A stretch of DNA of 61,228 nucleotides from Methanoregula sp. GTDB lineage: Archaea; Halobacteriota; Methanomicrobia; Methanomicrobiales; Methanospirillaceae. A model generated the notes under the pieces. It saw nothing but the letters and a program-made list of their open reading frames with translations. It was not told where the DNA came from and did no database searches. The position numbers and the translations under genes were made by a program. Positions 1-61,228 of the stretch are shown piece after piece (position 1 is the stretch's first letter; each line of letters begins with the position of its first letter). The stretch spans positions 1-61,228 of the forward strand of contig NZ_JAQTQD010000016.1 in NCBI RefSeq assembly GCF_028712425.1, read 5' to 3'.

Positions 1-124
1 GATCTTTTATTTGTCTCCTTACTAGTTGAGCACACATCTTGGTATGGAGACAATGTACCTTAGATCTTTTGGTCATTCGCCGTTCTCTTTTCTCTCGTTC
101 AAAGCATTTCTACAGAGCAAAATT

Positions 125-476
125 TTTTGAGCAGACTTTGATTGAAAAAATGTTAGCAGACTTTGCTCATGAAAAGTTAAACGGATTTGTCTTAACCGGA
201 AAAATGCAAATCTGCTCACCGTCATAAATCGATCCATTTATGCAAGCAGACCCTGCTGAAATTTTTTTGAGCAGACCATTATTGATCTGCTTTCAAGCAG
301 ACCTTGCCGGAAAATATTTTGTCGGACTCCACTCAAAATTTTTCAAACGCGATCATGATCATGATTGAAATGTTTATTCGGATCAAGCGGACCATAATGA
401 AAAATTTTTGAGTAGACTTTGGTTATGAAAAGTTACGCTCATGTGAGTATGGAGGCAGACGCGGAAAAGGTCTGCC
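125..476. repeat. degenerate GCAGAC-type interspersed repeats
   Basis: The hexamer GCAGAC, or a one-base variant, starts at 131, 155, 246, 271, 297, 387, 412 and 455, and inverted copies (GTCTGC or ATCTGC) lie near 211, 284 and 470. Several copies share a longer frame: a T-rich run, then GAGCAGAC, then TTTG, then ATGAAAAGTTA (compare 121-180 with 401-436). Spacing is irregular and the intervening sequence is not unique-spacer-like. The short reading frames here look like chance. The block occupies the ~600 bp upstream of the restriction-modification gene and its role is unknown. Confidence 0.6.
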
Positions 477-487
477 GACTTTTCCGC
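461..487. other. 9-bp perfect stem-loop
   Basis: GCGGAAAAG (461-469) and CTTTTCCGC (479-487) form a perfect 9-bp inverted repeat. The 9-nt loop contains GTCTGCC, the reverse complement of the local GCAGAC repeat. It could be a terminator of an upstream transcript or a protein-binding site. No function can be assigned. Confidence 0.45.
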
Positions 488-531
488 TACGCACTTACCT
501 GTATGCGAACATGCGGACATGCCGTTGCCCA

Positions 532-556
532 GCGAGGGGTCGGCAGACCCCAGAGC
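532..556 (+). repeat. dispersed 31-bp element, copy 1 (partial)
   Basis: GCGAGG, GGTCGGCAGACCCC and GAGC match, with one inserted base, the first ~20 bp of the elements at 38618-38648 and 44040-44070. Its core GGGGTC-GGCA-GACCCC (536-551) is a perfect 6-bp stem with a GGCA tetraloop. Confidence 0.5.
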
Positions 557-624
557 AACTCCGAGCATAAGCGAGGAGAGGGTAGAATCGCATTTTCAAT
601 TTGAATTTCCCGACCCGAATAATC

Positions 625-637
625 TAAAAATATATTT
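625..637 (+). promoter_or_regulatory. TATA-box promoter for the R-M gene
   Basis: An A/T-only stretch (AAAAATATATTT) lies about 40-50 bp upstream of the ATG at 677, as expected for an archaeal TATA box with a short leader. No Shine-Dalgarno motif precedes the ATG, so initiation may rely on the short leader. Confidence 0.45.
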
Positions 638-676
638 CAACATCTTTAACGCGATTGAGCGCACCACTTTCTTTTA

Positions 677-3600
677 ATGGCAGTCCCCGAATCCATCCAG
701 CCCCTTGTTGAAAAGTACACATACCATCGCGAAGCCTACATCCGCGGGCAGGAGAAATACAATGAATCACAACTCCGCCAGGATTTCACCGATCCGTTTT
801 TCCACGCACTTGGCTGGGATGTGAACAACAACAAGGGACATTCGGAAGCGTACCGGGAAGTGCTGCACGAAGAGCCGGTCAGGATCCGGGGGACAACAAA
901 ATATTTTGACTACACGTTCCGGATCGGGGGCGTGCGGAAATTCATTGTCGAGACCAAGAAGCCGTCCGTTCACATCAGGGATGATGCGGATGCAGCTCTC
1001 CAGCTCCGAAGGTATGCTTGGAACGCAAAACTCCCGCTTTCTATCCTGACGAATTTTGAAGAGTGGGCGATCTATGACTGCACAATCAAGCCGGAGAATG
1101 GCGACACGGCTGCGAAGGGACGGATCGAGTATTTCACGTACAAGGATATCCCGGCCAAGTGGGACTATCTGGTCAGTGTCTTCTCGCAGGACTGTATCCT
1201 GAAAGGATCATTCGACCGGTACGCTGCATCGCACAAAGGGAAGAAAGGGACGGCTGCGGTTGATGACGATATCCTTTCCGAGATCGAGTCATGGCGGGAC
1301 GCACTCGCAAAGAACATCGCGATCCGGAACGACAAACTCTCGGTTGCCGAGCTCAACACGGTTGTCCAGCGCACCATCGACCGGCTCCTCTTCCTGCGGA
1401 TCTGCGAAGACCGGGGGATCGAGGAGTACACAACGCTCCACAAACTTCTCGAAGGCGAGAACGTGTATGCCCGGCTCTGCGAATTGTTCCGGAACGCTGA
1501 CGCGAAGTACAACTCCGGCCTCTTCCATTTCGATGACGAGCCGGGAAGGAACGAACTTCCGGACACTCTCTCGCTCTCCGTTTCCGTGGACGACAAGGTC
1601 CTGAAAGGGATCATCAAACGGCTCTACTATCCCGAAACCCCGTACCTCTTCTCGGTCATCCCGCCCGCGATCCTCGGTCACGTGTACGAGCAGTTCCTGG
1701 GGAAAGTTATCCGGCTCACGGAAGGCCACCAGGCAAAGGTGGAGTTCAAGCCGGAAGTGAAGAAGGCGGGCGGCGTCTTCTACACCCCGCAGTATATCGT
1801 GGAATACATTGTTGCGCACACGGTCGGTGAACTCGTGAAGGACAAGACCCCCCGCGACGTGGCAAAGCTCCGCGTCCTCGACCCGGCGTGCGGCTCCGGT
1901 TCATTCCTGATCGGGGCGTACCAGTTCCTCCTTGACTGGCACCGCGACTGGTACATCGCAAACCTCGTCCCGGTCTTTATCGATAAGAAATCCGTGACCG
2001 ACCCGGCCGTCCTCGCCCTGCTTCCCGAGCCCACGCCGCGGGGCAAGAAGAAACTGACGCAGGTCGAGCTCCCGGTGTACAAGGCCGGCACGACCGGCGA
2101 TGCAACACGCTCGCGGAGCGACTGGCGCCTGACTACGGCCGAGAAGAAGCGCATTCTCTTAAACACCATCTACGGTGTGGACATCGACCAGGCCGCAGTC
2201 GAGGTGACGAAACTCTCGCTTCTCTTAAAAGTTCTCGAAGAGGAGAACGAGGAGAACATCGATAAGCAGCTGAAGCTTTTCGCGGAACGGGCGCTTCCTT
2301 CGCTGCACGAGAACATCAAGTGCGGGAACTCTTTGATCGGGACGGACATCATTACACCGGAGATGCCTGCGGAGGAAGTGAAGCGGATCAACCCGTTCGA
2401 CTGGGACCGGGAGTTTGCCGATGTGATGAAGGCGGGCGGGTTCGATGCGGTGATTGGGAATCCGCCGTATATCCGCATCCAGATGTTGAAAGAATGGGCA
2501 CCAACGGAAGTGGAATTCTACAAGAAAAAATTCCTCACTGCTGGTAAAGGGAATTATGATATTTACGTTGTGTTTGTGGAGAAGGGACGGTCACTTCTTA
2601 CCAAGAACGGATTGCTCGGATATATTTTACCCCACAAGTTTTTCACAGCACAATATGGCGAAGCCTTACGGACATTAATTTCCAAAGACAACAGTCTCAA
2701 AGAAATTGTTCATTTTGGTCATCAGCAGATTTTCACTGGTGCAACGACTTACACATGTTTGTTGTTTTTAAAAAATTGTCAGAATACTGCATTTCATTTC
2801 GTTAAAGTGGATGACATAGAGACATGGAAAAATACCGGTTCTGCTGTCGATGGTAATTTGCCCTCAGATAAAGTTGGAGCGGCAGATTGGAATCTAGTTG
2901 TAGGATCAGGAAATTCATTGTTTGAAAAATTGAAGGAAATGGATTTTATTTTCAAGAGGATTGCTCATATTTTTGTTGGGACTCAGACAAGTGGCGAAGA
3001 TATTTTTGTTCTTCAAAAATGTAAAGTTCAAGATAATCTGATCACAGGTTATTCTAAAGCAGAAAATCAGGAAATTACGATTGAAAAAAATATCACAAAA
3101 TGGTTTTTGAAAGGGCGTTCCATTCGTAGATTCGAACCCTTGAAAACTGATTTTGCGCTCATCAGTCCTTATGAGATAACAGATACGAATTTCAAGCTCT
3201 ACTCAAAAGAGGAGATGACTTCTCAATTTCCCTTGGCTTTCGAGTATTTTACAAGACATAAAAAATTCTTAACAAATCGCGAAAAGGGAAAATTTGAGGG
3301 AAAAGATTGGTGGGCGTTTGGGTATCCAAAGAGCATGATTTTATTCCAAAAACCAAAGATCATCTGTCCGTTCTATCACATCACATCAGCATATGCATTT
3401 GATCGTGATGGTTATTATTTTAAAACCGGATATGGGATTCTTCTTCAAAATACAGATTTATCCTACGAATATATTCTCGGATTGCTCAACTCAAAGTTAT
3501 TGTTTTGGTATTATCAACGAATTTGCACCGTGATGCGAGAAGGATATTCGCATTACATGACCCAATATATCGAGCAGCTCCCCATCCGCACCATCAACTT

Positions 3601-3817
3601 CACCGACCCTGCTGACAAAGCCCGTCACGACCGCATGGTAACACTCGTCACTGCCATGCTCGACCTCAACAAAAAGTTGCAGGACGCCCGGGTCGATCAC
3701 GAGAAGACGCTGCTCCAGCGGCAGATCGAGGCGACGGATGCGGCGATTGATAAACTGGTATACGAGTTATACGGGCTGACGGACGAGGAGATTGCTGTAA
3801 TTGAAAACAGAGAGTGA
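677..3817 (+). CDS. Type IIG-like restriction-modification protein (nuclease-N6-MTase-TRD)
   Basis: A single-chain restriction-modification enzyme of 1046 residues. The N-terminus has an HsdR-type PD-(D/E)XK nuclease pattern (D78, then E92-T-K94). The middle is an N6-adenine methyltransferase: a GVFYTPQYIV motif near 365, SAM-binding DPACGSGSF near 402 and catalytic NPPYIRI near 595. The C-terminal third is a TaqI/Eco57I-like target-recognition region ending in a helical tail (about 970-1046). Cleavage and methylation of one DNA site are inferred from the family. The TRD (about 2490-3570) is clearly more AT-rich than the catalytic half and the tail, suggesting TRD exchange. The tail is repeated downstream at island junctions. 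No separate S or R gene is present. Confidence 0.88.
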   Translation: MAVPESIQPLVEKYTYHREAYIRGQEKYNESQLRQDFTDPFFHALGWDVNNNKGHSEAYREVLHEEPVRIRGTTKYFDYTFRIGGVRKFIVETKKPSVHIRDDADAALQLRRYAWNAKLPLSILTNFEEWAIYDCTIKPENGDTAAKGRIEYFTYKDIPAKWDYLVSVFSQDCILKGSFDRYAASHKGKKGTAAVDDDILSEIESWRDALAKNIAIRNDKLSVAELNTVVQRTIDRLLFLRICEDRGIEEYTTLHKLLEGENVYARLCELFRNADAKYNSGLFHFDDEPGRNELPDTLSLSVSVDDKVLKGIIKRLYYPETPYLFSVIPPAILGHVYEQFLGKVIRLTEGHQAKVEFKPEVKKAGGVFYTPQYIVEYIVAHTVGELVKDKTPRDVAKLRVLDPACGSGSFLIGAYQFLLDWHRDWYIANLVPVFIDKKSVTDPAVLALLPEPTPRGKKKLTQVELPVYKAGTTGDATRSRSDWRLTTAEKKRILLNTIYGVDIDQAAVEVTKLSLLLKVLEEENEENIDKQLKLFAERALPSLHENIKCGNSLIGTDIITPEMPAEEVKRINPFDWDREFADVMKAGGFDAVIGNPPYIRIQMLKEWAPTEVEFYKKKFLTAGKGNYDIYVVFVEKGRSLLTKNGLLGYILPHKFFTAQYGEALRTLISKDNSLKEIVHFGHQQIFTGATTYTCLLFLKNCQNTAFHFVKVDDIETWKNTGSAVDGNLPSDKVGAADWNLVVGSGNSLFEKLKEMDFIFKRIAHIFVGTQTSGEDIFVLQKCKVQDNLITGYSKAENQEITIEKNITKWFLKGRSIRRFEPLKTDFALISPYEITDTNFKLYSKEEMTSQFPLAFEYFTRHKKFLTNREKGKFEGKDWWAFGYPKSMILFQKPKIICPFYHITSAYAFDRDGYYFKTGYGILLQNTDLSYEYILGLLNSKLLFWYYQRICTVMREGYSHYMTQYIEQLPIRTINFTDPADKARHDRMVTLVTAMLDLNKKLQDARVDHEKTLLQRQIEATDAAIDKLVYELYGLTDEEIAVIENRE

Positions 3818-3825
3818 TCGAACTG
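3578..3825 (+). repeat. R-M tail repeat, copy 1 (intact parent)
   Basis: The final ~240 bp of the R-M gene, beginning CTCCCCATCCGCACCATCAA, encodes the helical tail and is GC-rich. It is the parent of the copies at 8150, 9354 and 10229 and of the probable remnant at 14483. The homology runs slightly past the stop codon (TGA followed by CCGAAC or TCGAAC). Confidence 0.9.
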
Positions 3826-3871
3826 ATGGATGATTGGACTAATTGTTCAGTTTCACACCGCCCACTTTTTA

Positions 3872-3885
3872 GTTTATATATTATA
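3872..3885 (+). promoter_or_regulatory. TATA box for the MBL/E2-E1-JAB operon
   Basis: GTTTATATATTATA lies about 30-40 bp upstream of the ATG at 3915 and just after the R-M stop. A strong ribosome-binding site (GGGAGGT, about 3903-3909) precedes the start. This gives the defence operon its own promoter. Confidence 0.55.
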
Positions 3886-3914
3886 TCAGCAATTGATCGT
3901 TTGGGAGGTATTCC

Positions 3915-5069
3915 ATGATAGATCCATCGATCACATATTTTCCGGTTGGAAATGGGGATACAAGCTTGATTCAATTATCTAATGAAAGTACTATCCTCAT
4001 CGATTGTAACATAACGAACGATTCCAGAGATGAAAATGAAGAATCCGTATATGATGTTCACGAATATCTGTTATCCAATTTAAAAAAAGATGATAATAAT
4101 ATTCCATTCGTAGATGTGTTCATTCTAACACACCCCGACGAAGATCATTGTCGGGGATTCAGTGAGACCTTTTATACAGGCGACCCATCAAAATATTCTG
4201 AAACTGACAAAAAGAATGGATTAATTCGGATCGATGAGTTATGGTTTACACCAAGAATATTCTCTCCTCATGAGAAAGATATGTGCGATACCGCCAAGGC
4301 CATTCGTAAGGAAGCTGAACGAAGAAAAAAAGTATACTTGGATAAAAAAACCGAGAAAACACCGGGCAACCGGATTCGTATTATTGGCGATTCTGACAAA
4401 AGCGATCTTGAAGGACTTGATGAAATAATTACAATCCCCGGAAACTCAATCAATTTTGTAAACGGGAACGTGTTGAAGGATTTCTCATTCTTCGTCCATG
4501 CACCATTTAAAAAAGATACTGACTCAAAATGGGGTGAAAGAAACGATACAAGCGTCGTTCTCCAAGCTCGTTTCGATATCGATGGGGAGAAAAATGCTGC
4601 CTTGGCATTTTTTGGTGGGGATTCTGAGTATGAAATTTGGGATGAAATTCTTCAACGAAGTGACGATGAAAACACCTTAAAATGGGATATTTTCATGGCA
4701 CCTCATCACTGTTCGTGGACATTCTTCAATGAAACCCCTCAGGAAGATAACAACAAGCCCTGCAAATCTGCCATCGATCTCCTGAACAAGAAACGTGACG
4801 GAGCAAAAATTGTGGCGTCGTGCAATCCGATTAAAGATGACGACATCAATCCACCCCACTTTGCTGCAAAAGAGGAGTATGTAAAAATTGTTGGAGCGGA
4901 AAATTTTTTCGTGACAAGTGAATATCCACCAGGATCAAAATCTCCCCTTCCATTAACCTTTATTATGACTAAAAATGGGCCACGAGAAAAGACAACATCG
5001 CGGTCTCAACCAAACATCTACAGATCGGCCATTCGTAAGATAAGTGGGACCCCTCGTACCTATGGCTGA
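3915..5069 (+). CDS. metallo-beta-lactamase-fold hydrolase of a ubiquitin-like defence operon
   Basis: A 384-residue protein with an MBL-fold N-terminus (strands around GDTSLIQL and LIDCN) and the metal motif H73-P-D-E-D-H78, a ComEC-like variant of HxHxDH. Later metal-ligand candidates are GGDSE (near 236) and the H264-H265 pair. No signal peptide or membrane segment is seen, so it is probably cytosolic. Nucleic acid or nucleotide hydrolysis is possible, but the substrate is unknown. It is the first gene of the operon and overlaps the next by 8 bp. The C-terminal ~28 residues look flexible and basic and end in glycine (PRTYG), which resembles a substrate end for an E1 enzyme. That idea is inference. 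Codons are AT-rich compared with core genes. Confidence 0.8.
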   Translation: MIDPSITYFPVGNGDTSLIQLSNESTILIDCNITNDSRDENEESVYDVHEYLLSNLKKDDNNIPFVDVFILTHPDEDHCRGFSETFYTGDPSKYSETDKKNGLIRIDELWFTPRIFSPHEKDMCDTAKAIRKEAERRKKVYLDKKTEKTPGNRIRIIGDSDKSDLEGLDEIITIPGNSINFVNGNVLKDFSFFVHAPFKKDTDSKWGERNDTSVVLQARFDIDGEKNAALAFFGGDSEYEIWDEILQRSDDENTLKWDIFMAPHHCSWTFFNETPQEDNNKPCKSAIDLLNKKRDGAKIVASCNPIKDDDINPPHFAAKEEYVKIVGAENFFVTSEYPPGSKSPLPLTFIMTKNGPREKTTSRSQPNIYRSAIRKISGTPRTYG

Positions 5070-7425
5070 TTTCTCATTCACGTCATCCCGACTTCCAGAA
5101 AAAGAGGCTGATCTAAGTAAGGATATACAACTGGCACTTGCTGAGATCAGATCATATTTTCCTGACCAAAAAATTCCAGTGTTGCAATATGAAGAGAATT
5201 TGGTTGCAATCCCGTTCGAGCTAATAATTAATCTTCCGTCACGCGGTCCGGTTAACGGTGTTGATATTCAAAGAACTGAACCAAGTTTCCTATTATTGGA
5301 CAAAAGATACTATCCGTATAAAGCCCCAACTGCTTGGTCGAATCGTACTGATTTTCCGAAAGATCGCCTCCCCCATCTGAATCCTAAACGTCCAGGAAGT
5401 CCTGCAAATTTTTGTTTACACCGTGGAAGTATTGACACATGGTTCTCTGAACACGACATTATCGATTACATTGAAAGAGTTCGAGATTGGCTAACCGACG
5501 CCGCAAGTAACCGATTAATCAAAGAAGATGGATTTGAATTCACAAGAATTGATCAAGCTACGGGAATTTGCATATTCGAACGTACTCAAATATTTAACAA
5601 AATTGCCAACGAATGGAAATTAAAAGGAGGAAAATCGGGATTTTGCTATTTACGTTATGTTTTGCTAAATAATCCGGAGAAGGATCCATTGGTAGGGAAC
5701 CGTACCGATTATGCGATAAGACTGGAGAAAATTTCTACAACGGGTTCCATCATTGCAGATCTCAAAGAAGCTCAAATAAAGATAGTCAATTTCCAGGAAG
5801 GATTTAATGCAGATCGCTATTGTTTTGGGATTCTTGCCTGGCCTTCAAAAGATCCATTTCAATCCAAGTATTGTGCAGAATTACCCGACACACTCACCGA
5901 TCTTATCACTTTATCTGAAGATTTGGGAATTCCTCTTAAAGAAGCGATAAACACCTTTTTGTCAAAAAATCTCCAGCTTTTTGGAGGTATCCCTGTGACA
6001 ATTGTTATTCCTCGGCCTCAAAAAATAATTTACACTGATTCACACCTTGAATTACTAAATTTTGTAATATCGTTTAAGACATGTGGAAATAAACTTCGTG
6101 AAACTAGTAAACTTGATGAAAGGGTAATGTGTATGAGTCATAGATCTCCGCTTACATTGGCTCGTGCAAGAGAAATTTCTTCCACGCCTCCGGATTACGA
6201 TATTGGAAAAATATTACTATTAGGATGTGGAGCCATTGGTTCAAAATTTGCTCTACACCTAATAAAAAGTGGTCAATGCAAAAAGATAACATTCGTTGAT
6301 AATGATGAACTTTCACCGCATAATTTGATCCGTCACGGTCTTTTGCACGAACAATTGGGCCTGAATAAAGCGCAGGCGCTGAAGCAGGTAACGGAGGGGA
6401 TATTTTATGGAGAACATGACTCAATCAACGCAATGGCAATACAAGAAAATGCATTGGATCTGATTGTAGGAAGAGATAACAGAATATTATGCAACCATAC
6501 TTTGTTAATCGATGCAACAGCATCTCCCATAATCCGTAACGCATTAGTATCCTGTAAAAACTTACCCTCCGCCCTATCGGTCTGTCGTTGTGAGATTGCC
6601 GATAATGGGAATCTTGGACTCATGTCAATTGAGGGCCCAAAACGAAATCCCAGACTTGATGACATCTTATACTATCTTTTTGATTCAGCTATTGATCATC
6701 CAGAAATATCTGATTGGCTGAAGACAACTGAAAAGCAACGCAATTCAAATTCTGACGCTACATTAGAAGAAATAAATATAGGAATTAGTTGCAATTCGGA
6801 TACGATGAGGCTAGCTGACGACACTGTCTCATTGCATAGTTCTTCATTTTCTCTCAGTTATCGGAAAATAATCAAAGAAAACAAACAGATGAAATCGGGA
6901 TATTTACAAATTTCATACATCAATAGAGAATCTGGAAACCATTCAGATCGGATATTTGAAATCTCGCCTATTGTAAGGATCCCTTGTGAAAACAATCCGA
7001 AATGGGAGATAAGGGTAAAGGAGGAGGTTAAACGATCAATGATGCAATATGCTCGTGATTCGGGTCGAAACGAAATTGGCGGGCTATTATTTGGTCACAT
7101 TGAAGAAAAGAACAAAATTGTGTATGTAACGCGTTTTTTGCCTGCACCCCCGGATAGCATTTGTGAGCCACATCGATTCGTGAGAGGTGTTAAGGGGGTT
7201 CGTGAAAAAATTTCAGAAATTGCAAATCTTACCGGTGGTTTGATCAATTATATTGGTGATTGGCATTCTCATCCTAACGGCGTAAAAAAAATGAGTGGAA
7301 TCGATAGGCAAGAGATAAAAAACATAAAAACAGTTTTCGATCCGGTGCCCCTCTCAACATTCATGATGATCGTAACCAAGGAAGGACTGCATCCATACAT
7401 GTTTGATTCATATGGCGGGAAATAA
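5062..7425 (+). CDS. E2-E1-JAB triple-domain ubiquitin-like conjugation/deconjugation protein
   Basis: Numbering is from ATG 5062 (787 aa); an in-frame GTG lies at 5044. Residues ~10-170 resemble a prokaryotic E2/UBC fold: YPYKAP, then PHLNP, then FCL with candidate catalytic Cys118, then a dWf...WL helix. Residues ~380-600 are a ThiF/E1 adenylation domain: GCGAIG at 388-393, a VDNDELSPHNLIRH motif, the NKAQ lysine and LLIDATAS. Residues ~650-780 are a JAB/JAMM isopeptidase with the complete metal set E671, H735-S-H737, S745 and D748. Adenylation, transfer and removal of a protein or Ubl C-terminus can therefore reside in one chain. No ubiquitin-like gene and no CD-NTase is nearby, so the target is unknown. 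The stop and the next start share TAATG. Confidence 0.85.
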   Translation: MADFSFTSSRLPEKEADLSKDIQLALAEIRSYFPDQKIPVLQYEENLVAIPFELIINLPSRGPVNGVDIQRTEPSFLLLDKRYYPYKAPTAWSNRTDFPKDRLPHLNPKRPGSPANFCLHRGSIDTWFSEHDIIDYIERVRDWLTDAASNRLIKEDGFEFTRIDQATGICIFERTQIFNKIANEWKLKGGKSGFCYLRYVLLNNPEKDPLVGNRTDYAIRLEKISTTGSIIADLKEAQIKIVNFQEGFNADRYCFGILAWPSKDPFQSKYCAELPDTLTDLITLSEDLGIPLKEAINTFLSKNLQLFGGIPVTIVIPRPQKIIYTDSHLELLNFVISFKTCGNKLRETSKLDERVMCMSHRSPLTLARAREISSTPPDYDIGKILLLGCGAIGSKFALHLIKSGQCKKITFVDNDELSPHNLIRHGLLHEQLGLNKAQALKQVTEGIFYGEHDSINAMAIQENALDLIVGRDNRILCNHTLLIDATASPIIRNALVSCKNLPSALSVCRCEIADNGNLGLMSIEGPKRNPRLDDILYYLFDSAIDHPEISDWLKTTEKQRNSNSDATLEEINIGISCNSDTMRLADDTVSLHSSSFSLSYRKIIKENKQMKSGYLQISYINRESGNHSDRIFEISPIVRIPCENNPKWEIRVKEEVKRSMMQYARDSGRNEIGGLLFGHIEEKNKIVYVTRFLPAPPDSICEPHRFVRGVKGVREKISEIANLTGGLINYIGDWHSHPNGVKKMSGIDRQEIKNIKTVFDPVPLSTFMMIVTKEGLHPYMFDSYGGK

Positions 7426-8135
7426 TGGACTGGCTAGATTCGTATGAAATTAGGGCACGATTTGCTCCTTCAATAATTGTTTTTTCCCCTCTTGCATTAT
7501 TGGCAGTTTTCATCTTGCCCGAACTTATCAGCTCTCTAAATTATCTATTGGGCGAAACCGTTGTGCTGGTTTTTTTTATTTACGCCCTTTCGTTTGTTAT
7601 AAAACATCATGGGAAAAAAATTGAACCGGATCTTTGGAGTAAATGGGGTGGGGCACCATCAACCCGATTCCTACGCTGGAGTGATTCAAAATTTGATTCG
7701 AAATTCAAAGAAAAAATCCATAACTCTCTTAAAAAACAATTTGGAATTTCCTTGTTATCTACGGAGCTGGAAAAAATGAATCCAGTTGAAGGTGATAAGC
7801 AAATCGATGCTGCTTTTTTACGCGTTAAAACATTTCTCTATCGCAATGATCCCGAGGGAATCTGGAAAAAACATAATATGGAGTATGGATTTAACCGAAA
7901 TTTGATGGGAAGCCGATGGATATGGCTATTTTTTTCCATCATTGGAACGATAATATTCACAAATTTGTGGTTGAATGGTGGCGAGAAGTTGTTATTTTTC
8001 GGAATGCTCTTATGTTCTACTGAAGTGATTTGTTCGATTATAGCAGGATGGTACTATCTACCTTTGTCAGCGAAAGCAGCAGCAGATCGATATTCTGAAA
8101 ATGTCTGGACAACATTTTTAATCATTTCTAGTTAA
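7425..8135 (+). CDS. four-helix membrane protein, putative effector of the E2-E1-JAB operon
   Basis: A 236-residue protein with two hydrophobic helices near the N-terminus (about 15-60) and two near 165-210. They flank a charged cytosolic middle rich in Lys and aromatic residues. Its start overlaps the previous stop (TAATG), so it is translationally coupled. I do not recognise the family. By analogy with membrane effectors in abortive-infection systems it could permeabilise or signal at the membrane; this is inferred only from topology and operon position. The C-terminus ends in Ser-Ser, so it does not look like an E1 substrate. Confidence 0.7.
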   Translation: MDWLDSYEIRARFAPSIIVFSPLALLAVFILPELISSLNYLLGETVVLVFFIYALSFVIKHHGKKIEPDLWSKWGGAPSTRFLRWSDSKFDSKFKEKIHNSLKKQFGISLLSTELEKMNPVEGDKQIDAAFLRVKTFLYRNDPEGIWKKHNMEYGFNRNLMGSRWIWLFFSIIGTIIFTNLWLNGGEKLLFFGMLLCSTEVICSIIAGWYYLPLSAKAAADRYSENVWTTFLIISS

Positions 8136-8149
8136 GAAAAGTCAAGAAC

Positions 8150-8200
8150 GCTAACGGACGAGGAGATTGCAATTGTGGAAGGTGGGGGGAAATGACCGGA
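8150..8200 (+). repeat. R-M tail repeat, copy 2 (last ~45 bp only)
   Basis: The segment GCTAACGGACGAGGAGATTG and the following AATTGTGGAAGGTGG matches the last ~40 bp of the R-M tail and continues past the stop as in copy 3 (TGACCG). It lies directly after the membrane protein stop and supplies the ribosome-binding site and start context of the RhuM gene. Confidence 0.8.
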
Positions 8201-9265
8201 CAGGAAAAGAGCCTGATACGAAACAGCACAGCAGAATTCCTGATTTTTACGTCAACAACCGCTGGCGAGGAATCAATCGAAGTCAGGTACGAGGATGAAA
8301 CAGTCTGGCTCAGCCAGAAGATGATGGCAGCGCTCTTCGATGTGGGTCTTCCAAATATCAATGAACATCTGAAAAATATTTACGAGAGCGGTGAATTGAC
8401 CCGGGTGGCAACTATTCGGAAATTCCGAACAGTTCAAACTGAAGGCGGTCGTGAAGTTTCGCGAAATCTTGAATACTACAGTCTCGATGCCATAATCTCG
8501 GTCGGGTATCGCGTCAATTCAAAGAGAGCCACCCAGTTCCGCCAGTGGGCAACCCGGGTGTTGCGGGAATTTGCGATAAAAGGCTACGTACTGGATAAAA
8601 AGCGGATGGAAAACGGTACGTTCCTTGGCGAGGATTACTTTGAGCGCCTGCTTGCCGAGATACGGGAGATCCGCCTCAGCGAGAGACGGTTCTACCAGAA
8701 GATCACCGATATCTATGCAACAAGCCTTGACTACAACAGGGATGCCCCGACAACCCGGGATTTTTTTGCCACAGTCCAGAACAAATTACATTATGCAATT
8801 CACGGCCACACCGCAGCTGAACTGATCCAACTGCGGGCTGACAGCAGAAACGATCACATGGGTCTGACCTCATGGGAGAATAGTCCGGACGGAAAGATCC
8901 TGAAGATCGATGTCGTGGTTGCAAAAAATTACCTGACCTCAACAGAGCTTGAATCGCTTGGCCGGATTGTCAACGCATGGCTCGATCTTGCCGAAGACCG
9001 TGCCAGACGAAAGATTCCCATGACCATGGAAGACTGGGCAAAACGTCTCGACCGGTTCCTTGAATCTGATGACCGAAACCTGCTTGAAGGTGGCGGAAAA
9101 GTAACCGCAGAGATGGCAAAAGAGTTTGCGGAGACGGAATTCGAAAAATACCGTATTGTTCAGGACCGGCTTTTTGAGAGCGATTTTGACCGGATGCTCA
9201 AAGAGACAAAACTGCCGGAAAAAATGTACCGGAACGATGAACCGGATAATCCTGCAGACCGATGA
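8192..9265 (+). CDS. RhuM family protein
   Basis: A 357-residue protein of the virulence RhuM family. Recognisable features are an N-terminal DETVWLSQ...MAALFD helix-turn-helix-like segment (residues ~30-75), the conserved YYSLDAIISVGYRVNS motif near 95-110, and the RQWATRVLREFAIKGY motif near 117-133. The family is common in bacterial and archaeal defence and mobile islands, but its biochemical role is not established. A DNA-binding or toxin-like role is only inferred. The start follows GGTGGGGGGAA, which comes from a truncated copy of the R-M tail. It is flanked on both sides by tail copies, as an independent cargo module. Confidence 0.85.
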   Translation: MTGQEKSLIRNSTAEFLIFTSTTAGEESIEVRYEDETVWLSQKMMAALFDVGLPNINEHLKNIYESGELTRVATIRKFRTVQTEGGREVSRNLEYYSLDAIISVGYRVNSKRATQFRQWATRVLREFAIKGYVLDKKRMENGTFLGEDYFERLLAEIREIRLSERRFYQKITDIYATSLDYNRDAPTTRDFFATVQNKLHYAIHGHTAAELIQLRADSRNDHMGLTSWENSPDGKILKIDVVVAKNYLTSTELESLGRIVNAWLDLAEDRARRKIPMTMEDWAKRLDRFLESDDRNLLEGGGKVTAEMAKEFAETEFEKYRIVQDRLFESDFDRMLKETKLPEKMYRNDEPDNPADR

Positions 9266-9353
9266 AATGACGAGAACATTCAATAATCAGGAACTTTAGA
9301 ACATGCCGGCAACTCAACTCTGCACACCCGCGCAATGGAGACATAATGTCGAC

Positions 9354-9605
9354 ATCCACACCATCAACTTCTCCGACCCCGTGGACAAAGCCCGGCACGA
9401 CCGCATGGTCTCGCTCGTCACGCAGATGCTTGATTTGAACAAAAAGTTGCAGGACGCCCGCGTCGATCATGAGAAGACGCTGCTCCAGCGGCAGATTGAG
9501 GCAACGGATGCGGCTATCGATAAACTGGTGTACGAGCTGTACGGGCTGACGGAGGAGGAGATTGGGATTGTGGAGGGTGGCAGCAAGTGACCGAACGGGC
9601 AGTTG
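9354..9605 (+). pseudogene. R-M tail repeat, copy 3 (orphan C-terminal fragment)
   Basis: Nearly the whole ~240-bp R-M tail is present and open, encoding the DKARHDRM...LQDARVDHEK helical segment and ending at TGA 9588-9590. Upstream from 9303 only ~50 bp of unrelated sequence could act as a start. It is best read as the 3' remnant of a lost Type IIG gene or a recombination scar. It separates the RhuM module from the DUF4258 module. Confidence 0.8.
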
Positions 9606-9614
9606 CTGGCATGA

Positions 9615-9636
9615 GAAGAACTCTTAGGAGTTCTTC
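9615..9636. other. covarying hairpin element, copy A
   Basis: GAAGAACTC and GAGTTCTTC form a 9-bp stem with a 4-nt loop, preceded by ATGA. The same layout with different but still paired inner bases occurs at 41052-41073 and 44014-44034. It lies in the leader of the DUF4258 gene, just upstream of its GAGGAG ribosome-binding site. Confidence 0.6.
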
Positions 9637-9648
9637 GAGGAGCGGGAA

Positions 9649-9951
9649 ATGACCTCGAAAAAATATCCGGTATACCGGCATCTGACGTTCCGTATCCATG
9701 CACTCCGGCAAATGTTCCAGCGGAGAATTACGGATTCTGATATCCATGAATTGCTTGGACTTGGTACCGTCATAGAAGATTATCCTGATGACACCCCCTA
9801 CCCCAGTTGTCTTGTTTCAGGAACCGTCAGTAATCGTCCGCTTCATGTCGTCATGGCATACAATAATGTAGATCGTGAAGCAATTGTTATCACAGCATAC
9901 GAACCGGACCCACATTCATGGTCTGATAATTTTACGCGGAGGAAATCATGA
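9649..9951 (+). CDS. DUF4258 protein, putative toxin
   Basis: A 100-residue protein with the DUF4258 pattern: an N-terminal HALRQMFQRRI helix, a VIEDYPDDTPYPS strand-turn, a core RPLHVVMAYN and a C-terminal ITAYEPDP. In many genomes DUF4258 genes sit directly before a YgiT-type zinc-finger gene, as here, and are treated as toxin-antitoxin pairs; the toxin role is inferred from that pairing. The ribosome-binding site is GAGGAG, 6 bp before the ATG. The stop overlaps the next start (ATGA). Confidence 0.8.
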   Translation: MTSKKYPVYRHLTFRIHALRQMFQRRITDSDIHELLGLGTVIEDYPDDTPYPSCLVSGTVSNRPLHVVMAYNNVDREAIVITAYEPDPHSWSDNFTRRKS

Positions 9952-10190
9952 AGTGCGTAATCTGCAAACACGGGGAAACCAAAGAAGGCACGACGACCGT
10001 CACCTTTGATCGGGATGGAATGACTCTTGTCGTAAAAGATGTCCCTGCACGTATTTGCACAAACTGCGGTGAGGATTATGTTGATGAGCATATCGCTCAC
10101 GAAATCCTGACTATCGCAGAGCGCATGGCAAAGAGCGGGGCACAGGTTGATGTCCGCCGGTACGTGCCGGGCTCTGCGATGCCATGTTAG
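9948..10190 (+). CDS. YgiT-type zinc-finger protein, putative antitoxin
   Basis: An 80-residue protein with two CxxC pairs (CVIC at 3-6 and CTNC at ~36-39), the zinc-binding N-domain of MqsA/YgiT-type antitoxins. The C-terminal part (about 45-80) is short and lacks a full helix-turn-helix, so DNA binding is not obvious. ATGA overlap with the DUF4258 gene points to coupled translation and a two-gene module, bracketed by R-M tail copies 3 and 4. Confidence 0.8.
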   Translation: MKCVICKHGETKEGTTTVTFDRDGMTLVVKDVPARICTNCGEDYVDEHIAHEILTIAERMAKSGAQVDVRRYVPGSAMPC

Positions 10191-10228
10191 CCATATCGCT
10201 TTTTTTTGTACAACCTTCGATCGTTATA

Positions 10229-10533
10229 CTCCCCATCCGCACCATCAACTTCGCCGATCCCTCCGACAAAGCCCGGCACGATCGCATGGTCTCGCTCGTC
10301 ACGCAGATGCTGCAATCCATATCTGACCTGATGATCAGAAATGGATTTCGAGAAGAACCCACAATGATTCTTCGCCTCTGAACAAAAAGTTGCAGGACGC
10401 CCGCGTTGATCACGAGAAGACGCTGCTCCAGCGGCAGATCGAGGCAACGGATGCGGCGATTGATAAGCTGGTGTACAAGCTGTACGGGCTGACGGACGAG
10501 GAGATCAAGATCGTTGAAGGGGCGGAAAAATAA
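10229..10533 (+). pseudogene. R-M tail repeat, copy 4, interrupted by a ~68-bp insertion
   Basis: The sequence starts CTCCCCATCCGCACCATCAA exactly as copy 1 and runs to the TAA at 10531-10533. Between CAGATGCT and GAACAAAAAG (about 10310-10378) there is an extra ~68 bp not found in the other copies, which introduces an in-frame stop at 10379. It is a decayed C-terminal fragment. Its end provides the immediate upstream region of the DUF262 gene. Confidence 0.8.
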
Positions 10534-10552
10534 TAATATGGAGCGATCAGCG

Positions 10553-11860
10553 ATGGCAAATCAAAATCCGGAAACCACAACAGAAATCGTTACGGAACCA
10601 GAAAAAATGGTAGACGCCTCTTCGATAAAATTTTTACAGGCATTGCCATGTTCACCGCCGTCACCCTTTGTCGTCGGGCAATTACAAGCACTTAATGACG
10701 CCAATAAAATTATTTTCAATACGGAATTTCAAAGGGGAGAAGTCTGGGACATCACACGGAAACAAAAGCTCATTGATTCGATGTTAAGAGGTTACAATAT
10801 CAATACCATTTTTTTTCGGCAGATATCTGATGGTCGGTACGAATGTCTGGATGGTCAGCAACGCTTGAAAACAATTCTCCAGGAATTCTTAAAGGACAAA
10901 TATCCAATAAATCCAAAAATTACCCCAGAATTCAAAGATAAGAAATATTTCTCCGAATTGCACGAGTACCTGAAAAACAAGATATTGACCTATCCAATCT
11001 ACGCAGTCATTCTCTACACCGTGGATGATGAAGAGACATGTAAAGTATTTTTACGGTTACAGGAAGGTCTGCCACTAAATGCAGCTGAAAAACTCAATGC
11101 AATGATCGGCTTTTTACGAAATGAGATCGTTGACCTGACAACTCACCCATTCTTTTCACACCTTGGGATCAACAATTACCGGTTCGCTCATCGCTACATG
11201 ATCGCTCAAATATACGTCCTGACATTAAAAGATCAAATAACCGATGTAAAATATCCGCAACTTCAGGAATTGTATACCGCATATCAGCACGCATATCCCC
11301 CTGAATCAAATAAGAAGAGAATCATTCGGGTCCTTAATTTCCTTGATAGTGAATTTGGCGAAGATGCAAAGCTGATACGACGCAGTGCAGATTTCATCTC
11401 GTTCTACCTGCTCGCAAAACATATTCTTGACAATTATGCGACCAATGATGTGACAATTAATTTGAAAGAGTTCAGTCGTGAATTTATTGCAAAATTCACT
11501 CAGGTTGAATCCAGTGAGGGGGAAGGAAACGCTCCGTATTATGATTATAAAACATACCGGAAAACATCGGCAGATTCCAGAATCTCGATTCAAAAACGAA
11601 CTGATATTCTAATCTCAAAATTTTTAGAATATAACCAGTCTCTTACTCCAAAAGATCCAAAACGGGATTTCAATGAATGGGAACGAATAGCAATCTATCA
11701 CAAAGGATCAGGGGTATGCCAAATCTGTAAAAAAGTCACTCCTTTTGATAAAGGGGATGCCGATCACATAATCCCACATAGTAAAGGGGGAGCAACTACG
11801 ATTGAAAATGGGCAGTGGTTATGTAAATTATGCAACCAGGTAAAAGGAGATAAAAATTGA
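10553..11860 (+). CDS. DUF262-HNH nuclease (GmrSD/SspE-like)
   Basis: A 435-residue protein from ATG 10553, which has GGAG 9 bp upstream. The N-terminal DUF262 (ParB-like) domain shows FQRGEVWD (near 45-60) and the diagnostic D100-G-Q-Q-R nucleotide-binding motif. The C-terminal HNH domain has CxxC (CQIC), D404-H405-I-I-P-H and CKLC. DUF262 proteins with nuclease partners restrict modified phage DNA (GmrSD, SspE, BrxU); a similar type IV restriction role is inferred. Here the nuclease is HNH rather than the usual DUF1524. It is AT-rich and bounded by R-M tail copy 4 and an hsdS tail. Confidence 0.85.
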   Translation: MANQNPETTTEIVTEPEKMVDASSIKFLQALPCSPPSPFVVGQLQALNDANKIIFNTEFQRGEVWDITRKQKLIDSMLRGYNINTIFFRQISDGRYECLDGQQRLKTILQEFLKDKYPINPKITPEFKDKKYFSELHEYLKNKILTYPIYAVILYTVDDEETCKVFLRLQEGLPLNAAEKLNAMIGFLRNEIVDLTTHPFFSHLGINNYRFAHRYMIAQIYVLTLKDQITDVKYPQLQELYTAYQHAYPPESNKKRIIRVLNFLDSEFGEDAKLIRRSADFISFYLLAKHILDNYATNDVTINLKEFSREFIAKFTQVESSEGEGNAPYYDYKTYRKTSADSRISIQKRTDILISKFLEYNQSLTPKDPKRDFNEWERIAIYHKGSGVCQICKKVTPFDKGDADHIIPHSKGGATTIENGQWLCKLCNQVKGDKN

Positions 11861-11898
11861 GTTCAAGGAGTTCACTATTGTCATATTTTGTCTTTTTC

Positions 11899-12060
11899 AT
11901 CCCCCTCCCGCCCCTTGCCGAGCAGCACGAGATCGTCCGGCGTGTCGGTTTGCTGTTCGAGCGTGCGGATGCCATTGATCGCGAGGTTGCTGCGGCGGGT
12001 CGGCGGTGCGAGCGGATGACGCAGGCGGTGCTGGGGAAGGCGTTTGCTGGTAAATTATGA
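11899..12060 (+). pseudogene. hsdS 3' remnant (Type I specificity subunit C-terminus)
   Basis: The ~53 residues starting PLPPLAEQHEIVRRV and ending LGKAFAGKL are the conserved distal helix of a Type I specificity subunit. The rest of hsdS, and hsdM and hsdR, are absent. It abuts the DUF262 gene stop, so it appears to be another R-M 3' end left at a module junction. It is not expected to be functional. Confidence 0.75.
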
Positions 12061-12199
12061 CTGCGAACGTCGGAGGAGAAATCGATAGGTTCCTTTGACT
12101 GGCGTTGAGTATGAAGAAATATCCAGTCCTTGTAAGAATAGCATAACGGATTATAACCGCGTTATTGTTTATGAACCCAAACCAATATTTTCAGACACT

Positions 12200-12241
12200 G
12201 GGTTGGCTACAGGTAGGGGGCGGGATATTCCCGGCTAACCC
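12200..12241. terminator. stem-loop between convergent genes
   Basis: GGGTTGGC (12200-12207) pairs with GCTAACCC (12234-12241) with one G-T pair, and a nested palindrome GGGATATTCCC lies at 12222-12232. It sits between the plus-strand hsdS remnant and the minus-strand 97-aa gene, where a two-way terminator would fit. There is no long T run. Confidence 0.3.
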
Positions 12242-12262
12242 CATTTAAAGAAACGTGCACTG

Positions 12263-12556
12263 TTATCGGATGACCTTTCGTTGACTGATCAGTTTAATAT
12301 CCGGTTGATAGCGGTTGCGATAATCGATTGCCGGCTGGGTGAACCCGCCCCTGCTGTCAACTTCGCTCACACATTTGTCGTGAATCAACCGCTGTAATTC
12401 AGGTTTAGTAACCGGGCTTCCTCTGTTTTTGACCTCGCCGAGTTTGTCACCCCGCTCATAATCATGCATACCGGGGCCGCCAATATGCCGGGCGCCGTGC
12501 TCGTCCGCTTTTCTTTTCTCGTATGCGATTCCGCGTTTAACATCTTTTGATGTCAT
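12263..12556 (-). CDS. small Mrr-like nuclease candidate
   Basis: A 97-residue protein with a conserved-looking core: an HDYERGD segment, then GEVKNR, then PVTKPELQRLI, and a C-terminal GGFTQPAIDYRNRY...IKLI. The acidic residue followed by E-x-K and the late GFTQPA..Y...I.LI segment resemble the catalytic core of Mrr/VSR-type PD-(D/E)XK nucleases in miniature. The function is inferred. The ribosome-binding site GGAG lies 10 bp before the ATG. It is a solitary gene convergent with the island operons. Confidence 0.5.
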   Translation of the reverse strand: MTSKDVKRGIAYEKRKADEHGARHIGGPGMHDYERGDKLGEVKNRGSPVTKPELQRLIHDKCVSEVDSRGGFTQPAIDYRNRYQPDIKLISQRKVIR

Positions 12557-12727
12557 TGTCTATTACTCCGCAGCAGTTCAGCTATGAACTGCTTAGATCT
12601 TAAGATCCAATCAAAATCATTTAAATCTTTGCTTCATGGTTTGAAAGTGTTACATCTGGTTAGATTGCCGATACAATTCTTCTAATAATGTCGTTAAATG
12701 TTGTTCAATATGGTATGGTTTCATCCA

Positions 12728-12741
12728 TCGAATTTATATGT
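12728..12741 (+). promoter_or_regulatory. TATA box upstream of the XRE-ImmA/IrrE gene
   Basis: GAATTTATATGTTA lies about 70-80 bp upstream of the ATG at 12811 in an AT-rich spacer. The gene also has a GAGAGGGG-type ribosome-binding site. Autoregulation by the encoded helix-turn-helix protein would be typical for the family but no operator is evident. Confidence 0.4.
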
Positions 12742-12810
12742 TATTGAATAGTTTACTTTATTGGCAAATTTTCAGCAGATTGTAAACCAGAGATGAGAGG
12801 GGTAGTTGAG

Positions 12811-13836
12811 ATGGCATTCGGTGAACGCATAAAATCAGCCAGGATTAATGCCGGGTTAACGCAGGAAGCGCTCGGGCGAAAGCTTGGAGTTACCAAGATG
12901 GCGATCTCGAAATACGAGAACGGGACCATCGCGCCAAACTCGACAGTTCTTATCGCTTTAGCGAAAGCGCTCGAAGTCAGGCCAGCGTACTTCTTCCGGG
13001 CTTCCACGATCCGGCTTACGAAACCCGTGTACCGTGCTCGGAAGGCACTGTCGCAAAAGGATGAGACACATATCCTCGGGAAGACCTCAGACTGGCTGGA
13101 GAGGTATCTCTTGGTCGAGCAGATCACCGGATCGGAAAAACCGCTCGACCTGCCGGATCCAGAATCATGCCGTGCGTCATCAATCGACGAGATCGAAGAC
13201 GTTGTCGTCCGGGTTCGCGAGGCTTGGAATCTGGGGCTCAACCCTATTGAAAACCTGATGGACGTACTGGAACAGCATGGGATCAAGGTCGGAGTTGTCC
13301 AGGGACCGGTAAAATTCGATGCACTGACAATGAAATATAACAATGAACACCCGCTCATCATTGTCAATAAAGCATTCCCCGGAGACCGGCGCCGCCTCAA
13401 CCTCGCACATGAACTGGGGCATCTGCTCCTGAACCTTGATGAAGGGATTGATGAAGAGGCAGCTGCCTTCCGGTTTGCAGGTGCCTTTCTGTTCCCCCGG
13501 CAGGTGGCGATAGCTGAGCTTGGTCCGAAGCGAAGGATGCTCGACCTGCGGGAGCTCTATGTCTTGAAACACAAGTACGGGATCAGCATGGGCGCGTTGA
13601 TCTACCGAGCAAGGAACCTCGGGATAATCTCAGAAGCGGCGGCCGATCGGCACTGGGTCGAGATGCGCTCGCATGGCTGGCATGTGAAGGAGCCCGGCAG
13701 ACCGGTAAAACCTGAGATTCCAACCCAGTTCGAACTCCTCCTTCTCCGGGCCCTGACTGAAAATAAGATTTCACAATCCCGGTTCAATGAACTGAAAGGA
13801 GACGAATCTCCCCTTTTAGCCGTGCCGTGTGAGTGA
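12811..13836 (+). CDS. XRE-family regulator fused to ImmA/IrrE metallopeptidase
   Basis: A 341-residue protein. Residues ~1-60 are a helix-turn-helix of the XRE/cI type (RINAGLTQEALGRKLGVTK). Residues ~140-260 are an ImmA/IrrE (COG2856) metallopeptidase with H200-E-L-G-H204 and a downstream EAAAFRFAGAFLFP segment that supplies the third ligand. Such proteins act as antitoxins or stress/phage-regulated repressor-proteases. It is followed 9 bp later by a PIN-domain gene, a pairing reported as a toxin-antitoxin arrangement. An upstream ATG at 12793 is less likely, because the ribosome-binding site suits 12811. Confidence 0.85.
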   Translation: MAFGERIKSARINAGLTQEALGRKLGVTKMAISKYENGTIAPNSTVLIALAKALEVRPAYFFRASTIRLTKPVYRARKALSQKDETHILGKTSDWLERYLLVEQITGSEKPLDLPDPESCRASSIDEIEDVVVRVREAWNLGLNPIENLMDVLEQHGIKVGVVQGPVKFDALTMKYNNEHPLIIVNKAFPGDRRRLNLAHELGHLLLNLDEGIDEEAAAFRFAGAFLFPRQVAIAELGPKRRMLDLRELYVLKHKYGISMGALIYRARNLGIISEAAADRHWVEMRSHGWHVKEPGRPVKPEIPTQFELLLLRALTENKISQSRFNELKGDESPLLAVPCE

Positions 13837-13845
13837 GGAATGGGA

Positions 13846-14346
13846 ATGAGCAGGAGACCATGCTGTATCGATACAAATATCCTCTTCGATTTCTTGGCCG
13901 GGAAGATCTTCGATACTCTATTTCTCCTGCCATTTGACTTTCATACATCCGATATCGTCGCGTATGAGATCTCCGACACATATTCCGAAAAACAACTTGC
14001 TTCATTAGGACTCAAAATTCTGGCACTCAATGATATTGAGACTCAAGAAATACTCGTCCTGCAAGAGGATCATATCGAACTCTCTCTCGAAGATATATCC
14101 GTTCTTTTTTTGAGCCAGAAACACCATACACTGCTCCTTTCAAACGACGGCCCGTTACGGGAACTGGCTGACGCTTCCCGGATCGAGTATCACGGGACGC
14201 TCTGGCTTCTCGATGAAATAATCAAAGGAGAAATCCTGCGGCCACAAGAAGCTGCGTCTGCACTGAGATTCATGTTGAATAACAAACGCTGGCTTCCCCG
14301 CCCGGAATGCGAAACCTTGATCAAAAAATGGGAGTATGAGGAATAG
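13846..14346 (+). CDS. PIN-domain ribonuclease, putative toxin
   Basis: A 166-residue PIN-domain protein. The usual acidic set is visible: D in CIDTNIL near the N-terminus, E in AYEISD, D in LEDISVLFL and D in SNDGPLR. It is predicted to be a Mg-dependent RNase toxin, with the adjacent XRE-ImmA/IrrE protein as its regulator. The ATG at 13846 is chosen because GAGG lies 7 bp upstream; an ATG at 13840 is nearly on top of that site. Confidence 0.8.
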   Translation: MSRRPCCIDTNILFDFLAGKIFDTLFLLPFDFHTSDIVAYEISDTYSEKQLASLGLKILALNDIETQEILVLQEDHIELSLEDISVLFLSQKHHTLLLSNDGPLRELADASRIEYHGTLWLLDEIIKGEILRPQEAASALRFMLNNKRWLPRPECETLIKKWEYEE

Positions 14347-14482
14347 CCGAAGACTGATCACCCAGATACCATAATCAATTCAATGATACATTTCTCTCTC
14401 ACCATAAAATCCCTAAAAGATCCATCCCTGCACCTCCCCCTCCCCCCATTATACGGAAACCTGCAGCCCGGGTTCGCATGCC

Positions 14483-14515
14483 GCTGAACAGTCCGGCACG
14501 GCCGCATTGTCACGC
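14483..14515 (+). repeat. probable decayed R-M tail remnant
   Basis: GCTGAACAGTCCGGCACG and the following GCCGCATTGTCACGC align with the R-M tail segment GCTGACAAAGCCCGGCACG / ACCGCATGGTC with a few substitutions and one gap (16 of 18 bases identical over CGGCACGGCCGCATTGTC). If real, it marks the distal edge of the island. The rest of spacer 14347-14604 is C-rich and shows no gene. Confidence 0.4.
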
Positions 14516-14604
14516 TTAGCCCCCTTCTAAAAAACCAAACAGATTTATCGCGCCATACACAAAAGTCATGACACGTGTTAATAACAAAAAAACCGGTGAA
14601 CCAG

Positions 14605-15471
14605 ATGCAGAGGTCGTTGCTCGTTGCGGTTTTTTTCCTTGCAATGAGCCTCGCGATTACCGCAGGTTGCACTGCCCCGGCCGGGACGCTCAATGCCAGT
14701 GAAAATGCAATATCCGATCCCGGCTCCATCGTCGCTTCTTACCGGGCCACGATCAACCAGCCCGATGCATTGTCCGGTTACGTGAAGATGGACACGGACA
14801 TCTACAACATTGGGGAAGTGGTTGAGTTCACGGTGACCAATGACGGCAGCGGGACGCTCCAGTGTGCCGGGGATCCCCCGGCGTTTTCCGTGATAACGCA
14901 GACACCGAGGGGAACCTGGAGCACGAAGATGGGTAACTCCAGGCCGGACAATGGTTCAGGCTCATCGCTTGCACCGGGTGCGTCAACCCGCCAGTATACC
15001 TTCGTCACCACCGGCTGGGAACCGGGCCGGTACCGCATCGTGCACGACTGCGGGGTTGAGCGCGAGTTCCTTGTGCGGGAACTGCCATCAGCAACGATCT
15101 CAGTGACCCCCTCTTTGACACCCGTGGCGGATGCCTGCCCGGAGACCAACACGACAAACACCACGCCGTGGATTGCGATCGATGAAATCGGGAGCCCGGT
15201 TGCCTACCAGCCATTCACGATCCGGGGAACGACAAACCTTCCCGCGGGAAAGGAGATGGTGTACACGATCTTTGCTGTCGGGGAGATGGATGCCGGTGTC
15301 AGCCTTGACAACCAGGGATCGTTCCGGACAACCGTTATCGAAGGAACGTGCGGTATCAACACGTGGGAAGCGCATGGCGAGATCCAGGCATCGGGCGAAT
15401 TCGCCATCGGGATCATGGGAGCAGACAAAACCCCCTCCGCGATCCGGAAATTCCTTGTCCTCCCTTCATGA
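14605..15471 (+). CDS. secreted lipoprotein, unknown function
   Basis: A 288-residue protein with a lipoprotein signal peptide (about residues 1-23) ending at the lipobox ITAGC. The mature part has two beta-rich halves separated by a Thr/Pro-rich linker near residue 185. The first half (DTDIYNIGEVVEFTVTNDG) resembles an immunoglobulin-like module of archaeal surface proteins. The ATG at 14605 has GGTGA 7 bp upstream; a GTG at 14575 would add 10 residues before the signal peptide. The ligand and role are unknown. Confidence 0.7.
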   Translation: MQRSLLVAVFFLAMSLAITAGCTAPAGTLNASENAISDPGSIVASYRATINQPDALSGYVKMDTDIYNIGEVVEFTVTNDGSGTLQCAGDPPAFSVITQTPRGTWSTKMGNSRPDNGSGSSLAPGASTRQYTFVTTGWEPGRYRIVHDCGVEREFLVRELPSATISVTPSLTPVADACPETNTTNTTPWIAIDEIGSPVAYQPFTIRGTTNLPAGKEMVYTIFAVGEMDAGVSLDNQGSFRTTVIEGTCGINTWEAHGEIQASGEFAIGIMGADKTPSAIRKFLVLPS

Positions 15472-15519
15472 ACCCTCGCCCGGATTTTTCTTGTAGTAGA
15501 CAACCAGGATATCCATTGT

Positions 15520-16005
15520 ATGCTCTCCCTTCGCCCGCTCCGGCCGGATGATGTTCCCTGTATCCGATCATGGCCGCCATACCCCAGTGAATTCAGCATG
15601 CTCGATTACGCCCTCCGTGACAAGGGCTGGATCGATGAATACCGGGACAGAGAGAACACGGAGATCCTGGTTGCGGAAGACGGGAATGCGATTATCGGCT
15701 TCGCGCTCCTTGCAAAAAACGACGACAGCAGCGCAGAGTTCCGGATCGCCCTCCACCCCCACCGGCTCGGGCAGGGATATGGAAGACTGGTCGCGCTCCT
15801 GGTACTCTCACGCGGTTTTTCCGATGCTGCCTGTTGGAAGATCGTCCTGATCGTCAGAAAGAATAATCCCCGGGCGCAGCGATTGTACGAATCACTCCAC
15901 TTCCGGCCCTGTGGTGAATGCACGGAACTGGTGAACGGCGAACAGGTTCCGTTCCTCTGCATGGAAATTGACCGGAATACGTTTGAAGAGGAAAAAGAGT
16001 CATGA
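15520..16005 (+). CDS. GNAT-family N-acetyltransferase
   Basis: A 161-residue protein with the acetyl-CoA binding motif A ([14 protein letters not shown], residues ~86-99) and motif B near [13 protein letters not shown]. It is predicted to transfer an acetyl group to an unknown amine or protein N-terminus. Its stop overlaps the next start (ATGA), so it is coupled to the isochorismatase-like gene. The substrate cannot be told from sequence. Confidence 0.85.
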
Positions 16006-16562
16006 GCGAAGCATTACTGGTCATCGATGTGCAGGACGAATACTTTTCCGGGAAACTCCCGGTAACCTTCCCGTACGGGAGTTTTGTCAACATCCTGCAG
16101 GCAATGGATGCCGCGCATGCTGCCCGCATCCCTGTTGTTGTGATCCAGCATTCAAACCGGGCCGCCGGTGCTGCAACCTTTGTTCCCGGGACACCGGGAT
16201 GGGAACTCCGCCCTGAGATAAAGAAGCGCCCGCGTGACGTCCTGGTAGAAAAAAGCCTGCCCGGCAGCTTTACCGGGACAAACCTCGAAGCATGGTTAAA
16301 AGAGCATACGATCACTTCGGTCACGATCGCGGGCTACATGACACAGATGTGCTGCGACACAACCGCCCGGCAGGCATTCCATCGCGGGTACACGGTGAAA
16401 TTTTTGTCAGATGCAACCGGGACCCTTGCCATCACGAACCGTGCCGGCTCGGTCAGCGCCGAGGAGCTCCACCGCGCAATCCTCGTCACCCAGCAGATGC
16501 GGTTCTCGCAGGTGATGACAACGCAGGAATGGATACAATCGCTGCCAATATCGTATCAATAG
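16002..16562 (+). CDS. isochorismatase-family cysteine hydrolase
   Basis: A 186-residue member of the cysteine hydrolase family. The catalytic triad is visible: D in [11 protein letters not shown] (residue ~9), K in [10 protein letters not shown] and C in [14 protein letters not shown]. Substrates in the family include nicotinamide, N-carbamoylsarcosine and isochorismate. The MCC...TAR form is typical of the broad unassigned group. It sits between a GNAT and an EamA transporter in a tight + strand cluster. Confidence 0.85.
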
Positions 16563-16568
16563 ACAACC

Positions 16569-17489
16569 ATGTTCTGGGCACTTTTTTCCGGTATCGGTGC
16601 GTGTGCCAATGCTGCATATTTTATCGCAAACAAGAAATTCCTCCAGACCGTTGAGCCAGATATACTGGCAGCATCCGGTTTCCTCTTCACGTCGCTCTTT
16701 CTCTTAACCATTGTAACCGTACGGGGTATCCCGACTCTTGGTGCTGATTTTTTTCTTGCCGTATTTGTCACATCCGCGATCAATGTTGTCGCCACCACGC
16801 TCACATTACGGGCTTTGAAATCCACAGACATCTCGCTTGCGGTACCGATGCTCTCGTTCACGCCGCTCTTTCTTGTCGTTACGGCGGCCCTGATCCTGCA
16901 TGAGGTCCCTTCCTTCATAGGGATCGCCGGTATTATCACCATTGTTGCTGGATCCTATGTCCTCAATACCTCCGCTGAACACACTAACCTCCTGGACCCG
17001 TTCCGGGCAATGATTTCACACCCCGGCATCCTCTCCATGTTTGTGGTTTCATTCCTCTACGCGATTGCAATCGGGTTTGACAAGATGGTCGTGCTCAATT
17101 CCGACGTGGTGTTCGGGTCTGGCGTGGTATTTCTTGTCCTCGGGAGTGCATTTCTCCTAATCCACCTGCTGAAACGTTTGTCCACAACAGTGGGGACTGG
17201 TACGCTATCCATCAGTTCGGCTTCTGGAACTGGATTCATTAACATCCCGTTGCGCGATCTTCTTGTACCCGGAATCGTTATCGGCGTGATCATAACGATC
17301 GAAGCAATCACGATCAACACGGCATACCTTGACCAGATTGCGCCGTATGTCATTGCCATCAAGCGGATGAGTATCCTCATCACGGTTCTCTACGGCACAC
17401 TCGTGTTCCGTGAAAAAGATCTTTTCCGGAGGATCTCCGGTGCCGTCCTGATGGTCGGTGGGGCCATCCTGATCCTCCTCTTCCCCTGA
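16569..17489 (+). CDS. EamA/DMT-family transporter
   Basis: A 306-residue integral membrane protein with about ten hydrophobic helices arranged as two repeats. The first ends at VAGSYVLNT and the second carries the KRMSILITVLYGTLVFREK...G.VLMVGG signature of the EamA domain. It is predicted to export a small metabolite, but the substrate is unknown. It starts 6 bp after the hydrolase stop. Its stop directly abuts the convergent adenine deaminase stop with no spacer. Confidence 0.85.
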   Translation: MFWALFSGIGACANAAYFIANKKFLQTVEPDILAASGFLFTSLFLLTIVTVRGIPTLGADFFLAVFVTSAINVVATTLTLRALKSTDISLAVPMLSFTPLFLVVTAALILHEVPSFIGIAGIITIVAGSYVLNTSAEHTNLLDPFRAMISHPGILSMFVVSFLYAIAIGFDKMVVLNSDVVFGSGVVFLVLGSAFLLIHLLKRLSTTVGTGTLSISSASGTGFINIPLRDLLVPGIVIGVIITIEAITINTAYLDQIAPYVIAIKRMSILITVLYGTLVFREKDLFRRISGAVLMVGGAILILLFP

Positions 17490-19166
17490 TTATCCTTCAA
17501 AGAGCGGCACGTCCCGGAACGCAACGCCATCGAAGACGCCCCGGTCGGTGACCCGGAGGGCCGGGATGACCGTGAGCGCGAGGAACGAGAGATACATGAA
17601 CGGGTTGTCAATCCCACCGATCTTTTCCGTTGTCCTGTGCAGCGCCCTGAGTCGTTCCACAACCTGCGGGTACGGAAGCGTGGACATCAGGCCGGCACCG
17701 TCGAGCGGGAGGACTGTTGTCTCATCCCCACAGACAGCGACCATGCCACCCTGTGCACGGACAACCTCGCGAATGGCCCGGAGGATCGTATCGTCGCTTG
17801 TGCCGGTCGCAACAATATTGTGCGCATCATGGGAGATACTGCACGCAATCGCACCGTTTTGGAACCCGAAGCCATGCACAAGCCCGAGGCCCGGGGGTGC
17901 ATCGTGGTACCGGTTGCAGACAACCACCTTCTGGATATCCCTCGCCCGGTCAGGAATGCCGGCGGGACTGAATTCATACGCGAGCGCCTCAGTGACGATC
18001 TGGCCGGGGACAAGGCCAATCACGCGTGCCCATCCGCTGCCGGAGACCTGGATCGTTTCCGGCTGCGGTGGCCTGCAGCGGATGGAGGGCGGGAACGCAG
18101 CAGCCGGAACCGTTGCGGCGGCCGTCACTGCGGTTCCATGCCGGAAAACTTCCTGTACAACAAACTTCTCCGGGTCATCGATCATGCAGAAGTCCGCCCT
18201 CCGCCCGGGAGAGAGCGCACCGCGGTCATGGAGGCCGAAGTGTTCCGCGGGAGAGAGCGTTGCCATCCGGATGGCAAGTTCCGGTGAAAGACCCGAAGCG
18301 ATGGCGGAGCGGATGCACCGGTCGATGTGACCGTCATCCATCAGCAGGTCGGCATGACAGTCGTCGGTTGCAAAGCTGCAGCGGGAGACGGTTTTGGGGG
18401 TCACGAGCGGGATGAGCGCTTCGATATTCTTCTCGGTCGAGCCTTCGCGGATGAAAATGTGCATGCCAGCCTTTAGTTTCTCTTCCGCCTCTGCAAGCGT
18501 GGTGCACTCGTGGTCGCTCTGGAGGCCTGCAAGAATATACGCGTTGAGGTCCTTTCCAGAGAGCATCGGGGCGTGCCCGTCACGGGTTTTCACAAGCGCA
18601 AGTTTCTCGCCAATCCCGGGATCAGCAGCAAGGACACCGGGGAAGTTCATCATCTCGCCAAGGCCGAGGATCCCCTCTTTGCCCACGAACTGCCGGAGGC
18701 TTCGGGCATCCAGCACGGCCCCGCCCGCATCAGCGGGTGTTGCCGGCACACAGGAAGGGAGCATATACAGGATGTCAATCGCTGCGCCATTCCGGGCCGC
18801 AAGCATGTACTCAATGCCCTTGACACCAGCAACATTCGCGATCTCGTGAGGGTCGGCAATGACCGTGCCGGTACCGTGGAGCGCGACCAGCCGGGCATAC
18901 TCGGAAGGCGTAAGGAGCGAGCTCTCGATGTGGACATGGGCATCGATCAGGCCGGGGATGAGGTACTTCCCGGAGCAGTCGCGGGTCTCTTTTCCCTCGT
19001 ATTCGCCAATGCCGAGGATGATCCCGTCTTTTACCGCGAGCGTCCCCTCATCCCAGGAACAGCTGAACGGGTTGAAGATCGTGGCGTTCTCGAAGATCAT
19101 GTCGGCGGGTCCCATGCCCCGGGCTGCATCGATAAGAGGTTTCCCAAACAGCGTCATGAGGATCAC
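17490..19166 (-). CDS. ade: adenine deaminase
   Basis: A 558-residue amidohydrolase-superfamily adenine deaminase (adenine to hypoxanthine and ammonia; purine salvage). The metal motif LIDAHVHIESS lies near 73-83, HGTGTVIADPHE near 97-108, and the late domain has a FGFQNGAIACSISHD.HN motif (~415-430), all typical of AdeC. The length is normal. The GTG at 19166 makes a GTGA overlap with the upstream lipoprotein gene; an ATG at 19157 (555 aa) is the alternative. Confidence 0.92.
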   Translation of the reverse strand: MILMTLFGKPLIDAARGMGPADMIFENATIFNPFSCSWDEGTLAVKDGIILGIGEYEGKETRDCSGKYLIPGLIDAHVHIESSLLTPSEYARLVALHGTGTVIADPHEIANVAGVKGIEYMLAARNGAAIDILYMLPSCVPATPADAGGAVLDARSLRQFVGKEGILGLGEMMNFPGVLAADPGIGEKLALVKTRDGHAPMLSGKDLNAYILAGLQSDHECTTLAEAEEKLKAGMHIFIREGSTEKNIEALIPLVTPKTVSRCSFATDDCHADLLMDDGHIDRCIRSAIASGLSPELAIRMATLSPAEHFGLHDRGALSPGRRADFCMIDDPEKFVVQEVFRHGTAVTAAATVPAAAFPPSIRCRPPQPETIQVSGSGWARVIGLVPGQIVTEALAYEFSPAGIPDRARDIQKVVVCNRYHDAPPGLGLVHGFGFQNGAIACSISHDAHNIVATGTSDDTILRAIREVVRAQGGMVAVCGDETTVLPLDGAGLMSTLPYPQVVERLRALHRTTEKIGGIDNPFMYLSFLALTVIPALRVTDRGVFDGVAFRDVPLFEG

Positions 19167-19525
19167 ACGGTTATGTCACGGATTACCGCCGTCTTCCGGT
19201 CATTGTCTCCCAGGACATAGACATAGAGTTTGTAGGATCCGGGCGGCAGATCCACGGGGATGGTGACAAGCGTATCCCCCCGGGAGAGCGAAACCGGAGT
19301 ACTGAGCACGGTATAGATGTGCTGGTCAATGTGGCCGATTTTGAACACGGTGACCTGCACGGTGAGGTCTGCCGGTTCTCCGGCATGGCTGATCGTTGTC
19401 CTGACGGACTGGTTCTCGTACCAGGTATTGCCCACCGTTGTAGAAATACATCCGGAACAAAGAGACAGGCAGATAACGAGCATGAAAAGAAGTCCTGCTG
19501 TTACCAGATGTATTCGTCCGGACAT
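19163..19525 (-). CDS. small lipoprotein, unknown function
   Basis: A 120-residue protein with a hydrophobic signal segment ending at the lipobox LCSGC (about residues 22-26). The rest is predicted all-beta, with a repeated YENQSVRTTISHAG...DLTVQVTVFK pattern similar to archaeal surface-protein modules. The start at 19525 puts the signal peptide at the N-terminus; an upstream start at 19603 would add 26 non-hydrophobic residues. It is coupled to adenine deaminase by overlap, although no functional link is evident. Confidence 0.6.
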   Translation of the reverse strand: MSGRIHLVTAGLLFMLVICLSLCSGCISTTVGNTWYENQSVRTTISHAGEPADLTVQVTVFKIGHIDQHIYTVLSTPVSLSRGDTLVTIPVDLPPGSYKLYVYVLGDNDRKTAVIRDITV

Positions 19526-19755
19526 CAAGCAGATGTAACGCGTACAACCATAAAAATCCTGCCGGGACAAGACCGGTTTCAAGCGATGAAAGGGGTAAGC
19601 CATGGCAGGTGATCTTGCATTATATCAGCGTATTGTCTGGCTGCACCACGCAACACCACAGGGAAAACCCGCGTATGCCTGTATTGTGCGTGAATTTTTC
19701 AAAAAAATTTTAATTCCCGTAAAAATTTCTGAAATATTCAAAATAATAACCTTAA

Positions 19756-20718
19756 GTGATTGTAAGACAGACATATCTTATTAAATACTTAATACACAGA
19801 AATTCCATCCAAGGTGATAGTATTACCGTAATTACCTTTTCCCATCACAAGGGCGGTACCGGCAAGACGACAAGCTGTCTGAACATTGCCGGCTTCCTGG
19901 TACAGGCCGGGAAAAAGGTACTTGTTATCGATTGCGATCCACAGGCAAACGCTACCGTTGGTCTCGGGTTCACCCCGACGACTCCCGGCAGGAACATTTA
20001 CGATGTATTCTTAAGCGGCTTTGAGGATTTTCCGATAACAAGTCTGTCTGAGATCATCCAGGGAACGCCGTCAGGAATCGATCTTGCACCCTCCAGCCTT
20101 GATCTGGTTGGTGCGGACCCTTTCCTGTACCGCATGGAGAACCGGGAAGCGATCCTCAAAAATGCAATTGAAACGGTGAAGAACCGCTACGATTTCATCC
20201 TTGTGGATACGCCCCCGAGCCTGGGACAACTTGTCATCAACGGTCTTTTCGCCGCTGATCATGTTATTGTCACCTTAGATTCCGGTACATTTGCGCTTGA
20301 AGGAGTATCAACACTTTCAACCATTTTCGGGGACATGAAAGAAGACCTGGAAAGGGAGATTATTCCTGACATGGCTGTAGTGACCCGCTGGGGCGAACAG
20401 GGAAACCCTGAAAAGCCAGGCATCGAACAGCCTGAAAAGAAGGATATTTTCACCCAGCTGCGGGATCTTTTTTACAAGAAACCGGAACCAACGCCCGAAG
20501 AGATCCGGGCACGGGAAGAAAAGGAGACTGAACACGAGCGGTTGCTCTCCATGCGCGCAGAAGTGGAGCGGCTGTTCAGGACCGTGTATACCGTACCGTA
20601 CTCTCCCCAGATTTACGAATCGCAGAAGCGGGGACTCCCGATCTCGCAGTATGCGCCGGAGAGTGCTGCCGGTATTGTGTACAAGAACATCACAGAAGAG
20701 GTGCTGAGATGGAATTAG
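19756..20718 (+). CDS. ParA-family ATPase of the chemotaxis cluster
   Basis: A ParA/Soj-type ATPase of up to 320 residues. It has the deviant Walker A KGGTGKTT, followed by [13 protein letters not shown] and a [14 protein letters not shown] Walker B region. A low-complexity charged insertion (about 225-265) precedes the C-terminal [17 protein letters not shown] motif. Placed directly before chemoreceptor genes and overlapping the first by 10 bp, it probably positions receptor arrays, as ParC-type proteins do; that is inference. The start is uncertain: GTG 19756 overlaps the TATA box, while a ribosome-binding site points to an ATT codon at 19822, just before [12 protein letters not shown]. Confidence 0.82.
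19779..19791 (+). promoter_or_regulatory. TATA box of the chemotaxis cluster
   Basis: CTTATTAAATACT in a very AT-rich spacer (19680-19800) is followed ~20-30 bp later by the AAGGTGAT ribosome-binding site at 19811-19818. If this is the promoter, the ParA protein must start downstream of it, near 19822, rather than at GTG 19756. Confidence 0.45.
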
Positions 20719-23072
20719 AGGAATTTGAAAAGACACTGACCAAAGCCCGTGATGGTGATTTCTCCGTCCGCGTGGATGAATATAAGGTACCTTCGGAATA
20801 TCGCTCGCTGGCAAAAATGCTGAACAGCACACTGGAAAAGGCAGAATTCAATAATATGCTGAGGCGCCGCGCCGATCTTATGATCAAGCATAATCCTATG
20901 GCTATTGCCATCCTGAAAAAGGACAAGTCAAGGATTGCGATCAATAAGATGTACGAGGTTATGTGGGAAGGATCTCATGATGAACTCATGAGGAAAAAAC
21001 TCTACGATTTTGATATCAAAGTCCTTTCCGGGGAAGACTTCTATGCCTGTTTCACGACAAAGAAACTCTCCGTTACTGAATGTTTCGTGAAGTTTCCAAA
21101 CGGCAAACAGAAGTACCTGACGCTCTATGCGCTTCCCATTCTCGACAAGGCCGGGGAGGTTGACGGGGCTTTCTATATCTGGGCGGATTTCACCGAGCTT
21201 CACGAGAAGGTCGAAGCAGCCCAGGAAGCTGAGCGCAGGGCCAACGCGATGATCCAGGACAATCCGCTTGCGATTGCCGTCTTAAGAAAAGACAAGAGCC
21301 GTGTGTCCATCAACAAGCAGTACGAGATTGCCTGGCGCGGAACCCACGATGAGCTGATGAAGAAGAAACTCTATGACTTCGATATCACGGTCCTCTCCGG
21401 TGAACATTTCTATGCCTGTTTCGAAACCAAGAAACTGGCGGTCACCGAGGCGCTTGTAAAGTTCCCTGACGGTGTGAAGAAGTACCTGACGCTCTATGCG
21501 ATCCCGATCCTTGACAAGAAGGGCGAGATTGACGGGGCCTTCTACGTGTGGGTTGACTACACTGAACTCCATGAGAAGATGGATGCAGTCAAGGCAATGG
21601 AGTACCGCGTTGACAGCATGATCCAGAACAACCCGCTCGCGATTGCGGTCCTGAGAAAGGACAAGAGCAGGATCTCCATCAACAAGCAGTACGAGATCGC
21701 CTGGGAGGGGACCCACGAAGAGCTGATGAAGAAGAAACTCTATGACTTCGACATCAAGGTTCTCTCCGGTGAAGACTTCTATGCCTGTTTCACCACGAAG
21801 AAACTGGCAATCACCGAAGCGCTCGTAACGTTCCCCGGCGGCAAACAGAAATACCTGACCCTCAATGCAATCCCGATTCTGGACCAACGGGGAGAGCTTG
21901 ACGGTGCATTCTACGTGTGGGTGGACTACACAGATGCCCACACCAAGATGGAGGAGATCCAGAAGCTCATGGACAACTCCAAAATGGCGCAGGAAGCCCT
22001 TGCCGCAAGTGCGGCTGAGCTGGGCAAGTCACTCAACCACATGGCAGAGGGTGATCTGCAGACACGTGCCGACATTATTGAAGGCGACCCGCTGGCAAAA
22101 CTCAAGGCCGACTTCAACAAGGCGCTCGAGTCCATCCAGCCGGTCATGGTCGAACTCGAAAAGGCCGCCACACAGATGAAGGTCACGACCGACGACACGA
22201 GCAAGAGCACGCAGGAGATCTCCAAGTCCACCGAACAGGTTGCAATCCAGTCCCAGAAGTCCACCGACGGCGCCAAGAAGCAGATGGACCAGATCGAGCG
22301 GATCAGTAAGGATGTCTCCGACCTGTCGGCATCGATCGAGGAGATTGCCAGCACGTCGCACACCCTCATGGAGCACGCGGGCAAAGCGGCTACCGAGGGC
22401 AACTCGGCAGCGGAACTGGGCAAGGTTGCAACCGGCAAGATGCAGGTTGTCGAGAAGATCTCCGGTGAGAGCGTGAACGAGATCACGGCGCTCAACGAGC
22501 AGATGAAGAAGATCTCCGACATCGTCAAGATGATCGCCGACATCTCCAGCCAGACCAACCTCCTTGCCCTGAACGCGGCCATCGAGGCTGCACGAGCAGG
22601 CGAGCACGGCAGGGGCTTTGCCGTTGTTGCCGGCGAAGTCCGGAACCTTGCAGGAGAGTCCAAGTCAGCCACCGGCAAGATCGAGGAACTGATCAACACC
22701 ATCCAGATGAGCAGCAACAAGACCGCCGCAGCTATCAACAGCTCCTACAAGGAGATCCAGGCCGGGATCGAGAGCGTGAACAAGACCGTGGATGCCCTCA
22801 ACCGGATCACCGCGGAATCCAACATCGTGGCGCAGGGTGTCAGCGAGATCACGAAGGCGACCGAGGCACAGGCCGAGGCAACAACACGCGTAATGCAGGG
22901 AATGGAAGAGACAAGCACCATCACAAGGGAGAACCAGGAGCGGATGGAGGATATGGCCGCACTCGCGGAAGAGACAAGCGCATCAACCGAAGAGATCGCG
23001 AGCGCGTCCTCGGAACTGGCCAACATGGCCGAAACCCTGAAGACGAAGATGGGTGCGTTCAAGCTGAGGTAG
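20709..23072 (+). CDS. soluble methyl-accepting chemotaxis protein with three PAS domains
   Basis: A 787-residue receptor without membrane segments. After a short HAMP-like start come three almost identical PAS units (about 58-170, 181-293 and 304-416), each with MI..NP.AIA.L.KDKSR.SIN and FYACF. A HAMP-like linker ([11 protein letters not shown]) follows, then the MCP signalling coiled coil with the hairpin tip [20 protein letters not shown] near 615-635. [12 protein letters not shown] lies near the C-terminus. It should sense an internal signal and drive CheA/CheW. The ribosome-binding site is GAGGTG, 5 bp before the ATG. CheW follows after 4 bp. Confidence 0.92.
20880..21986 (+). repeat. 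three direct 369-bp repeats encoding PAS units
   Basis: Units begin at ATGATC in 20880, 21249 and 21618, each exactly 369 bp (123 codons) apart. They encode PAS domains that are nearly identical in their central YDFDI.VLSGE.FYACF region. The closeness suggests recent intragenic duplication or ongoing conversion. Confidence 0.85.
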
Positions 23073-23076
23073 GACG

Positions 23077-23550
23077 ATGGCGTCTACCATCGATATTGTC
23101 GAGTTTGAGCTGGGTGGCGAGCGGTATGCACTCGATATCCAGCTGGCACGGGAGATCGTAGAGATGATCCCCATCACCCCCATCCCCCGTGCTCCGGCAT
23201 ATATTTCCGGGGTTATCAACCTTCGTGGTGAGATAACGAACATCATGAACTTAAACACCCTGCTCGGTTTGCCCGACCAGGAAGTCAGGACCAACCAGAA
23301 GATCATTGTCCTTGTACCGGAAGCGACCGGCGGGAGCAATGTCGGGATCATTGTCGACGATGTGAGCAGCGTCATCCAGGTGTCTGACTCTGATGTCGAC
23401 AAGGTTGGCGAAGGGTTCGGTTCCGACAGTTCCACTTTTGTGAAAGGGATCATCAAGATGAAGACCGAGGATGCAACAGCCGATACCAAGAAGAACCTGA
23501 TCATCTGGATTGACATGGAGAAAGTCATAAAGGATCTTGTGGAAAAGTAG
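23077..23550 (+). CDS. cheW: chemotaxis coupling protein CheW
   Basis: A 157-residue CheW-domain protein (residues ~5-150) with the conserved FELGGERYALDI start, RAPAYISGVINLRGEI and the GIIVDDVSSVIQV segment. It couples chemoreceptors to the CheA kinase, which is not encoded in this window. It lies between the two receptor genes with short spacers, so it probably serves both. Confidence 0.92.
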   Translation: MASTIDIVEFELGGERYALDIQLAREIVEMIPITPIPRAPAYISGVINLRGEITNIMNLNTLLGLPDQEVRTNQKIIVLVPEATGGSNVGIIVDDVSSVIQVSDSDVDKVGEGFGSDSSTFVKGIIKMKTEDATADTKKNLIIWIDMEKVIKDLVEK

Positions 23551-23609
23551 AATGAGTGAATGTGCATGCGGTCACCGGCGGATTGTAGGAGTTTTTGGGA
23601 GGAATACTA

Positions 23610-26225
23610 GTGTCTGAACGACCAGGAAGGAAAGCATTGTTCAGCGGTGCCGGAGCACCGCCGGTACCGGCAGCACCTGCTGCGCCTGTTGCACCCGCAA
23701 CCACCTCAACGGAGGAGATCGCAGCCCACGTCCGCCAGCTCAACGAGGAGATCGCGTCGGCTCTTACTTCAGCGGTTGCCGGCCAGGCAGCAGGCCCGCT
23801 GGATGCGATGAAGTTCGGTACGGAATACACCGCATTGATCGGCGCGATCAATGCAACGTTCGAAGAACTGGCTACGGTGCGCGCAGCCCCGGAACCTGTT
23901 GTTGTTGAAAAACCCGTTCCGGAAGGGATCAGCAGGGAGGCGGAAGGCATCATCACGGATCTCAAACACCGCCTTGAGCTCATGGTTGAGCGAAACCCGG
24001 TGCCGATGCTTGTTGCTACCCCGTCGTTCTCGATTACCGAGGCAAACGATGCGTTTCTCCAGATGAGCGGGATGAGGCGGGATGACCTGATGAATACGAG
24101 CCTGTCGCGTTTTACCCTTATCTCCCAGTCCGGTGAAGGTGCCAAGGTCGCCTTACATGAGCGGCGCCGCTCCTTCGGGGAAGTCACGATCGAGCTCCCC
24201 TCAGGAAGGCATATTCTCGAACAGTACTGCATCCCTGTCACCGACAATGGCACGGTCACTTCCCTTCTCTTTGTCTATAACGATGTCACTGCCCAGAGAA
24301 AGAAGAATACCGAGATCGAGCAGCTCAGGCACCGTTCGGAGACGATCGTCCAGCAGAACCCGATGCCAATCATTCTTGTCGACAAAACGTTCCACATACG
24401 GGTTGTCAACGATGCATATGTGACTCTCAGCGGGATATCGCGGAATGAACTGCAGAAAAAGACCCTCCACGATTTCAAAGTTCTGGAACAGTCGGGCGAG
24501 GGCCTGAAGTGTGTCATCACCGAGCACCACCGCTCGAAGGGCGAGGTACTGGTGGAATTCCCCGCAGGGATAAAGAGGCTCCAGCAGTACGGTATTCCCA
24601 TCACGGATGGTTCCAGTGAGATTACAAGCATCCTCATCGTGTACAACGACATCACGGAAGAACGCAAAAAACTCGATGAGATCCATGCGCTCGTTCTAGA
24701 ACAGGAGAAGACAAAGGCGGAGATCCAAAAGAACATGGCGGAGGTTGCTGTTTTACAGAAGCGTTCCGATACCATTATCCAGCAGAACCCGATGTCCATG
24801 ATGCTGATGAACCCGGAGTTCAAAATCATCCTGGTCAACGATGCCTATATCACAATGACCGGAGTCTCAAAAGATGAACTCCTGCGGCTGAATGCCCGTG
24901 ACTTCAAGATCGACAGCCAGAAAGGCGAAGGGTTAAAGAAAGTTCTCACCGAGAAAAAACGCAGTTTCGGCGAGATTTCGATAAGGTTCCCGTCAGGTGC
25001 ACATATTCTTGAACAGTACGGTATACCAATCCTTGATGCAAGCGGCAACCTGTCAACTATCCTCTGCGTGTACAATGACGTTACCCGCCAGCGTGAACAG
25101 GAGAACCAGATCAAGGTGATGATGGACGAGGCGAAGTCTAATGCAGAGCTCCTGACGGTCAGCGCGGCAGAGCTGAAGACCGCTCTTGAAAAGATCGCCA
25201 GCGGAGATCTCACCCACCGGGTCAGTGTTGACGAAGCTGACCCGCTGGCAAGCCTTAAAGTTGATTACAACACATCGGCCGATGCCATCCAGAGAGTCCT
25301 TGGAAGCCTCGCCGACGCGGTCAGTAAACTTGACGTCACGATCCGCGACACCATCAAGAGCACCGAAGAGATTGCGAAAGCCACCGAGCAGGTCGCTATC
25401 TCCAGCCAGAAGTCAACTGACAGCGCGAAAGCGCAGCTGGGCGGCGTTGAGAAGATCTCAAGCGATATCACCGAGATCTCGGCATCCATCGAGCAGATTG
25501 CCAGCACCTCGCATGATGTCATGAGCCATGCCGAAAAAGCTTCCCAGGAAGGCGAGGAAGCCGCAGGCATTGGAAAGGTTGCAACGGGCAAGATGCAAAT
25601 CGTGGAGAAGATCTCCAAGCAGAGTGTCGACGAGATCACCAAACTCAACGAGCAGATGCAGGAGATCTCCAAGATCGTCAACCTCATCACGGATATTGCA
25701 AACCAGACGAACCTCCTGGCCCTGAATGCTGCCATCGAGGCAGCCCGGGCCGGGGAACACGGCAGGGGTTTTGCCGTTGTTGCAGGTGAAGTGAAGAACC
25801 TTGCCGGGGAGTCCAAGAAGGCGAGCAACCAGATCGAGACCCTCATCCGTTCGATCCAGGCTCAGAGCGAGCAGACCGCAGCATCGATGCAGGAATCCTT
25901 CGAGGAGATCAAGGGCGGTATCGAGAGCGTGAACAAGACCGTCGAGTCGCTGAACCGGATCGTCTCGGAGGCAACCATCGTCTCCGCGGGAGTTGGCGAG
26001 ATCACCCGGGCCACCGAGGACCAGGCAAAAGCAACAAACCAGCTGATGTCCGGTATCGAGTCGTTCCGCACCATAACAAGCGAGAACCAGCAGCGCATGG
26101 AAGACATGGCCGCCCTTGCCGAAGAGACCAGTGCCTCCACCGAGGAGATAGCGAGCGCCTCTGCCGAGCTCTCGGCCATGGCAGAGCACTGCAGGACAGA
26201 GATGGGACAGTTCCGGGTCAAGTAA
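23610..26225 (+). CDS. soluble methyl-accepting chemotaxis protein with three PAS domains (second)
   Basis: 871 residues from GTG 23610, chosen because GGGAGG lies 7-8 bp upstream. An Ala/Pro-rich N-terminus leads to a short helical region, then three PAS domains (about 125-235, 240-350 and 370-490) sharing NP.PM....SF.I..AND and S.GEG.K motifs. A HAMP-like linker ([13 protein letters not shown]) and an MCP signalling domain with [20 protein letters not shown] follow. No membrane segment is seen. Its PAS set differs from that of the first receptor, so a different cytosolic ligand is likely, while the signalling halves are closely similar. Confidence 0.92.
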
Positions 26226-26306
26226 CCCGGGCCTCACCCGCCCTGATAATTATTTATCACAGGCAGACACCATTTTACGATACCACAAAGGTACTGAGGA
26301 GAACCA

Positions 26307-27107
26307 ATGGATGGCTTTGACCTCTTAAAGCGCTATATCGAGCAAACCCTGAAGATCCAGTGCGGGAACTACAAGGAAGATTACATCAAGCGCCGTCTCC
26401 TCTCGCGGATGCGGTCAACCAATACTGCAGATTACAACGAATACCTCAGGTACCTCAAGGCAAATCCGCCGGAACTGGAGGTTCTCCGAAAGGCACTCAC
26501 CATCAACGTGACGGAGTTCTTCCGGGATGGCGATGTCTACGATATCTTACGAAAGGAAGTTCTCCCGGATCTCTTCGCAAAGCGCAAACGGCTCCGGATC
26601 TGGTGTGCCGGGTGCTCGACCGGTGAGGAACCCTACTCGATCGCCATGATCATTCACGAGATAATGGCACAGAACAAGGAAATCTCCGGCCAGATCTTTG
26701 CAACGGATATCGACAAGGTTGTGCTTGCAAAAGCGCAGGAAGGGGTCTATTCCCCGAAAGCCATGGCAAAGTTATCGGAAAGCCAGATCCGCCGTCATTT
26801 CACGAAGATGCCTGACGGGAACTACCAGGTGAAGGATCACTTAAAGGAACTCATCCGCTTCCGGCCGCATGACCTGATGAGCGGCGCCCCGATATCCCGC
26901 TGGCTTGACCTCATCACCTGCCGCAATGTCACTATCTACTTTACCGAGAAACAGAAAGACGATCTTGCCCGGCTCTTCCACGGGGCGCTCGTCAGTGACG
27001 GGTATTACATCATGGGCAAGACCGAGTATCTCGGGAGGCAGGTGGAGAACCTGTTCACTGCAAGAAATTCCGTCCAGAAGGTCTTTGTGAAAAAAGAGCA
27101 GCCGTAA
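26307..27107 (+). CDS. cheR: chemotaxis protein methyltransferase CheR
   Basis: A 266-residue SAM-dependent methyltransferase that methylates receptor glutamates. It has the N-terminal helical domain (YKEDYIKRRLLSRMR), the NVTEFFRD motif, SAM motif I WCAGCSTGEEPYSIA, ATDID and the late TCRNVTIYF. The ribosome-binding site GAGGAG lies 5 bp before the ATG. It ends the chemotaxis cluster; CheB, CheA and CheY are not in the window. Confidence 0.93.
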   Translation: MDGFDLLKRYIEQTLKIQCGNYKEDYIKRRLLSRMRSTNTADYNEYLRYLKANPPELEVLRKALTINVTEFFRDGDVYDILRKEVLPDLFAKRKRLRIWCAGCSTGEEPYSIAMIIHEIMAQNKEISGQIFATDIDKVVLAKAQEGVYSPKAMAKLSESQIRRHFTKMPDGNYQVKDHLKELIRFRPHDLMSGAPISRWLDLITCRNVTIYFTEKQKDDLARLFHGALVSDGYYIMGKTEYLGRQVENLFTARNSVQKVFVKKEQP

Positions 27108-27118
27108 CGGTTCAGGGA

Positions 27119-27382
27119 TCACTCTTTCTTCTCTTCTTCCGCTCCCCCCGGACTTCTCTGGAAACTGCTTGTCAGGCTCCGCTGCAACTCCTTTCGTGCA
27201 GCATGGGCCTTGAGCTGGTTCATCACCGTGACAAAGTTCAGGCCGATGATGATGAGGACAAGGAGCAGGCTCACCCAGAGCATTGCTCCCTGTGAGGAGA
27301 GGAATGCTGCCCAGAGAAGGACAACAAAGGAGATGAGGTAAAAGACCACCCATGTGCGAAGCCCGGGCAACTCCATGTACAT
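27119..27382 (-). CDS. small two-helix membrane protein
   Basis: An 87-residue protein with two hydrophobic helices (about 10-30 and 34-53) followed by a basic, then acidic tail (LKAHAARKELQRS...EEEKKE). I recognise no family. It is transcribed towards cheR, apparently alone, with a TATA-like ATTATATCC upstream near 27400-27410. Confidence 0.55.
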   Translation of the reverse strand: MYMELPGLRTWVVFYLISFVVLLWAAFLSSQGAMLWVSLLLVLIIIGLNFVTVMNQLKAHAARKELQRSLTSSFQRSPGGAEEEKKE

Positions 27383-27549
27383 CCTTTTTCCCGGCGAGGA
27401 TATAATCCATACGGAGTACGGGTTACGGTTTATGGAATTCCCGCTGGCAACAGAGGTTTTTTGTCAACGCCGGAAACATTTCTTCGGGCAGGATTATTCC
27501 ATGTTTTTGTTCCGTCACGTTTTTTTTCTTACGGGCCCAATTACATCCT

Positions 27550-28218
27550 GTGGAGAAAGGAGATCTTATCACCCTCATCGGCGGAGTCGTCCTGGTCTTT
27601 GTCATCGCCCTTGTCATGAACCCCCATTACCTTTCGGGCATACCTGAAGTTGGGGGAAAGCAGGTCGCTACCCCGGTCCCTGTTGTGCCTTCCACTGTAC
27701 CGGGTACTCCTGTTCAGACGGTCGTCACGGTAACCCCGCTCACTGCTGCGGTTACCATAACCCCCATGGCTGAGCCGACCATTGCCCCGCCCTACCGGCT
27801 CTTTTACAACAGCAGCCCGTTCTCCTATCCCCGGTTCAAGATGCCGGACAACATCTATATCTACGGCGCTGGCGACATCCCGTTCCGCGGCCGCGAGATG
27901 GTGACCTTTGCCTTCATCAACGAGTCAAGAGGGGGACTGAGCCAGAGGTTCCGTGTTCCGTACCCGGTCTGGTCCCTGAATGCAACGGTAACAGCTGAGC
28001 GGACGCCCCAGTACGGGAACTTCAAGGTGGTCCTCTGTTACGCGGACAACGGCACGGTCATCGATGGTATGGAGATCCTCAACCGCGGATCGATGACGCG
28101 GAATGTCCAGGTATCCGGTGCTGACCTGTACATGATCATAACAACTGCATATATCGACAGTTACCAGATAGATCTTGAGACCCCGAAGGACTATTACTTC
28201 GAGTATAAGGATCGGTAA
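27550..28218 (+). CDS. membrane-anchored extracellular protein, unknown function
   Basis: 222 residues from GTG 27550. There is an N-terminal membrane anchor (about 6-24, ITLIGGVVLVFVIALVM), then a Pro/Thr/Val-rich stalk to ~75, then a beta-rich outer domain with aromatic motifs. This layout is common in methanogen surface proteins. No ribosome-binding site is evident before the GTG. No enzymatic motif is visible. Confidence 0.6.
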   Translation: MEKGDLITLIGGVVLVFVIALVMNPHYLSGIPEVGGKQVATPVPVVPSTVPGTPVQTVVTVTPLTAAVTITPMAEPTIAPPYRLFYNSSPFSYPRFKMPDNIYIYGAGDIPFRGREMVTFAFINESRGGLSQRFRVPYPVWSLNATVTAERTPQYGNFKVVLCYADNGTVIDGMEILNRGSMTRNVQVSGADLYMIITTAYIDSYQIDLETPKDYYFEYKDR

Positions 28219-28275
28219 TCTTTGAGAACGTTCCCGTAAGGATTGTTCCATGTCCCCTGGGGGAATATGAAAAGA

Positions 28276-28464
28276 TCAGAGTTTCTCGACAGTGATCCGG
28301 ACACGGTCCCCGTTTTTCAGGAGGTGCCCTTTCGGGATATCGATGTTGAACCAGAGCGCTGCCGGGTTCTCCTGGTTTGAGTCCTGGGACATCAGGCAGT
28401 CCTTGTGTTCATTGATGTTTGCGATAAACTCGATTGCAGATTCAAATTCCAGTACTTTGGTCAT
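28276..28464 (-). CDS. hypothetical small protein
   Basis: 62 residues from the ATG at 28464 (MTKVLEFES...), ending RVRITVEKL. It looks like a compact alpha/beta protein without known motifs. It lies 29 bp downstream of the winged-helix gene and may be co-transcribed with it. A longer frame from 28545 would overlap that gene and has no better start signal. Confidence 0.45.
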   Translation of the reverse strand: MTKVLEFESAIEFIANINEHKDCLMSQDSNQENPAALWFNIDIPKGHLLKNGDRVRITVEKL

Positions 28465-28493
28465 GATAAAAGGGGGGATTAGTGGCACCAGGC

Positions 28494-28745
28494 CTAGATG
28501 GCACGCGAGGTGACCATCCAGGTAGTGCTGTTCGAGTAGCTCCACCGGATAATATCCAGTTCCTTACAGATCTCGGCAAGAATTGCCATGTTGGTACCGA
28601 CTTCCTTGGGCGAGAGACCAAGGTCTTTTGCAATGTATTTCGATTTGAAATAGTGCTTGCCCTTGGTGATGCCCGAGTTGAGGTACGTCACGATCTTGTG
28701 CTGGGTCTCGTTATACGTCTCACGTAATTTTTTAGTGGTTGACAT
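28494..28745 (-). CDS. DUF7123-like winged-helix protein
   Basis: An 83-residue protein from ATG 28745 with GAGG 6 bp upstream. The sequence YLNSGITKGKHYFKSKYIAKDLGLSPKEVGTN forms a winged-helix fold similar to the archaeal DUF7123 family, with a final beta hairpin (WSYSNSTTWMV). It is probably a DNA-binding regulator; targets are unknown. A good TATA box lies upstream. Confidence 0.65.
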   Translation of the reverse strand: MSTTKKLRETYNETQHKIVTYLNSGITKGKHYFKSKYIAKDLGLSPKEVGTNMAILAEICKELDIIRWSYSNSTTWMVTSRAI

Positions 28746-28782
28746 GTTGTGCCTCAGCATTAAAAACTCATATAGATCAATT

Positions 28783-28799
28783 GCTATATATAAATATCT
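28783..28799 (-). promoter_or_regulatory. TATA box for the DUF7123-like gene
   Basis: Read on the minus strand, ATATTTATATATAG lies about 40-50 bp upstream of the ATG at 28745, giving a leader of roughly 20 nt with its own Shine-Dalgarno site. Confidence 0.5.
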
Positions 28800-28965
28800 A
28801 ATCTTCCTGACAAAAATTCAGTCTTCTTTTTTTCACCCGGCTGAAATTTCGACCAGAAAGATTATATCTCGCCCGACATGGGCGTGGTTTTTCAAAGATT
28901 CCCGATACGCGCGTCTTCTGCATTTTCAGGTAAAATTCATTGAGATCCCAAAAAGGTGAAGGGGC

Positions 28966-30816
28966 TTATTTGGGTGGCTGGACCCGGGCATCCGCTATCT
29001 TTGTGATGAGTGCCTCAAGGACAGCATCGCGCATGCCTTCAACAAACTTGATGCTGCCCACGACCAGGTGCCCGCCACCGCTGATGCCGCCGCCCGGGAG
29101 CTCGACCCGGAGTTCCCTCACCATGCGGGGGATGTTCATGAGAACGCCGCGGGACCTGAGGACGGCAAAGTCGGGACCAAAGCCGATCGTGACAACCGGT
29201 TTTCCCGCATGCTCGCGGCAGAGCCGGTCGTGCACCTCGCCGCTGGTCTTGCCCGGTGGCGGGAAGGTGAACTTGTGCGCATGGATCTCGACATCGATAA
29301 GGAAGAGATGTGCATCGTTTTTGAGCACACGGGGCACAACATGCGCCATACAGGCACTCATCTGGTCCTCGATCATGGTGTTTGCCCCCTCAACGAGCAG
29401 GGCAACAAGCTTCTTGTGACGCTCGGTCCGGCCGTTGATGTTCAGGATATCCTTGATAATTTCCCGACCGTCATTGAACCGGAGCCAGAACTGCTCGTAG
29501 TCAAGGGCAAGCGCAATGTCCTTGCAGGCCTCTTCCGGGTACTGGTCACGGACAAGCTCAAGGAAGAGTGCGCGCTCCGGCGCCTCGCTCCGGTCGCCCA
29601 CACCGGCAATGGCGGGGAGGTGACGGATCAGGGATTCGACCTTCGGGTTGATCAGTCGTGCCACCTCGGTGCCCAGCATTCCTGCCGTGATCCCGAAGTC
29701 CCCGCCGACATGGTACGGGTTGACATGAGCGACAAGGTACTTGTCGATGGTCGCATCAGGGTGGTGGTGGTCGATAACCGCGAAGGGGATGTCATACACG
29801 CTCGCTATCTTGTACGACGGTTCATCTTCTTCCGTTGAACCGTTATCGGTGAGGAGGACGAGCGGCATCTTCTGGCCGAACCGGACATGGTCCTTTAACG
29901 AGAAGTCGAGGTCACGGGTGATGTCCTCGATCTCGTAGAACGGGGCTTTTGACGGAGCCCGCTTGAAGAGGAAGTAATCGGCATCGAAGTCGCCGCCGGA
30001 CTCCCGGATGAGCGAGACCACGGCCTGCTCGATGGCCACAGCCGAGCAGATGCCGTCAGCGTCCGCGTGGTGGCGGAGGATGATGGGTTGGGAGGTGAAG
30101 ACCGCCTTCCGGATGATCTTTGCGACCTTCTTCATCTCGGGACGGAGTTTCTCCATGACCTCGCTTTTTACGAGGAGCGGGATATCCTCCGGCTCGGAGC
30201 GCTTGTCGAGTGCCTGCTCGATCCGGGCTTTCACCGCATCCGATTCATCCCCTTCGAGCGCGGTTATGAGATCCGCCTCGATCTGGAGCTGGTTGTTTCT
30301 CCGCATCACTTCCCCGATGACCTTGACAATGTCGCCAAGTTCGATCTCCGGAAATGCGCGTACACCTGCCTCGATGAACGCGGCTGCATTCTGGGTCCCG
30401 GTCTCATCGACAATCGTGAAGATGGTTGGACCGCTGGTCTGTTTAATCTGGGCAACCTCTCCTTCGATGGCAACGGTCTTCCCAATCTTGCCGGCAAGAT
30501 CGGCAATCCGGACTGTTGTTGATTTCCGCTCGATGTTCTGCACCTGGTAGACCTGGATCTGCACTTCTTCAAGGTCAATGTTGCCATTGGGGCGGATCTG
30601 CCGGACACGGACAAGGATCGAGTCCCGCTCCTTGTGCTCGGCCTTCATGTTGCTCTTGTGGACAAGGCCCTTGATCCGGTCGTTCATCTGGACGAACATC
30701 CCGAAATTGGCAAAGCCCTGGACCTTTCCCTGGTATACGTTCCCTTCCTCAATGTCGGTAAGGTCGCAGGCTGCGCCAAGCCGGTACACAAGGATATCAT
30801 CACTGGTATTAGACAT
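28966..30816 (-). CDS. DHH-family phosphoesterase with S1 and OB domains (archaeal RecJ-like)
   Basis: A 616-residue protein. Residues ~20-70 are an S1 domain (EGNVYQGKVQGFANFGMFV). Residues ~105-190 are a second OB fold (GKTVAIEGEVAQIKQTSGPT). From ~240 on is a DHH/DHHA1 phosphoesterase with HADADGICSA and DHHHPDA motifs. Archaeal relatives are RecJ-like nucleases of replication and repair; this architecture is the common euryarchaeal form. The exact substrate (ssDNA, RNA or oligonucleotides) is not decidable here. The ribosome-binding site GGTGAGA lies ~5 bp before the ATG. Confidence 0.85.
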   Translation of the reverse strand: MSNTSDDILVYRLGAACDLTDIEEGNVYQGKVQGFANFGMFVQMNDRIKGLVHKSNMKAEHKERDSILVRVRQIRPNGNIDLEEVQIQVYQVQNIERKSTTVRIADLAGKIGKTVAIEGEVAQIKQTSGPTIFTIVDETGTQNAAAFIEAGVRAFPEIELGDIVKVIGEVMRRNNQLQIEADLITALEGDESDAVKARIEQALDKRSEPEDIPLLVKSEVMEKLRPEMKKVAKIIRKAVFTSQPIILRHHADADGICSAVAIEQAVVSLIRESGGDFDADYFLFKRAPSKAPFYEIEDITRDLDFSLKDHVRFGQKMPLVLLTDNGSTEEDEPSYKIASVYDIPFAVIDHHHPDATIDKYLVAHVNPYHVGGDFGITAGMLGTEVARLINPKVESLIRHLPAIAGVGDRSEAPERALFLELVRDQYPEEACKDIALALDYEQFWLRFNDGREIIKDILNINGRTERHKKLVALLVEGANTMIEDQMSACMAHVVPRVLKNDAHLFLIDVEIHAHKFTFPPPGKTSGEVHDRLCREHAGKPVVTIGFGPDFAVLRSRGVLMNIPRMVRELRVELPGGGISGGGHLVVGSIKFVEGMRDAVLEALITKIADARVQPPK

Positions 30817-30977
30817 GGTTCTCTCTCACCACACACGACGTACGGAAAAATGGTTGCGATTGTGTATTCTGGATCGTCAACGCTCCGCGAAATGGTTGAT
30901 ATGATATCAATGGGTGCCTGAAAGGTTAATTTACTTGTTATCAGGAAAAGGGTGTTTTTGGCCGGGGAGGGATTGCA

Positions 30978-31916
30978 TCAATCCCGGAACGGGACCTCGA
31001 TCATATCCAGGTCATCGGGAACAACGATGGTTCCTGCATATCGGCTCCGCGCTTCGGCGATATGGGTCTTGGCATCCGGGTACCGTGAACTGGTGTGGAT
31101 GAGGACGAGCGTTCCGGCATTGAGCACTGTTGCGGCTTCGCCGGCCTGCGCAGCGGTGGCATGATAGAACTCCGCTGCCCGTGAGGATTCAGCCTCATCG
31201 TAGGTGGCATCATGGATGAGAAGATCGGCATTGGCGGCAACATCGGCGATGGTCTCGTGGATGGCGCGGGTGTCCCCGGTATAGACGATCTTCCGACCGA
31301 GCCTCTTTGGGCCCATGACCTGGTCCGGCCTGACTTCCACAGTCGTCTCACCGGTTTTTACGGTGACGGTTTCCCCGCGCTGGAGTTTCCCGAACAGCGG
31401 GCCCGGGGGCACGCCAAGGGCGATGGCCTGCTCGCGGTCGAACCTGCCCGGCCTCGGGTCTTCTTCAAGGATGTAACCAAGCGTAGGCATGCCATGGGAC
31501 GCGGCAAATGCGGTGACGGTATACCCCTCGAAGCGCACCCAGGAACCGGGAGCAAGCTCAACGGATTCCATCGGGAACTTGAGATTGAACCGTGCAACAT
31601 GACGGAGGGTTTTGACGAACTCGTGCACCCATTCCGGGCCATAGATGGCCAGGGGTTCGGTCCTGCCATTGAAGGACATGGTCTGGACAAGGCCGAAGAT
31701 CCCGAGGAAATGGTCGGCATGCCAGTGGGTGATGAAGATGGCGTTCACGGTGAACCCGCACCGGGCCCGCATCATCTGCTGCTGGGCGCCTTCGCCGCAG
31801 TCGAAGAGGAGCGTGTCTGAACCCCGTCTTACCATGATACAGGGCGGGTTGCGTGACGGGGTGGGAAGGGCCCCGGCTGTCCCGAGGAAATAGACCTGGA
31901 GGGTCTCGCCGCTCAT
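30978..31916 (-). CDS. rnz: ribonuclease Z
   Basis: A 312-residue tRNase Z. It has the N-terminal FLGTAGALPTPSRNPP motif, the metal motif THWHADHFLG (near 60), PGPLFGKL, the VYTGDTR strand and the final HTSSRY motif, all diagnostic of the short form. It cleaves the 3' trailer of pre-tRNAs. The ribosome-binding site GGGGGAG lies 6 bp upstream. It lies 13 bp after the isomerase gene at the end of a four-gene minus-strand operon. Confidence 0.93.
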   Translation of the reverse strand: MSGETLQVYFLGTAGALPTPSRNPPCIMVRRGSDTLLFDCGEGAQQQMMRARCGFTVNAIFITHWHADHFLGIFGLVQTMSFNGRTEPLAIYGPEWVHEFVKTLRHVARFNLKFPMESVELAPGSWVRFEGYTVTAFAASHGMPTLGYILEEDPRPGRFDREQAIALGVPPGPLFGKLQRGETVTVKTGETTVEVRPDQVMGPKRLGRKIVYTGDTRAIHETIADVAANADLLIHDATYDEAESSRAAEFYHATAAQAGEAATVLNAGTLVLIHTSSRYPDAKTHIAEARSRYAGTIVVPDDLDMIEVPFRD

Positions 31917-31929
31917 GAGGTCTCCCCCG

Positions 31930-32706
31930 TCACATGAATTCCCTCCGGAAAACCGCGAGGCTCCTTTTTGCCTCCTCGATCGAGCGACCTTCGATCACGA
32001 TCCGTTTTCCCTTGAAGCCGGAAGCGATGGCCCGGCCGGTACTCTTCCAGTCGATCGTACCGTCGCCGAGGGCAAGGTGTTCATCGGTAACGCCATGGTT
32101 GTCGTGGATGTGGATATGGTCTGCCCGGTCCACGTACCGGAGGAACTCGCCGACCTTTCCCACGGTATTTGCGTGCCCGAAGTCAAAGGTCATGCCGATT
32201 CCCTCGATCCCTTCGGTCATGCCGATCAGTTCCTCGGGGAACCGGCAGAGGAACTCCTTGTAGCTGATCATGTTCTCGAGGCAGGCAAGTACCCCGTGTT
32301 CGCTGGCGCACTTCCCGATCTCGCGGAGTGCCTCCTTCTGGAGTGCCCATACCTTCTCCGGCATCATCTTGCCAACCGGTGATATGTACCCGGGATGGAT
32401 GGTGACGCGATCGGTCAGCGGGGCGGCGTGTTCGATGCAGGTCTTGATCTGCCGGACCGACTCCCGCCAGATGGGATCGTTGAGGGTGGCGAGATTCAGG
32501 TCGCCGTACGGGGCATGGACGGATGCGAGGAGCCGGGTTGTGGACAGGACTTCCTGCACGTTCCGAAAGCTGTCCGGATTCTCCAACCGGTAATTGCCGT
32601 CGCTGACGATCTCCCAGCCGTCAAAGCCCGCCTCTTCGATGCCATAGACCCAGGTAATGTCTTCCCAGACCTTTGCTGATGAGGAGAAAGAGAGTTTTAC
32701 GTTCAC
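31930..32706 (-). CDS. sugar phosphate isomerase/epimerase-like TIM-barrel protein
   Basis: 258 residues of the xylose isomerase-like/AP endonuclease 2 TIM-barrel superfamily. Metal-binding candidates lie in SVHAPYGDLN, TIHPGYISPVG, LENM, TFDFGHAN, IHIHDNHG and VIEG. Members include endonuclease IV-like and sugar isomerase enzymes; the short length and lack of DNA-binding loops favour the latter. A GTG start overlaps the kinase-like gene stop (GTGA). Confidence 0.75.
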   Translation of the reverse strand: MNVKLSFSSSAKVWEDITWVYGIEEAGFDGWEIVSDGNYRLENPDSFRNVQEVLSTTRLLASVHAPYGDLNLATLNDPIWRESVRQIKTCIEHAAPLTDRVTIHPGYISPVGKMMPEKVWALQKEALREIGKCASEHGVLACLENMISYKEFLCRFPEELIGMTEGIEGIGMTFDFGHANTVGKVGEFLRYVDRADHIHIHDNHGVTDEHLALGDGTIDWKSTGRAIASGFKGKRIVIEGRSIEEAKRSLAVFRREFM

Positions 32707-33251
32707 GGATCACCCCGAAGCTGCACGAGAAGGTGCCGTACGTCCCGTTCAAATTCTTCCAGGCTGCCCTCATTCCGGATCCGGATGTCTGCCTGTTCCA
32801 GGGCTTTGCCCAGACCCCAGCCAAGTTCCCGCTGGTCGCGGTTTTTGAGCGCATCAGCTGTCGTGAAATCATCGGAGCGGGCCCGGGCCGCTATTCGTTC
32901 GAGGCGCTTCTCAAAAGGCGACTCAATGCTGATCAGGGTAAAGCCGTCAAAGTTATTCCTGAATAAGGCAACTTCGGTATCTCCCCGTATGCCGTCCACC
33001 AGGGCGAGAGGCGCATTGAGCCGGCGGATTTCAGGGACGCAGAGCTGGGCGATGGCGTCCATCCCCCGCTCGGCCCGGAGCCGGTTGGCCGTTGCCCCGA
33101 AGTTTGTATCGTTCGGTTCGAGCCCCGCCTCGCGGACGGCTTTCCGGATCATGTCACCCATGACGATGACCGGGATCCCCGCTTCCTGCGCTATCCGGGA
33201 GAATTCACCTTTTCCGCTTGCCGGCATTCCTACGACGCCAATCACTCTCAT
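32703..33251 (-). CDS. UPF0200-type nucleotide kinase
   Basis: A 182-residue P-loop protein starting MRVIGVVGMPASGKGE, with a Walker A at residues 8-15, VMGDMIRKAV, LVDGIRGDTEV and a kinase lid-like RARSDDF segment. It matches the archaeal UPF0200 group of putative nucleoside or dephospho-CoA-type kinases. The start must be at 33251 because the P-loop follows at once; this makes an unusually long 47-bp overlap with the radical SAM gene. Confidence 0.8.
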   Translation of the reverse strand: MRVIGVVGMPASGKGEFSRIAQEAGIPVIVMGDMIRKAVREAGLEPNDTNFGATANRLRAERGMDAIAQLCVPEIRRLNAPLALVDGIRGDTEVALFRNNFDGFTLISIESPFEKRLERIAARARSDDFTTADALKNRDQRELGWGLGKALEQADIRIRNEGSLEEFERDVRHLLVQLRGDP

Positions 33252-34023
33252 ATGATATCTCCCCGATCTCCCGTGTCCGTATTCGTACTGTCCGCCCCAG
33301 TTCATCGGCGATTGCCTTGAGCTCAGGTAAGGTCAGGGGAGGATGGTTCTCCTGTAATGTTCGACGTTTACAGATATATTCCCCATTGGTCATGTCAGGC
33401 GCAGTCTCGCGCATCCGGATGATCTTATGCTCTCCCTGCTGGAGGACGAGCGGGGCCGTGCCGATCTCTTTTGAGATCTTTTCGATATAATCGGCATTCT
33501 CGTAGAATGTCGTGATGACGACCTCGAACTCAAAGTGAACATTTTCCCGGGCCGCGTTCTTACAGTGGCTGATGGATTTCTTGAGGCATTTCTCATAGCT
33601 TTCTGCCGGCATCGTGCTGTACCCCCCCTGCCAGCCGGAGAAGCCTTCCCACCGCGTCTTGTAATCGATGGCAACGCGGTCCACGAGTTTTTCCTTGATG
33701 AGGCTCTCCAGTGTCCCGGGGAAGAGGCCGTTTGTCTGGAGACCGACCTTCAGGTCCCGGGAGCGGGCATGCCGGGCAATCTCAACAACGGCATCCTTCT
33801 GGAGCGTGGGCTCGCCACCGGAGATGACGATGCCGGAGACGAAGGGGGCGGACCCGTCAATCATCTCCCGTATTTCGTCAATGTCGCGGAAGTCCTGCCC
33901 GGTCTGGATGGCCTCGTTCTGGCAGTACGAGCACCGCAGGGGACACCCGCGAAGAAAGACCGTGCAGACAGCCCGGCCCCGCCAGTCAATCGTCGAGATG
34001 GGGACAAAGCCGCCGAAGTTCAC
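33205..34023 (-). CDS. radical SAM protein, NrdG-like anaerobic RNR activase
   Basis: 272 residues from GTG 34023. The [4Fe-4S] motif C-PLR-C-SY-C (residues ~27-34) lies in VFLRGCPLRCSYCQN, followed by the SAM-binding GGEPTLQ. It resembles archaeal anaerobic ribonucleoside-triphosphate reductase activating proteins, which generate the glycyl radical of NrdD. No nrdD is in the window, so another target is possible. It is first in the operon with the kinase, isomerase and rnz genes. Confidence 0.8.
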   Translation of the reverse strand: MNFGGFVPISTIDWRGRAVCTVFLRGCPLRCSYCQNEAIQTGQDFRDIDEIREMIDGSAPFVSGIVISGGEPTLQKDAVVEIARHARSRDLKVGLQTNGLFPGTLESLIKEKLVDRVAIDYKTRWEGFSGWQGGYSTMPAESYEKCLKKSISHCKNAARENVHFEFEVVITTFYENADYIEKISKEIGTAPLVLQQGEHKIIRMRETAPDMTNGEYICKRRTLQENHPPLTLPELKAIADELGRTVRIRTREIGEISYESDWRRRNAGKRKR

Positions 34024-34139
34024 CCTGATATGATCACCGTGCCGGAATATTTATTGCCGGGGTTATTTGAGTGTATTGAGACCGTCGGAGGCAACAGTCC
34101 GTAGTCAAAAAAAGTGCGTGGCAAAATTTGGGGAGGTGA

Positions 34140-35417
34140 TCAGAAATCGAAGTGCTTGCTGACGATCTTGAGTGCGCAATAGTCGCCGCACATCGTACAC
34201 CCGTCGGTATCTGCGGGCATGCGCTCCGACCGGATCTTCTTTGCCCGTGCCGGGTTCATGGCAACGGCAAACTGGCGTTCCCAGTCAAGGTCGCGGCGGG
34301 CATGGCCCATCTCGAGGTCGAGCTCGCGGGTCTTTTTGAGCTTGATCATGTCGCCGACATGGGCCGCGATGCGGGAGCTCATGACGCCCTCGTATACTTC
34401 CTCGGGGGTCGGGAGGGCCAGGTGCTCGGCAGGGGTGACGTAGCAGATGAAGTCCGCACCACAGGAGGAGGAGATGGCTGCGCCGATGGCGGCTACCCGG
34501 TCGTCGTATCCGGGAGCGATGTCGGTGACGATGGGGCCGAGCATGTAGAATGGCTTGTTGTTGGACATCCGCTTCATTAAGGTGACGTTTGCCGCAATCT
34601 CGTCGATCGGCACATGGCCCGGTCCCTCGACAATCACTGGCACGTTCTCCTGGTGCGCCTTGTCAGCGAGCTCGGCATTGATGACCAGTTCCTGGATCTG
34701 CGCCCGGTCAGTGGCATCGTGGATGGCCCCGGCCCGCATGCCATTGCCCATCGAGAGGGTGACCTCGTGCTCCTTCATGATCTCGAGAAGATAGTCGAAT
34801 TCCGTATAAAGCGGGTTCTCTTTTTCGTTGTGGAGCATCCATGCGGTCATGAATGCGCCGCCCCGGGAGACGAGGCCCCCGTGCCTGCCCTGGTGTTTCA
34901 GGCGCTTGACCGTTTCCCAGTTGATGCCGGTGTGGATGGCCATAAAGTTGGTCCCGAGCTTGGCCTGTTCAGCGGTGATACGGAAGAGGTCGTCTTCCTT
35001 CATGTGGACAACGGCGCCATCCTTGATTGCGGCCTCGATGAATGCCTGGTAGAGCGGAACGCAGCCAACAGAAAGCTGGGTATTTGCGATGATCTGCTTG
35101 CGGATCTCGACAAAGTCCCCGCCGGTAGAAAGTTCCATCAGGGTGTCGGCACCGGCAAGCTCGGCCTGCCGTGCCTTCTCGATTTCCTCCGGGATGTTGA
35201 CGATATCGGTCGAGGTCCCGATGGATGCGTTCACCTTGGTCCGGAGCCCTTCGCCAATACCGCAGATCTTCACCTTGCGGTAAGGGGAGGTCGGGATAAC
35301 GATATGCCCGCCGGCAACGCCGCGCCGGACGAAGTCCTCGGTGACCCCTTCCTGCTTTGCGACGATCTTCATTTCTTCGGTAACGATGCCTTTCTTGGCA
35401 TCCGCGACAATACTCAT
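34140..35417 (-). CDS. thiC: phosphomethylpyrimidine synthase
   Basis: 425 residues, the usual archaeal length (bacterial ThiC is ~600). It converts aminoimidazole ribotide to HMP phosphate in thiamine biosynthesis by radical SAM chemistry. It has FMAIHTGI, SRGGAFMTAWM, VEGPGHVP and the C-terminal cluster motif CTMCGDYC. It is a lone gene divergent from cdc48. I found no TPP riboswitch-like conserved segments in the 256-bp spacer. Confidence 0.95.
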   Translation of the reverse strand: MSIVADAKKGIVTEEMKIVAKQEGVTEDFVRRGVAGGHIVIPTSPYRKVKICGIGEGLRTKVNASIGTSTDIVNIPEEIEKARQAELAGADTLMELSTGGDFVEIRKQIIANTQLSVGCVPLYQAFIEAAIKDGAVVHMKEDDLFRITAEQAKLGTNFMAIHTGINWETVKRLKHQGRHGGLVSRGGAFMTAWMLHNEKENPLYTEFDYLLEIMKEHEVTLSMGNGMRAGAIHDATDRAQIQELVINAELADKAHQENVPVIVEGPGHVPIDEIAANVTLMKRMSNNKPFYMLGPIVTDIAPGYDDRVAAIGAAISSSCGADFICYVTPAEHLALPTPEEVYEGVMSSRIAAHVGDMIKLKKTRELDLEMGHARRDLDWERQFAVAMNPARAKKIRSERMPADTDGCTMCGDYCALKIVSKHFDF

Positions 35418-35673
35418 GGCTTACTGGTTACAATAAAGACCAGATAAAGGCTTGTTTTTTCGATTCTGGACTAAATCTGGCTTGTTATGAAAACAAGTAA
35501 AGTTGAATTGGAATAACGCAGTTTATTTTGTGTTCCATCCTGCCCCGGAAATGCCGCAAGTGGCCTGACCTCCCCGTGTTTTTCAGATTCGCGGGCGCCT
35601 TCTTCTTGCACAACATTTATATATAGTAGCGCACTAACTAATGGTAAACCTTGATTGAACGAGGTGTTTTACG
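35418..35673. promoter_or_regulatory. divergent promoter region thiC/cdc48
   Basis: On the plus strand, CATTTATATATAG (35614-35626) is a strong TATA box ~50 bp before the cdc48 ATG, and GAGGTG (35659-35664) is its ribosome-binding site. On the minus strand, CCTTTATCTGG (about 35437-35447) lies 20-30 bp before the thiC ATG, suggesting an almost leaderless thiC transcript. No further gene is visible. Confidence 0.5.
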
Positions 35674-38064
35674 ATGACAGATATGGATTATTACGAAGTT
35701 ACGGTGAAGGAAGCGGCCCACGACGATGCCGGTCGCGGGATTGCACGCCTGAGCATCGAGGTGATGAAGAAGATTGGCCTGGTCTCCGGTGACGTAATCG
35801 AGATCCAGGGCAAGAAAAAAGCCGCCGCGATCGTCTGGCCGGGTTTTGCCCAGGATACCGGTTTTGGCATCCTCCGCATCGACGGTAATGTCCGTGGGAA
35901 TGCAGGGACCGGTATCGACGAGAAGGTCAGGATCAAAAAGTCGGAGGCGGAATATGCAAAGAAGATCGTTGTCCAGCCTACCCAGCCCATCCGTCTTATC
36001 GGGGGTGAACAGTACCTTTCGAGGGTGCTTCGCGGCCGGCCGGTGATCGAAGGCCAGGCTGTCCGCGTTGACGCAATCGGGAACTCCATCACGCTGGTCA
36101 TCACGAAGGTCGCCCCCAAGGGCATGGTCATCGTTACCGATGACACCGAGATCGAGCTCAAGGAAGAGGCCTACAAGCCCGAAGAGGGCAAGCAGGAGAT
36201 GTCCGATATCCACTACGAGGATATCGGTGGCCTTGGCCGCGAGCTCCAGCTCGTCCGCGAGATGATCGAGCTCCCGCTCCGCCACCCGGAGATCTTCGAG
36301 CGCCTGGGGATCCAGCCGCCCAAGGGCGTGTTGCTCTATGGTCCCCCGGGCACCGGCAAGACCCTGATAGCAAAGGCGGTTGCAAACGAAGTCGACGCCC
36401 ACTTCATCACGCTCTCCGGCCCGGAGATCATGAGCAAGTACTATGGCGAGAGTGAGAAGGGGCTGCGCGAGAAGTTCGAGGAAGCCGAGCAGAACTCGCC
36501 TGCGATCATCTTCATTGACGAGATCGATGCCATCGCACCGAAACGTGCGGAGGTCCAGGGCGAGGTGGAGCGGCGTGTCGTTGCCCAGCTCCTGGCGCTC
36601 ATGGACGGACTCAAGGGCCGCGGCCAGGTTATCGTCATCGCGGCAACCAACCTCCCGGACTCGATCGATCCCGCGTTACGGCGTGGCGGCCGGTTCGACC
36701 GGGAGATCGAGATCGGCATCCCGGACAAGAAAGGCCGGATGGAGATCTTCCAGGTGCACAGCCGCGGTGTTCCCCTTGCCGAAGACGTAAAGATCGAGGA
36801 GTTCGCCAACACCACCCATGGCTTTGTCGGTGCCGACATCGCCCTGCTGGTCAAGGAAGCCGCAATGCATGCGCTCCGGAAGATCATCCCCCAGATCAAG
36901 ATCGATGAGGATATCCCGACAGAGGTACTGGATGCGCTCCGTGTCACAAACGAAGACTTTGCCGAGGCCCGGAAACACGTGGAGCCGTCGGCCATGCGCG
37001 AGGTGCTGGTAGAAGTGCCCGACATAACCTGGAAGCAGGTGGGAGGCCTCGAGGACGTGAAGCAGGAACTGAAGGAAGCGGTCGAATGGCCGCTGAAGTT
37101 CCCTGATGTCTTCGAGCGGCTCCAGACCAAGCCCCCCAAGGGCATCCTGATGTTCGGCCCGCCCGGCACCGGCAAGACCCTGCTTGCAAAGGCCGTTGCA
37201 AACGAGAGCGAGTGCAACTTCATTGCCGTGAAGGGCCCCGAGCTCCTGTCAAAGTGGGTTGGCGAATCGGAGAAAGGTGTGCGGGAGATCTTCCGGAAAG
37301 CCCGACAGGCGTCCCCGTCGATCATCTTCTTCGATGAGATCGATGCCCTCGTGCCCAAGCGCGGGAGCTACCAGGGCTCCTCGCACGTGACCGAGAGCGT
37401 GGTCTCCCAGATCCTGACCGAGCTCGACGGCATGGAGGAGCTCAAGAATGTCACGGTGCTCGCGGCAACCAACCGCCCGGACATGCTGGACGATGCCCTG
37501 CTCCGGCCGGGCCGGCTGGAACGGCACATCTGGGTGCCTGCTCCCGATGAAGAGAGTCGGAAGAAGATCTTCGAGGTCTACCTGGGCGGCGAGACCGGCA
37601 ATATCCTTGCAAAGGACGTTGACGTCGATGCGCTCGTGAAACAGACAGAGGGCTATGTCGGCGCCGATATCGAGGCACTGGTCCGCGAGGCCAAGATGGC
37701 CGCGATGCGCGACTTCATCGTGCAGATGGGTGGCCGGAACGAGCAGGAGCGGAAGGATGCCATCAAGAACGTGATGCTCACCCGGGCGCACTTCGATGCC
37801 GCGCTCCTGAAAGTGAAGGGATCGCTTGACGCAGAGACCCTGGAGAAGTCCGAACGGCAGGCATGGGAGATGCTCTACAACCAGGAGCAGCGGGAGGTCC
37901 TGGACAAGGCAGCAATCCTGATCCGCCAGGCAGGCATGGTCCACAAGAAGGCCGACGAGAAACTTGCTGCGGAACTCCGAGCTGCCGTGTATTCCCGGAA
38001 GAAGGACTTTGATGCGATCAGGAAACTCTCAGAATCGCTGGAGAAGAAACTGGAGAAAGCGTAA
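35674..38064 (+). CDS. Cdc48/VAT AAA+ ATPase
   Basis: A 796-residue protein unfoldase and segregase. Residues ~1-190 are the double-psi barrel/Cdc48 N-domain ([19 protein letters not shown]). Two AAA modules follow, each with GPPGTGKT (near 224 and 494) and Walker [10 protein letters not shown] / [12 protein letters not shown] arginines are seen in RRGGRFDRE and LRPGRLERH. The pore loop and C-terminus are typical of archaeal VAT, which feeds the proteasome. An hsp20 gene follows 28 bp downstream, giving a protein quality-control unit. Confidence 0.95.
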
Positions 38065-38092
38065 GACAACAACAGGAAACGAGGTGATGAAA

Positions 38093-38548
38093 ATGAAAGG
38101 AGATCCCATGGATATGTTCGACCAGATGGACGAGATGTTCGCACGGCTCTTCTCGCAGATGAGCCGGGACATGTCAATCGGGGGACCGAAAGTATACGGC
38201 TATCATATTGTCATCAACAATGGTGAGGGGCCCGGGGAAGTGACGGAATTCCAGCCCGCACTCTCCCGCAGTGCCGGCGAACCGGTTGCCGAAGTCCATC
38301 ATATCGGCGACGAGACGATGGTCATCGCGGAACTACCCGGCATAACGGAGGAATCGGTCCGGCTGGACATGAAGGGCACGACCCTCGTGATCGATGCCGG
38401 TGATGCGGATAACCACTACCATTCCACTGCCGAGGTCCCGGGAGTGGACTCTGCGACCATGAGAAAGTCGCTGAAAAACGGCGTGCTGGAGGTAACCTTC
38501 AGCAACCTGCCGAAGAGTGAGAAAGGAGCAGGTGCTCCCGGCGAGTGA
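38093..38548 (+). CDS. small heat-shock protein (Hsp20)
   Basis: A 151-residue small heat-shock protein. The alpha-crystallin domain (about 65-145) shows VIAELPGITEESVRLDMKGT, the LKNGVLEVTF strand and a short C-terminal extension. A Met/Asp-rich N-terminus is typical of oligomerising arms. ATG 38093 is chosen for GAGGTG 6 bp upstream. It is likely co-transcribed with cdc48. Confidence 0.85.
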   Translation: MKGDPMDMFDQMDEMFARLFSQMSRDMSIGGPKVYGYHIVINNGEGPGEVTEFQPALSRSAGEPVAEVHHIGDETMVIAELPGITEESVRLDMKGTTLVIDAGDADNHYHSTAEVPGVDSATMRKSLKNGVLEVTFSNLPKSEKGAGAPGE

Positions 38549-38569
38549 CCGGGAGGATCCTTTTTTTTA
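38535..38569 (+). terminator. intrinsic-like terminator after hsp20
   Basis: CTCCCGG (38535-38541) pairs with CCGGGAG (38549-38555) around a 7-nt loop, followed 5 bases later by a run of eight T (38561-38568). The hairpin overlaps the hsp20 stop codon. The T run alone could suffice for archaeal termination. Confidence 0.55.
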
Positions 38570-38879
38570 TCTCTGCGTAAATCCTGTGTAAAAATGTGTT
38601 AGATGGTGATGGAGGAGCCACGGGCGCTCGGGGTCTGCCGACCCTCGCCGCGTGGAACTTGGCTGTATGCGACCCTTGAAAAAATGAAAAGGGTGGTCAA
38701 GGGAGCTTACCCCCTTGGGCAGCCTCCCCCCCCCACATCCCCACCATTTCCGTGGACCTTCGCGTTTTTCATCAATAATAATCCTGATAAAGATCGCAAC
38801 CAAACGACTACATACCTGAGGGGTTAAAATCGGACCCCCCTGCGGCTGAATATTCTTTTGATCTGGATGGCGGTACACC
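38570..38879. other. intergenic region with dispersed element copy 2
   Basis: Besides the 31-bp element at 38618-38648 (minus orientation; core GGGTC-TGCC-GACCC at 38631-38644), there is a CAAGGG/CCCTTG hairpin near 38698-38717. A weak AT-rich promoter-like stretch lies near 38820-38860 before fbp. No gene is evident, and the short open frames lack starts and composition of coding sequence. Confidence 0.5.
38618..38648 (-). repeat. dispersed 31-bp element, copy 2
   Basis: Read on the minus strand this is GCGAGGGTCGGCAGACCCC followed by GAGCGCCCGTGG. It matches 44040-44070 at 29 of 31 positions and the start of the copy at 532-556. Its core is a perfect 5-bp hairpin. Confidence 0.8.
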
Positions 38880-39785
38880 ATGAAACTAAAAGAATTCCTT
38901 GAACATGAAGGAACGGAGAAGAACCTCGCAGAACTGATCCTCTTTTTGGCAAGCCGCGCTCCTTCTATCAGGAAGGGGTTCCTCGTTGCCGGCGGAAAGG
39001 CAAAGGATGGAGGGAAGACAAAGAACGTCTATGGCGAGGAGCAGCAGCCGCTCGACAAGTACGCGGACTCTGTGTTCGTGGATGGGATACGGGAGTCCCG
39101 GCTTGCCCGCTATGTCGCTACCGAAGAGCAGGAGACTATTGTTGAGGTGAAAGATCCAAAAGCGCAGTTTGGTGTTGTGATCGATCCGCTTGACGGGTCC
39201 TCCCTGATTGATGTGAACCTCTGCGTGGGTACGATCATCGGGATCTATCCCGGCCACGTCCTGGCAAAAGGATCGACGATGGTTGCGGCCATGTACCTGC
39301 TCTACGGGCCGCTCACGAGCCTGACCTATACAACGGGCAAAGGCGTCCACGAGTTTGTCCTTGATGAATCGGGCGAGTTCATCCTCCGTCAGCGTGACCT
39401 GAAGATTCCCGAGGGGAAGATATTCGCCCCGGGTGCTCTCCGGAAGGACTGGCTCCCGGCCCATGCGAAGTGGATCGAAGAACTTGAGCGGGAAGGCTAC
39501 AAGCTCCGGTTCAGCGGCTGCTTTGTCGCGGATGTCCACCAGATCCTCCACAAGGGCGGTGTCTTCAGCTACCCGGGTATCAAAGGCAAGGAGAAGGGGA
39601 AGCTGCGCCTCCTGTATGAGGCAAATCCCATGGGGAAGATCCTGCACGAAGCCGGCGGCGCGATCAGCAACGGGAAGACGGATATCCTCGGGATCGTCCC
39701 GCAGGCCCATGATGTCGTAACGCCTATCTATGCCGGCGGGAAAAAAGAGATTGCTCTCATTGAGAAATGTTTCCGGGAAGGATGA
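38880..39785 (+). CDS. fbp: class I-type fructose-1,6-bisphosphatase
   Basis: A 301-residue protein with the FBPase class I signature: an N-terminal helical region, then the acidic metal motif [16 protein letters not shown] (~101-116), GTIIGIY, and the late LLYEANPMG...GG motifs. It dephosphorylates fructose-1,6-bisphosphate in gluconeogenesis. It is followed 39 bp later by a class II aldolase, making a two-step unit. Many archaea instead use a single bifunctional aldolase/phosphatase; whether that is also present cannot be seen here. Confidence 0.92.
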
Positions 39786-39824
39786 ATTTAAGCAGATAGG
39801 ATGAATACACTGGTGTGATGCAGT

Positions 39825-40964
39825 ATGTCGGTGAAGAGTTTTAGTCCAATGCCGGGTTCGGCAATCCTTTCAGCGCTTGCCGGCCAGAAGACTATCGTGA
39901 TGGCGGCAAACGTACGCGTTGCCTCGGTTGCGAAGGGGATCTTCCGGGCAGCAAAGGACACGGACTCGGCCGTCTTCATGGAACTGGCGCGGTCCGAGTG
40001 CGATTTAAAGGGCGGGTATACCGGGATGACCCCGGCGGATTTCTCGAAACGGATGAACGATGCGGCAGCCGCGGTCGGGTTCGATATGTGGGCACTCCAC
40101 GCGGACCATATCACCATCAAAAAGGGGGATGCAGCCGAGATCGAGAGCACGAAGCAGCTCATCGATGCGCAGATCGCCGCCGGGTATACCTCGTTTGCCA
40201 TCGATGCCTCCCACCTCTTCAACTTTGAGGGGAAGAATGTCCGCGAGGAACTCGATCCGAACATCCGTGTCACTACGGAGCTTGCCCAGTACATCAGTAA
40301 GAAGATGAACAATAAGGAGTTCGGGCTCGAGGTCGAAGTCGGCGAGATCGGGAGGAAGGACAACAGCGGGCTCGTCCTCACCAAACCGGAAGAGGCGGTT
40401 ACGTTCATCAAAGCCCTCAACGAGAATGGAGTCAACCCCCATGTCCTTGCCATCGCAAACGGCAGCACACATGGGCACACCTATGACGCTGCCGGCAATG
40501 TTGTCGAGCAGCTCTCCATCGACATCCCCCAGACAAAGGAGATTGCCCAAGCGCTCCGGGATAATAAGCTCAACGTCGGCATAGCCCAGCACGGTATCAC
40601 CGGCACGCCCCGCGACCTCATCAACCTCCACTTCCCGAAAGGGGATATCATCAAGGGGAATGTTGGCACGTTCTGGCAGGATGTTGTCTTCAGCACCCTG
40701 AAAGTCTACGAACCGGCGCTCTACAAGAGCATCCAGGACTGGACGCTGGAGAAGTACCGCCCGCTCAACCAGGGCAAGTCCGATTGCCAGATCTTTGACG
40801 GCAACTGCAAGATGGCGATCAAGGAGTTCTTCAAGGATCTCTACTCCCTTGACGAGAAGACCGAGCATGCCATCCAGTCCATGGCCTATGCCGAGAGCCT
40901 TGTCTTCTTCCGGGCGTTTGGGGCATATGGCTCGGCGTCGGTTGTGCGGAAGGCGAGGAAGTAA
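39825..40964 (+). CDS. class II fructose-bisphosphate aldolase
   Basis: A 379-residue metal-dependent aldolase of the FbaA/class II superfamily. Zinc and catalytic positions are seen in ALHADHI (near 86-92), AIDASHLF, EVEVGEIG, ANGSTHGHTY and the late GITGTP / KGNVGT region. It condenses DHAP and glyceraldehyde-3-phosphate to fructose-1,6-bisphosphate. A GGTG-type site precedes the ATG. With fbp upstream and tpiA at 50.8 kb it covers consecutive gluconeogenic steps. Confidence 0.9.
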   Translation: MSVKSFSPMPGSAILSALAGQKTIVMAANVRVASVAKGIFRAAKDTDSAVFMELARSECDLKGGYTGMTPADFSKRMNDAAAAVGFDMWALHADHITIKKGDAAEIESTKQLIDAQIAAGYTSFAIDASHLFNFEGKNVREELDPNIRVTTELAQYISKKMNNKEFGLEVEVGEIGRKDNSGLVLTKPEEAVTFIKALNENGVNPHVLAIANGSTHGHTYDAAGNVVEQLSIDIPQTKEIAQALRDNKLNVGIAQHGITGTPRDLINLHFPKGDIIKGNVGTFWQDVVFSTLKVYEPALYKSIQDWTLEKYRPLNQGKSDCQIFDGNCKMAIKEFFKDLYSLDEKTEHAIQSMAYAESLVFFRAFGAYGSASVVRKARK

Positions 40965-41228
40965 TCCCCTCAGTCTTTTTGTTTTCAGGGCAGATTTTCG
41001 GGATTGGAGAGGTCAGAGAATCCGAAGGGTTCATCAGAATCCTGAGGATGAGAAGATTTCAACAGAAATCTTCGAATCTCGACAACCTGAAGGGAGGCGA
41101 TTGCCGACCTTCAGGCCTGATGGGCCGTGAAAGGTCGAAGAATAGCTATGCAATTCTTCTCCTTCTTCGGGTCTGATGGCCCTCAGAATCCACAAACCTT
41201 AATACTCTACCACCCCAAATTAGGGCAG
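40965..41228. other. intergenic region with several hairpin elements
   Basis: Three stem-loops are visible: GAATCC-GAA-GGGTTC (41018-41032), the covarying element GAAGATTTC-AACA-GAAATCTTC (41052-41073), and GAAGAAT/ATTCTTC (41137-41159). A TATA-like ACCTTAATACT lies near 41195-41207 ahead of the LSm gene. No coding region is supported. Confidence 0.55.
41052..41073. other. covarying hairpin element, copy B
   Basis: A 9-bp stem, GAAGATTTC with GAAATCTTC, around loop AACA, preceded by GAGGATGA as in copy C. The inner stem bases differ from copies A and C but stay paired. Confidence 0.65.
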
Positions 41229-41465
41229 ATGGTTAACGGAATTGTTTTGCCGATAAAGAAAGTGTTTGCACTCGTTGATTCAAAAATTTCCGTCGAGATC
41301 AAGGATGAGGGGCGGAAGCTGCAGGGCCGCCTCGTTGCGGTGGACGAATACTTAAACATCCACATGGATGAGACCATTGAGTATGTCGACAACCAGCGCG
41401 GGAGAAGCCTCGGGATGGTTGTCATCCGTGGGAATAATATCCTCACCATTGCGCCGGTATTATGA
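41229..41465 (+). CDS. LSm/Sm-like archaeal RNA-binding protein
   Basis: A 78-residue protein starting MVNGIVLPIKKV. The Sm1 motif (LVDSKISVEIKDEGRKLQGRL) and Sm2 motif (GMVVIRGNNIL) are clear, with YLNIHMD between them. It should form a heptameric ring that binds U-rich RNA. The start at 41229 matches the family; a longer frame to 41127 would run through the hairpin region. Its stop overlaps the next start (ATGA). Confidence 0.85.
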   Translation: MVNGIVLPIKKVFALVDSKISVEIKDEGRKLQGRLVAVDEYLNIHMDETIEYVDNQRGRSLGMVVIRGNNILTIAPVL

Positions 41466-41974
41466 GCAAGACACCAGCCACAAAGAAGGAACTCCCAAAG
41501 AAGGAACTCCCAAAGAAGGAACTCCCAAAGAAGGGATCTCCGAAGAAGGAACTCCCAAAGAAGGGATCTCCGAAGAAGGAGCAGAAAACAGAAGCTCCGC
41601 GTGAAGAAGAGGTCCGGGAAAACGACTCCCATGAAGGCCCTATAGAGGAAGGGCTGAAATTGATCCAGTCCCGGCCCGAAGGAGTTCTCCAGAGCGAGCT
41701 CTGGAAGGAGCTGGGGGTTGACAGCCGGAAGTGTTCCCGGATTGTCAAGAAACTGGAGGAGAGCGGTCTCATCGAGCGTATCGAGTTCAAGAAAGAGGGG
41801 CTCAAGACCTATCTTCTCAAGGCAAAACAGATGCCGGTCAATCCATTACACCTGCTTGCCGGCGACGAATTGATCCCCTGCATCGGGTGCGACCTCGAAT
41901 GTGTTGTCGAGGAGTGCCACCCGCTGATGGACTGGATGTACCAGCTCGCTATTGTCTCCCATTCCGAAGACTGA
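41462..41974 (+). CDS. winged-helix protein with C-terminal Cys cluster, TFE-beta/RPC39-like
   Basis: A 170-residue protein with three parts. Residues ~8-40 are a lysine-rich tail of repeated KELPK/KGSPK units. Residues ~62-120 are a winged helix (SELWKELGVDSRKCSRIVKKLEESGLIER). The C-terminus has CIGCDLECVVEEC ending in LMDWMY. A winged helix followed by such a Cys cluster and a terminal Trp is the layout of RPC39/TFE-beta, a transcription-initiation factor with a 4Fe-4S cluster. The assignment is by pattern and memory of the family. It is coupled to LSm. Confidence 0.6.
   Translation: MSKTPATKKELPKKELPKKELPKKGSPKKELPKKGSPKKEQKTEAPREEEVRENDSHEGPIEEGLKLIQSRPEGVLQSELWKELGVDSRKCSRIVKKLEESGLIERIEFKKEGLKTYLLKAKQMPVNPLHLLAGDELIPCIGCDLECVVEECHPLMDWMYQLAIVSHSED
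41485..41583 (+). repeat. 15-bp tandem repeats in the 5' coding region
   Basis: About six tandem 15-bp units of AAGGAACTCCCAAAG or the variant AAGGGATCTCCGAAG encode KELPK or KGSPK. The number of units may vary by slippage without shifting the frame. Confidence 0.85.
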
Positions 41975-42087
41975 CCGGGCTTTCTGCCCAACCGATACTC
42001 TTTTTGATCCAAGGAAAATCCCCGCGGATACGGGCAGATCTCGGTGGATCGCGTTCAGGAAATGCCCGGGTTTCCCGTTTTCTCAAC

Positions 42088-42098
42088 AACTATTTATC
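42088..42098 (+). promoter_or_regulatory. TATA box for the diadenylate cyclase gene
   Basis: AACTATTTATC lies about 60 bp upstream of ATG 42156. No clear Shine-Dalgarno site is seen directly before the start. Confidence 0.35.
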
Positions 42099-42155
42099 GC
42101 TCTGGCATCCACCTGATAATAATTACCCCGGATCCCCAGCTCCGGACGATGTACG

Positions 42156-43838
42156 ATGATCTCGATCCTGTTTGTCGATGACAATACCGACCTGTTCACC
42201 CGCATCCGTACTTTTCTTGAAAAGACCGGCGATATCCGGATAGAGCAGGCTCATTCCATCAAGCAGGCAACAGACAAACTCCGGGGGAGGACCTATGATG
42301 TCATCATCTCCTACGAGCAGCTTCCCACAGTCAACGGCATCGAGTTTGTGCCGGACATGAACGGGATAGATTTCCTCAAGTACCTCAAGAGCCAGGGGAA
42401 TACGACGCCCGTCATCCTGCTCGGGCGCCGGGGGCCAAACAAAATCTCCCTTGAGGAAGTGAGCAATGCCACGGAGATCACCCTCCCCTCCTCCGGAGAT
42501 CTCCGCCCACAGCTGATGGAGATGGTCACCCTTATCAAGCAGACCATGCTCCGGCGGAAGGCCGAACGCGAACAGAAAGCTCAGACCGAGCAGCTCGCAA
42601 CTATCCTGTCTGCAACCCCACTGGGAATATTCCAGGTCAGGAACGGGGTCATCGAATGGGTGAACCGCCCCTTTGTCACCATGCTCGGGACTGATGAGGG
42701 ATCTCTTGTCGGGAAGGAGCTTCACACCCTGATCCGGACCCCGGAAGAGTTCGACCAGCTTGCCCGTGAGTTCCAGATCCGGAAGGATCCGCAGGGGCTT
42801 GCTCATGCAGACTGTCGGCTCGTCCGCAGGGACGGTAAGGCAATTCCCTGCCATATCCAGGCCCAGGCACTCGATCCTCAGGACATTGTCCGTGGCGGGA
42901 CGTTTGTGGTCACGGACAACACCGAGAAACAGAAACTCACAGACGCCCTCCGCGAGAGCGAGGCAAAGTACCGCGAGGTGCAGACCAACAGCCAGAGTAT
43001 CATTATCCGGATGGACCTGCAGGGCACCATTACCTTCTTCAACACTTATGCTCTCACGTTCTTCGATTACAGTGCCGAGGACGTGATCGGGAAGAACCTG
43101 GTCGGCACCATCGTTGCCGAGAAGTCCCGGATCCAGCACGGGCTCTCGATGATGGCTAACGACATCGGCTTCAACGCCGAGGGCTATGCAGTGAACATCA
43201 ACGAGAACATCCGCAGGAACGGTGACCGGGTCTGGATCGCCTGGATCAACAAGGCGATCCGCGATGAACAGGGCCGTCTCATCGAGATCCTCTGCATCGG
43301 CCATGACATCACAGACCGGAGGCGTGGCAGCGGAGAGGTCCGGATCAGCACCGATACGTGGAAGGACATGGTCGTTGCCGACACGGACATAAAGGAGGAA
43401 GTCTTCGATGCGGTCTTCCATATCTGCACGGAGATAACCATCGAGGGACGGGAAGGAAAGCCCGTTGGGACGACCTTCCTTATCGGGGATACCAAGAACG
43501 TGCTGGAGAAGTCCCGCCAGATCATCTTAAACCCGTTCGAGGGGCACAAACCCGAACTGCGCATGGTCACAAACCCGGGAATCAACGAGAACATCAAGGC
43601 CCTTGCACAGCTTGACGGCGCTTTTGTTCTCACGGGCGACGGCTTCATCGAATCGGTCGGCCGCTACATCACGGTGGACTCAAGCAATGTGTCCCTCCCG
43701 CCCGGTATGGGCACAAGGCACAACTCAGTGGCGGCGATCACCGCTGTGACCAACGCTGTGGGGATCGTGGTATCCCAGAGCGGAGGTGGGATTACCGTAT
43801 TCCGCGAAGGCCGGATACTGAAGAAGATTATGTTGTAA
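42156..43838 (+). CDS. degenerate receiver-PAS-PAS-diadenylate cyclase
   Basis: A 560-residue protein. Residues 1-125 are a CheY-like receiver with the VDDN acidic pocket, but the phosphoacceptor position is Y53 in D48-V-I-I-S-Y, so it is probably not phosphorylated. Two PAS domains follow (about 145-260 and 275-390). The C-terminus (about 410-560) is a DAC domain with D487-G-A489 and G519-T-R-H522, followed by IVVSQSGGGI. It should make c-di-AMP from two ATP under PAS control. The usual RHR motif reads RHN here, which might alter activity. Confidence 0.8.
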   Translation: MISILFVDDNTDLFTRIRTFLEKTGDIRIEQAHSIKQATDKLRGRTYDVIISYEQLPTVNGIEFVPDMNGIDFLKYLKSQGNTTPVILLGRRGPNKISLEEVSNATEITLPSSGDLRPQLMEMVTLIKQTMLRRKAEREQKAQTEQLATILSATPLGIFQVRNGVIEWVNRPFVTMLGTDEGSLVGKELHTLIRTPEEFDQLAREFQIRKDPQGLAHADCRLVRRDGKAIPCHIQAQALDPQDIVRGGTFVVTDNTEKQKLTDALRESEAKYREVQTNSQSIIIRMDLQGTITFFNTYALTFFDYSAEDVIGKNLVGTIVAEKSRIQHGLSMMANDIGFNAEGYAVNINENIRRNGDRVWIAWINKAIRDEQGRLIEILCIGHDITDRRRGSGEVRISTDTWKDMVVADTDIKEEVFDAVFHICTEITIEGREGKPVGTTFLIGDTKNVLEKSRQIILNPFEGHKPELRMVTNPGINENIKALAQLDGAFVLTGDGFIESVGRYITVDSSNVSLPPGMGTRHNSVAAITAVTNAVGIVVSQSGGGITVFREGRILKKIML

Positions 43839-44013
43839 ATCTCCATTTTCTCGTATTCTCCATTTTTCCGAAATTAACGCTTTGTTGAAATCATTTCCAC
43901 AGCGTCCTTTTTATGGAATTGCGAAAGTGAACCCCGGTTTCAATCATTCATTTTTGGGTGTCCATCTGCGACCCTGCTCCACGGTCCGAACGGTTGGCAG
44001 ACTGTGAGGATGA

Positions 44014-44034
44014 GAAGAATCCGAAGGATTCTTC
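44014..44034. other. covarying hairpin element, copy C
   Basis: A 9-bp stem, GAAGAATCC with GGATTCTTC, around loop GAA, preceded by GAGGATGA. The constant outer GAAGA/TCTTC and the compensating inner bases match copies A and B. Confidence 0.65.
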
Positions 44035-44039
44035 GCGAT

Positions 44040-44070
44040 GCGAGGATCGACAGACCCCGAGCGCCCGTGG
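44040..44070 (+). repeat. dispersed 31-bp element, copy 3
   Basis: GCGAGGATCGACAGACCCC followed by GAGCGCCCGTGG matches the reverse of 38618-38648 at 29 of 31 bases. The two differences (both G to A) weaken the central hairpin here. Confidence 0.8.
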
Positions 44071-44154
44071 TCCAATCCCTAACTAATACTATCTCACACA
44101 GGTTTCCTACAGAGCCCGTTTATTCAAATCTTTGCCAATAATGCCCGCTCTTCT

Positions 44155-46221
44155 CTATCCATGCCTGCACCCCGGGAAGCCCGAGCTGCACTTATGCTGG
44201 CAGATATTCCCCACCGTCCGGAAGGCATCCTCGAGATCAGGGAAGTTGGGGATCCGGGAGTCGCGGAGGATGCGGAGCGGGGTCTTCATGCTGTCGCCGC
44301 CAATCATGCAACCCACGATCATCTTGTGGGTATGCTTTGAGAAGCGGACGATCTCGTTTGCTACGCGGATCGGATCGGAGATGGCCGAAGGGACGGCTAC
44401 GATGAACGCGATGTCCCAGAGGTCCTGGCGCCGGATCATGATGTCGAACGTGCGGGCGAACCGGTCGGCGCTGGAATCCCCGACCATGTCGATGGGATTT
44501 GCCCGGCTCCAGTTGGCGGGAAGCACAATATCCAGTTCCGAGACAAGATCGGGAGGGAATTCCACCATTTCAATGCCGAACCGTTCCGCATAGTCCGATG
44601 AGAGAACCGCAAATCCGCCTGCATTGGTGATGACGATGGCACGCGTGCCGCGGGGATATCCCTCGGAGGAAAGCAGCTCCGCAGCCTGGAACGCCTCGCG
44701 GATGGACCGGGCCGGTATGACCCCTGCCTGCCGGAACGCGGCCATGTACACATCGTAACTTCCGGCAAGCGATCCGGTATGGGAGGATGCGGCCTTCTGC
44801 CCCAGCCGGGAAGCACCGGACTTGATGGCGACAACCGGTTTTGTGAGCGAGACGCGCCGCACGACATCCATGAACCTCTTCCCGAACCGTATCTGCTCGA
44901 TATAGAGGATGATCGAGCGGGTCTGGGGATCGTTTCCGGCATACCGGATGAAGTCCTCGAACGTGAGGTCTGCCTGGTTCCCGACACTGATGACCGTGGA
45001 GAACCCGATATCTTCCGGCAGGCTCCAGTCCACGATGGTGGTGATGATGGCGCCGCTCTGCGAGATGAAAGCAATTTGTCCGGGCCGGGGGGAAACCGGG
45101 TCAAAGGTGGTGTTGATCCCCTTGTGGGGGAGCATAAGCCCGAGGCAGTTCGGCCCCATGATACGCATGCCATGACGCTGGGCGATGGCAAGAATGTCCT
45201 CTTCCAGGTTCCTGCCTTCGCCCCCACCCTCGCGGAATCCGGAGGAGATGATGATGGAGAGCGGGATCTTCTTCTTTCCTGCATCTTCGATGACGCCCGG
45301 CACACCGGCGGCGGGGATGGCAATCACGGCAAGGTCAACCCTGCCAGGTATGGATGCCAGGTCCGGGTATGCCTTCTGCCCGAGAATCATGGGTGACTTT
45401 GGATTGACCGGGTAGAGCGAGCCGGGAAACGTGAGAAGGTTCCGGCAGATCGCATACCCGATCTTGCCCGGGTCCTGCGATGCCCCGACAACAGCAATAG
45501 ATGAAATGTCGAGCAGGCTGCTGTCCATCCCTGCGGAAGATACTGTTTCCAGAGGGATTTCCTGCTCTTCCCGGTAAAACCGGGCATCGACAGCACATGC
45601 CCCGTCCGTATACAGGACCAGGGGATTGATATCGAACTCGGAGAGCGTGAGATCGGAGAGGAAGAGGTCCGCAGCCGACCGGATGATCGCGGCAAGTGTC
45701 TTTCTGTCACGGGAAGGCTCGTCCCGGAAGCCGGCGATCAGGGGGTACCCTTTCAATTCACCAATCATTTCTTCGATCTCGTCATTACTGACCGGAAGGA
45801 CCCGGAGGGAGACATCCCGCAGCAGTTCCACCATCTTCCCGCCAAGCCCTACCGTGAGTATGCGGCCAAACGCCGGATCGATCTTTCCGCCAATGATGAG
45901 TTCCAGCCCGGGCGGCAGGTGCTGCTCGACAAGGATCCCGGTGATACGGGCATCCGGGGCACGGGAGTGCGCACTCTCTATGATCCGTTCAAATACAACC
46001 CGCACCTCCTCTGCAGAGCGGACGCCAGTGACGACGCCGCCGACATCGCTCTTGTGGACAATCTCCGGTGAGACAATCTTCATGACAACCGGATACCCGA
46101 TGGTATCGGCAGCCCTGGCGGCATCTTCCGGTGAAGTAGCGAGCGAATGCTGCGGCACCGGAATCTTGTGGGCGGCAAGCAGAGCATAGCCTTCGGCTTC
46201 AGAGAGGAGTGTCCGGGTCAT
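44155..46221 (-). CDS. ADP-forming acyl-CoA synthetase (fused subunits)
   Basis: A 688-residue protein of the NDP-forming acyl-CoA synthetase family. Residues ~1-225 are the ATP-grasp (beta) part with GYPVVMKIVSPEIVHKSDVGGV. From ~250 the CoA-binding Rossmann domain (IAVVGASQDPGKIGYA) and two flavodoxin-like ligase domains (alpha) follow, with SQSGAIITTIVDW and catalytic-type SSHTGSLAGS. It makes acyl-CoA from acid, CoA and ATP, or the reverse to form ATP. The beta-alpha order and single chain differ from the split Pyrococcus enzyme. Acetate is the likely but unproven substrate. Confidence 0.88.
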   Translation of the reverse strand: MTRTLLSEAEGYALLAAHKIPVPQHSLATSPEDAARAADTIGYPVVMKIVSPEIVHKSDVGGVVTGVRSAEEVRVVFERIIESAHSRAPDARITGILVEQHLPPGLELIIGGKIDPAFGRILTVGLGGKMVELLRDVSLRVLPVSNDEIEEMIGELKGYPLIAGFRDEPSRDRKTLAAIIRSAADLFLSDLTLSEFDINPLVLYTDGACAVDARFYREEQEIPLETVSSAGMDSSLLDISSIAVVGASQDPGKIGYAICRNLLTFPGSLYPVNPKSPMILGQKAYPDLASIPGRVDLAVIAIPAAGVPGVIEDAGKKKIPLSIIISSGFREGGGEGRNLEEDILAIAQRHGMRIMGPNCLGLMLPHKGINTTFDPVSPRPGQIAFISQSGAIITTIVDWSLPEDIGFSTVISVGNQADLTFEDFIRYAGNDPQTRSIILYIEQIRFGKRFMDVVRRVSLTKPVVAIKSGASRLGQKAASSHTGSLAGSYDVYMAAFRQAGVIPARSIREAFQAAELLSSEGYPRGTRAIVITNAGGFAVLSSDYAERFGIEMVEFPPDLVSELDIVLPANWSRANPIDMVGDSSADRFARTFDIMIRRQDLWDIAFIVAVPSAISDPIRVANEIVRFSKHTHKMIVGCMIGGDSMKTPLRILRDSRIPNFPDLEDAFRTVGNICQHKCSSGFPGCRHG

Positions 46222-46295
46222 AGCAACCTGTCCTGAAATAGAATAGTGTGGAACGGATTAAAGGGTGATCGCTTGAGGCCCCCCATTCCGGCACA

Positions 46296-47405
46296 TCAGA
46301 TCCCGTACGCCCGGTTCTCCCGCAGGCAGGTCTCCATGTCTGTAAGCACGGTTGTCAGGGCCTCCCCCCGGGAAATCCGCCCGGCGATCCTCTCTGCAAG
46401 GCACCCGTTCTCGATCCTGTCCCTTACCACCGGGAGGTAATTACGTTCATCAGGGGTCGCATTCCGCCACGCAAGGTCATATAACTGCCGCAGTTCGTCT
46501 TTGAGCCCCGCAGTCCCCTGCCGGATTGCCCGTTCTGTCATGTCCAGGAGCGCGTCCTGCCCGGTCTCCACTGGGAGGGAATGGCATCGCAGGAGCGGGC
46601 AAACAAACGCGGCAAACGCCATATCGGAACGGATCGACTCCTGTTCATCCAGCGCTTTGATCTCCAGGCACCTGCGCGAGAAACGTACGATAACACCTGC
46701 TGAGTCCACCCATTCCTCGCAGAGGATGCCCGCATCGCGGGACCGGAGTTCGCGCCAGATGCCCTCCATCCGGCGTTTGTGATCGGCAACCGTCCGGATC
46801 TTCTCCGGAATGATCCCGCCGCATATCGCCGGGAGCTCTTTCTGGTTCTGCCGGTAAAAGAGGAGCCGGTTGTCGCAGGACCCGGTCAGCCTCCCTTCCA
46901 CTACCGTCGATGAGGCCGTGACCGCAATAAGATACGGGAGCAGCGAGCGGATCCGGTTGAACCGGGAGATCAGTTCCCTGCTGTCACGGAAGGAGAGATT
47001 GATCTGGAGGGCCTGGATGTTCAGCCATCCGTGCTGCCGGATATCGAAGAGCCGGTCATAGGTCCGGTAATATTCCCCCTCGTCATGGTCCCAGACCGGG
47101 ATCTCGTGGACCCGGGCCGTCGGGTGCATCCCGAGGCCGAGAAGACGGTACCGGTTGCCGAAGATCCGGTAAAACCGTGACAAGCCGCCTGTCAGCTGCG
47201 ATTCCAGCGCCATGATCTCCTCTGCCGGTGATCGCGGGACCATCTCGATCACGGTCTTCTGGAGTTCCTTTGCAAGCCTGACGTCCCCGAACAGGATGTC
47301 GCTCTCATAGCTGCCGCAAATCTCTTTCAGGACCAGATCGGAGACCGGGAGCGCGTGAAAGCCGCTGTCGTTGATGGAAAATTCGTGTTCAGTGCCGATC
47401 GTCAT
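46296..47405 (-). CDS. GCS2-like glutamate-cysteine ligase family protein
   Basis: A 369-residue protein of the GCS2/YbdK carboxylate-amine ligase superfamily. It has the N-terminal GTEHEFSI motif (metal/ATP), the HPTARVHEIPVWDHDEG segment, and FDIRQHGWLNIQALQINLSF, which carries the amino-acid binding residues. It is predicted to form an amide bond between a glutamate-like carboxylate and an amine; the product is unknown. The start at 47405 gives a 17-bp overlap with the Cys-cluster gene. It is the last gene of the RLAN/ATP-grasp operon. Confidence 0.8.
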   Translation of the reverse strand: MTIGTEHEFSINDSGFHALPVSDLVLKEICGSYESDILFGDVRLAKELQKTVIEMVPRSPAEEIMALESQLTGGLSRFYRIFGNRYRLLGLGMHPTARVHEIPVWDHDEGEYYRTYDRLFDIRQHGWLNIQALQINLSFRDSRELISRFNRIRSLLPYLIAVTASSTVVEGRLTGSCDNRLLFYRQNQKELPAICGGIIPEKIRTVADHKRRMEGIWRELRSRDAGILCEEWVDSAGVIVRFSRRCLEIKALDEQESIRSDMAFAAFVCPLLRCHSLPVETGQDALLDMTERAIRQGTAGLKDELRQLYDLAWRNATPDERNYLPVVRDRIENGCLAERIAGRISRGEALTTVLTDMETCLRENRAYGI

Positions 47406-47898
47406 GCTGCGCCTGGTATACGCGCGGGATCTCCGCGACAATCTCTGTCTCCGGCTCCTCTATCTGGCAGATTACGGCCAGTTCATTTTCGCGCAAATCC
47501 GAAACGAGGCGGGTGATGTTCCCGACTGCTGTGGCATACTGCTGGTCGTATGCTTCCGGGAACTCTTTTAACAACCGCACCATCGGGCAGATTGTCTCGT
47601 ATTTCAGGAATATCCGGATTGAGTCGGCTGTCACATCGAAGGTAAACGGGCCTGCGATGCAGGTCTCCGGCTTGAAGGCATGGATGCTGCATTTCCCCCC
47701 TTTGCAGAGCATGCAGGTCCCGTCATCCCGGGTCTTTACGAAGCGGTACCCGTCCTGCCCGAATATTGCGTCAGGAACTCCCTGTGCAACCAGCCTTTTG
47801 TAACGCTCTTCCGAGATCGGGGGTTGTGCACCATTACAGCAGTTCCCTCCGCAGAGCATGCAGATAGCCTCTGCACGTGTCATCCAGTCGTCAGTCAT
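47389..47898 (-). CDS. YkgJ-family cysteine-cluster protein
   Basis: A 169-residue protein with an N-terminal CMLCGGNCCNG motif and later CMLCKGGKCSIHAFKPETC, the pattern of the YkgJ/CxxCxxxCC family thought to hold zinc or an Fe-S cluster. It lies between the ATP-grasp and GCS2 genes with minimal spacing. 4Fe-4S-type proteins have been noted in RLAN/GCS2 neighbourhoods, so a role in the same pathway is likely. Confidence 0.8.
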   Translation of the reverse strand: MTDDWMTRAEAICMLCGGNCCNGAQPPISEERYKRLVAQGVPDAIFGQDGYRFVKTRDDGTCMLCKGGKCSIHAFKPETCIAGPFTFDVTADSIRIFLKYETICPMVRLLKEFPEAYDQQYATAVGNITRLVSDLRENELAVICQIEEPETEIVAEIPRVYQAQHDDRH

Positions 47899-47905
47899 GG
47901 TGTCA

Positions 47906-48775
47906 TCAGGCAGTAAGGTGTTCTACGATCTGCTCGAAGACGCGGGGATAACAGTCATCCTCTCCGCTCTCGATGGAGGGATTGTCGTTCACCTCGATCA
48001 CGTACGCATCGCCGTTCGTATTCTTGATGTCAACCCCGTACAGCCCGTGGCCGATGGCATTAGCAGCCTCGATCCCGAGCCTGAGAACATGGGGCGGGAC
48101 ATCCTTTTCCGGTACGCTCTCGACCCCGCAGTACACGATATGCCCGTTCACCGATGCCTGGATCTTGAAGGTCACCGAGGGGATGGTATACTTGCAGGCA
48201 TAGAGGAGTTTCCCGTCGAGAACCCCGACCCGCCAGTCGTATTTGCTCTCGATGTACTGCTGGACCACGATCCAGTCCGAGAGCCTGATGAACCGTCGTG
48301 CAACCCGGAAGAATCCGGCAATGTCATTTACCCTCTCGACCCGGAGCGAGAACGAGGTCGAGGGCTCCTTGAGAATGAGGGGTGAGCCCATTTCATCAAA
48401 AAGCCGGGTCACACATTCGACAGTGAGGTCAGTTTTTGAGAGAAAAACCGTCTTCGGGAGCGAGACTCCCTCCCGGATGAGGTGGGAGTACATATTGATC
48501 TTGTCCGAGCAGATCCGGATCGACTGCGGGTCGTCAATGACCGGTATGTTGTGGAACGCGGCCATCCGTGCGGCAACGTATGTGACATTCATCGGATCGG
48601 TCCGTGCCCGGATGAAAAGTGCATCCTCTTTTGGGATCTTGCCGATATCCACCGGGAAGATGAAGTCAACGTCATGTCCCATCTCTTCGGCTACGTCACG
48701 GCACCGGATCAGTGCCCCCAGCTGCTCCGCGTTCGAGAGGGTCTTCCGGTCAACAAAGATCCCGAGCCGGCTCAT
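47906..48775 (-). CDS. RimK-like ATP-grasp ligase
   Basis: A 289-residue ATP-grasp protein from ATG 48775, whose ATGA overlaps the RLAN gene stop. The N-terminus MSRLGIFVDRK is followed by a preATP-grasp region, then SDKINMYSHLIREGV, GSPLILKEPSTSFSLRV (ATP lysine), WIVVQQYIESKYDWRVGVLDG and the Mg site YVIEVNDNPSIESGEDD. It is predicted to ligate a carboxylate to an amine with ATP. In many genomes RLAN and this domain are one protein; here they are separate but coupled. Confidence 0.85.
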   Translation of the reverse strand: MSRLGIFVDRKTLSNAEQLGALIRCRDVAEEMGHDVDFIFPVDIGKIPKEDALFIRARTDPMNVTYVAARMAAFHNIPVIDDPQSIRICSDKINMYSHLIREGVSLPKTVFLSKTDLTVECVTRLFDEMGSPLILKEPSTSFSLRVERVNDIAGFFRVARRFIRLSDWIVVQQYIESKYDWRVGVLDGKLLYACKYTIPSVTFKIQASVNGHIVYCGVESVPEKDVPPHVLRLGIEAANAIGHGLYGVDIKNTNGDAYVIEVNDNPSIESGEDDCYPRVFEQIVEHLTA

Positions 48776-49575
48776 AAAAACTCCTGCTGCGAGAGGTATG
48801 CGGAAAGGATCGTGCGCTCTTCTCTGGACAGGTGCGAATTTTTGACCGGGGAGATGGAGGAGAGGAGGTATTGCTCCCCGCTCCGTATGTACACAATGGT
48901 GACAAGCGGGATATGGAAGAGGTCGTAGACCTGCCGCGCAAGGCCCGTAACATGGCTGCACCTGCCAGCAGTCCTGCCGAATATGGCGGTGCACGACCCG
49001 ATCTCCGCATCTTCAGCCAGTTTCTGGTAGCAGAAGGGATACTTCCCCCGGTTCGTGATATGTTTCACGAACTCTTTTGCTTTCTTGGTATCGCAGACAA
49101 CCGCATATTCCGCAGCCGTTGCATAGTAGTTCAACCCGTAGAGAATGGCGGGGAGGGGGGTATATGCCTGCGAGATACCCCATTCGCATACCGGGATTCC
49201 GGCAAGGAGCGCACGTTCAAGGCAGACCGGGACAACGTAGGCATCGATCACGGACGCACTGGATGGCAGAACGGCCGTGCCTTCCAGCTCATGGCGGAGG
49301 ATCGTGTAATAGGGCTCGGTCTTGTAGGAATAGTTCGCGCTCACGATATGCAGGACATGATCGCGCCAGACTGTGTAGAGGGCGTCATGCGAGAGTGAAG
49401 GCTCTTTTCGTGCTGCCGTGCCCCGGGCAGGGTGGCGTGCCGGAGGTACCGGGGATTCTGCTGCGGTGGCTGGAGGCAGCAGGGTATCCGGCCGGATAAG
49501 CGGGACGCAGGAGCCGGGAACCGGGGGAACGCTTGCAGCCTCCCCGCGGTGGCTGCCATTGAACCGGGAGTTCAT
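48772..49575 (-). CDS. RLAN-domain protein (RimK-like ATP-grasp N-terminal domain)
   Basis: 267 residues from ATG 49575 (an upstream start at 49629 would add 18). The first ~75 residues are Pro/Ala/Arg-rich and probably disordered. From ~80 on, VLHIVSANYSYKTEPYYTILRHELEG, a SYKTEPYY-type motif and EIGSCTAIFGRTAGRCSHVTGLA match the RLAN family, which is usually fused to RimK-like ligases and found near GCS2 and Fe-S proteins. Its biochemical role is not established. It leads the four-gene minus-strand operon. Confidence 0.75.
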   Translation of the reverse strand: MNSRFNGSHRGEAASVPPVPGSCVPLIRPDTLLPPATAAESPVPPARHPARGTAARKEPSLSHDALYTVWRDHVLHIVSANYSYKTEPYYTILRHELEGTAVLPSSASVIDAYVVPVCLERALLAGIPVCEWGISQAYTPLPAILYGLNYYATAAEYAVVCDTKKAKEFVKHITNRGKYPFCYQKLAEDAEIGSCTAIFGRTAGRCSHVTGLARQVYDLFHIPLVTIVYIRSGEQYLLSSISPVKNSHLSREERTILSAYLSQQEFL

Positions 49576-49977
49576 GGGATGATCCGCTCCCGCGTTGCCG
49601 CTTGCGCCCCGTGTTTGCCGGGCAGGCAAACAAAACAGTCAACATCTCTACCGGTTACAAAAGAGGACCGCCGATGGTTCTCTTCATCATCATCGTTTGT
49701 CTCGGACTCTGTCATAGAGAACACTAATCCGGCATCAGGACGCCGGATTATCGTTACCAACGTTATACCAGCAGAGGTTTAAAAGAATTATGCATGCGGG
49801 TGGAAAATGCCGTGCCGGAACTGGAAAAAATCACTGCCAATAATACAAAAATCAGCGCTCCGCGAGTCCCTGCTATCGCGAGCCCGTTCCGCCCCATCAT
49901 GTTTTCCGAGGGGAATCTGCACATGTCCCGGTTCTGGGGCAAGGTTGATATCATCTTATAACCAGTAGTAATCAGCA
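49576..49977. promoter_or_regulatory. divergent regulatory region with two perfect hairpins
   Basis: GTTTGCC-GGGCA-GGCAAAC (49613-49631) and AATCCGGC-ATCAGGAC-GCCGGATT (49726-49749) are perfect 7- and 8-bp inverted repeats between the divergent RLAN operon and the XRE-CBS gene. They could be operators or transcript ends. A TATA-like TTTTAAACC (minus strand, near 49773-49783) and CTTATAAC (plus strand, 49955-49962) are seen. The plus-strand box is ~20 bp from ATG 49978, implying a leaderless XRE-CBS transcript. Confidence 0.45.
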
Positions 49978-50532
49978 ATGCACGTACCAACTCCCGAGGA
50001 ACTCCGGGCACGCCGTGAGGCGCTCGGTATGCGGCAGACCGAACTTGCACGACGCGCCGGCATCAGCCAGTCCATGGTGGCACGGATTGAGGCAGGCAAT
50101 GTCGACCCCCGGGTCAGCACGCTCAACAAGATTATTGTCGTCCTCAACAGCGCGGAACCAAAGAAGATTCGCGCCGCCCAGATCATGCACACCCCCGTCC
50201 TCTCGGTCCAGCCGCAGGACGCGATCAGCCGCGCAGTGGAGATCTTCGAAAAGAACAACATCTCCCAGCTGCCGGTCATCGAGCGCGGCATTCCGGTGGG
50301 CTGCATTTCAGAGGCCGTGATCGTCAAGGCCATCGAGCAGCAGCGCCTCCACAAGACCCACCTCTTCTTTGTCCGGGACTTCATGGAGCCCGGCTTCCCG
50401 ACCGTCCCTCCTGACATGGATGTCGAGACGGTCGTGAACATCCTGCAGCAGAACCACGCGGTGCTCGTTGTTGATGGGAGGATCGTAAAGGGGGTCATCA
50501 CCAAGCACGACCTCATCTCCCTCATCATGTGA
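49978..50532 (+). CDS. XRE-type HTH regulator with two CBS domains
   Basis: A 184-residue protein. Residues ~5-60 are a cro/cI helix-turn-helix (RREALGMRQTELARRAGISQSMVARIE). Two CBS motifs follow (about 65-120 and 125-184: IMHTPVLSVQPQDAISRAVEIF and FMEPGFPTVPPDMDVETVV). CBS pairs bind adenosyl ligands such as AMP, ATP or SAM, so it is likely a metabolite-responsive transcription factor. This is a common archaeal architecture. It is divergent from the RLAN operon and could regulate it. Confidence 0.88.
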   Translation: MHVPTPEELRARREALGMRQTELARRAGISQSMVARIEAGNVDPRVSTLNKIIVVLNSAEPKKIRAAQIMHTPVLSVQPQDAISRAVEIFEKNNISQLPVIERGIPVGCISEAVIVKAIEQQRLHKTHLFFVRDFMEPGFPTVPPDMDVETVVNILQQNHAVLVVDGRIVKGVITKHDLISLIM

Positions 50533-50540
50533 AAAGGCCG

Positions 50541-50564
50541 GTTTTTTTTCTTCTTCTTTTTTTA
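50541..50564 (+). terminator. T-rich terminator after the XRE-CBS gene
   Basis: A run of T and TTC stretches (TTTTTTTTCTTCTTCTTTTT) follows GGCCGG, 9 bp after the stop. Oligo-T tracts on the coding strand are the main archaeal termination signal. Confidence 0.5.
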
Positions 50565-50679
50565 TGAGTGGAACAGGCACCATTTCCTAAAAAAAGCGTG
50601 CTGCACCACACAAAAGTATTTAACGTATATTACCAAGCGATTATTATCGTGGTTACCTGACCGCGATGAGGAGTTTTAC

Positions 50680-50781
50680 ATGGCGGAAGAATCATCCGAG
50701 ATCAGCAGCATGACAGTAATCGGAATCGGCGTTGTTTTGTTCATCATCATCGTGGGAGTCTGGTATCTCTTCCTGAAGTAA
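50680..50781 (+). CDS. 33-residue single-helix membrane protein
   Basis: The frame encodes MAEESSEISSMTVIGIG, then a hydrophobic helix (VVLFIIIVGVWYLF) and ends LK. It has GAGGAG about 7 bp upstream and a TATA-like TATTTAACGTATATTA at 50616-50631. The acidic N-terminus and single helix resemble small regulatory or complex-bound membrane peptides. The function is unknown. Confidence 0.6.
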   Translation: MAEESSEISSMTVIGIGVVLFIIIVGVWYLFLK

Positions 50782-50796
50782 CTTTGTGAAAAAAGA

Positions 50797-51465
50797 TCAG
50801 AGTTTTGATACAAGGTCGCGGAGGACCGCGGCCGGTTCTTTTGATTTTACCACGCTTGATGCAAGGAGGACACCGTCCGTTCCCAGGTCAACGGCGATCT
50901 TCACGCACTCTCCCGACTGGATGCCGGCCCCGGTGAGCACTTTGACATTCGGGTTCACGGCATGGACGGCAGCCACGGACCGTTTGATAATATCAGGATT
51001 CGCCTTTGAAACCGAGACCCCGCTGCCGATCAGTTCCGGGGGTTCGATGGCAACGTAATCGGGGGCAAGGGCCGCCGCCCCTGCGCTCGTGCTCTCGTTG
51101 TTCGAGCAGACAACGGAGATGAGTTTCTGGCTGCGGAGGCCCCGGACCGCTGCCTCGATGTCGGCAATGGTCAGGCGCCGTTCGGAATGGTTAACGAGGG
51201 ACCCGGCCGCACCGGCTGCACGGATGGCTTCGACCGTGGTATGCCCGGTGTTCGCGCCCGGCTCGCAGCCGTCGACATGCTGGGCATAGACCGGGATGGA
51301 GAAGTGGTGGCAGAGGGGGTGGAGGTCGATGTATCCCGGGGCAACCCCGATGCTCACCCCGCTCTCCTGGCTGACGGCCTGTGCAGCCTGTGCGATCATA
51401 TGGGCCCGGTTACCCATCCCTTCCTTGTACGTCTTTAAGTTAACAAGAATCAGTGGTGATGACAT
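50797..51465 (-). CDS. tpiA: triosephosphate isomerase (archaeal type)
   Basis: 222 residues, the short archaeal form, compared with ~250 in bacteria. It interconverts DHAP and glyceraldehyde-3-phosphate. Catalytic residues are visible: K in VNLKTY (residue ~11), H in VNHSERR and E in [10 protein letters not shown]. The phosphate site is TGAGIQSG and GVLLASS. The ribosome-binding site GGAGG lies 9 bp upstream of the ATG. It is transcribed alone, convergent with the 33-residue gene. Confidence 0.95.
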
Positions 51466-51563
51466 GCCAAACGTCCTCCGCTTTTTCAGGGGAATAATAA
51501 CACCTTTTGGCTGGGGAATGATGAATATTTGGAATTGCTGCAGGGACCGGTGGTTCCGCCAGG

Positions 51564-54191
51564 TTACTCCTTGAGCCCGCGGAGGAAGTGGCCTGCGGTG
51601 ATGCCGCCAAGCGAGAGGGCTTTTACCCGCTCCTTCAGGTCCCGCAGTTTTCCATCCCTGTGCGAGCCGGGTTCTCCGAGCACATCGACAGCCTCGCGGT
51701 ACAGGCGGGTCATCGCGGCAGTGTACGCTGACGGCCGGAACCGTGCGTCAATGACAATCTCCGTTATGCCCGCATCGCGGATTTCCGGGAGAAGATCGAT
51801 GAGGCAGAGCTCGGCAGCATTCGCGATCCGTGTCCGGCAGTCCGCGGCTTGATGGATGGGGAAGACCCGCCCGGTCTCATCCCGGAGCGCAAACAGCCTG
51901 CCCCGGTCCCCGCGGCACTGGCGCACCAGCCGGGGGATGCAGTCCTCTGTTACCAGAGCCTCGCTGCTCCCCTGCACGATGAGGGCAAACTCAGAAACTT
52001 CCCCATAGATTTTGGCTGATGTTGTTAGTTCCGCAATGTCCGTACGGGACAACTCGGACGAGAGCGTGAGGAGACTGTACTTCGGTGCGCCCCGGGTGGC
52101 TGCAGCATGGTTGAAGATATTCAGCCCGGCACCGCCATGGAGAGTCATGCCGGGAAAAGCCCGGGCGATTGCGTGCGAGGTGCCGGAATTTTCGGACATG
52201 CAGAAAGCAAGTCCATTGTGCTCTGCATCCCGGATCTCAACAAGGATTCTTTCCAGCTCGCCATCGTGCAGGATACGGGGGAGTTTCAGGACGAACCGGG
52301 CATTGGTATTCCGGCAGGCATCTAAAGCTTCCCGGATCTGCATGCGGAGGAGATCGTGAGGGAGCCTGTTCCCGCAGGTGTGCCGGTCCGATGGGATAGC
52401 GGGTTCGAACAGGATTGCATCAGCGCCTCCGTCCCGTGCGGCAATGACGCTGTCTGGTGTATCAGTGATTACCGCAACCCGCAGCCTGCCAGCAGCTTCG
52501 CGAACGTTCTGTGCAGGATGGGAACGACCGGATTTTCTGGCCTTCAGGGCGTTTTGTACCTTCGTGACATCTTCAGGAGACGGGCGGTACGAGGCACCGA
52601 GCAGTTCGCCGGCCTTGTGGAAGAACTCCCGCCGCATCTCATTGAGGAGGGCCATGGGAGCGAACAGGCCGCCATCATACCGGATGGTGCATGTCCGGAC
52701 AACAAACGGCGTCCCCCCGGTCTTTCTGAACTGCTCCTCCAGCTGGCCCGCCGTGAGGGGGCGGGTTGTAGCCGGTTCCAGTGCCTGTTCGGGCCGGTAC
52801 GAGACCGGGATGGTTCTGCCATCGGGGCGCGTCACCATGCCGTCAATGGAAACAGATCCGCTGCTGCTGACCGTGATTTCGAGGTCGGCAGGCAGCGGGC
52901 GCAGCACATCAGCGGGGGGTTTCGCGATGATCCTCCGTGCCCGGGCATCGAAGCCGGGAGAGGAGGTGAGGTACACGAGTGCGCCTTCCGGCACCGGTGC
53001 CGGGACGGGGAGCAGGTACCCCCGGGGGGAAGGTTTTGCAGCAGCATTCAGTGCAAACCCGAGCTCGCGGCCCGCCTCCCCGGGCAGGGTGATGAGAAGG
53101 CCGTCTCCGGGCACGGGAGTAACGGGACAGGACGGCCGGATAAATGCCGTTTTGCTCTTCCCGTCGTACCGTTCTACCCGGCCAACAGCAAGGCCGCGGT
53201 TGTCCGGTGCATCCCGTCCCATCAGTTTCCTGTAGCGGTCGCCGAACAGGTACCCGTCCGTGAACTCCCGGTTGAACGCCATGAGGAGATCGCGGTACGC
53301 TTCCCGGGACGGTTCCCAGGTTCCTGTCGCGATAGCATCGAGAGCCCGCCGGTACGTGGAAACGACCATGGCGACGTATTCCGGCGACTTCATCCGCCCC
53401 TCGATCTTCAGCGATGCGACCAGTGACTTGACCAGTTCCGGCAGGTGCTGGTACGTGCAGAGGTCTTTTGGCGAGAGGAGATACTTCTCCTTCAGCGCGA
53501 CGTCTGTCAGTTTCTCCGGCCTGCCATACGCATCGGTCTCCCCCTGTACAAGAGCATAGGGCTTCCGGCATGGCTGGGCGCACATGCCCCGGTTCCCGCT
53601 CCGTCCCCCGATAACGGACGAGAGGAGGCACTGGCCCGAGTACCCGTAGCAGAGCGCGCCGTGGGCGAAGACCTCGAGCCCGGTGCCGGTGTCACGTGTC
53701 TCCTCCGCGATCCGTTCCACCTCGTACAGCGAAAGTTCCCGGGCAAGAACGACCCGTGACAGCCCCTGCTCCGCGGCCCACCGCACTCCATCGCTGTTGT
53801 GGATCGTCATCTGGGTCGATGCATGGAGGGTGAGGCGGGGGAGGTACTCGCGTGCCAGCGCGGCAAGCCCGGTGTCCTGCACCAGGACCGCATCAACGCC
53901 AATGGACCAGAGCCACGACATGTACTCAAGCACCCCGTCGAGCTCGCGGTCATGGATGAGCGTGTTGATCGTGACGTACACGCGGATCCCGTACGAATGG
54001 GCGTATCTCACCGCCTCCTCAATCTCCTTGTCCGAGAAATTGGCAGCGTACTTCCGTGCCCCGAACCGTTTCCCGCTCAGGTACACGGCATCGGCACTGG
54101 CAGCAACTGCCGCCCGGAAGGCTTCGGGAGAACCTGCCGGGGCAAGGAGCTCGGGTAATACGGTTTTTGTGGAGCCGGCATGGGGAGACAC
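51564..54191 (-). CDS. U32-family peptidase-like protein
   Basis: An 875-residue protein of the U32 collagenase-like family. The N-terminal [15 protein letters not shown], the [20 protein letters not shown] motif and the [18 protein letters not shown]...[12 protein letters not shown] cysteine signature are diagnostic. A middle domain (about 390-560) resembles DUF3656, and a further U32-like module follows. Relatives (RlhA, TrhP, UbiU/V) act in RNA hydroxylation or cofactor assembly with Fe-S clusters rather than proteolysis, so RNA modification is likely. A GTG start follows the membrane-protein stop by 6 bp. Confidence 0.88.
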
Positions 54192-54197
54192 AGCGTA

Positions 54198-54836
54198 TCA
54201 GGCCACGGGAAGGAACACCATGGTTGCACCATGGGTCAAAAGAATGGTCACGATGCTCGCGATAATGTACCCCGCCATGATAAGGGCCGTTGCGTGGTCC
54301 CGCCGCCACCCGAGAATGCATGCTGCCGGGGCGCAGACATAGAATCCCAGTACTATCACCAGGGGGACGAGGCCAACGATGCCGTATTTTGCGAGAAACG
54401 GGGATGACTGTGCCCTGCTCCTGCTCTTTTCCAGGAAGCGGGCAACCCGTGGCCAGCGCTCCTCCAGGGCTCCGCAAAGACAGAAAAGGAGGAGAGTGAC
54501 CCCGAGTGCTATGCAGGAGAGCACGAAGAGGACGAAGATACGGTCAAGGCCGCCGAAGATCCCGACCGGTGCGGCCCCGTACTCGATGATGAAGGTGCTC
54601 GCCATCAGGGCCAGTGTGACCATCAGGGACTGGCCGGTGATGAAGGCAACGGGGAGGGGGAGGAGGATAACGATGGCTGCGGATACTGCAAGCGTACCGG
54701 TATTGTGCAAGGAGAAGCGGGTCGGGCTTTTGTCATCCATGGGCTGCTGATAATGGATTTGCTGTGCATTCCCATTAACAGTTATCTTCGTCATAAATGT
54801 CCCGGGTGTGCCGGTTTTCTCCTGTTCAGCATCCAT
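54198..54836 (-). CDS. small multidrug export (Sm_multidrug_ex)-like membrane protein
   Basis: A 212-residue membrane protein with four to five hydrophobic helices. The C-terminal FLAKYGIVGLVPLVIVLGF and GWRRDHATALIMAGYIIASIV resemble the Sm_multidrug_ex/COG2426 family, whose transport role is poorly supported. The first ~40 residues are polar. ATG 54836 has GGGAT upstream; an internal ATG at 54794 is an alternative. Confidence 0.6.
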   Translation of the reverse strand: MDAEQEKTGTPGTFMTKITVNGNAQQIHYQQPMDDKSPTRFSLHNTGTLAVSAAIVILLPLPVAFITGQSLMVTLALMASTFIIEYGAAPVGIFGGLDRIFVLFVLSCIALGVTLLLFCLCGALEERWPRVARFLEKSRSRAQSSPFLAKYGIVGLVPLVIVLGFYVCAPAACILGWRRDHATALIMAGYIIASIVTILLTHGATMVFLPVA

Positions 54837-54916
54837 GAAATCCCTTTGATGGCCAAAGGTTGCGCCCTCACTCCGGTACGCTTTTGTGGGTGAAGGGACA
54901 AGAGAATGATAACATC

Positions 54917-55549
54917 ATGAAGATCGTTGCCGCCCTCACGGACCCCGCGAAAGCAGCTCTGGCAGAACAGCAGGGTGCCGATCTGGTGGAACTGCGCGTC
55001 GACCTTTACGAGGGCGATCTTTTGCCGCAGGTCAGGGACGCGAAAGCAGCAACATCGCTTCCCGTTATCCTCACGCTCCGCTCCGCGCAGGAAGGCGGGC
55101 GTTTCTTCGGAACCGCTGAAGAGTGGTTGAAGAAAGTTGAGCCGCTCCTTCCCTTCGCGGACTATGTTGATGTCGAGCAGCCCTTCGCGCAAGCTGCCCC
55201 CCTGATTCGTGAAGCGGGAAAGAAGATCATCGCCTCGTATCATACGGCCCGGATGGTCCCACTCTGCGAACTCTTCGCCATGGAGCGCGATCTCCGGACG
55301 TACGGCGACATCCCCAAGATCGTGGTCACCCCGCAGGGCGATGCGGATGTGATCGAACTCCTCACCTTCACACAGGCAGCAAACAAACCGATCTGCACCG
55401 GTGTCATGGGCGCGCAGTTCCGCCACGCGAGGGCCATGCTCCCGCTTGTTGGCTCCGAGTTCGTGTACTGCCACATGGGCGACACCACGGCAGAGGGGCA
55501 GTACTCGGTTGAGGAGTTCGTGCAGCTCCGGAAGATCCTGGGCTGCTGA
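54917..55549 (+). CDS. aroD: 3-dehydroquinate dehydratase, type I
   Basis: A 210-residue type I dehydroquinase. It dehydrates 3-dehydroquinate to 3-dehydroshikimate. Family landmarks are E in VELRVDL, the catalytic His in IIASYHT, the Schiff-base Lys in IPKIVVTPQGDADV and the final R and Q in the CTGVMGAQFRHARA...AEGQYS region. The start at 54917 fits the family; an in-frame ATG at 54860 would add 19 unmatched residues. It lies near but separate from the aromatic operon at 56.5 kb. Confidence 0.92.
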   Translation: MKIVAALTDPAKAALAEQQGADLVELRVDLYEGDLLPQVRDAKAATSLPVILTLRSAQEGGRFFGTAEEWLKKVEPLLPFADYVDVEQPFAQAAPLIREAGKKIIASYHTARMVPLCELFAMERDLRTYGDIPKIVVTPQGDADVIELLTFTQAANKPICTGVMGAQFRHARAMLPLVGSEFVYCHMGDTTAEGQYSVEEFVQLRKILGC

Positions 55550-55617
55550 CATCCGTTACTCTTTTCCATCAGGATCCCAGCGTAAACCATAAAACAGGCA
55601 ACAGCAGACCTTCCGGT

Positions 55618-56109
55618 ATGAAGCCATCTGCAAATCTCTTAGCCGGCCTGCTGGTCGTGCTCTCCGTGCTCCTCGCCGGCTGCACCTCAGATAGCGGGAC
55701 CGCGCCGGAAACACCCGTTCCGGTCACCACCGCAACCCCCGAGCCGACAACGCAGGCCCCGACACCAACACCAACGCCAACGCCGACCAGCCCCGCCGAT
55801 GTCCCCATCGATGTGCCCCCGCCGGCGCAGGCAGTCACCCTTGAGCTCACGAAGAACCGCCCGACCTCGGAACTGCACCTGCTCTACCAGGGCGGCCCGG
55901 GGATCCAGTTTACCCAGAAGATCGTGATGTGGGTCTATAATGAAGACGGCTCCTACCAGGAATATCTCATGAGCAATGGCAAGCGGCCTGTTGCAGGCGA
56001 TGAGATTGTTGCCAAAGGGACCCGGGGCGGTGACCGGTGCGTGGTGTTTGTTACGTCCGGTGGTGTCGTGTACAAAGTGATTGACAAGAAGATGTACTCG
56101 GATATCTGA
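55618..56109 (+). CDS. lipoprotein, unknown function
   Basis: A 163-residue protein with a signal peptide ending at lipobox VLLAGC (cysteine at ~22), a Thr/Pro-rich spacer with TPTPTPTPT (~40-62), and a small beta-rich domain (ELHLLYQGGPGIQF...VMWVYNEDG). This is a typical archaeal surface lipoprotein layout. No ligand-binding motif is recognised. Confidence 0.7.
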   Translation: MKPSANLLAGLLVVLSVLLAGCTSDSGTAPETPVPVTTATPEPTTQAPTPTPTPTPTSPADVPIDVPPPAQAVTLELTKNRPTSELHLLYQGGPGIQFTQKIVMWVYNEDGSYQEYLMSNGKRPVAGDEIVAKGTRGGDRCVVFVTSGGVVYKVIDKKMYSDI

Positions 56110-56478
56110 GGGATTGAATCCAATATTCTTATTTTGAAATTTTTCAGAATATTGACGCTTTTGGGAATATCTACAACATTACGATATCTTCGAAATGCCT
56201 AGATGCAAAAACGCAGAAATCACGATTCCACCCCCTCCCCGCTGATGCGGGGAGTCGCTCGCACGATTCGAAGCCCGATGGCTTCTCCAATTGAACCTCA
56301 CTGATGTGACGCTCGATTCCTATCGGGTGCTCGCTGGGCAAGGTTCTATACAATAATTCTCGTACAGGTAATACGAAGGCATCATCTGCGCCCCCTGCCC
56401 CCTCGGGGGCTGGGATGGCGCAAAGGGGGGGCAACTATGATACGAAAAATGAAAAATCCTGAATTCTTATTATAAATT
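56110..56478. other. intergenic region with several hairpins
   Basis: AATATTCT/AGAATATT (about 56132-56155) lies after the lipoprotein stop and could terminate it. Further stem-loops are CCCCGC-TGAT-GCGGGG (56237-56252), GAAGCC-CGAT-GGCTTC (56270-56285) and GCCCC-CTCG-GGGGC (near 56398-56411). No gene is visible; the composition is patchy, GC-rich and then AT-rich before the aroC stop. Confidence 0.5.
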
Positions 56479-57468
56479 TTACTCCCGGTACTTCCTCTGC
56501 TCCAGCACCGCATCCACCAGCACCAGCGCCAGCATCGCCTCTGCCACCGGGATGATCCGCGGGACGATGCAGGGATCATGACGCCCTTTTACCGTGATGG
56601 ATGCATCGTTCCTGCGTGCATCGATCGTCTTCTGGGGCTTTGCAATGGATGCCGTGGGTTTCACCGCAATACGGACAACGATCTCCTGCCCGGACGAGAT
56701 GCCCCCTAGGATACCTCCCGCGTTGTTGGAGAGGAATCCGCTCTTTGTGATCGGATCATTGTTCTCGCTGCCGAACCGGCCGGCCACGGCAAAGCCGGCC
56801 CCGATCTCCACGCCCTTCACGGCGCCGATACCCATCATAGCGCCCGCGATTGCCGCGTCGAGTTTGGAAAAGACCGGATCGCCAAGCCCTGCGGGACAGC
56901 CCTTTGCCGCGATCTCGGCAATGCCGCCAACCGAGTCGCCTGCGTTCTTTGCTGCAAGGATCTCGGATTCGATCTCCTGTGCTCCTGCCTTTCCGTGGAC
57001 GGAGACGATATGTCCCTTGACCGTGATCCCTAGTGATTTGAGGTATTTCTCCGCAACGGCACCGGCCGCGACACGCCCGATGGTCTCGCGCCCCGAGCTT
57101 CTGCCGCCGCCGCGGTAATCGCGGATCCCGTACTTCTGCTGGAAGGTGAAGTCCGCGTGGCCCGGCCGGAAGAGGTTCTTCATCTCTTCGTAGTCATGTG
57201 AGTGCGCATCATGGTTCCTCACAAGGAGGGCGATGGGCGTGCCCGTGGTCTTTCCGTCAAAGACCCCGGAGAGGATCTCGACCTTGTCGCTCTCCTGCCG
57301 GGGCGAGACGAGCGGGGAGGTGCCCGGCTTTCTCCGGTCAAGGGCCGGCTGGATATCCGATTCGGAAAGGGTCATGCCCGGGGGGCAGCCGTCAATGACA
57401 ACGCCAACAGCGGCCCCGTGGCTCTCGCCAAACGTGGTGATACGGAAATTGGTTCCAAAGGTGTTCAT
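56479..57468 (-). CDS. aroC: chorismate synthase
   Basis: A 329-residue chorismate synthase (EPSP to chorismate, FMN-dependent). Signature motifs are GESHGAAVGVVIDGCPPG (~14-31), RPGHADFTFQQKYGIRDYRGGGRSSGRETIGRVAAG, and the late GGISSGQEIVVRIAVKPT and GRHDPCIVPR. It is slightly shorter than average but complete. The ATGA overlap with aroKE shows coupling. It is the last gene of the operon. Confidence 0.95.
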   Translation of the reverse strand: MNTFGTNFRITTFGESHGAAVGVVIDGCPPGMTLSESDIQPALDRRKPGTSPLVSPRQESDKVEILSGVFDGKTTGTPIALLVRNHDAHSHDYEEMKNLFRPGHADFTFQQKYGIRDYRGGGRSSGRETIGRVAAGAVAEKYLKSLGITVKGHIVSVHGKAGAQEIESEILAAKNAGDSVGGIAEIAAKGCPAGLGDPVFSKLDAAIAGAMMGIGAVKGVEIGAGFAVAGRFGSENNDPITKSGFLSNNAGGILGGISSGQEIVVRIAVKPTASIAKPQKTIDARRNDASITVKGRHDPCIVPRIIPVAEAMLALVLVDAVLEQRKYRE

Positions 57469-58856
57469 GGGAGATACTTCCTCATCGTTTCTTCGGGGAC
57501 ATCGATCCCGAACCAGAGATAGAACTGCTCTTTTGCCTGTTCCAGGAAGAGTCCTGTGCCCGTGATGGTCGTACAGCCTTTCGCCCGCGCCATTTCGATG
57601 AGCGGGGTGATGGGAGGCGTGTACACGAGGTCATAGACCGTGAGATCGGGATAGAGCTGGCTCTCTGCGAGCGGGCTCCGGGTGTCCGGTTCCATGCCGA
57701 GCGGGGTCGTGTTCACGACAAGGTCCGGTTTGAGGGTGTCGAACGTGTCCCAGGACGCCCAGCGACAGTCAAAACGCTTTGCCAGATCCTTTGCCCGTTC
57801 GGGCGTGCGGTTCAGGATGGTGACGTCCATGCCGAGATCCGTAAGCGCGTACGCTGCTGCCGATGCCACTCCACCCGCGCCGAGCAGCACTGCTTTTGCG
57901 CCTTTCATGCCCACGAGCGGTTTCCGGATGCCGAGCCAGTCGGTGTTGTACCCGATCGCGCTCCCGCAGGCAAAGACCACGGTGTTCACCGCCCCGATCT
58001 GCTGCGCCGCATGCTCGTCCACCTCGTCGAGGAACGCGATCACGTCCTGCTTGAACGGGATGGTGACCGAGAGCCCTTTTGCATTGATTGCCCGTGCCAC
58101 CTGCATGATCTGGCCGAGTTCGGGATCTTCAAAGAGTGTATAGAAATTGTTGAGACCGTACTCCGCGAATAAACCATTGAAGAGGGTGGGCCCCTTGCTG
58201 TGGGCGCAGGGATAGCCCGCTACGCCGAGGATCCGGGTCTGCGGGTCTGCGGGTGGATCGTGCAGGAGATCCTCCAGTCGCCGGAGTGCGGGTGCGGGAA
58301 TCCTCCCGCTGCGGAAGAACGCAAGGGCATCGGTCCTTGCTGCCGGGGATGCTGTTCCCGCCTGCAGGAGACCGGCAATCTTTTTTGCCGCGATCTCCGC
58401 GGTTGTGTCGCTGGTGTCGAAGCAGAGATCGGAAGATGCGTAATAGTTCTGCCGCCGGCGGTCCATCATGACGGCGATCTCCTCCCTGAGGGGTAAGCCC
58501 GTGAGCGGCGGGCGCGATGAGCGGCTGATCCGGCGCTCGATGGTGTCGATGCCGGCAGTCAGGAGGATGACCGTGCTGCCCCGCCGGAGTTTCTCCATGT
58601 TGCGCGGGTCCGTGACAATCCCGCCCCCGGTCCCGATAACCGCATCCGCTGTGGGGAGCGATGCCGTCACTTCGCGCTCGATGTCGCGGAACCGCTCTTC
58701 GCCGTCCTCGTGGAAGATGTCGGGAATGGACCGTCCGGTCTTCTGCTCGATGAGGGCGTCGGTGTCGATGAACGGCACTCGGTAGATCTTCGAGAGCTGC
58801 TTCCCGACTTCGGTCTTGCCGGTGCCCCGGTAGCCCGTCAGCACGATCCGTCTCAT
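57465..58856 (-). CDS. shikimate kinase-shikimate dehydrogenase fusion
   Basis: A 463-residue bifunctional enzyme. Residues ~1-165 are a bacterial-type AroK P-loop kinase: LTGYRGTGKTEVG, FIDTDALIE, VIGTGGGIV and RPPL. Residues ~215-463 are AroE: GYPCAHSKGPTLFN, SVTIPFKQDV, YNTDWLGI, LLGAGGVASAAAYAL and NRTPERAK. Two consecutive shikimate-pathway steps are thus in one chain. Archaea usually use a GHMP-type shikimate kinase, so this is unusual and suggests transfer or replacement. It overlaps aroA (ATGA) and aroC. Confidence 0.93.
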   Translation of the reverse strand: MRRIVLTGYRGTGKTEVGKQLSKIYRVPFIDTDALIEQKTGRSIPDIFHEDGEERFRDIEREVTASLPTADAVIGTGGGIVTDPRNMEKLRRGSTVILLTAGIDTIERRISRSSRPPLTGLPLREEIAVMMDRRRQNYYASSDLCFDTSDTTAEIAAKKIAGLLQAGTASPAARTDALAFFRSGRIPAPALRRLEDLLHDPPADPQTRILGVAGYPCAHSKGPTLFNGLFAEYGLNNFYTLFEDPELGQIMQVARAINAKGLSVTIPFKQDVIAFLDEVDEHAAQQIGAVNTVVFACGSAIGYNTDWLGIRKPLVGMKGAKAVLLGAGGVASAAAYALTDLGMDVTILNRTPERAKDLAKRFDCRWASWDTFDTLKPDLVVNTTPLGMEPDTRSPLAESQLYPDLTVYDLVYTPPITPLIEMARAKGCTTITGTGLFLEQAKEQFYLWFGIDVPEETMRKYLP

Positions 58857-60118
58857 GGTATGAGGCCCTTCATTGCGTCCCAGAATCCCGGGAACGATTT
58901 GTTCACGCACTCGGCGCCTGTTATCTCGATCCCGCCGACAGCAAGCCCGAGGATGGCAAAGCTCATCGCGGTGCGGTGATCGTTCTCCGGGTCGATTGTG
59001 CCGCCGTGGAGGGGAGCGGGACAGATGGTGATGGAATCATCATCCACGCTCACGTCCCCGCCCAGCGCCCGGAGGCGTTCTGCGGTACCATTGATACGGT
59101 CGCTCTCCTTGAACTTTAAATGACTGATGCCCGTGATGGTGGTCGGGGTCGATGCCCGGGCTGCGACCATGCAGAGCGTCTGGACGGTGTCGGGGGATGC
59201 AGACATGTCAAACGTGATCCCGCGGAGTGTGCCGGTGCCTTCGACCGTTGCCTCATCCTTCCCGTACGTTACCGTGCATCCCATGAGAGCGAGCGCGTCC
59301 AGGAACCGCCGGTCGCCCTGCACGGAGTCCGGTGCAAGCTTCGTCACGGTTACTTTACCCCCACAGAGTGCTGCGATGGCGAAGAAGTACGAGGCCGAGG
59401 AGTAATCTCCCTCGATGGTGTAACGCCGTCCTTTGTATTTGTGATCGTTACTGACCGCGAACCGCTCGTACCCGTGTCGTGTCACCTTTGCGCCGAATGC
59501 TTCCATCACCGAGAGCGTGATGTCGAGGTACGAGGCCGATGCCGGGGGCAACGGGATCGTGACTTCGATTTCTTTTTCCGCGTAAGGAGCCGCCATGAGG
59601 ATGGAGGAGATGAACTGGCTGCTGACCGAGCCGTCGATCTCGACCGGCCCGCCCCGGAGTTTCCCGCTTACCTTCAGCGGCGGGTATCCCGGCTGGTTCT
59701 GGAACTCAGCCGTGCCGCCAAGTGCCGGCAGCGCCTCCGCGAGCGGCCCGATCGGGCGTTCCTGCATCCGTGCGCTACCCGTGAGAATGACCGGGTTGTT
59801 GCAGAGCAGGGCGAGCGTTGTGAGGAGCCGGAGGCTTGTTCCCGAGTTGTCGAGGTCGAGCGTTGTCGGGTTTTTGTCCCGGAACGCTCCGTTGCAGCCG
59901 GTAATGATGAGCCGGTTCGGCTGCTCCACAATTGCAACGCCCAGGCGCCGGAGGGCTGTTGCCGTGAGCCGCGTGTCCTCGGCATCGAGCGGGCGGAAGA
60001 TTGTTGTTTTCCCGCTGGCAAGTGTTCCTGCGATCAGCGCCCGGTGCGTGAAGCTCTTCGATGGCGGAGCAGCAAAGGTGAGGTCGACCTTCCCGTGCCG
60101 CTGCACGCTCTTCTTCAT
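58853..60118 (-). CDS. aroA: 3-phosphoshikimate 1-carboxyvinyltransferase (EPSP synthase)
   Basis: A 421-residue EPSP synthase. The substrate motifs are PPSKSFTHRALIAGTLASG (~18-36), DLDNSGTSLRLLTTLA, the FKESDRINGTAERL motif and the final ENDHRTAMSFAILGLA. ATG 60118 is chosen for GGAGG 7 bp upstream. Coupled at both ends, it lies between pheA and aroKE. Confidence 0.95.
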   Translation of the reverse strand: MKKSVQRHGKVDLTFAAPPSKSFTHRALIAGTLASGKTTIFRPLDAEDTRLTATALRRLGVAIVEQPNRLIITGCNGAFRDKNPTTLDLDNSGTSLRLLTTLALLCNNPVILTGSARMQERPIGPLAEALPALGGTAEFQNQPGYPPLKVSGKLRGGPVEIDGSVSSQFISSILMAAPYAEKEIEVTIPLPPASASYLDITLSVMEAFGAKVTRHGYERFAVSNDHKYKGRRYTIEGDYSSASYFFAIAALCGGKVTVTKLAPDSVQGDRRFLDALALMGCTVTYGKDEATVEGTGTLRGITFDMSASPDTVQTLCMVAARASTPTTITGISHLKFKESDRINGTAERLRALGGDVSVDDDSITICPAPLHGGTIDPENDHRTAMSFAILGLAVGGIEITGAECVNKSFPGFWDAMKGLIP

Positions 60119-60912
60119 GGCGGGACCTCCGTCTTCCTGTAGCAGCCGAGTTCCTTGATCTCCGTGATCTCCTTTAGCGCTGCGAGTGCTTCGGGAGTTT
60201 TTTTCGTCCACGCAAGGTCGAGGAAGAAGACATAGTTCCCGATCCCCCGCTTGGAGGGCCGCGACTCGATGCGCGAGAGGTTGATCCCGCGGGAGGCAAA
60301 GACTTCCAGCAGGTCATGGAGGAGCCCGGACCGGTCGGTGCTCGGATCGATTAAGACGCTGCACTTCTCCGGCCTTTTGTCGCGGGCCGGCTCGCGTGCG
60401 ATCCGGACAAACCGCGTGGTGTTGGTCCTGCTGTTCTCGGTATTCCTCACGATGACGGGCATCTTGTAGAGCGCTGCTGCCGTCTCCGAGAGGATCGCCC
60501 CGGCATTAGGAGTCTTCTTCGCCTCGCGGGCGCTCGACGCATTGCTGCTCGTGTGGATGACCGGAAGTCCCCACTGTTCGATCCTGTCGCTGCACTGCTC
60601 GTGCGTCTGCGGGTGTGCATAGATCACCCGCATCTTTTTCATTGACACCAGCGACGCGAGGTTGTGGTGGACGGGAAGGTACATCTCCGCGGTGATGAAA
60701 AGCGGAAACCGGGCAAGACCGTCCTGCGTCTCGCCAACACCGCCCGCTTCCGAGTTCTCGATGGGCACAATCCCCTCGCCTTCCCCGCGTTCCACCGCGG
60801 CCATGATGCTCCGGATGGTGGGGAGGAGGACGATCTCGTCGTTCTTCTTTTTTAGCTTCAGCGCCAGCTCGTGCGAGAAGGTGCCCTCGGGCCCGAGCGT
60901 GAGGATCTTCAT
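60115..60912 (-). CDS. pheA: prephenate dehydratase
   Basis: A 265-residue monofunctional prephenate dehydratase (phenylpyruvate synthesis) with no chorismate mutase domain. Motifs are GPEGTFSHELAL, IVPIENSEAGGV, HNLASL and the catalytic TTRF (NTTRFVRI). The C-terminal ACT domain (ESRPSKRGIGNYVFFLDL) gives phenylalanine feedback control. ATGA overlaps with tyrA upstream and aroA downstream. Confidence 0.94.
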   Translation of the reverse strand: MKILTLGPEGTFSHELALKLKKKNDEIVLLPTIRSIMAAVERGEGEGIVPIENSEAGGVGETQDGLARFPLFITAEMYLPVHHNLASLVSMKKMRVIYAHPQTHEQCSDRIEQWGLPVIHTSSNASSAREAKKTPNAGAILSETAAALYKMPVIVRNTENSRTNTTRFVRIAREPARDKRPEKCSVLIDPSTDRSGLLHDLLEVFASRGINLSRIESRPSKRGIGNYVFFLDLAWTKKTPEALAALKEITEIKELGCYRKTEVPP

Positions 60913-61228
60913 TTCTCCACCATGCAGTCGATCAGGGTATCGGTTATCTTCTGGCCTTCCCTGCAGTAATTCCCGAGATGGAGGTTGTTCCGCTCGAAGA
61001 AGCTGCGGAAGAGTTCCGGGTCCTGGCTTTTTATCACTTCAGCAAGTTCGGTTGCGGATGCCCGGCACCCGGCAAGCACGTCCGGCACGAACGGGTTCTG
61101 CTGGAGGATGTCGGCATAGAGTGCGGGGTCCTGCGAGAGGAGCCGGCCCATGAGCGAGAGCTCGATCTGGTACACGGGGCTCGTGAATGCCTGCGTTGCC
61201 CGGATGTCCATACCGAGGCGCCGTATGG
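60909..61228 (-). CDS. tyrA: prephenate dehydrogenase, C-terminal part (runs off the window)
   Basis: The frame is open to the window edge. The visible ~106 residues are helical, with TSPVYQIELSLMGRLLSQDPALYADILQQNP and a SFFERNN segment, matching the C-terminal domain of TyrA. The NAD-binding domain lies beyond the edge. Assignment rests on this domain and on position upstream of pheA. Its stop overlaps the pheA start. Confidence 0.75.
   Translation of the reverse strand, partial: IRRLGMDIRATQAFTSPVYQIELSLMGRLLSQDPALYADILQQNPFVPDVLAGCRASATELAEVIKSQDPELFRSFFERNNLHLGNYCREGQKITDTLIDCMVEK

Follow-up and report, generated by a model that had tools for sequence, protein, structure and literature searches.

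A receiver-PAS-PAS protein lacking the phosphoacceptor aspartate is the only diadenylate cyclase of a Methanoregula genome

Cyclic di-AMP is essential in Haloferax, where it is tied to osmoregulation, and we know of no account of how archaea control its synthesis. A gene on a 61,228-nucleotide contig of a Methanoregula genome (the whole stretch of DNA analysed here, hereafter the window) gives this question a particular form: its product joins a diadenylate cyclase (DAC) domain to two PAS domains and a receiver with Tyr at the phosphoacceptor position (Table 1), so what would control such an enzyme, if not phosphorylation? The reading we favour, at a probability of roughly 0.75, is that of an active diadenylate cyclase of the DacX kind, the sole source of c-di-AMP in this organism, gated by its PAS domains, carrying a pseudo-receiver that works independently of phosphorylation, and matched by a protein of TrkA_N-DHH-DHHA1 architecture as candidate phosphodiesterase.

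Table 1. Features of the diadenylate cyclase gene, in window coordinates.
Feature	Position	Strand	Basis
Receiver-PAS-PAS-diadenylate cyclase gene, 560 aa, the genome's only DAC	42156..43838	+	ORF; Pfam; single PF02457 match
Degenerate (pseudo-)receiver, residues 1-128	42156..42539	+	PF00072; retains D8/D9 and lacks the phosphoacceptor Asp, switch Thr and Lys of paralogous receivers
Tyr53 codon (TAC), phosphoacceptor position	42312..42314	+	Sequence; alignments of receivers
Nine-residue insertion VPDMNGIDF (65-73) after the beta3-alpha3 segment	42348..42374	+	Gap in the genome's other receivers; conserved in 31 orthologues
PAS domain 1, residues 143-258	42582..42929	+	PF13188/PF08447
PAS domain 2, residues 268-388	42957..43319	+	PF00989/PF13426
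Conserved PAS2-DAC linker, residues 389-410, EVRISTDTWKDMVVAD	43320..43385	+	0.77 mean identity, genus clade
DAC catalytic domain, residues 411-560	43386..43835	+	PF02457; PDB matches CdaA, DisA
DGA motif, D487-A489	43614..43622	+	Sequence and alignments
GTRHN motif, G519-N523; Asn invariant in Methanoregula clade	43710..43724	+	Sequence and alignments

The observed gene and its architecture are confirmed as real, far beyond chance: full-length homologues were found in seven records labelled Methanoregula or Methanomicrobiales, and the six that were aligned keep the same architecture at 73-95% identity. The domain composition given in the initial annotation, a DAC domain with DGA and GTRH motifs behind two PAS domains and a Tyr-bearing receiver, was borne out by Pfam, sequence and alignment, with matches to the receiver (PF00072, residues 4-65, 2e-12, 47.7 bits against a cut-off of 30.2), to both PAS domains (8.6e-22 and 4.7e-21, over roughly residues 145-258 and 271-387) and, at the C-terminus, to the DAC domain (PF02457, 4e-17, 62.3 bits against a cut-off of 27). 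CdaA enzymes came out on top of a PDB sequence search, to which a profile search added DisA, while an AlphaFold model of the full protein built from seven sequences was unusable (mean pLDDT 38). In the seventh record, from a metagenome assembly (OWC_0057; L034:6001-7680), an in-frame stop codon interrupts the DacX gene, through either mutation or assembly error.

Several lines of evidence suggest that the DAC domain is catalytically competent. It carries the DGA and (G/T)xRH motifs of diadenylate cyclases, and is better conserved than any other part of the protein (mean identity 0.85 in the genus clade and 0.64 to the sister clade), with DGA and GTRH invariant among 31 orthologues except for a DGV in one. 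Against this, DVA replaces DGA in one DacX relative, L039, which lies on a short metagenome contig. The initial annotation had also singled out Asn523, at the third position of the motif that reads RHR in bacterial CdaA. The residue is present, and fills this position in 18 of 18 rows of the Methanoregula clade, but the hint that it is unusual or informative finds no support, since the position is occupied by Ser, Ala, Val, Thr, Gly, Ile or Arg in the rest of the sensory DAC lineage described below, by Arg, Leu, Met, Ile, Val or Ala in DacZ-type enzymes, and by Met in all 10 haloarchaeal DacZ sequences fetched. The DacZ of H. volcanii is experimentally active and essential (PMC6741144), so that Arg would be dispensable there if its own sequence shares the Met of its family. 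Asn523 was thus rejected as a sign of an altered enzyme, the position being free to vary in archaeal DACs. That freedom weakens the one feature that would favour a catalytically dead domain acting as a sensor of nucleotides or c-di-AMP, namely the replacement of the third RHR residue; the near-invariance of the catalytic motifs also speaks against such a sensor, as do the absence of any other DAC from the genome and the retention of a candidate phosphodiesterase, and we regard this alternative as highly improbable.

The favoured reading of an active enzyme as sole source of c-di-AMP depends on what else the genome encodes. A single PF02457 match was found in the whole genome, which is 97% complete; the initial annotation had counted an additional canonical DAC among the observations that would speak against its own interpretation, and none was found. 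Across the order, DACs were present in 147 of 150 genomes (109/109 of those of good quality), mostly 430-700 aa long in the window's own family (f1, which is Methanoregulaceae by its named relatives) and mostly DacZ-sized in the other families. Long open frames of ~430-616 aa around Methanomicrobiales DacZ matches were dismissed as read-through of GC-rich sequence ahead of an ordinary DacZ start. All 56 DACs of the 34 Methanoregulaceae genomes were fetched. In a maximum-likelihood tree built from 132 DAC domains, 64 DacZ-type rows were split from the sensory rows with a support of 100/99 and a branch of 0.57, although the tree is unrooted and the sensory lineage could have originated by duplication or by transfer. 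Only two Methanoregulaceae DACs fell in the DacZ clade (L058 of G117 and L087 of G069), and sensory-lineage DACs stood alone in 32 of the 34 genomes, while 17 of the 34 have a single DAC; these counts include one DAC cut by a contig end that was left out of the tree and assigned by motif (L015 of G081), and short or long-branched rows weakly placed on the sensory side (L010, L016, L051, L091 and L092). Consistent with this split, the window protein scored 106.4 bits against the NCBIfam DacZ equivalog model, over its DAC part alone and for a cut-off of 430, and a haloarchaeal DacZ passed the same model with 480 bits. With no full-length equivalog match, no pyruvate-kinase-C-like N-terminus and a DAC domain outside the DacZ clade, the window protein is, judged by its sequence, not a DacZ, in agreement with the unusual architecture first ascribed to it. 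Both the distribution and the tree support the view that the sensory lineage replaced the ancestral archaeal DacZ in Methanoregulaceae.

Several other DACs were encountered in this survey. PKD-DAC and TPR-DAC proteins, some with hydrophobic, signal-like N-termini, are extra DACs in several Methanoregulaceae genomes (L062:4000-5724 (-), L019:1-1899 (+) and L016:163-1899 (+)), bringing these to up to four DACs per genome. Family f10 (L093-L121) encodes short DACs of ~180-232 aa with GSRHMAA or GTRHMAA motifs and without room for an N-terminal domain of normal DacZ size.

The architecture itself is probably not new, a point which the initial annotation had missed. One of the genomes compared (G017), which we take to be that of Methanoregula boonei, encodes a single DAC, a receiver-PAS-PAS-DAC orthologue of the window gene. 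The DacX class reportedly dates to Corrigan and Gruendling 2013. In Braun et al. 2019, five archaeal DAC classes are listed from a 2013 review, and the members given for DacX are M. boonei A7I8S2 and two metagenome proteins (PMC6741144). On the basis of that list, the architecture class would already be known as DacX through M. boonei, and the window protein, from the same genus, would belong to it and differ in nothing of kind. The literature search yielded no biochemical evidence on any DacX enzyme. Among other known systems, the DacZ/DacY (CdaZ) enzymes of euryarchaea, such as H. volcanii DacZ and M. jannaschii CdaZ, have a homologous DAC domain with DGA/DGV and G-x-RH motifs but, unlike the window protein, combine it with a pyruvate-kinase-C-like N-terminus, lack PAS and receiver domains, and form a separate DAC clade. 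Bacterial CdaA (DacA) and DisA likewise share the catalytic domain and the DGA/RH motifs, with membrane helices in CdaA and a DNA-binding domain in DisA where the window protein has its receiver-PAS-PAS region. Conversely, the REC-PAS-PAS response regulators of methanogens (PMC5847659) pair a receiver with tandem PAS domains in the same lineages, but those listed have other output domains or none, whereas the window protein has a DAC output and a receiver without Asp. In the literature searched, we did not find any mention that the phosphoacceptor is lost lineage-wide, that DacZ was displaced, that a phosphodiesterase candidate co-occurs with DACs or that TrkH is fused to a DAC, all of which may still have been published.

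The receiver is recognisable by sequence, yet has lost residues on which phosphorylation usually depends. In an alignment with 21 further receivers encoded by this genome, the column of Tyr53 holds Asp in 20 and Glu in one, and the switch Thr of their FTG motif and the Lys of QKGG are also replaced in the window receiver. Its nine-residue insertion directly follows NGIEF, of which it looks like a repeat. The substitution is not a peculiarity of this genome: among 31 orthologues from the Methanoregula and sister clades, the phosphoacceptor position is Tyr in 27, Cys in three and Phe in one, and Asp occurs in none of the 43 rows (41 distinct, with two duplicates) that comprise all receiver-bearing DACs alignable by a receiver profile (Tyr 27, His 4, Cys 3, Gly 3, Arg 2, and Phe, Leu, Asn and Glu one each), the residue being less sure outside the main clade, where some alignments are weak. 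The predicted receiver defect thus spans the whole lineage of receiver-bearing DACs, phosphorylation of the window receiver in the usual manner appears very unlikely, and the initial claim of a non-phosphorylatable receiver is supported.

A true two-component response regulator might still answer to a histidine kinase, either through binding or because some other residue is phosphorylated, and both the abundance of receiver-containing proteins in the genome and the acidic pair D8/D9, kept in 18 of 18 rows of the Methanoregula clade, would fit such a role. However, the first residue of this pair is His in 13 of 13 rows of the sister clade, where the pair reads His-Asp, and the complete absence of Asp from the phosphoacceptor position, together with the replaced Thr and Lys, argues in the same direction. 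Nor does the locus offer a partner: the order fbp-fba-LSm-wHTH-DAC, followed by a convergent acyl-CoA synthetase gene, is kept across the Methanoregula clade, sometimes with extra genes between the DAC and acyl-CoA synthetase genes, and no kinase gene adjoins the DAC gene. (By eye, the intervening genes of L040 and L033 have no c-di-AMP link.) We therefore consider kinase control of the receiver quite unlikely.

Under the favoured reading of a PAS-gated enzyme, control would instead come from the middle of the protein. As in other members of the DAC family, c-di-AMP would form from two ATP between two DAC domains that oppose each other in a homodimer or higher oligomer. The PAS pair, together with the conserved linker, would set the arrangement of these DAC domains in response to a cytoplasmic signal, and the pseudo-receiver may be a module for constitutive dimerisation or partner docking, acting otherwise than via Asp phosphorylation. 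The PAS domains might bind a ligand or redox cofactor, in line with the initial annotation; no signature of a cofactor was detected in them. Alternatively, the enzyme could be active while its receiver-PAS-PAS region only oligomerises and senses no signal, c-di-AMP levels being set by expression and by the phosphodiesterase. Such a passive region would be consistent with the low conservation of the receiver and PAS1, the least conserved parts of the protein (~0.6 mean identity within the genus clade, 0.59 for PAS1), and with the fusion of unrelated N-terminal regions (PKD, TPR and TrkH) to the same DAC lineage elsewhere. Against it, PAS2, whose mean identity in the genus clade is 0.80, is clearly better conserved than PAS1, and the strong conservation of both PAS2 and the linker that joins it to the DAC domain suggests signal transfer, so that we think a purely structural role unlikely.

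Beyond the cyclase, the genome encodes candidates for the remainder of a c-di-AMP circuit. The TrkA_N-DHH-DHHA1 protein (G000:C45, L148:997-2478 (+)) resembles the bacterial phosphodiesterase GdpP in its DHH-DHHA1 part, and is present in 40 of 40 DAC-positive genomes across the phylum and in six of 20 DAC-negative ones (Fisher p 2e-9, a value that ignores relatedness, the counts not being phylogenetically independent). Both the DAC and this protein are missing from all eight genomes of family f22, from four of genus g46 and from two incomplete genomes, and the two DAC-positive members of g46 keep the protein; the best-supported joint losses are those of one whole family and part of one genus. 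On this co-occurrence, the protein is a candidate archaeal c-di-AMP phosphodiesterase or effector, and c-di-AMP would probably be degraded by it in Methanoregula. A DHH protein encoded in the window itself (28966-30816) was set aside as c-di-AMP phosphodiesterase, since by eye it resembles a RecJ-type nuclease that carries an S1 domain. As for targets, five TrkA_C (RCK_C) matches were counted in the genome, among them three in proteins that also carry Na+/H+ exchanger domains and one in a TrkA, and c-di-AMP may act on such RCK_C-bearing K+/Na+ transport proteins. A TrkH K+ transporter is moreover fused to a sensory-lineage DAC in two genomes from two genera of family f3 (L066:2693-4756 (+) and L177:368-2566 (-), the TrkH of the latter being recognised by its similarity to the former), which links c-di-AMP synthesis directly to K+ uptake within this same DAC lineage.

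That the phosphorylation site is consistently lost suggests that c-di-AMP synthesis in these archaea is controlled by something other than two-component phosphorylation. More broadly, and only tentatively, as we put its chances slightly below even, the receiver may have lost phosphorylation before this lineage of c-di-AMP synthases diversified and been kept as a phosphorylation-independent allosteric module, in a lineage that displaced the DacZ essential elsewhere and placed synthesis in Methanoregulaceae under the direct control of a PAS sensor. The TrkA_N-DHH-DHHA1 protein provides a testable candidate for the archaeal c-di-AMP phosphodiesterase. Because the only synthase of Methanoregula is fused to recognisable sensors, the signal that controls it could be searched for directly on one purified protein.
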